A stretch of DNA of 20,057 nt from a virus, in the IMG/VR virus record IMGVR_UViG_3300025085_000256, positions 1-20,057 of that record, one strand, 5' to 3'. A program made the position numbers and the translations under genes. Position 1 is the stretch's first letter. Each line of letters begins with the position of its first letter. Shown piece after piece: positions 1 to 20,057 of this stretch. The notes beneath the pieces were generated by a model. The model was not told where the DNA came from. It saw only the letters and a list, made by a program, of their open reading frames with translations, and made no database searches.

Positions 1-53
1 CAAAACTTGACCTCGATCTGCTTAAAACAACAATGCCGAAAGGGAATAACTAA
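1..53 (+). CDS. C-terminal end of an upstream gene (partial, possibly portal)
   Basis: Reading from base 3, an open frame gives a 16-residue tail (KLDLDLLKTTMPKGNN) that stops with TAA at 51-53. The stop overlaps the next start by one base (TAATG), the same junction used by many genes in this window, so this is very likely the true end of the preceding gene. Too little is left to identify it. By position, just upstream of the scaffold and capsid genes, the portal protein is the most likely candidate in a tailed-phage head module; this is inference only. Confidence 0.6.
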   Translation, partial: KLDLDLLKTTMPKGNN

Positions 54-250
54 TGGCTAAAACCGTCTTTGACGTGCTTAACGATAAATTCGACGAGGAA
101 ATATCCTCTGCAAACGTATTTCTGGAATCGGGTAGTCCTAAAGACTACTCAGAGTACCGGGAAGTGGTGGGCCTCATACGGGGTCTGAAGTCCGCCAAAA
201 ACTACGTATCCGACCTCGCACAAAACTATATGGAATATGACGATGACTGA
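53..250 (+). CDS. small acidic conserved phage protein, function unknown
   Basis: This 65-residue protein has an acidic N-terminal half, a central helix-like stretch (REVVGLIRGLKSAKNYVSDL) and an acidic end (MEYDDD). The start is supported by AAGGGA about 8 bases upstream and by the TAATG junction with the gene before it. It overlaps the start of the co-chaperonin gene by a few bases, so the two are probably translationally coupled. Small proteins of this pattern are familiar next to portal and scaffold genes of marine phages, but I know of no assigned function. It has no membrane segment and no cysteine. A role in head assembly is suggested only by its position. Confidence 0.75.
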   Translation: MAKTVFDVLNDKFDEEISSANVFLESGSPKDYSEYREVVGLIRGLKSAKNYVSDLAQNYMEYDDD

Positions 251-644
251 ACCAATCCTTGCTGTACCTGAGCATGTGCAAAAACAGATAGACGAAGAAA
301 CTTTTGAGGCACAACTCCCTAGACCCGTTGGCTATCGGATACTTGTAGCCCTGCCTGAAGTAGAAGAAGAGTATGAAGGCGGGATTATCAAACCCGAAAG
401 CGTACGAAAACGTGAATACATTTTATCCATTATGGGACTCGTTATTGATATGGGCGACCTAGCCTACACAGACGAGAGCCGTTTTGGTGAGAAAGCTGAC
501 CCGTGGTGTAAGGTCGGTGATTTTGTAATGTTTCGCATGAACACGGGCACTCGTTTTACCGTTAATGGTAAAGAGTACCGTTTGATGAATGATGATTCCA
601 TCGAGGCAGTAGTTGCTGACCCTCGTGGCATCACACACGCGTAG
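243..644 (+). CDS. GroES-like co-chaperonin (Cpn10 family)
   Basis: Numbered from the ATG at 237, the protein is 135 residues, longer than the roughly 97 of bacterial GroES and comparable to phage co-chaperonins such as T4 gp31. After an N-terminal extension of about 30 residues comes a Cpn10-like fold: GYRILVALPEVEEEYEGGII (residues 32-51) matches the first strand and the GGI core of the GroEL-binding mobile loop. Later segments match KVGDxVxF and the closing YxLMxxxSIxAVV. Known members cap GroEL so that it can fold phage capsid protein, which fits its place in the head operon. I chose the ATG at 243 because GGAA at 232-235 is well spaced for it, whereas the ATG at 237 lies only 1-2 bases from that site; 237 remains possible. 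No GroEL partner is in the window, so it presumably works with the host chaperonin. An insertion (around TDESRFGEKADPW) lies in the middle of the domain. Confidence 0.85.
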   Translation: MTEPILAVPEHVQKQIDEETFEAQLPRPVGYRILVALPEVEEEYEGGIIKPESVRKREYILSIMGLVIDMGDLAYTDESRFGEKADPWCKVGDFVMFRMNTGTRFTVNGKEYRLMNDDSIEAVVADPRGITHA

Positions 645-654
645 GGGGTGAGTT

Positions 655-1659
655 ATGCCTATCGAAGAAGTTAAAGTTGAGCTTTCACAGGAAAACGAGG
701 ACGTTAAGGAAATCGACATAGAAGAAACTGAAGCGGTCGAAATAGATGTAACGGGCCGCAAAACAGAAGAAGAGTACCGTGCAGAGCAAGAGCCAGAAGT
801 TGAGGACGCAGGAGAGCCTGAACTTGAGATCGAGCTTGTTGACGATACACCTGAAGAAGACCGTGGGCGGGAGCCTATGGAAGAACCACCAGAAGACGTA
901 ACTGAAGAAGAGTTGGAAGGGTACTCGTCTAAAGTTAGAAAACGTATAAACAAGATACAGCGAGGCTACCACGACGAACGCCGTGCGAAAGAATCGGCTG
1001 AACGTGAGCGCCAAGAGGCTGTACGAGTTGCGCAAAAACTAATCGAAGAGAACAAGGCGTTAAAGGGTGACGTTAGTAAAAGCCGAGACGCTTTACTTGA
1101 CCAAGCCAAACGGAACGCAGCTATTGAAGTACTCTCCGCTAAGAAAGCATATAAAGATGCGTACGAAGCGGGCGATGCAGATAAAGTTGTGGAAGCGCAG
1201 GAAAAACTAACGGCTGCTAAAATAAAGGCCGATAAAGTAGCTAACTTTACGCCCGAGCCTTTACAAGAAGAAGATTATAGTGCAACAATAGAGTCTGACA
1301 CCTCTGAACAAGTTGACCCGAAAGCTCAGGAATGGGCCTCGCGCAATACTTGGTTCGGTACCAACACCGAAATGACTGAACTTGCTCGGGGGTTACATAA
1401 CCATCTTGTCTCTAGTGGGGTAGACCCAAGTAGCGATGAGTACTACGAGAAAATAGATTCTCGTATGCAACAAATCTTCCCCGACCAGTTCGAGGATGCA
1501 CCGAAAAAGAAACGAGCTAGTGTGGTGGCACCCGCAACGCGGAGCACATCGCCCAAAAAGGTGAAACTAAATCCATCACAGCAACAGCTTGCAAAGAGAT
1601 TGGGTATTACTTATGAACAGTACGCCCATCAAATGATATTAGACGCGAGGAAAGTTTAA
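655..1659 (+). CDS. capsid scaffolding-like protein
   Basis: This 334-residue protein has the layout of a phage head scaffold. Residues 1-90 are extremely rich in Glu and Asp. Residues 92-200 are charged and helical, probably coiled coil. A conserved-looking segment follows (AQEWASRNTWFGTN near 225-237, then MTELARGLHNHL and a DEYYEKID stretch). A basic linker (KKKR at 284-287) leads to a C-terminal helix beginning KKVKLNPSQQQLAKRLGI (301-318). Scaffolds usually bind coat protein through a small basic C-terminal helix, which this end resembles. It sits before the decoration-like and capsid genes. The start has GGGGGTGAG a few bases upstream, and the stop overlaps the next ATG (TAATG). The assignment rests on composition, layout and position; no protease motif was seen. 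Confidence 0.75.
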   Translation: MPIEEVKVELSQENEDVKEIDIEETEAVEIDVTGRKTEEEYRAEQEPEVEDAGEPELEIELVDDTPEEDRGREPMEEPPEDVTEEELEGYSSKVRKRINKIQRGYHDERRAKESAERERQEAVRVAQKLIEENKALKGDVSKSRDALLDQAKRNAAIEVLSAKKAYKDAYEAGDADKVVEAQEKLTAAKIKADKVANFTPEPLQEEDYSATIESDTSEQVDPKAQEWASRNTWFGTNTEMTELARGLHNHLVSSGVDPSSDEYYEKIDSRMQQIFPDQFEDAPKKKRASVVAPATRSTSPKKVKLNPSQQQLAKRLGITYEQYAHQMILDARKV

Positions 1660-2105
1660 TGGCTAACAACAGAACCAACCGCGAGTTAGAAACCCGCGAA
1701 AAAACAGTTGCGAAACGCTCATGGGAAGCCCCTGACGTTCTACCCAAACCTAACCCAGAACCGGGTTACGAGTTTAAATGGGTTCGCATAGCGACATTAG
1801 GTAACGTTGATGCGCCAAACATATCCTCTTCGTTCCGCGAGGGCTGGGAACCTTGCAAGGCGACCGACCACCCCGAAATTACTCTTGCGACCATTGAAAA
1901 CGAACGGTTTAAAGATAATGTCGTGATTGGTGGGCTACTTCTGTGCAAAATGCCTGAAGAGATGTTGGCACAACGCGCAGCTTACTTTAAAGAGAAAGCA
2001 GGTGACGCCATGCGTGCGGTAGATAGCAGCCTCATGCGCGAGAACGACCCAAGAATGCCTATCTTTCATGATAGGAAAACATCCGTCTCGTTTGGCAAAG
2101 GCTAA
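1659..2105 (+). CDS. conserved head-module protein, function unknown
   Basis: A 148-residue soluble protein with a charged N-terminus (residues 1-25), a central part containing GYEFKWVRIATLGNVDAPNI and GWEPCKATDHPEI, and a helical stretch EEMLAQRAAYFKEKAGDAM near residues 108-126. The mention of lysine/arginine-rich N-terminus followed by Trp-containing strands is familiar from head-region proteins of marine phages, but I cannot name a function. The start is given by GAGGAAAG upstream and by the TAATG overlap with the scaffold gene. It ends 33 bases before the next gene, and that gap carries a strong ribosome binding site. A minor capsid or head-completion role is possible from position only. 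Confidence 0.75.
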   Translation: MANNRTNRELETREKTVAKRSWEAPDVLPKPNPEPGYEFKWVRIATLGNVDAPNISSSFREGWEPCKATDHPEITLATIENERFKDNVVIGGLLLCKMPEEMLAQRAAYFKEKAGDAMRAVDSSLMRENDPRMPIFHDRKTSVSFGKG

Positions 2106-2124
2106 ACAGACTTAACTTATTTTT

Positions 2125-2133
2125 AGAGGTGAT
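2125..2133 (+). promoter_or_regulatory. strong Shine-Dalgarno site before the decoration-like gene
   Basis: AGAGGTGAT is an extended match to the 16S anti-Shine-Dalgarno sequence, 5 bases before the ATG at 2139. It is the longest such match I noticed in the window and it stands in a short AT-rich gap instead of a stop/start overlap. This suggests high, independently initiated translation of the following structural gene. Confidence 0.7.
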
Positions 2134-2138
2134 CTAAA

Positions 2139-2762
2139 ATGGCTAGTACAGCTTCCCCATACGGGCTAGTTCCCGTAAAGAACGCTGACGGTTCACCATA
2201 TAGTGGTGCGCGTGATGCGTTTCAAATTGCTTCAGGGCTTGCCAATAACATTGGTTATGGTTCTTTAGTAAAATTAGATGGCGGTCGAATTGAGATTGCT
2301 ACTGGTACAGGTGCAGATGCAGGTGCTAACAACTTCGCTGTAAACGGCGGCGGTGCGGCAGGTGTATTTGTTGGTTGTGAGTATGTGAACGCGCAAGGTC
2401 AGTTAGTATTTGACCAGTTGTTCCCTACAGGCACAACTGCCCCAACTGGTACTAAAATCATCGCTTACGTTGTAACTGATCCGGGTGTAACTTACCAAGT
2501 TCAGTCTACTGGCGCTGTCCCTGACACAGACATTGGTCAAAACTGTACGTTTTCTGCGGCGCAGAACGCGACTACTTCAGTAAACACCAGCACTGGCAAA
2601 TCTAATATGGCGGTAGGTGCAGCACAAACTGCAACTGCTGGCTTTAAGATTGTTGGTATGTCTGATCGCGGCGACTCAAAAGCTGGCGACGCGAAAACCG
2701 ACTTGTTAGTTAAAATTAACGCCCCTTACCATTTATTTGGTACTGGTGTAGTGAGCGAATAG
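2139..2762 (+). CDS. head decoration-like / capsid accessory protein
   Basis: A 207-residue, small-residue-rich (Gly, Ala, Thr, Val), beta-type protein. It opens with ASPYGLVPVKNADGSPYSGA and continues with a repeated turn-rich pattern, including GVFVGCEYVNAQGQLVFDQ and a later strand series AYVVTDPGVTYQVQ. The end (KTDLLVKINAPYHLFG) is also strand-like. Proteins of this pattern lie directly before the major capsid gene in several marine phages and are taken to be capsid or decoration proteins. It has the strongest ribosome binding site of the window and lies 12 bases from the capsid gene, both suiting a protein made in high copy number. There is one Cys pair (in GCEY and NCTF), unlikely to be structural zinc. 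An alternative is a head-fibre or minor capsid protein. Confidence 0.65.
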   Translation: MASTASPYGLVPVKNADGSPYSGARDAFQIASGLANNIGYGSLVKLDGGRIEIATGTGADAGANNFAVNGGGAAGVFVGCEYVNAQGQLVFDQLFPTGTTAPTGTKIIAYVVTDPGVTYQVQSTGAVPDTDIGQNCTFSAAQNATTSVNTSTGKSNMAVGAAQTATAGFKIVGMSDRGDSKAGDAKTDLLVKINAPYHLFGTGVVSE

Positions 2763-2766
2763 AGGA
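2761..2766 (+). promoter_or_regulatory. Shine-Dalgarno site of the major capsid gene
   Basis: AGAGGA ends 8 bases before the ATG at 2775, a normal spacing. It overlaps the stop codon of the preceding gene (TAG at 2760-2762), so both structural genes are read from one message with separate strong initiation. Confidence 0.55.
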
Positions 2767-2774
2767 CTTAAATC

Positions 2775-3680
2775 ATGGCTATCTCAAGATCCCAGCTCCT
2801 CAAGGAGCTATTACCCGGCCTCAACGCCTTATTTGGCTTGGAGTACGCTAAGTACACCGAAGAGCACAAAGAAATCTTTGAAACAGAGACTTCTGACCGC
2901 TCGTTTGAGGAAGAAACTAAACTGTCGGGCTTCGGTTCGGCTCCAACTAAGGCTGAAGGCTCGGCTATCGAATACGATAACGCGCAAGAAGCCTTCACTG
3001 CACGCTACACGCACGAAACCATTGCGATGGGCTTCTCTGTAACTGAAGAAGCTATCGAAGATAACTTGTATGACTCATTGTCTGCTCGTTATACCAAAGC
3101 ATTGGCTCGCGCTATGGCGTACACGAAGCAGGTTAAAGCTGCTGATATTTTAAACAACGCGTTCGATACAAGCGTTACTTATGGTGATGCTGTTTCATTA
3201 GTAAACACTTCTCACCCTTTAGTGTCTGGTGGTGAGAACTCAAACACTGGTGGTAACGTTGACTTGAACGAAACCTCATTGGAAGCTGCCGTTATCCAAA
3301 TCGGCAAGTGGACTGATGAGCGTGGTTTAAAAATTGCAGCACGTCCTAAGAAACTCATTATCCCATCTGACTTGCAATTCGTTGCAACTCGTTTGTTGGA
3401 GACTGAGGGTCGAGTGGGCACAGCCGACAACGACTTAAACGCCATTAAAACTAATGGTGTAGTCCCAGAAGGCTATGCAATTAACCACTACCTTACCAAC
3501 ACTGGTAACTGGTTCTTAACCACTGACATTCCTAACGGCCTGAAACATTTTGTCCGCGCTAAGATGGCAACCTCTATGGATGCTGACTTCGACACTGGCA
3601 ACAGCCGTTATAAAGCTCGTGAACGTTACTCTTTCGGTGTCTCTGACCCACTGGGTATCTTCGGAGCTGGTTCAGCATAA
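2775..3680 (+). CDS. major capsid protein, HK97 fold (Mu gpT-like)
   Basis: The 301-residue length suits a major capsid protein without a separate delta domain. The N-terminal arm (residues 1-45) is helical and charged. Then come features seen in Mu gpT-type heads: a strand region EAFTARYTHETIAMGFSVTE followed by an acidic helix EAIEDNLYDS (the E-loop/P-domain transition), a spine helix LSARYTKALARAMAYTKQVKAADILNNAF, a TSHPL turn, and the A-domain part (RPKKLIIPSDLQFVATRLL). The C-terminus is a strand pair ending SFGVSDPLGIFG. It has the position and regulation expected: after scaffold and decoration genes, strong ribosome binding site, terminator immediately downstream. No N-terminal cleavage site or protease was recognised in the window. 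HK97 fold is confident from context and pattern; the gpT link is by remembered family resemblance. Confidence 0.88.
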   Translation: MAISRSQLLKELLPGLNALFGLEYAKYTEEHKEIFETETSDRSFEEETKLSGFGSAPTKAEGSAIEYDNAQEAFTARYTHETIAMGFSVTEEAIEDNLYDSLSARYTKALARAMAYTKQVKAADILNNAFDTSVTYGDAVSLVNTSHPLVSGGENSNTGGNVDLNETSLEAAVIQIGKWTDERGLKIAARPKKLIIPSDLQFVATRLLETEGRVGTADNDLNAIKTNGVVPEGYAINHYLTNTGNWFLTTDIPNGLKHFVRAKMATSMDADFDTGNSRYKARERYSFGVSDPLGIFGAGSA

Positions 3681-3716
3681 GAACCTGTCGAATAGATCAA
3701 ATTTTCGACGACTTTG

Positions 3717-3743
3717 GGGGGCACTTGTTGCCCCCTTCTTTTT
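3717..3743 (+). terminator. Rho-independent terminator after the capsid gene
   Basis: GGGGGC (3717-3722) pairs perfectly with GCCCCC (3730-3735) around a 7-base loop and is followed by TTCTTTTT (3736-3743). It lies 36 bases after the capsid stop codon. It would end or attenuate transcription after the head genes, and may set the ratio between abundant capsid proteins and the tail genes downstream. This is the only classical terminator I could see in the window. Confidence 0.88.
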
Positions 3744-3816
3744 GCTGTACGATTAATACTAATCCCTGACTACCCGCAATCCAGCAGGTAGACACTAACC
3801 CCGACAGGAGATTCTC
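3744..3816 (+). promoter_or_regulatory. post-terminator leader with small hairpin and ribosome binding site
   Basis: This non-coding stretch joins the terminator to the next gene. It contains an imperfect inverted repeat, CTACC at 3770-3774 with GGTAG at 3787-3791, extended by an inner GC/GC pair after one mismatch. AGGAG at 3806-3810 is a clear ribosome binding site 6 bases from the ATG at 3817. A promoter for the following genes is expected after a terminator, but I see no convincing -35/-10 pair and no recognisable phage polymerase promoter, so the promoter is inference. Confidence 0.4.
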
Positions 3817-4245
3817 ATGGGTACTACAACTTTTAGCGGGCCAGTTAAGGCCGGTACAATTCGTGAAGGCAGCTCTGCAAACGTAGGTTTCGTAGAGATG
3901 GCTCAAACCGCCGCGTGGACACAAAGCGCTTCTGGCACTAGCACGGGTATTATTATCCCTGCTGGCAGTCAAATTACTGAAATTACTCTATACATAACTG
4001 TTGCTCCTACCGCAGTAGTCTTATCTGGCGGTACATCTGCTACAGCCACTGAGTTATTCACTGCGTTAGCACAGGGTTCTGTGGCTAACGTTATTAAGCA
4101 GGCGTCTACAGCAACAATTACTGATGCAGATGCTTGGGCAGACGTAGGCACTTCTGACGTTACTATCTTCCTAAAATCTGCTAGTGGTAGCACTGGACGT
4201 GGTTATGTAACTGTTAAATACATTCAGAACAACAACCTAGCTTAA
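3817..4245 (+). CDS. post-capsid structural-like protein
   Basis: A 142-residue beta-rich protein, poor in charged residues and rich in Thr, Ser, Ala and Val. It opens TTTFSGPVKAGTIREG, then GFVEMAQ, then an IIIPAGSQITEITLYIT segment and an SGGTSATATELFTAL segment. The pattern of a short N-terminal tag followed by alternating strands and a GGT(S)ATA loop is common in proteins encoded just after the capsid gene of marine podoviruses, which are treated as virion proteins. It is the first gene after the terminator and has its own AGGAG site. I cannot assign a precise position in the particle. No membrane segment or signal peptide. Confidence 0.65.
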   Translation: MGTTTFSGPVKAGTIREGSSANVGFVEMAQTAAWTQSASGTSTGIIIPAGSQITEITLYITVAPTAVVLSGGTSATATELFTALAQGSVANVIKQASTATITDADAWADVGTSDVTIFLKSASGSTGRGYVTVKYIQNNNLA

Positions 4246-4264
4246 TAACTCGGAAGTATAGTTT

Positions 4265-4747
4265 ATGGCGGTATCATATAACATAGAAACGTTAGCTAAC
4301 ACCGAGCGTAAGTTAGTGGTGAAGTTTGTGTTTGTAAACGACAGCGGTACTGATAACTTACCTCTGACTGACTTTATCGACCCTGCTGACTACACAAGTC
4401 AAGACGGTAAAGCGGGCAGCTACGTGTCCATAGATCGTATGAGTGTTGCCACTGATCCGGGGATGCAGGTAGAACTTGTGTGGGAGTCAGCCGGTACAGA
4501 TTACCTTGCGTGGATGTTTTCAGCCGATGTAACCAATAATACCATTGGAGCTACGTCTGTAGACTTCGCTAGTGGTAGTTGGGGGGGTCTAAGACCCCCG
4601 GGGTTTGGTGGTAACTCCGTTACTGCTAACTCTGGCACAGGTGCGGGTGATGGCGCGGCTACTGGTACGCTACAAATAAAAACTATTGGCGTTTCAGCCG
4701 GTGACAGGTTTACTCTTGTTGTAGAAGGTACTAAACATTATGGCTAA
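4265..4747 (+). CDS. beta-rich virion-like protein, first of two tandem paralogues
   Basis: A 160-residue protein that shares a spaced set of motifs with the next gene: LxNTERKxVxK near the N-terminus (NTERKLVVKF), a central VELVWESAGTDYL strand corresponding to HIEWATSDT, a DFASGSWGGL segment corresponding to DFTTWGGL, and a closing DRFTLVVE strand. The two therefore look like an old tandem duplication. Function is unknown; composition and position fit a virion surface or head-to-tail accessory protein. The gene overlaps its paralogue by 8 bases. It carries a perfect GC-rich hairpin inside the coding region at 4583-4599. Ribosome binding site is weak (GGAAG about 12 bases upstream). Confidence 0.65.
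   Translation: MAVSYNIETLANTERKLVVKFVFVNDSGTDNLPLTDFIDPADYTSQDGKAGSYVSIDRMSVATDPGMQVELVWESAGTDYLAWMFSADVTNNTIGATSVDFASGSWGGLRPPGFGGNSVTANSGTGAGDGAATGTLQIKTIGVSAGDRFTLVVEGTKHYG
4583..4599 (+). other. strong GC hairpin inside a coding region
   Basis: GGGGGTC (4583-4589) and GACCCCC (4593-4599) form a perfect 7-bp stem with a TAA triloop, immediately followed by GGGG. It lies inside the codons for the WGGL-RPPG segment. There is no T-tract, so it is not a standard terminator. It may slow polymerase or ribosomes or protect an RNA end; a chance product of Gly/Pro codons is also possible. Confidence 0.5.
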
Positions 4748-5183
4748 CTTTATTACCAACACTACTTTGGTAAATACCGAACGCAAGATAGTTATTAAGT
4801 ACAGTGAAATTGGTGTTGATGTGACGAGTAACTCTACCACTATAGTGGACATAACCGATTCAGCGTTTAACTCTATAGAGGGTAAAGCACTGACAGGGGT
4901 AGCTATAGAAAAAATCTACTTACTCCCGGCAATAGGTGTTGGTGGTACAGGTCAAATAGCTGGCCACATTGAGTGGGCGACTTCTGATACTGCTACAGAA
5001 GTGCCTATTACTAGCGTTACTTCAGAGTACAGAAACACTGCGGGTAGTACGTTTGATTTTACTACATGGGGCGGTCTAACCAAAGAAGGCACTACTGCTA
5101 ACGGCAATATAAAGTTAGATGTAGCCGGTATAGGTAGCAGTGAAGGGTACGCTTTTATACTTGAGCTGCGGAAGATATTTTAA
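4740..5183 (+). CDS. beta-rich virion-like protein, second of two tandem paralogues
   Basis: This 147-residue protein aligns along its whole length with the preceding gene product: LVNTERKIVIKY at residues 10-21, an EIEKIY-like strand (VAIEKIYLLPA), HIEWATSDTAT, DFTTWGGLTKEG and a final strand YAFILELRKIF. The pair has diverged strongly outside these motifs. The start overlaps the preceding stop by 8 bases and the end overlaps the next ATG (TAATG), so the pair and the basic genes behind it form one translational unit. Function is not known; two copies could occupy different sites of one ring or fibre. Similar WGGL-containing proteins occur in phages of marine bacteria by remembered pattern. 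Confidence 0.68.
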   Translation: MANFITNTTLVNTERKIVIKYSEIGVDVTSNSTTIVDITDSAFNSIEGKALTGVAIEKIYLLPAIGVGGTGQIAGHIEWATSDTATEVPITSVTSEYRNTAGSTFDFTTWGGLTKEGTTANGNIKLDVAGIGSSEGYAFILELRKIF

Positions 5184-5494
5184 TGCGTAACTACTACAAA
5201 AAAGGCGGTAAGGTCAAAAAAGGTTCTATGAAAGGCCACACCATAAGCGGCGGGCAAAAACGCCCTACCAAATCTGGTGCTGGTATGACCGCCAAAGGTG
5301 TAGCTAAGTATCGTCGGGATAACCCCGGAAGTAAGTTAAAAACAGCAGTAACTGAAGACAAACCAACTGGCAAACGTGCCGCACGACGTAAGTCATATTG
5401 TGCACGTTCCGCTGGTCAAATGAAGAAGTTTCCGAAGGCGGCTAAAGACCCTAATTCTAGGTTACGCCAAGCTCGAAAACGCTGGAAATGTTAG
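5183..5494 (+). CDS. small very basic Lys/Gly-rich protein (GMTAKGVAKYRRDNPGSKLKTAVT type)
   Basis: 103 residues, strongly basic. It starts with a short tag MRNYYKKGGKVKKG shared in part with the 55-residue protein at 5869. Residues 33-56 carry the pattern GMTAKGVAKYRR-(D)NPGSKL-TAVT, which I associate with a widespread uncharacterised family in marine and cyanobacterial phages (DUF6321-like; from memory, not searched). The C-terminal part has RKSYCARSAGQMKKF, then KDPNSR, and ends RKRWKC. Such proteins are reported around structural genes and may bind nucleic acid or neutralise DNA charge, but this is unproven. The gene overlaps the previous stop (TAATG) and has GGAAG upstream. Confidence 0.75.
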   Translation: MRNYYKKGGKVKKGSMKGHTISGGQKRPTKSGAGMTAKGVAKYRRDNPGSKLKTAVTEDKPTGKRAARRKSYCARSAGQMKKFPKAAKDPNSRLRQARKRWKC

Positions 5495-5503
5495 GAGCAT
5501 ATT

Positions 5504-5866
5504 ATGCCAGAAGTAGACGGTAAGAAATTTCCTTATACCAAAAAAGGTATGAAGGCCGCTAAAGAAGAAGCGAAAAAATCAGGCAAGAAGATGAAGACCA
5601 AGAAGTACATGGCTGGTGGTATGGCCGGTGGTGCTGCACCTATGGCTGCGGCAGGTGCCCCCGCTATGCCCATGTCTGAGGAAGAGAAAAAACGCAAGAT
5701 GATGGAAGCCATGAAAGCCAAAGCTGGTGGTATGGGTGGCGGTGCCCCCGCGCCCAAGATGCCCGCCATGAAGAGAGGCGGTAAGGTTAAAGGCTATAAA
5801 TCTGGCAAAAAAGTACGCGGTGCGGGCATTGCTAAACAGGGCGTACGTAAGTGTAAGATGCGCTAA
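5504..5866 (+). CDS. Met/Gly/Ala-rich basic protein with GGKVRG-type tail
   Basis: 120 residues in three parts. Residues 1-40 are Lys-rich helix (KKGMKAAKEEAKKSGKKMK). Residues 40-85 are low-complexity Met/Gly/Ala/Pro (MAGGMAGGAAPMAAAGAPAM). The end is a basic tail containing MKRGGKVKGYKSGKKVRGAG and closing IAKQGVRKCKMR. The tail resembles a recurrent C-terminal motif (GGKVRGxGIAxxGVR) in small phage proteins; its function is not known. A clear AGGAG at 5493-5497 sets the start. About one residue in seven is Met, which is unusual, and there is only one Cys. Part of the cluster of four small basic genes; nucleic-acid binding or an internal virion role is a guess from charge. Confidence 0.7.
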   Translation: MPEVDGKKFPYTKKGMKAAKEEAKKSGKKMKTKKYMAGGMAGGAAPMAAAGAPAMPMSEEEKKRKMMEAMKAKAGGMGGGAPAPKMPAMKRGGKVKGYKSGKKVRGAGIAKQGVRKCKMR

Positions 5867-5868
5867 TC

Positions 5869-6036
5869 ATGCCTATGCGTCGGTACTACAAATCTGGCGG
5901 TAAAATATGCGCGAAAGGTAAATCGTGGGCGAAACGTACCTTCGATACTTACCCTAGCGCATACGCTAATATGGCTGCATCTAAATACTGCAAAGACCCG
6001 AATTACGCTAAGGGGTCTAAAGGCAAGAAGAAATAA
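5869..6036 (+). CDS. 55-residue basic protein, small gene easily missed
   Basis: An open frame of 55 codons fills exactly the gap between its neighbours: it starts 2 bases after the preceding TAA and its own TAA overlaps the next ATG (TAATG). The product begins MPMRRYYKSGGKICAKGK, continues with SWAKRTFDTYPSAYANMAA, then KYCKDPNYAK and a Lys/Gly end. The YPSAYANxxAxKYCKDP pattern is, from memory, shared by small proteins in other marine phages. The N-terminal RxYYKxGGK tag matches the 103-residue protein at 5183, and KDPN occurs in both. Two Cys residues are spaced widely. The exact fit, biased Lys/Arg content and recognisable motifs make it a real gene despite its size; the function is unknown. 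It could also start at the internal ATG at 5875. Confidence 0.8.
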   Translation: MPMRRYYKSGGKICAKGKSWAKRTFDTYPSAYANMAASKYCKDPNYAKGSKGKKK

Positions 6037-6326
6037 TGGGTGATCTAAAGAAATGGCGTGACCAAGACTGGGTTCGCATCGGCACTGACGGTAAAGTTAA
6101 AGGTAAGTGCGGTACATCTAAGGACAAGAAAAACCCGGATCGGTGTCTACCACGAAGCAAAGCTAACTCTTTAAGTAAGGGCCAGCGAGCTGCTACCGCA
6201 AAGAAGAAAAAGCGGGAAGGCGCTAAAGGTAAAACAGTTGTAAAAAATACGAAGCCCGCTACCGTTAAGCTACGCACTGGAGGGTTGGCTAGACGAAAAC
6301 GGCATACATGTACTTGTGGAAAATAA
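6036..6326 (+). CDS. small basic protein, DUF5872-like
   Basis: 96 residues, highly basic. The N-terminal half has the order KKWRDQDWVRIGTDGK, then GKCGTSKDKKNPDRCLPRSK, then LSKGQRAATAKKKKREG. I associate this order with a widespread uncharacterised family in phages and large viruses (DUF5872-like, from memory). The last 20 residues are different, RTGGLARRKRHTCTCGK, with a CxC near the end. The four Cys (CG, RC, CTC) could bind a metal, but the spacing is not a standard zinc finger. Start by TAATG overlap with the 55-residue gene; the next gene begins 3 bases after its stop. Nucleic-acid binding is plausible from charge only. Confidence 0.75.
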   Translation: MGDLKKWRDQDWVRIGTDGKVKGKCGTSKDKKNPDRCLPRSKANSLSKGQRAATAKKKKREGAKGKTVVKNTKPATVKLRTGGLARRKRHTCTCGK

Positions 6327-6329
6327 ATT

Positions 6330-7076
6330 ATGGCTACTTCAGGAACTACACTATTTGACTTAGATTTTACTGAAGTTGCTGAAGAGGCGTGGGAACGCGC
6401 TGGTCGTGAGATGCGCACGGGGTACGATTTAAGGACAGCGCGTCGGTCAATGAACTTGTTGACTATTGAATGGCAGAACCGTGGTATTAATCTGTGGACA
6501 ATAGATGAGGGGTATATCCCTTTAGTAAAAGGCCAAGCAGATTACGAACTACCGGCTGATACAGTAGATATTTGTGAGCACAATCTGCGCGTAAGTTCAG
6601 GTAATACCGCTCTCCAAGCAGATGTTAATCTAAACCGTATAAGCGTTAGTACCTACGCAGCTATCCCAAACAAACTGACGCAGGGTAGGCCCCTACAGTT
6701 GTGGGTACACAGACTAGGTGCTGCGGGGACGTACCGGTCGGGACAAAGCTCCGGCACCACTACAACGTTCACTCAAAACTCTCCCTTTGTTACCGTGTGG
6801 CCTGTGCCAGACGAGTCTAGTAAATACCAACTCTACTACTATCGTATGCGGCGTATACAAGACGCTGGGCAAGGTATAGAGGACGGTGATATGCCGTTCC
6901 GGTTCTTACCTTGTGCGGTGGCGGGGCTTGCGTACCATATAGCTATGAAGGTGCCAGAGCTAGCGCCAAGAATAGAGATGTTGAAAGTAGCGTACGAAGA
7001 GCAGTTTACTTTAGCTGCACAGGAAGACAGAGAGAAGACAGCCGCTAGGTTCGTGCCAAGTATAGGGCGCTGCTAA
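6330..7076 (+). CDS. head-to-tail adaptor protein (P22 gp4 / T7 gp11-like)
   Basis: 248 residues. The N-terminal third is helical and carries a pattern typical of podoviral tail adaptors: FTEVAEEAWERAGREMRTGY, then LRTARRSMNLLTIEWQNRGI, followed by NLWTIDEG and strand repeats with the turn ADYELPADTVDI. A central strand region has FVTVWPVPDESSKYQLYYYRMRR, and the C-terminal part is helical again (RIEMLKVAYEEQFTLAAQ). In P22 and T7 such proteins form a ring under the portal that links head and tail. The second adaptor-like protein follows at 7432. The start has only a weak GGA site about 8-10 bases upstream. The gene overlaps the next ATG (TAATG). Fold assignment is by pattern recall; structural prediction would settle which adaptor type it is. 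Confidence 0.75.
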   Translation: MATSGTTLFDLDFTEVAEEAWERAGREMRTGYDLRTARRSMNLLTIEWQNRGINLWTIDEGYIPLVKGQADYELPADTVDICEHNLRVSSGNTALQADVNLNRISVSTYAAIPNKLTQGRPLQLWVHRLGAAGTYRSGQSSGTTTTFTQNSPFVTVWPVPDESSKYQLYYYRMRRIQDAGQGIEDGDMPFRFLPCAVAGLAYHIAMKVPELAPRIEMLKVAYEEQFTLAAQEDREKTAARFVPSIGRC

Positions 7077-7435
7077 TGGCTAGGAAGTTCGCATCCGCCA
7101 AGATAGCGATTGCCGTGTGTGATCGTTGTGGGTTTCAGTATAAATTAAAAAAACTGAAGTCCGAAGTCATACGCCACAAAGAAACAAACCTCAAAGTTTG
7201 CCCTGATTGTTTTGACCCCGATCACCCACAGAATAATCTGGGAGACGTTAGGGTAGAAGACCCACAAGCTGTACGTAACCCACGACCGGATACAAGTTTC
7301 TCGTTCGCTGGTAGTGCGACTAGCAGTAGAGCTGTCTACTGGGGGTGGAGTCCTGTAGGTGGCGAGGGAGGAGAAGGCACAAATAATCCGTTAGTAGGCG
7401 ATACCAAAATAGGTGAGGTCACGATAACAACATGA
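7076..7435 (+). CDS. zinc-ribbon phage protein
   Basis: 119 residues. A four-cysteine ribbon is plain: CDRC at residues 15-18 and CPDC at 42-45, with GFQYKLKKL after the first knuckle and FDPDHPQ after the second. The rest (residues 55-119) is Gly/Ser-rich and low in structure. Zinc-ribbon proteins with CxxCG-(F/Y)QY and CPxCxDxxHPQ patterns often lie between the two adaptor genes of marine phages; they are probably virion or assembly proteins, although single-strand nucleic-acid binding is also possible. The gene is sandwiched without gaps: TAATG with the gene before, ATGA overlap with the gene after. No enzyme motif seen. Confidence 0.75.
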   Translation: MARKFASAKIAIAVCDRCGFQYKLKKLKSEVIRHKETNLKVCPDCFDPDHPQNNLGDVRVEDPQAVRNPRPDTSFSFAGSATSSRAVYWGWSPVGGEGGEGTNNPLVGDTKIGEVTITT

Positions 7436-8079
7436 GCATGACGTACACACAGCTAAAGGACAACATAGCGGACATTACTGAAAATACGTTTACCGACGAC
7501 CAGTACAAACTGTTTACTCAGGTAGCGGAAGAGAACATATTACAGGCAGTAAAAATACCCGCCTTGCGTAGAACAGATACCTCGTTGGCGCTTACCAGTG
7601 GTACGACCACTCGTACATTACCATCTGACTACTTATACACGCATAGTGTAGCGGTAAAGACGGCGGCCAATAAGGTTAAGTATCTAATACCTAAAGAAAA
7701 CAACTTTTTATTCGAGGCGTACCCTGATGACACAGTAACTGGGGAGCCTAAGTATTACGCGCAATTTACTGCAGATACTATAGCGGTTGGCCCTAGTCCT
7801 GATTCTAACTACTCGCTTGTTATTACCTACGGCAGATACCCAGAGTCGCTAGTTGATGCCGATGCCGCAACGCCGGGTTCGTTGACTTGGTTAAGCGAGA
7901 ACGCTAGCGCAGTACTATTAAATGGGGCGTTAGTAGAGGCAGCTAGATTTATGAAGGCAGAACAGGATATAGTGGCTAACTACCAACAACTGTACGCGTT
8001 GTCTCTACAAGTGTTCAAACAAGAAAACGATACGCGGGCGTACACTGATGATTACAGAACGAGCGGGCTGGTAGGATAG
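7432..8079 (+). CDS. second tail adaptor protein (SU10/gp11-type adaptor-like)
   Basis: 215 residues with a helical N-terminus (YTQLKDNIADITENTFTDDQ, then LFTQVAEENILQAVKIPALR), a strand-rich middle (RTLPSDYLYTHSVAVKTA; a PDSNYSLVITYGRYP turn) and a helical C-terminus (NASAVLLNGALVEAARFMK, then a long amphipathic QQLYALSLQVFKQE). That alternation, with TLPSDYL and ITYxRxP, matches the phage adaptor family known from SU10-like and marine podoviruses. It is thought to form the ring between portal and nozzle. It overlaps the zinc-ribbon gene by 4 bases. A second ATG at 7438 is equally possible as the true start, because GAGGT lies rather far (about 13-15 bases) upstream. Confidence 0.78.
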   Translation: MSMTYTQLKDNIADITENTFTDDQYKLFTQVAEENILQAVKIPALRRTDTSLALTSGTTTRTLPSDYLYTHSVAVKTAANKVKYLIPKENNFLFEAYPDDTVTGEPKYYAQFTADTIAVGPSPDSNYSLVITYGRYPESLVDADAATPGSLTWLSENASAVLLNGALVEAARFMKAEQDIVANYQQLYALSLQVFKQENDTRAYTDDYRTSGLVG

Positions 8080-8080
8080 T

Positions 8081-8497
8081 ATGGCTATAACGCAAACAAT
8101 GACAACGGCGTGTAAACAGAACCTGTTAAAAGGGGACGTGGATTTTGACTCTGATACGTTCAAGATAGCGTTGTATACAAACGCTGCCGATTTAGATGCG
8201 AGTACGGCAGTTTACACTACTGCGGGCGAAGTATCTGGTACAGGGTATGTCGCGGGCGGCAATACACTAAGCGGAGCTGCGGTAGCAACAAGCGGTACAG
8301 TTGCATACGTAGATTTTGCAGACAGCGAGTGGACTAGCTCGACTATAACTGCACGAGGGGCATTGATATATAAATCTGGTGGTAGTAACCCGTCTATAGC
8401 AGTGCTTGATTTTGGCGGAGATAAATCTTCTAGTAACTCTACATTTAAAATTACGTTCCCCGGGGCGGGGACAAGTGCAATTATTAGGATTGAATAA
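8081..8497 (+). CDS. beta-rich tail/structural protein
   Basis: 138 residues, strand-rich, with the order CKQNLLKGDVDFDSDTFKIAL, then LYTNAADLDASTAVYTTAGEV, then GTGYVAGGNTLSGA, then a final IAVLDFGGDK-containing part. The pattern SDTFKIALYT and GTGYxAGGxTL is common in small proteins of tail modules and is often labelled tail or fibre accessory protein; the exact place in the particle is unknown. It follows the second adaptor with a one-base gap and AGGA upstream of the start, and it overlaps the tail-fibre gene (TAATG). It has no membrane segment. Confidence 0.7.
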   Translation: MAITQTMTTACKQNLLKGDVDFDSDTFKIALYTNAADLDASTAVYTTAGEVSGTGYVAGGNTLSGAAVATSGTVAYVDFADSEWTSSTITARGALIYKSGGSNPSIAVLDFGGDKSSSNSTFKITFPGAGTSAIIRIE

Positions 8498-9450
8498 TGG
8501 CTATAGACTATACAACTAACTTAGGTTTGGCTAAACCCCAGCAGGGCACCGAAGACGGGGCGTGGGGTACTGTAGTCAACAACCAGATAACGACGTTAAT
8601 AGAAGAAGCTGTAGCGGGGAAGAAGGACGTTAATAGTTGGTCTTCCAACGCGCAAACCATAACCACCACTGATGGAGCGTCGTCCATAGGTAGGGCGGCA
8701 ATCCTCGTCTTAAAAAATTCTGGGGGGCTAACAGCAGCAGGTACGTTGACCGTCCCTACAGTGTCAAAGATATTTGTTGTGCGCAACGAAACCAGTTACA
8801 ACGTGACAGTAAAAACAAGTGGCGGGTCGGGTGTGGTTGTACCCACCAACAAGAGTATGATTGTTCTGTGTGACGGCACTAACGTAGTGGAAGCGACGAA
8901 CGAAGTTATAGGTAACTTAGCGGTTGGCGGCACGATTAACGTCACAGGGGCGGCTACATTTTCAGCAGCAGCTACTGTAGGTACCACGTTAGGTGTTACT
9001 GGGAACGTGTCAGTAAACACAGACAAACTTGTTGTTACTGCCTCAAACGGCAACACTACTTCCGCAGGTACTATATCAGCAGTTAATCTAACTGGGTCGC
9101 TTACAGCAAGTGTCACGGGTGCGAGCGGTGGTGCCATTGATGCTTCTGGTATGACCGCGTTAATCGGTAAACGCATAATTTCGGATAACTCCAGTAACGT
9201 TACATTTACGTTACCTGACGCTGGGTCTGCAGACGCGCCTGTAGGGTCTACATGGATTATTGTAAACGCCCATGAAAGTGCGGATATAACATTACAAGCT
9301 GCGAATGATAACTACATATATCTGGCTACGGGCAGTGTCTACTCGGCAGGGAGTCAAAATGGAACCCGCACCATTACGCAAGGCGGGGTTGCAGAATTGG
9401 TTGTAACACATACCGACAAGTACGTCGTGTTTGGTGGGGGTGTTAGTTAG
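8497..9450 (+). CDS. tail fibre-like protein
   Basis: 317 residues. It begins with the conserved fibre N-terminus MAIDYTTNLGLAKPQQGTED followed by GAWG, which attaches fibres to the tail in many phages. Residues 130-190 consist of repeated Thr/Val/Gly strands (GNLAVGGTINVTGAATFSAA and alike), a trimeric beta-helix type shaft. The end (residues 215-317) is a compact Gly/Asn/Thr-rich domain with SNVTFTLPDAGSADAPVGST, probably the tip or a capping domain. It lacks an obvious autocleavage or chaperone domain. A GTG start of the next gene overlaps its stop by one base (TAGTG). A second fibre gene lies at 14228, so the phage probably carries two kinds. Confidence 0.78.
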   Translation: MAIDYTTNLGLAKPQQGTEDGAWGTVVNNQITTLIEEAVAGKKDVNSWSSNAQTITTTDGASSIGRAAILVLKNSGGLTAAGTLTVPTVSKIFVVRNETSYNVTVKTSGGSGVVVPTNKSMIVLCDGTNVVEATNEVIGNLAVGGTINVTGAATFSAAATVGTTLGVTGNVSVNTDKLVVTASNGNTTSAGTISAVNLTGSLTASVTGASGGAIDASGMTALIGKRIISDNSSNVTFTLPDAGSADAPVGSTWIIVNAHESADITLQAANDNYIYLATGSVYSAGSQNGTRTITQGGVAELVVTHTDKYVVFGGGVS

Positions 9451-9905
9451 TGTCTTCTGGGGCTATAGCATTAGTCGGAGCGTCTGGTTCAGGAAGTACA
9501 AACGTATCGCTTATGACGGTAGGTTTTACTGAGTCTAAAGAAATTGACTTCTACGGGTTTGCTAGACAGCCGTGGCCGGTATTTTCTGACGAGGGTACGC
9601 CCGAGATAGGTGATTTGGCTCCAGCAACGGTAACTGTGGGGGGCGTAAACTATAGCGTATATGCCCTTAACTGGAGCAGTACTAGCGGTTTAAAGTTTGT
9701 AGTTTTAGACGATGCTCAATCATTATCAGTATCCTCTGTTACTTCCATAGCTACGAGTCAAGGCACATACACCTTATCTGGCGCTACGTTTAGCAGTACA
9801 AACAAATCAGGTAGTAATTACAGCCAATGGCTTTTAACCACGGAAGATAACTACTTTAATTTTGCAGAAGATGCACAAACAAACGTTACGTTTACGGCGG
9901 TATAG
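9450..9905 (+). CDS. beta-rich tail-associated protein, function unknown
   Basis: 151 residues starting with GTG, which overlaps the fibre stop codon (TAGTG); GGGGGTG lies 9-15 bases upstream. The protein is nearly all strand and turn: VSLMTVGFTESKEIDFYGFA, then a YSVYALNWSSTSGLKFVVLD pair, then TYTLSGATFSSTNKSG and a final DNYFNFAEDAQTNVTFTAV. The Ser/Thr/Gly content and beta layout suit a small tail-tip or fibre accessory protein. I do not recognise the family. The first 20 residues are hydrophobic and small but lack a positive n-region, so a signal peptide is unlikely. Confidence 0.6.
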   Translation: MSSGAIALVGASGSGSTNVSLMTVGFTESKEIDFYGFARQPWPVFSDEGTPEIGDLAPATVTVGGVNYSVYALNWSSTSGLKFVVLDDAQSLSVSSVTSIATSQGTYTLSGATFSSTNKSGSNYSQWLLTTEDNYFNFAEDAQTNVTFTAV

Positions 9906-9907
9906 TT

Positions 9908-10366
9908 ATGTACCAGCTTAGAGTAATAGAGCCTACCGCCGTTGACATGAGCATTGTTGATACGCTGTACAACGGTAATAAGAAGGTCATTGACGAAAAC
10001 TCGAACAACATACCGTTAGGGCGTATAAAAGGTAAGCTATCTAGCGTAGCGCCTAACAAATTAAATATAGAAGTGTTAGACGGATCTGGTGAGGTGGTAG
10101 CGTACACAGCAGGGCGTATACGCAAAAACGCTTACCACTGCACGACAATAGTGACTAAAAGCGCCAGAGTGTTTACCATATCAACCCAAGAACCGTGGCA
10201 CACAATACTAAAAGAGCAGGGGTGTACGCATTTACTCGCGTATGTTGTAGTCGGTACCCCCATGCACGCGCTGATGGTGCAATCTATTGGGCGCACAGAT
10301 TTATACAAGGCGATGCCAAATGAGGCTACCGAAGGTAATACTGTTATTAGTTTGGAGTTGTTGTGA
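9908..10366 (+). CDS. protein of unknown function, possibly a diverged GNAT-like fold
   Basis: 152 residues, not recognised. Its secondary structure pattern suggests a mixed alpha/beta protein: helix VDMSIVDTLYNGNKKVIDE, strands LNIEVLDGSGEVVAYTAGRI, helix EPWHTILKEQGC, strand LLAYVVVGTPM and a final strand VISLELL. This order, with a helix before a central sheet and a helix-strand-P-M-helix at the end, resembles N-acetyltransferase (GNAT) folds that lack the acetyl-CoA loop, but no diagnostic R/QxxGxG/A motif is present. It lies between tail proteins and the lysis genes and overlaps the next GTG by 4 bases. The fold idea is inference with low certainty. Confidence 0.6.
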   Translation: MYQLRVIEPTAVDMSIVDTLYNGNKKVIDENSNNIPLGRIKGKLSSVAPNKLNIEVLDGSGEVVAYTAGRIRKNAYHCTTIVTKSARVFTISTQEPWHTILKEQGCTHLLAYVVVGTPMHALMVQSIGRTDLYKAMPNEATEGNTVISLELL

Positions 10367-10569
10367 GTAACGAGGACGCGTTGAACGAGATAAGAGCACA
10401 CGAGCGAGAGTGCACAATACGGTACGAAAATATAGAGCGGCGGCTTGACGAGGGTAGTGATAAGTTCAAGCGTATTGAAAACCTAATTACTGGTTTGTAT
10501 GGCCTTATCATAACAGGTGGGCTTGCTATTTTCGGTGTTGTTGCTGCGCTTGCTTTCCGCGTAAGTTAG
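10363..10569 (+). CDS. small protein with coiled coil and C-terminal membrane anchor
   Basis: 68 residues with GTG start. Residues 1-42 are charged and helical (ALNEIRAHERECTIRYENIE, then RRLDEGSDKFKRIE), followed by one membrane segment near residues 43-66 (ITGLYGLIITGGLAIFGVVA). The soluble part would face the cytoplasm. This layout, a short coiled coil with a C-terminal anchor, recalls XhlA-type accessory proteins of phage lysis clusters, though no similarity was tested. It is the first gene of the lysis region and overlaps the stop of the gene before (GTGA). Confidence 0.7.
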   Translation: MSNEDALNEIRAHERECTIRYENIERRLDEGSDKFKRIENLITGLYGLIITGGLAIFGVVAALAFRVS

Positions 10570-10587
10570 TAGGGGCGAGGGGGTGTT

Positions 10588-10941
10588 ATGGAATTGGATG
10601 AGAATACTGGTGTTACAATTCCTGTCAGAAACCTTATTGCGATGATTGTTTTTACTGCTGTCAGCACGATGGCTTATTTTGGTATACAGGAGCGACTTAA
10701 CAGCTTAGAACACGCAATAGATAAAATACAATCTGACATTGACCAGAACAGTGAGTTTAGAATTAAGTGGCCTAGAGGTGAGTTAGGCTCTCTGCCTGAC
10801 GATGCACGGCAGGATATGTTAATTGAGTATATGCTTGACCGGCAAGATAAAGACACCGAGCATTATGAGGAGTTGTTAGACGCTATTACGAATGTCAGGT
10901 TGCGTCTTGCAGCTTTAGAAAAAGGCGTTGAGGTAAAATAA
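10588..10941 (+). CDS. membrane-anchored coiled-coil protein of the lysis region
   Basis: 117 residues. An N-terminal membrane segment (about residues 12-33, IPVRNLIAMIVFTAVSTMAY) is followed by a heptad-like helix (ERLNSLEHAIDKIQSDIDQN), a conserved-looking FRIKWPRGELGSLPDDARQD linker at about 53-72 and a second coiled helix to the end. The WPRGELGSLPxDA pattern is familiar from proteins near lysis genes of marine phages, function unknown. Topology, with a single N-terminal anchor and a long helical periplasmic part, would fit an inner-membrane spanin, but no outer-membrane lipoprotein partner was found. GGGGG lies 5-9 bases before the ATG. Confidence 0.7.
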   Translation: MELDENTGVTIPVRNLIAMIVFTAVSTMAYFGIQERLNSLEHAIDKIQSDIDQNSEFRIKWPRGELGSLPDDARQDMLIEYMLDRQDKDTEHYEELLDAITNVRLRLAALEKGVEVK

Positions 10942-10943
10942 AA

Positions 10944-11120
10944 ATGCACAATAAGATTTGGGACGACTTGAAAGCTCTATGGACAAAATACAGCCAGTTG
11001 ATACGGGCGAAATTGACAGCCGGTCGAGCGTTAATCAAAGCAGAATACGAACTTTGTAAAATAAGGCTGAAAGAGTCGAAGGCAAAGTTGAGCGTCTGGC
11101 TGAAAAGCTGGGCAAAGTAA
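10944..11120 (+). CDS. 58-residue basic amphipathic helical protein, small gene easily missed
   Basis: An uninterrupted 58-codon frame starts 2 bases after the preceding TAA and is preceded by GAGG at 10930-10933. The product reads as one long basic amphipathic helix: IWDDLKALWTKYSQLIRAKL near the N-terminus, then LIKAEYELCKIRLKESKAKL, ending VWLKSWAK. It has four Trp, one Cys and many Lys/Arg, and no signal peptide or lipobox. It sits within the lysis cassette, so a membrane-active or lysis-helper role is conceivable but unproven. Without it, 195 bases of this compact genome would be empty, which supports a real gene. Confidence 0.65.
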   Translation: MHNKIWDDLKALWTKYSQLIRAKLTAGRALIKAEYELCKIRLKESKAKLSVWLKSWAK

Positions 11121-11136
11121 ACGATAGCTCTCTGTA

Positions 11137-11529
11137 ATGAAATACTTGGCGTTCGATGCTTACATAGATTTCGAGCCGCCAGACGAAAGAACTGATGGCT
11201 CTATTCTCACCCCAGAAGAACTTAGTCATTACATAGTGGAGTGGGCAACAACAGAGAGCTACAGTGAGCGTGAAATAAACACTGAAGGGGCGCAGCGGTT
11301 TGTTATTGAGTTTACAGATGCAGATTACGAGCAAAATGAAGTCGATGTCCAGTTCAGTTTACGGGCGGTTGATACAGATGGACTCGAAAGCGCCCCTGCT
11401 TTTTATCAGCTTACACTTGCTCCTAGCGATTTTACTGTTGGCAGTACAGCCAATGTACCTCTTGGTGATGGAGTCGTTCTGGTTCTTTTTATTCTTTTTG
11501 CTGGGGTTGTCAATAGGACTATACACTGA
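11137..11529 (+). CDS. Ig-like domain protein with C-terminal membrane tail
   Basis: 130 residues. Residues 1-45 are acidic (LAFDAYIDFEPPDERTDGS). Residues 48-95 look like an immunoglobulin/fibronectin-type beta domain (RFVIEFTDADYEQNEVDVQF, then SLRAVDTDGLESAPAFYQL). The last 20 residues include a membrane-type segment (GVVLVLFILFAGVV) and end NRTIH. The stop overlaps the holin start (TGATG), so translation is probably coupled. Its position before the holin suggests a lysis or virion-anchoring role, not proven. The T-rich end also encodes hydrophobic peptides in the +1 frame. The ribosome binding site is weak. Confidence 0.7.
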   Translation: MKYLAFDAYIDFEPPDERTDGSILTPEELSHYIVEWATTESYSEREINTEGAQRFVIEFTDADYEQNEVDVQFSLRAVDTDGLESAPAFYQLTLAPSDFTVGSTANVPLGDGVVLVLFILFAGVVNRTIH

Positions 11530-12008
11530 TGAAGTTTGATAGTATTAAAACAATTATAGGCGCAGTTGCGCCGACACTAGGTACGGCTTTGGGCGGCCCT
11601 CTTGGGGGTGCTGCAGCATCTGCAATAGCGGGAGTGTTAGGGTGTAAGAATGATGAGAAATCCATCGAGAAGGCACTACAAACCGCCAGTCCAGAACAAC
11701 TGGTTGAGATTAAAAAGGCCGAGCTGGATTTTGAGAAACGACTTGCGGAATTGGAAGTCGATGTATTCGAGCTTGAAACGGCTGATGTCCAAGACGCTAG
11801 ACGTTCTTTTGCAGGTGATTGGACACCTCGTATACTGGCCGTTGCTAGTTTTATTATGTTTGGTGGTTATATTTTTACTGTTACTTTTCTTCCTGTCGAG
11901 AGCACTTCAGAGACTACTGTCGCGCTAGTGTTAGGGTATATGGGAGGCATTGTAAGTGCTGTGACTTCATACTACTTCGGAGCGAGTAATACCGATGACA
12001 AAGTTTAA
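11529..12008 (+). CDS. holin, 3TM type (GTA holin-like)
   Basis: 159 residues with the layout of the GTA_holin_3TM family (Pfam PF11351, by recall). A small-residue hydrophobic segment (about residues 9-36: IGAVAPTLGTALGGPLGGAA and on) is followed by an amphipathic acidic/Lys helix (ASPEQLVEIKKAELDFEKRL) and the family-like junction SFAGDWTPRILAVAS. Two further membrane segments lie at about 103-121 and 129-150. Holins permeabilise the inner membrane at the end of infection to release the endolysin. The gene is directly followed by, and overlaps by 14 bases, the M15 peptidase, the expected holin-endolysin pair. The start couples to the preceding stop (TGATG). Confidence 0.85.
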   Translation: MKFDSIKTIIGAVAPTLGTALGGPLGGAAASAIAGVLGCKNDEKSIEKALQTASPEQLVEIKKAELDFEKRLAELEVDVFELETADVQDARRSFAGDWTPRILAVASFIMFGGYIFTVTFLPVESTSETTVALVLGYMGGIVSAVTSYYFGASNTDDKV

Positions 12009-12345
12009 ATACTTTAAATTAGAAGAGTTTGACTGCCAAGAGACTGGCGAGAACGACATGCAGGAAGAGTTTATTTATGCGTTAGACCGCCTGCGAGAAG
12101 AGTGCGGGTTTGCATTCACAATTACTTCTGGGTATAGAAGCCCTACGCATTCAATCGAAGCTAAGAAAGCTGTTCCGGGAACTCACAGTCAAGGTATAGC
12201 TGCTGATATAAAGGTTACTGGTGGGGCACAACGATTTAAAATTGTAGAACAAGCGCACCGTCTCGGGTTTGGTGGTATTGGCGTGGCTAAGACGTTTGTT
12301 CATGTTGATATTAGAAGCACAACGCCCGTGCTGTGGGTGTACTAG
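11995..12345 (+). CDS. M15-family peptidase endolysin
   Basis: 116 residues, a single compact catalytic domain of the M15 D-Ala-D-Ala peptidase type (Peptidase_M15_3-like, by recall). Zinc ligands and the catalytic layout are visible: GTHSQGIAADI with His64 and Asp71, and FVHVDIR with His103 and Asp105. SGYRSPTHS at residues 45-53 supplies the usual preceding loop. It would cut peptide cross-bridges of peptidoglycan at lysis. Small size without a signal peptide fits export through the holin. A GGAGCGAG site lies about 9 bases upstream of the start inside the holin gene. The tail ends only 8 bases before the next gene's start at 12354. Confidence 0.88.
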   Translation: MTKFKYFKLEEFDCQETGENDMQEEFIYALDRLREECGFAFTITSGYRSPTHSIEAKKAVPGTHSQGIAADIKVTGGAQRFKIVEQAHRLGFGGIGVAKTFVHVDIRSTTPVLWVY

Positions 12346-12353
12346 GGGTAACA

Positions 12354-14228
12354 ATGCCGTTACGTAAATTAGAACTTGCACCGGGTGTGAACAAAGAAGG
12401 CACCCGATACAGCACCGAAGGTGGGTGGAACGACTCCGACAAAGTACGGTTTCGCAAGGGCTTACCTGAAAAAATTGGTGGGTGGCGTCGGGTGTCCGAA
12501 GCTACGTTCAACGGGGTTGCCCGATCTATTCATACGTGGGTTAATCTAAGTTCTGACAGGTACACAGCCGTAGGCACGAACACTAAGTTTTATATAGAGT
12601 ACGCCAGCGCGTATAACGACATAACTCCACTAAGAAGTACCACTAGCGCGGGAGACGTAACTTTTTCTGCGGCTGATGGGGACGCTACTATAACCGTTAC
12701 TGACACAGCACACGGGGCTTCGGTAAACGATTTTGTCACCTTTTCGGGTGCTGTTTCTTTGGGCGGTAACATTACAGCGGCTGTCCTCAACGCAGAGTAT
12801 CAGATAACAGAAATAGTAAACGCCGACAGCTACAAGTTTGAGGCAAGTGCTACAGCTAATAGCTCTGACTCGGGTAACGGTGGGGGTAGTGTTGTAGGTA
12901 AGTACCAAGTCTCTGTGGGTTCTGATGTAGTAACCGCTAGAACGGGCTGGGGTTCTGGTACGTGGGGCGCGAATACTTGGGGTGCGGGACAAAGTTCTAC
13001 TTTGTTTTTACGTACGTGGAGCCAAGCAAACTTCGGGGAAGATTTAGTATTTGGCCCTAGAGAGGGGCAGCTATATGTGTGGGATGGGCAAAATGCAGTC
13101 ACTACACGGGGTGTTTTAGTGTCCAGTCTGGGAGGCGCGTCTAGTGTCCCAACAAAACAGAACATCATATTGGTATCAGACATAAATAGATTTGTATTTT
13201 GTTTTGGTACCCACGCGTATTTAGACGGTACGGAGACGCTTGACCCGCTGCTCATTCGGTGGTCAGATCAAGAGAGCCTTGTAGAATGGGCACCATCTAG
13301 CACAAACCAAGCGGGTAGCCTACGTTTATCAAACGGTAGTGCGATTGTTGCTGCGGAACAGGCACGACAAGAAGTTCTTGTATGGACAGACGCCGCGTTG
13401 TACGCACTGCAGTATGTTGGGTTTCCTGACGTATGGACAGCACAACTTGTTGGAGAGAACATATCCATAGCCTCACAGAACGCTGTGGCGTACGCCAATG
13501 GTATTGCTTTTTGGATGGGTAAAGATAAGTTTTATACATACGATGGCAACGCAAAACCTCTCCCTTCTTCTTTGCATAGGTATGTATTTGACGATATAAA
13601 CCTATCGCAGCTTGGGCAAGTTGTGGCGGGGACTAACGAAGGATTTAACGAGGTGTGGTGGTTCTACCCGTCTACTGACCAAACAGTAAATGACAAATAT
13701 GTAGTCTACAACTACTTAGAGAATATATGGTACCACGGCAACTTGGGGCGTACGGCGTGGGAAGATTCTGGTATTCGTCAAGCTCCACTAGCTGCAACCT
13801 ACAGTAATAATCTGGTAGAGCATGAGATAGGGGTAGATGACAGAGAGACAGCTACACCTGCGAGTATAAACGCATACATAACATCTTCAGAATTTGACTT
13901 AGAGGACGGTCATAACTTTGCCTTTGTTTGGAGAGTAATTCCTGACCTTACGTTCACAGGGTCTACCGAGGGTGCGCCATCCTTATCTATGACACTGTTT
14001 CCTCTGGACAGCTCGGGTTCTGGGTATAATACGCCAACTTCAGAGGGGGGTGTAAACACAGGCACTATAACTCAAGGAGTTACTGTAAGCGTAGAACCTT
14101 ATACAACACACATAAACACCCGTGTGCGAGGGCGACAGATGGCGATAAAAATAGAGTCTACAGATTTAGGAGTAATGTGGCAGTTAGGCTACCCTCGCAT
14201 AGACATGCGACCTGACGGGAGACGCTAA
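12354..14228 (+). CDS. tail nozzle/stabilisation protein (P22 gp10-like)
   Basis: 624 residues from the chosen start. The first residues, MPLRKLELAPGVNKEGTRYS followed by TEGGW and KIGGW, match the N-terminus of the widespread marine phage stabilisation/nozzle family; the ATG at 12333 would add an unlikely 7-residue MGVLGVT. GGGGTA lies about 4 bases before 12354. A beta insert occupies residues ~90-165 (VTFSAADGDATITVTDTAHG and onward, Thr/Ala/Asn-rich). A Trp/Gly repeat GWGSGTWGANTWGAG follows at about 197-211, then LRTWSQANFGEDLVFGPREG and the multi-blade-like C-terminal part. In P22 gp10 and T7 gp12 such proteins build the tail tube tip and hold the fibres. It is encoded after lysis genes, which is unusual but not unique. 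Confidence 0.82.
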   Translation: MPLRKLELAPGVNKEGTRYSTEGGWNDSDKVRFRKGLPEKIGGWRRVSEATFNGVARSIHTWVNLSSDRYTAVGTNTKFYIEYASAYNDITPLRSTTSAGDVTFSAADGDATITVTDTAHGASVNDFVTFSGAVSLGGNITAAVLNAEYQITEIVNADSYKFEASATANSSDSGNGGGSVVGKYQVSVGSDVVTARTGWGSGTWGANTWGAGQSSTLFLRTWSQANFGEDLVFGPREGQLYVWDGQNAVTTRGVLVSSLGGASSVPTKQNIILVSDINRFVFCFGTHAYLDGTETLDPLLIRWSDQESLVEWAPSSTNQAGSLRLSNGSAIVAAEQARQEVLVWTDAALYALQYVGFPDVWTAQLVGENISIASQNAVAYANGIAFWMGKDKFYTYDGNAKPLPSSLHRYVFDDINLSQLGQVVAGTNEGFNEVWWFYPSTDQTVNDKYVVYNYLENIWYHGNLGRTAWEDSGIRQAPLAATYSNNLVEHEIGVDDRETATPASINAYITSSEFDLEDGHNFAFVWRVIPDLTFTGSTEGAPSLSMTLFPLDSSGSGYNTPTSEGGVNTGTITQGVTVSVEPYTTHINTRVRGRQMAIKIESTDLGVMWQLGYPRIDMRPDGRR

Positions 14229-15289
14229 TGCCAGATGACGTAGGTTTCCGTGCCCCTGCACTACCACTAGCCCCTGCAGAATATAATCAAACGTTGTTTC
14301 AACAGACGTTTAAGATTCTTCGTCTGTATTTTAACCAAATAGACCAGCAATTTCGTGGGGAGTTAGGTTCTACTACAGTAAGTGGTAACTTAACTGTTAC
14401 CGGCACTACTACACTCAATGGCGCGTTTACCGCCAATAATCAATACTCACAGTTTACCTCTTCAGTTATTAGTAGCTATAGACACGGCCCTATTGTTGAG
14501 TTGTTTGCTAACTCAACTGACGCGACAACTGAGGGCGGTGCATTTGTTTTTACTGGGTTAAACGAAGACGATAGAAAAGTATCTTACGGGTCGTTTTATG
14601 TTAACAGAACTAATAAATCAGATGATGGTGAGCAAAAAGCCTCTTTAGTATTTACCGTAGCTGACGGCAGCGGAGCGGTTGACCCTTTTACTGATTACAC
14701 TAATGATAGTTTTAAAACGGGTCACTCATTAGCGTTAAACATTAATGCAGACTACTTTATAACCACTGGGTACTTACGCTCAGACGCTGGGGAGTTAAAG
14801 CTAGGCTCAAAACAAGCAATAAAAGAAAGTGCGTTGCAGGGGGACTCTGGACAAAGTACGTATGACCTGCATATGCCTGAAAGTAGCAGAGCTAAAGTTA
14901 TGCAGATAGGCGGCATAGGCCCGTTTGATGCGTGGATTTCAGCAAACCAATCCGTAGCTCAGATGATACAATACCGAGGCCAGAACATGATTATAGTGTC
15001 AGGCGGAGCACTTGAATTTGAATTACCCGCTTGTGCAGCGTCCTCAGATATTAGTGCAACTACTTGTAATATAGGCGACATTTTTCAGATAAGTAATGCT
15101 GCTGGTGGGGCATTAACTATAGACAGAGATGGTAGTGGTACAGCCCAAACGGTATATTATTTTCCTAGCTTGACGCTAACTGCGTTTACTAATAACCCTA
15201 CGTTAGCTGTTGGCGGTACTATGATGCTACAGGCAGTAGCAGCTAATATCTGGATGGTATTTAACGACTCAGGGTTATCAGATGCCTAG
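14228..15289 (+). CDS. tail fibre protein
   Basis: 353 residues. The N-terminus (FRAPALPLAPAEYNQTLFQQ, then TFKILRLYFNQIDQQF) matches the attachment end of phage tail fibres with a helical start. Residues 45-80 are a short strand series (STTVSGNLTVTGTTTLNGAF). The remaining protein is beta-rich, with a domain at about 80-150 containing HGPIVELFANSTDATTEGGA, and an end (LTLTAFTNNPTLAVGGTMML) similar in style to fibre tips. It has one Cys pair (PACAASSDISATTCN). It overlaps the nozzle gene stop (TAATG) and overlaps the assembly-chaperone-like gene by 8 bases, a typical fibre/chaperone pairing. Confidence 0.8.
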   Translation: MPDDVGFRAPALPLAPAEYNQTLFQQTFKILRLYFNQIDQQFRGELGSTTVSGNLTVTGTTTLNGAFTANNQYSQFTSSVISSYRHGPIVELFANSTDATTEGGAFVFTGLNEDDRKVSYGSFYVNRTNKSDDGEQKASLVFTVADGSGAVDPFTDYTNDSFKTGHSLALNINADYFITTGYLRSDAGELKLGSKQAIKESALQGDSGQSTYDLHMPESSRAKVMQIGGIGPFDAWISANQSVAQMIQYRGQNMIIVSGGALEFELPACAASSDISATTCNIGDIFQISNAAGGALTIDRDGSGTAQTVYYFPSLTLTAFTNNPTLAVGGTMMLQAVAANIWMVFNDSGLSDA

Positions 15290-15545
15290 CATACAAGATT
15301 TAATAGATAGTGGTGATCTTGCAGCAGCTTTAGCCGCAGCCGCAGAAACTTATGAAGGTAAGATGCGCAGAATAAGAAAGGACTTGTTACAAGAGAGCGA
15401 TATAACTCAACTGGCTGATGCACCTCTTACAGACGCTAAGAAAGCGGAGTGGGCTGCTTATAGGCAGGCTCTACGCGACATGCCGGTAACTAACGCATCG
15501 GCAACTACATACGAAGAAATTGTTTGGCCTGTTAAACCAGACTAG
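15282..15545 (+). CDS. tail assembly chaperone-like protein
   Basis: 87 residues. The C-terminal half has the pattern LLQESDITQLADAPLTDAKK then AEWAAYRQALRDMPVTNASA, ending WPVKPD, as in small phage tail assembly chaperones (PF16778-like, by recall) that lie after fibre genes. Such proteins help fibre trimers fold. Residues 1-40 form an Ala-rich helix (DLIDSGDLAAALAAAAETYE). The gene starts within the fibre gene's last codons. Confidence 0.72.
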   Translation: MPSIQDLIDSGDLAAALAAAAETYEGKMRRIRKDLLQESDITQLADAPLTDAKKAEWAAYRQALRDMPVTNASATTYEEIVWPVKPD

Positions 15546-15553
15546 GGGGGAAT

Positions 15554-16018
15554 ATGGAACTTAAAAACGGGGTAACGAACCAAGTACCGCCGCCAGAAGT
15601 TGTAATGGGGGCGTTGGAAAATTCAAATGTAAACGTGGAAGACGCGACCAAGCTGTTTACGGGTTTTATTACTATGCCCACAACAGTCCAAGTGCAGGTG
15701 AATAACACTGTGTTTGTGTACGCTGAAGCCAACAAGGAACATAAGGGTGAGGTTGTATGTTATATATACAATATCGACATAGAAAAAAATATGACTGATA
15801 ACATCCTCAAGTTCTTGGACACCGTGCACCGTCGTGGAGTGGCTGCGGTTACGTTTCTTACCAAAGATAGTATGTTCTATCGTGGGTTTATGCGGGCCTT
15901 ACCTGACATAAACACGAGAGGTACTAAGGCAGGTATTGGGGAACAACAAAAGCGTAACTTATTTGTCGCCCGTGTAGTGTTTGGCGATAAACCGAAACCT
16001 AAGAAAAAGAAACGATGA
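15554..16018 (+). CDS. unknown protein with Lys-rich tail, possibly GNAT-like fold
   Basis: 154 residues. After a short N-terminal part comes a strand pair (VQVQVNNTVFVYAEANKEHK, then GEVVCYIYNIDIEKN), a helix (MTDNILKFLDTVHRRG), a strand (VAAVTFLTKDSM) and a helix (FYRGFMRALPDI). The end is a basic tail, KPKPKKKKR. The alpha/beta order resembles half of an N-acetyltransferase domain, and the next gene is a clear GNAT, but the acetyl-CoA loop is missing here. The GEVVxYxxxxI strand also occurs in the 152-residue protein at 9908. Function not recognised. It has GGGGGGA before the start and overlaps the GNAT start by 4 bases. Confidence 0.62.
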   Translation: MELKNGVTNQVPPPEVVMGALENSNVNVEDATKLFTGFITMPTTVQVQVNNTVFVYAEANKEHKGEVVCYIYNIDIEKNMTDNILKFLDTVHRRGVAAVTFLTKDSMFYRGFMRALPDINTRGTKAGIGEQQKRNLFVARVVFGDKPKPKKKKR

Positions 16019-16476
16019 AAGTGACTGTTCGAGAAGGCGTATCCGCAGACATAACACCTATGGTGACGATGGGTAAGCGTATGCACGAAGAGAGCGTGTT
16101 TGCTAAGTTTAACTGGAACGACGCTAAGGTCACGCAGTTCGGCAAGTTAGCAGTATCGCGTGACGACACTTGTTTCTACGTAGCTGAAGTAGATGGTGTA
16201 CGTGCGGGTATGATTGTTGGCGCGTTAGTCCCTTATTACTTTGGAGACGACCTGCAGTTAGGTGAGTATCTATGGTATGTGGCCCCTGAGTACCGTGGCA
16301 CTTCCGCAGGTATACGGTTAGTTAAGAAGTTCATAGAGTTTGGAAAGGCTCACGACGTAAAAGAAGTGTGTATGGGCGTAAGCACGGGGATAACCCCCGA
16401 CACAACAGGTAAACTCTTACAAAGATTAGGGTTTAATTCCATCGGCGGTATATTTAAGTATGGGGTAGGTGCATAG
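16015..16476 (+). CDS. GNAT-family N-acetyltransferase
   Basis: 153 residues with GNAT order: N-terminal VREGVSADITPMVTMGKRMH (strand, helix), DDTCFYVAEVDGVRAGMIVG, then the acetyl-CoA loop EYLWYVAPEYRGTSAGIRLV (residues 84-103) and a C-terminal part with LLQRLGFNSIGGIFKYG. The loop reads R94-G-T-S97-A-G99, so Ser replaces the first Gly of the usual R/QxxGxG/A. That substitution occurs in other phage GNATs and need not abolish binding. Substrate is unknown. The gene starts within the stop of the one before (ATGA) with no good ribosome binding site, so it is probably translated by coupling. Its place between fibre and giant ORF suggests it is made late; whether it enters the particle is unknown. 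Confidence 0.8.
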   Translation: MKVTVREGVSADITPMVTMGKRMHEESVFAKFNWNDAKVTQFGKLAVSRDDTCFYVAEVDGVRAGMIVGALVPYYFGDDLQLGEYLWYVAPEYRGTSAGIRLVKKFIEFGKAHDVKEVCMGVSTGITPDTTGKLLQRLGFNSIGGIFKYGVGA

Positions 16477-16479
16477 CGT

Positions 16480-19400
16480 ATGTGCGGCGGGTGGGTTGGT
16501 AGAGTAACTGGCTTAGATAATTTTCGAGACGAAATCCTCGATGACTTTCTTGGTGTTGTGCCCGGAAAAGGCGGTCTGGTAGGAGACGCGCTTGAGGACG
16601 TAAACGACTTTTTATTTCGTGGCGGGCTTGAAGACGTTATCCGTGATGCTGGTCGTTGGATAGATGACGAGATAATTCAACCTGTATACGAGTTTCAAAA
16701 AGTATTTTTCCAAGTACTTATAGACGACCCACTCTATGCTGCCGCAATGATTACTGCGGGGCTAATCTATCCCCCCGCCATACCCTACATCGTCGCAATA
16801 AAAACAAAATCCGACGGTGGAACATGGGAGGAGGCAATCATAGCGGGGGCAACGGCTTACGTAACGCAGCAAGTAGCGCTACAAGTTGGTGAGTACGTTC
16901 CCGGTATAGAGTCTGAGTTAGCCGTAGCATTAACTGACGCGGGGCTATCTGCTTCCACTGCTGCATCCGTTGCCCAAGTCGCAGTAGGACTTACTGCTTC
17001 TGGACTTACCACTGGCACAATCGAAGTTATATTTGGCGGCAGTTTTAGTGATGGGTTCGCAGAAGGAGCGATTACATACGGTGCGCAGTTCGCTGTAAGT
17101 AAAGCCGCAGGATTTATTGAGGACAAGACTGGATTTGAGTTTAGGCAATCAAAAGCACAGACTGATGCCGATGGCAACGTAGTAACCGACGAGTTTGGTC
17201 AAACGGTGTATGAGACTAACGCTTCGGGTGAAATTGTAAAAGAGTTTAAGAAATTACCTAACGTAGTTCAGGCACTGGTCGTTGACTCCATTGCGGCGGA
17301 GTTACAAGGGAAGGAAATAACAAAAGAACTACTGTTAGGGTCTATATCAAGATCACTCATAACTGAAGAAGTTGTGGGGGAAACATTATCTAAGATAGAC
17401 ACTGCCCTGTTGGGCGGTGATGGCAACCTAACTGAAGACGGAGAATACTTCTTATCGTTTCTTACGCCCGCAGTGCAAGATGCAGCTACTGCGATAGCGA
17501 GTATGGGTGTAGGCGCTGAGTCGGGCGCTGCAGCAGCAAATTTACTACTTGAGGCGGTAGAAGAGTACGGTCTTGAATCATTAGGAGAGGAGTTTGTAAA
17601 CAACGCCTTATTTGCTGTAGACAGTCTGCGAGGCGTTATAGATGAGGTCACCGCCGCTAAAACTGCTCTCGACGAAGCGGTCGTTGGGTACGAAACAGTC
17701 GCAGAGGCTAGGAACGCTATCGCTTCAGAGCTTAATACTATAAGTGAACAGTATCAGCTAGAAATAGACCGTATAGCATCTGACCCTAGTGGTGCGCTGT
17801 ACACCACGTTGGTGGAGCAATTTAACAATAGTTTACAAGCTGTAACTGATGCCGACGGGAACATAAGGTACGAAGTAAAAGCGGGGGATGCGGGGTATCC
17901 TGCTAACTTGGGTTACACTTCAGTGGAAGAGTACTATCGTGATGTTGTTACGCAAACCCCGACCTACATAGACGATAACGGTAACACTCAAGAATACGCC
18001 TCGTTTGAGCAGTTGCAGTTTGGACTACAAGAATCAAAACGCGCTGCGAAGCTATACCAAGATACCCGTGAACAGTATGAAACCCAACTTCTTGACTACA
18101 ACTCACAGTTAGAGGCACTCCAGACTGCGTTTGATACGGCGTCAACGGATTACAAAACCGCCAACGACAGCCTGCTATCCGATGTCGAAGCCCTCGACGA
18201 AGAATTTAAGGTCAACGCTACAGCCCCTGCGATAAAAGAATTCGTGGAACTTATAAACCCCACGTTTAATGCGGATCAATACGTAGCTTTAAATGAGCTA
18301 AACATATCTGCTTTAGATGCGCATAGACACTACGTGGAAGAAGGAGCTAGGTTAGGTTATTTTGTAAGTGACGCCCAAGAAGATGCGTTTGAAAAGAACG
18401 CAATAGGACAGTTACGTTCTGCGGCAGAGACTGCGATAGGCGTCCCAACTGAACGTATGACTACCGCACAGTTAGACGAGTTTAACCGACTTGTGAACAC
18501 TGCGAGCGACGACATTTACTACGATGATCTCGGCAACTTCACTGCTGATAAGGCGATACAGCGAGAGTATTTAGACGCTGAAGGCAACCCGATTGTGGGG
18601 CCATTCACGCCAGAACAAGTAGCTAGTATAGCCAGTGCGTCATTGAGTTACAGTCCTGATTTTGTAAACACCATTGCGGATATAGCTGGTGGTTACGATT
18701 CCTACCTCGCAGGTGAAGGGGCTACTGTAGAAGAGCTACTGGCGCAGGATAAACAGACTATAGCAAAAGCCAACGAGGTTTCGTGGCTGGACGTGCTTAA
18801 CGCTGGCGGAGTCGGTTACAACGAGACTACTGGACGTAAAGAGTATGTGACTGCATTGAAAGACGGGGAAAACAACCTCACGTTTTTTGACGCCATAACA
18901 GGTCAGAACAATTTGTTGGTTCAAGGCCAGTCAATAGACGAGCTTGCGGAGACATCGCCGCAGTCGTGGTACGAAGCTACAAAAGAGATATTTAGCGGAA
19001 TTGCAGAGACAGCAAAAACGCGTATAGGTGATACTGCAGAGTTGATTTCTGAAGCGCAATTAATTAAGTCGCAGGCAAATGAAGAAGTGGGTCGCATCGT
19101 TGCAGATGAAGGTGAGAAAGCCCTGTGGACTGCGGGCATACTGGCCAAACATGCGATTATCGAGTCCCTTGATTTTGCGTTTACCAAAATTGATGAAGCA
19201 GCTATTGCTTTGTTTGATCCCACACAAGCGAGTAGCGTACTTAACTGGAGTCAAGAGGGCGTACAGGCTAAGAAAGATATGCTTCTCACTGCCGCGACGG
19301 ACGCGTATGAGTTTGCCAGTAACATACCTCAATACAAAAAAGATTTCGCTGGAACCACTATCAGTGGGCTGGCGGGGCTTACACAAGATGTTGTCAGCTT

Positions 19401-20057
19401 AATACGATGGTCGGGGGAAAACACAAAAAACACCACCGCGTACCAGTTTGCCGAGAATCTAATACAGACCACCAACGGGTGGAAAACCGATGAATTTAAG
19501 GCTGGTAGTGCTGAGTTAAATCGGAAACTGAGCGCCCGAGCGGTCGATGACCCCAACACCCCACAGAACGAAGCTGTCATAGATACACTGGGTATTATAT
19601 TTGGTGCAGCCGCTGACCACCCTTACGAGTTTGGTCTGGATTACATATATAAAGAAGGTATACAGGAGATTGCCCCTTTAATCGTGGGTGGGTTTACGTA
19701 CGCAGCGGGTAAAGTTGGCGCTGGGGTGCTAGGGAAAGATGTATCAAAGGAGTTCCTCACTAAGCTAGGTTTCGCAGCCTCAGGGCTGACTGACATCGCC
19801 GAAAGTGCTGGGGGTACAACTGAAGCAGCATACGATGAAGCACTCGCGGAAATAGAGGCCGCATTAATAGCTCGTAGAGACAGTAATGAAAACATTACAT
19901 GGTCAAACAAACAGATAGAACAGATAGCCGACTACTATGCGCAGGACATAGCGGTTAAAAACGGTATGTTTGCGGCTATGACCACTGCTGCTTTGTTATG
20001 GGCGGGGAGTGCGGCATTAGAAAAACCCAACATAGGTCTAGGAACTGGCTTCGATAA
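16480..20057 (+). CDS. giant internal virion/ejection-like protein (partial, open at the right edge)
   Basis: An uninterrupted reading frame runs from the ATG at 16480 to the last base, at least 1192 residues. AGGTG at 16467-16471 is the likely ribosome binding site. The start MCGGWVGRV, with Cys at position 2, recalls internal core proteins of T7-type phages, which begin MCW. A hydrophobic segment lies at about 84-107 (PLYAAAMITAGLIYPPAIPY onward). Coiled-coil-like stretches lie at about 388-434 and 514-577. Short Gly/Ala hydrophobic segments follow near 1068-1085 and 1163-1180. Five D-x-x-G-N turns occur between about 229 and 703. A region at 596-630 (FNADQYVALNEL with HYVEEGARLGYF) resembles a widespread YxxxNxD...HYxxxGxxxGR repeat. 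No catalytic motif such as a transglycosylase was seen. A DNA-ejection protein is the best guess from size, place and composition; an adhesin or tape-measure-like protein is less likely. Confidence 0.8.
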   Translation, partial: MCGGWVGRVTGLDNFRDEILDDFLGVVPGKGGLVGDALEDVNDFLFRGGLEDVIRDAGRWIDDEIIQPVYEFQKVFFQVLIDDPLYAAAMITAGLIYPPAIPYIVAIKTKSDGGTWEEAIIAGATAYVTQQVALQVGEYVPGIESELAVALTDAGLSASTAASVAQVAVGLTASGLTTGTIEVIFGGSFSDGFAEGAITYGAQFAVSKAAGFIEDKTGFEFRQSKAQTDADGNVVTDEFGQTVYETNASGEIVKEFKKLPNVVQALVVDSIAAELQGKEITKELLLGSISRSLITEEVVGETLSKIDTALLGGDGNLTEDGEYFLSFLTPAVQDAATAIASMGVGAESGAAAANLLLEAVEEYGLESLGEEFVNNALFAVDSLRGVIDEVTAAKTALDEAVVGYETVAEARNAIASELNTISEQYQLEIDRIASDPSGALYTTLVEQFNNSLQAVTDADGNIRYEVKAGDAGYPANLGYTSVEEYYRDVVTQTPTYIDDNGNTQEYASFEQLQFGLQESKRAAKLYQDTREQYETQLLDYNSQLEALQTAFDTASTDYKTANDSLLSDVEALDEEFKVNATAPAIKEFVELINPTFNADQYVALNELNISALDAHRHYVEEGARLGYFVSDAQEDAFEKNAIGQLRSAAETAIGVPTERMTTAQLDEFNRLVNTASDDIYYDDLGNFTADKAIQREYLDAEGNPIVGPFTPEQVASIASASLSYSPDFVNTIADIAGGYDSYLAGEGATVEELLAQDKQTIAKANEVSWLDVLNAGGVGYNETTGRKEYVTALKDGENNLTFFDAITGQNNLLVQGQSIDELAETSPQSWYEATKEIFSGIAETAKTRIGDTAELISEAQLIKSQANEEVGRIVADEGEKALWTAGILAKHAIIESLDFAFTKIDEAAIALFDPTQASSVLNWSQEGVQAKKDMLLTAATDAYEFASNIPQYKKDFAGTTISGLAGLTQDVVSLIRWSGENTKNTTAYQFAENLIQTTNGWKTDEFKAGSAELNRKLSARAVDDPNTPQNEAVIDTLGIIFGAAADHPYEFGLDYIYKEGIQEIAPLIVGGFTYAAGKVGAGVLGKDVSKEFLTKLGFAASGLTDIAESAGGTTEAAYDEALAEIEAALIARRDSNENITWSNKQIEQIADYYAQDIAVKNGMFAAMTTAALLWAGSAALEKPNIGLGTGFD

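Follow-up and report, generated by a model that had tools for sequence, protein, structure and literature searches.

Small basic proteins with terminal tags beside the head genes of a marine podovirus-like phage are candidate internal head proteins

Four consecutive genes in a viral DNA record encode small, strongly basic proteins (P1 to P4) that we consider rather likely, from comparisons of their sequences, to be accessory internal head (core) proteins that are addressed into the procapsid by short terminal tags. The record is IMGVR_UViG_3300025085_000256, and by "the window" we mean this whole stretch of 20,057 bases. P1 and P3 carry one tag (MRxYYKxGG, the N-tag) at the start, and P2 carries a different one (RGxGxAxxG, the C-tag) at the end.

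To judge by its genes, the window comes from a marine podovirus-like phage that is related to HTVC023P and DSL-LC04. The capsid protein shares 65% identity with its counterpart in HTVC023P (a Pelagibacter phage), 62% with that of DSL-LC04, and 69% with that of Pag-Yong1. The gene order is that of DSL-LC04, in which the flanking genes are annotated as encoding a cement protein and a Pam1-type adaptor. In the window, the cluster lies downstream of the genes for GroES, an acidic scaffold-like protein, and the major head protein, and it sits between decoration-like and adaptor-like genes (Table 1). We view P1–P4 as probable internal head proteins because of this location and because the homologs in P-SCSP2 (a T7-like phage) are encoded between the scaffold and capsid genes. 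None of the three cement/decoration-like proteins matched a PHROG; two of their genes (4265–4747 and 4740–5183) are tandem paralogs with 31% identity and an 8-base overlap. Further downstream, an open frame of at least 1192 amino acids (16480–20055) continues past the end of the window; it likely encodes a large protein that is internal to the virion or is ejected.

Table 1. Features in and around the P1–P4 cluster (positions within the window).
Feature	Position	Strand	Description
Acidic scaffold-like protein	655..1659	+	phrog_28737 (unknown function); net charge -28, with -26 in the first 120 aa
Major head protein	2775..3680	+	phrog_371 (E = 8e-21); 65% identity to HTVC023P capsid protein
Three cement/decoration-like proteins	3817-4245, 4265-4747, 4740-5183	+	Position corresponds to the DSL-LC04 "cement protein"
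P1	5183..5494	+	103 aa; DUF6321, with the domain at about 5279-5485; net charge +29
P1 N-terminal tag MRNYYKKGGK	5183..5212	+	From sequence; tag shared in relatives
P2	5504..5866	+	120 aa mosaic; net charge +25; no family match
P2 C-terminal tag KVRGAGIAKQGVRKCKMR, class A	5810..5863	+	Regular expression matches in related loci
P3	5869..6036	+	55 aa; YPSAYAN module, similar to the N-terminal half of DUF5872; phrog_27331; net charge +13
P3 N-terminal tag MPMRRYYKSGGK	5869..5904	+	From sequence; shared tag
P4	6036..6326	+	96 aa; similar to the C-terminal half of DUF5872; phrog_23735; net charge +24
Head-tail adaptor-like protein (bounds the cluster)	6330..7076	+	phrog_12985; the DSL-LC04 gene at the equivalent place is a Pam1-type adaptor

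A sequence-only reading of this DNA had described four consecutive genes for proteins that are extreme in lysine and arginine, lying between structural proteins and the first adaptor, and our analysis bears this out. The four open reading frames are all present, and their products have net charges of +13 to +29 on 55–120 amino acids and isoelectric points of 10.1–11.3. Small size and strong positive charge are also expected of a T4-type internal head protein. The products of the genes that we tested around the cluster are acidic or near neutral, with one exception (pI of 8.4). The acidic scaffold-like protein is a candidate partner for the basic proteins, given its position and charge. The genes had also been described as linked by overlaps, which is correct for P3 and P4 (1 base) and for P1 and the preceding gene (1 base) but not for P1 and P2 (a gap of 9 bases) or for P2 and P3 (a gap of 2 bases). 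Finally, KDPN had been listed as a second tag in P1 and P3. We discard it: in P1 it belongs to DPNSR, a conserved motif of DUF6321, the context in P3 is KDPNYA, and its presence in both proteins is therefore probably a coincidence.

P1 belongs to the Pfam family DUF6321 (PF19846), which it matches over residues 33–101 with 50.7 bits (the gathering cut-off is 28.5). In the collection that we searched, DUF6321 is found in 317 phage records, mostly from cyanophages and pelagiphages. Whereas P1 is a stand-alone protein with a clade-specific N-tag, many other members are C-terminal domains of long proteins; in PHROG profiles, the domain lies at the extreme C-terminus of phage proteins of up to 928 amino acids. 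The DUF6321 gene of phage C75C1 is also close to head genes. Among 76 DUF6321 loci from bacterial or archaeal assemblies, 26 have relatives of P3 or P4 no more than 5 kb away, often with P3, P4, and P1 as adjacent genes in this order, and these contigs are probably mostly viral. A 188-kb contig filed under Nonlabens xiamenensis (L360; loci are designated by L and a number) has a terminase that is 77% identical to gp17 of cyanophage S-SM1 as well as a DUF6321 gene, and is probably a phage or cyanophage contamination. A locus near the end of a contig from a Pseudomonadales assembly (L336, 3708–5225) has DUF6321 at the C-terminus of a Pyr_redox_2-like protein (E = 7e-70); this combination with a pyridine nucleotide-disulphide oxidoreductase-like protein is a fusion, an auxiliary gene, or a chimera.

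P3 and P4 match phrog_27331 (E = 2.8e-25) and phrog_23735 (E = 3e-27), respectively. A direct Pfam scan found no match of either protein to DUF5872 (PF19197; gathering cut-off of 27.5) at E = 1, so neither is a member by that standard. Instead, a chain of profiles through their relatives suggests that P3 and P4 together, whose genes overlap by 1 base, correspond to a split DUF5872. We infer this because the P3-like protein of DSL-LC04 matches positions 1–39 of DUF5872 and its P4-like protein matches positions 53–106 (20.1 and 24.2 bits, both below the cut-off); because our own HMMs tie the P3 family of the window to the DSL-LC04 homolog (E = 2e-20) and P4 to the homologs in HTVC023P and DSL-LC04 (E = 6e-7 and 3e-7); and because the P4 relative in P-SCSP2 is a DUF5872 protein at 53.3 bits, above the cut-off. 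The two halves of the family are thus two genes in the window. In Roseobacter phage CRP-901 (L390, 146–923), P3- and P4-like genes lie far upstream of the capsid gene and beside a gene that is annotated as HVA1 family and whose product (GDPNMTIKK...RARHNC...WSCKAW) is reminiscent of DUF6321; this genome lacks DUF6321 itself.

The sequence-only reading had offered no described function for such a set, and for function this still holds: our literature search turned up no paper on DUF6321 and only one passing mention of DUF5872, with no described function. It does not hold for the families, as P1 is a DUF6321 protein and P3 and P4 resemble DUF5872. AlphaFold models of P1 and P4 were poor (pLDDT of 63–64), and comparisons with the PDB by fold and by sequence returned no match. 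The conserved cysteines of the modules suggest metal binding or disulphides.

P2 had no family match in scans that included Pfam, PHROG, and NCBIfam. It consists of an N-terminal module (MPEVDGKKFPYTKKG...KKSGKKM), repeats of the YKxGGK type, and the C-tag. The N-terminal module, with its FPYT sequence, is also found at L119 (3965–4144), there with a class B C-tag. As had been noted, P1 starts with M-RNYYKKGGK, P3 starts with MPM-RRYYKSGGK, and P2 has GGKVKGYKSGKKVRG near its end. The element of P2 that truly recurs is another: it is the last 18 residues, with the end VRGAGIAKQGVRKCKMR, and not the internal GGKVKGYKSGKK stretch. Because the YKxGGK motif is internal in P2-type proteins, it may be a binding repeat there rather than an address.

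The sequence-only reading had proposed asking if the YYKxGGK tag recurs beyond chance on unrelated small phage proteins, and it does. Across 118 related loci, 92 of 383 basic open reading frames (ORFs) and 0 of 895 non-basic ORFs have Y[KRAMSN]xGG within their first 9 residues; for shuffled ORFs, the same test gave 0.54 on average and at most 3 (200 sets). The 92 are related sequences, so the independent evidence is that the tag is found on at least four unrelated families. In loci retrieved with P2 and P4, MRxYYKxGG starts P1 and P3. In L029, L038, and L040, it starts proteins of the P3 and P4 types; L038 and L040 additionally have it at the start of a 57-amino-acid protein with KHSxHHSKKHM. 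The P4-type protein of L326 starts with MRAYYSEGG. The tag is absent from the P1 homologs of C75C1, DSL-LC04, HTVC010P, and P-SCSP2. As it is found on unrelated families, far more often than in shuffled sequences, and is missing in other lineages, the N-tag behaves as a transferable unit. (Searching phages with the tags alone, using tblastn, found nothing; these queries are too short and low in complexity.)

Many proteins end with the C-tag. Among 1368 ORFs, [RK]GxGxAxxG has 116 matches, and 110 of these are situated 15–24 residues from the end. RGxGxAxxG is matched 104 times in the 383 basic ORFs, each time at the C-terminus, as compared to a mean of 0.08 after shuffling. The C-tag comes in three classes: VRGAGIAxxGVRxxKMR, RGTGAATKGLYARGPMA, and RGGGVATQGTKFSRNG. 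The window has one copy, while other loci have up to five tagged proteins, and 18 loci have two or more with unrelated bodies. Without the tag, blastp places the bodies in 33 clusters whose borders are soft, due to low complexity, so we speak of about 30 unrelated small basic proteins. The motif can be N-terminal too, because in DSL-LC04 an RGMG-type motif starts both P1 (4971–5255 in L008; MASRGMGIKT) and a small gene before the adaptor (6181–6408; MAGRGMGCATRGGG).

PHROG and Pfam scans of the tagged proteins gave weak matches only, including EF-hand below the cut-off. By inspection, EF-hand-like calcium loops (DKNKDGKISGxDF, DLTGDGKVTQxDV) are present in C-tagged proteins (L116, 6357–6542; L109, 5639–5815; L123, 6580–6768; L119, 961–1497; L093, 3878–4843) and in one small untagged gene of P-SCSP2 (L005, 4171–4296). 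The latter belongs to the same module set, and here too the Pfam EF-hand matches are below the cut-off.

Codon differences indicate that both terminal tags are conserved as protein and not as DNA. Copies of the C-tag within one locus differ at 4.8 synonymous and 2.5 non-synonymous codons, out of 17, and N-tags of different families within one locus differ at 2.4 synonymous and 1.8 non-synonymous codons, out of 8. Because synonymous differences exceed non-synonymous ones, selection appears to act on the peptide. The same comparison rules out that the tags are DNA-level repeats.

In T4-like cyanophages, the modules of P4, P3, and P1 are found in one polypeptide. SSM1_115 of S-SM1, a T4-GC119 protein that is encoded between the terminase genes and is annotated only as hypothetical, has P4-like, P3-like, and DUF6321 modules in one chain, and its relatives are alike (they include P-SSM2 gp114 and a "structural protein" of S-B43). 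Our first P4 profile did not reach SSM1_115; a profile-profile alignment of the module with hhalign did, and it matched P4 to the SLRDWF region (probability 94.6%, E = 7e-8). P3 was linked to T4-GC119 by an iterated profile that included a cyanophage member from S-H34 and excluded SSM1_115 itself. By eye, the P3 of L038 bridges the window-type and cyanophage-type proteins. Whereas the modules are separate genes in the window, the T4-GC119 proteins resemble polyproteins with [ILV]xE[GAS] linkers, and their genes are near myovirus terminase genes.

These linkers have the kind of site that a T4-type prohead protease would cleave, as gp21 of T4 cleaves after L/I-x-E (PMC9026906). In 99 long cyanophage proteins, [ILV]xE[GAS] occurs 251 times, versus 108 times in shuffled sequences; E[GAS] by itself shows no enrichment. 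All 251 sites are in linkers, outside the modules. Glutamate directly precedes DUF6321 at 111 of 126 cyanophage junctions, or 83 of 96 distinct ones (the background is 10.6%). Because the cyanophage sequences are related, all of these counts overstate independence. In the podovirus P1 proteins, this glutamate is not conserved, and the equivalent position follows the N-tag.

Other cyanophage DUF6321 proteins begin like the T4 internal proteins. IPII and IPIII of T4 both start with MKTYQEFIAE-A; in IPIII, the ten N-terminal residues direct the protein to the prohead core, with residues 4 and 7 important for targeting and 8 and 10 for processing (PMC9026906). The cyanophage sequences match IPII and IPIII at these four positions (4, 7, 8, and 10): P-SSM7_194 starts with MKTYSQFIEE-G, and the pattern is the same in L185, L190, L191, and L194. 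At L305, which adjoins gp14-gp15-gp16, a 12-residue leader (MKSYSELKNLTE) is placed directly on DUF6321. We think that the modules are head cargo because T4-GC119 fuses them, because the protease-type motifs are in linkers only, and because DUF6321 proteins have T4-type targeting sequences. PSSM7_191 (L006, 1516–2676), a member of T4-GC190, also has a T4-type start (MKKFSAFLTE-A), and T4-GC190 was detected in virions of S-SM1 (PMC3037559), which argues for head cargo as well. In L202, L203, L250, L278, L300, and others, the gene after T4-GC119 has a T4-type start too (MKSFxQFLSE-S). The heads of cyanomyoviruses may be loaded with many proteins.

The window phage does not fit the T4 route directly, because no prohead protease was recognized among the window genes that we searched and because there is no [ILV]xE site after the tags of P1–P4. 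Nor do the window proteins have a MKTYQEFIAE-type start (they begin with MRNYYKKGGK, MPEVDGKK, MPMRRYYKSGGK, and MGDLKKW). The likeness to IPI–IPIII, which have a capsid-targeting sequence and are processed by gp21, is in the design: small basic proteins with unrelated bodies and one terminal tag, as for P1 and P3. The differences are that the phage is not T4-like, that the tags have other sequences, that one of them is C-terminal, and that there is no sign of cleavage. By analogy, then, the window proteins would work like T4 internal-protein packaging without being members of that system. Short terminal peptides also load proteins into shells in other systems, such as the coat-binding C-terminal tails of podovirus scaffolds and the cargo peptides of encapsulins. 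The tags in the window are similar in being short and terminal, and a sequence relationship is not expected.

The extreme charge of P1–P4, the Gly/Arg-rich terminal motifs, and the repeated YKxGG of P2-type proteins would also suit nucleic acid binders that act in the infected cell (on the phage nucleoid or RNA), with Arg/Lys/Gly tags that make RGG-like contacts with DNA or RNA. We consider this unlikely: unlike RGG repeats, the two tags stand precisely at the end (C-tag) or the start (N-tag) of a protein, the genes are in the head module and not in early regions, and the targeting sequences and linker-confined motifs of the homologs point to the head. A little less likely still is that they are minor components of the capsid or the neck (cement, vertex, or portal plug proteins), located outside or at the portal, with tags that dock to the shell. 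The position between cement and adaptor genes, and of the C75C1 gene near head genes, would fit this, but all of the shell and cement proteins that we tested from the window phage are acidic, and the modules of T4-like phages bear an internal-protein targeting sequence.

The proteins might instead be ejected effectors that reprogram the host or block its defenses, packaged like T4 Alt or IPI, with each module a different effector domain. The internal proteins of T4 are ejected, with IPI acting as an inhibitor of a restriction enzyme (PMC9026906), and tagged bodies turn over greatly between phages. For the set as a whole we find this improbable, as the modules of P1, P3, and P4 have been conserved in a wide range of unrelated phages, which better fits a structural or DNA-condensing role; for P2-type bodies, it is compatible with internal head proteins. 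That the tags have no function as such and are remnants of recombination among repetitive genes is very improbable: the N-tags of P1 and P3 in the window have no synonymous difference and P2-type bodies are low in complexity, but the codon pattern across loci (4.8 versus 2.5 of 17; 2.4 versus 1.8 of 8) largely refutes it.

If P1–P4 are internal head proteins, the small, very basic, cysteine-containing modules would enter the procapsid with or onto the acidic scaffold, before DNA is packaged. They would later associate with the DNA and would probably be left with it or ejected with it. Their role in the head may be to condense DNA, to neutralize the scaffold, or to take part in ejection. The address would be MRxYYKxGG at the start of P1 and P3 (in relatives, also at the start of P4 and of one further family) and RGxGxAxxG at the end of P2-type proteins. 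We favor addressing because the N-tag is on four unrelated families and the C-tag is strictly terminal on about 30 unrelated bodies. Counting against it, the untagged homologs in C75C1 and P-SCSP2 either enter by another route or do not require a tag. Delivery would be specific to each lineage: cyanomyoviruses would use T4-type targeting and cleavage, with either one polyprotein that has protease-type sites between modules or a single module behind a targeting sequence, and the lineage of the window would use terminal tags. A common partner or packaging signal, as the sequence-only reading had suggested, is the best-supported account of a tag that can be transferred among basic head-module proteins of unrelated families, although the P2 tag is a different one and KDPN drops out. 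This account is also favored because, in T4-like phages, the DUF6321 module instead follows a capsid-targeting sequence of the T4 type.

A broader proposal is a serious possibility, though not one that we would bet on: marine podovirus-like phages may have a general cargo-loading code for the head, with MRxYYKxGG as the N-terminal label and RGxGxAxxG (in three classes) as the C-terminal label, each attached to numerous basic proteins that are unrelated to one another and in some cases have EF-hand-like loops. This code would be independent of the T4 targeting sequence in sequence and mechanism, yet it would load the same DUF6321 and DUF5872 modules, which T4-like cyanophages would produce as a polyprotein for cleavage by a protease. 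We found no description of these tags in the open-access literature, and a search for capsid-targeting sequences in cyanophages matched, by title, only papers on T4, SPN3US, and phage P1 and general papers, so both terminal tags appear to be undescribed so far.

The contrast between a polyprotein and separate genes, along with the protease-type motifs that are found only in linkers, gives DUF6321 and DUF5872 a testable function, as internal head proteins. Should the tags prove to be addresses, abundant ocean phages would be a source of cargo-loading peptides, and many orphan basic proteins that are encoded beside capsid genes could be annotated by a rule based on the tags.
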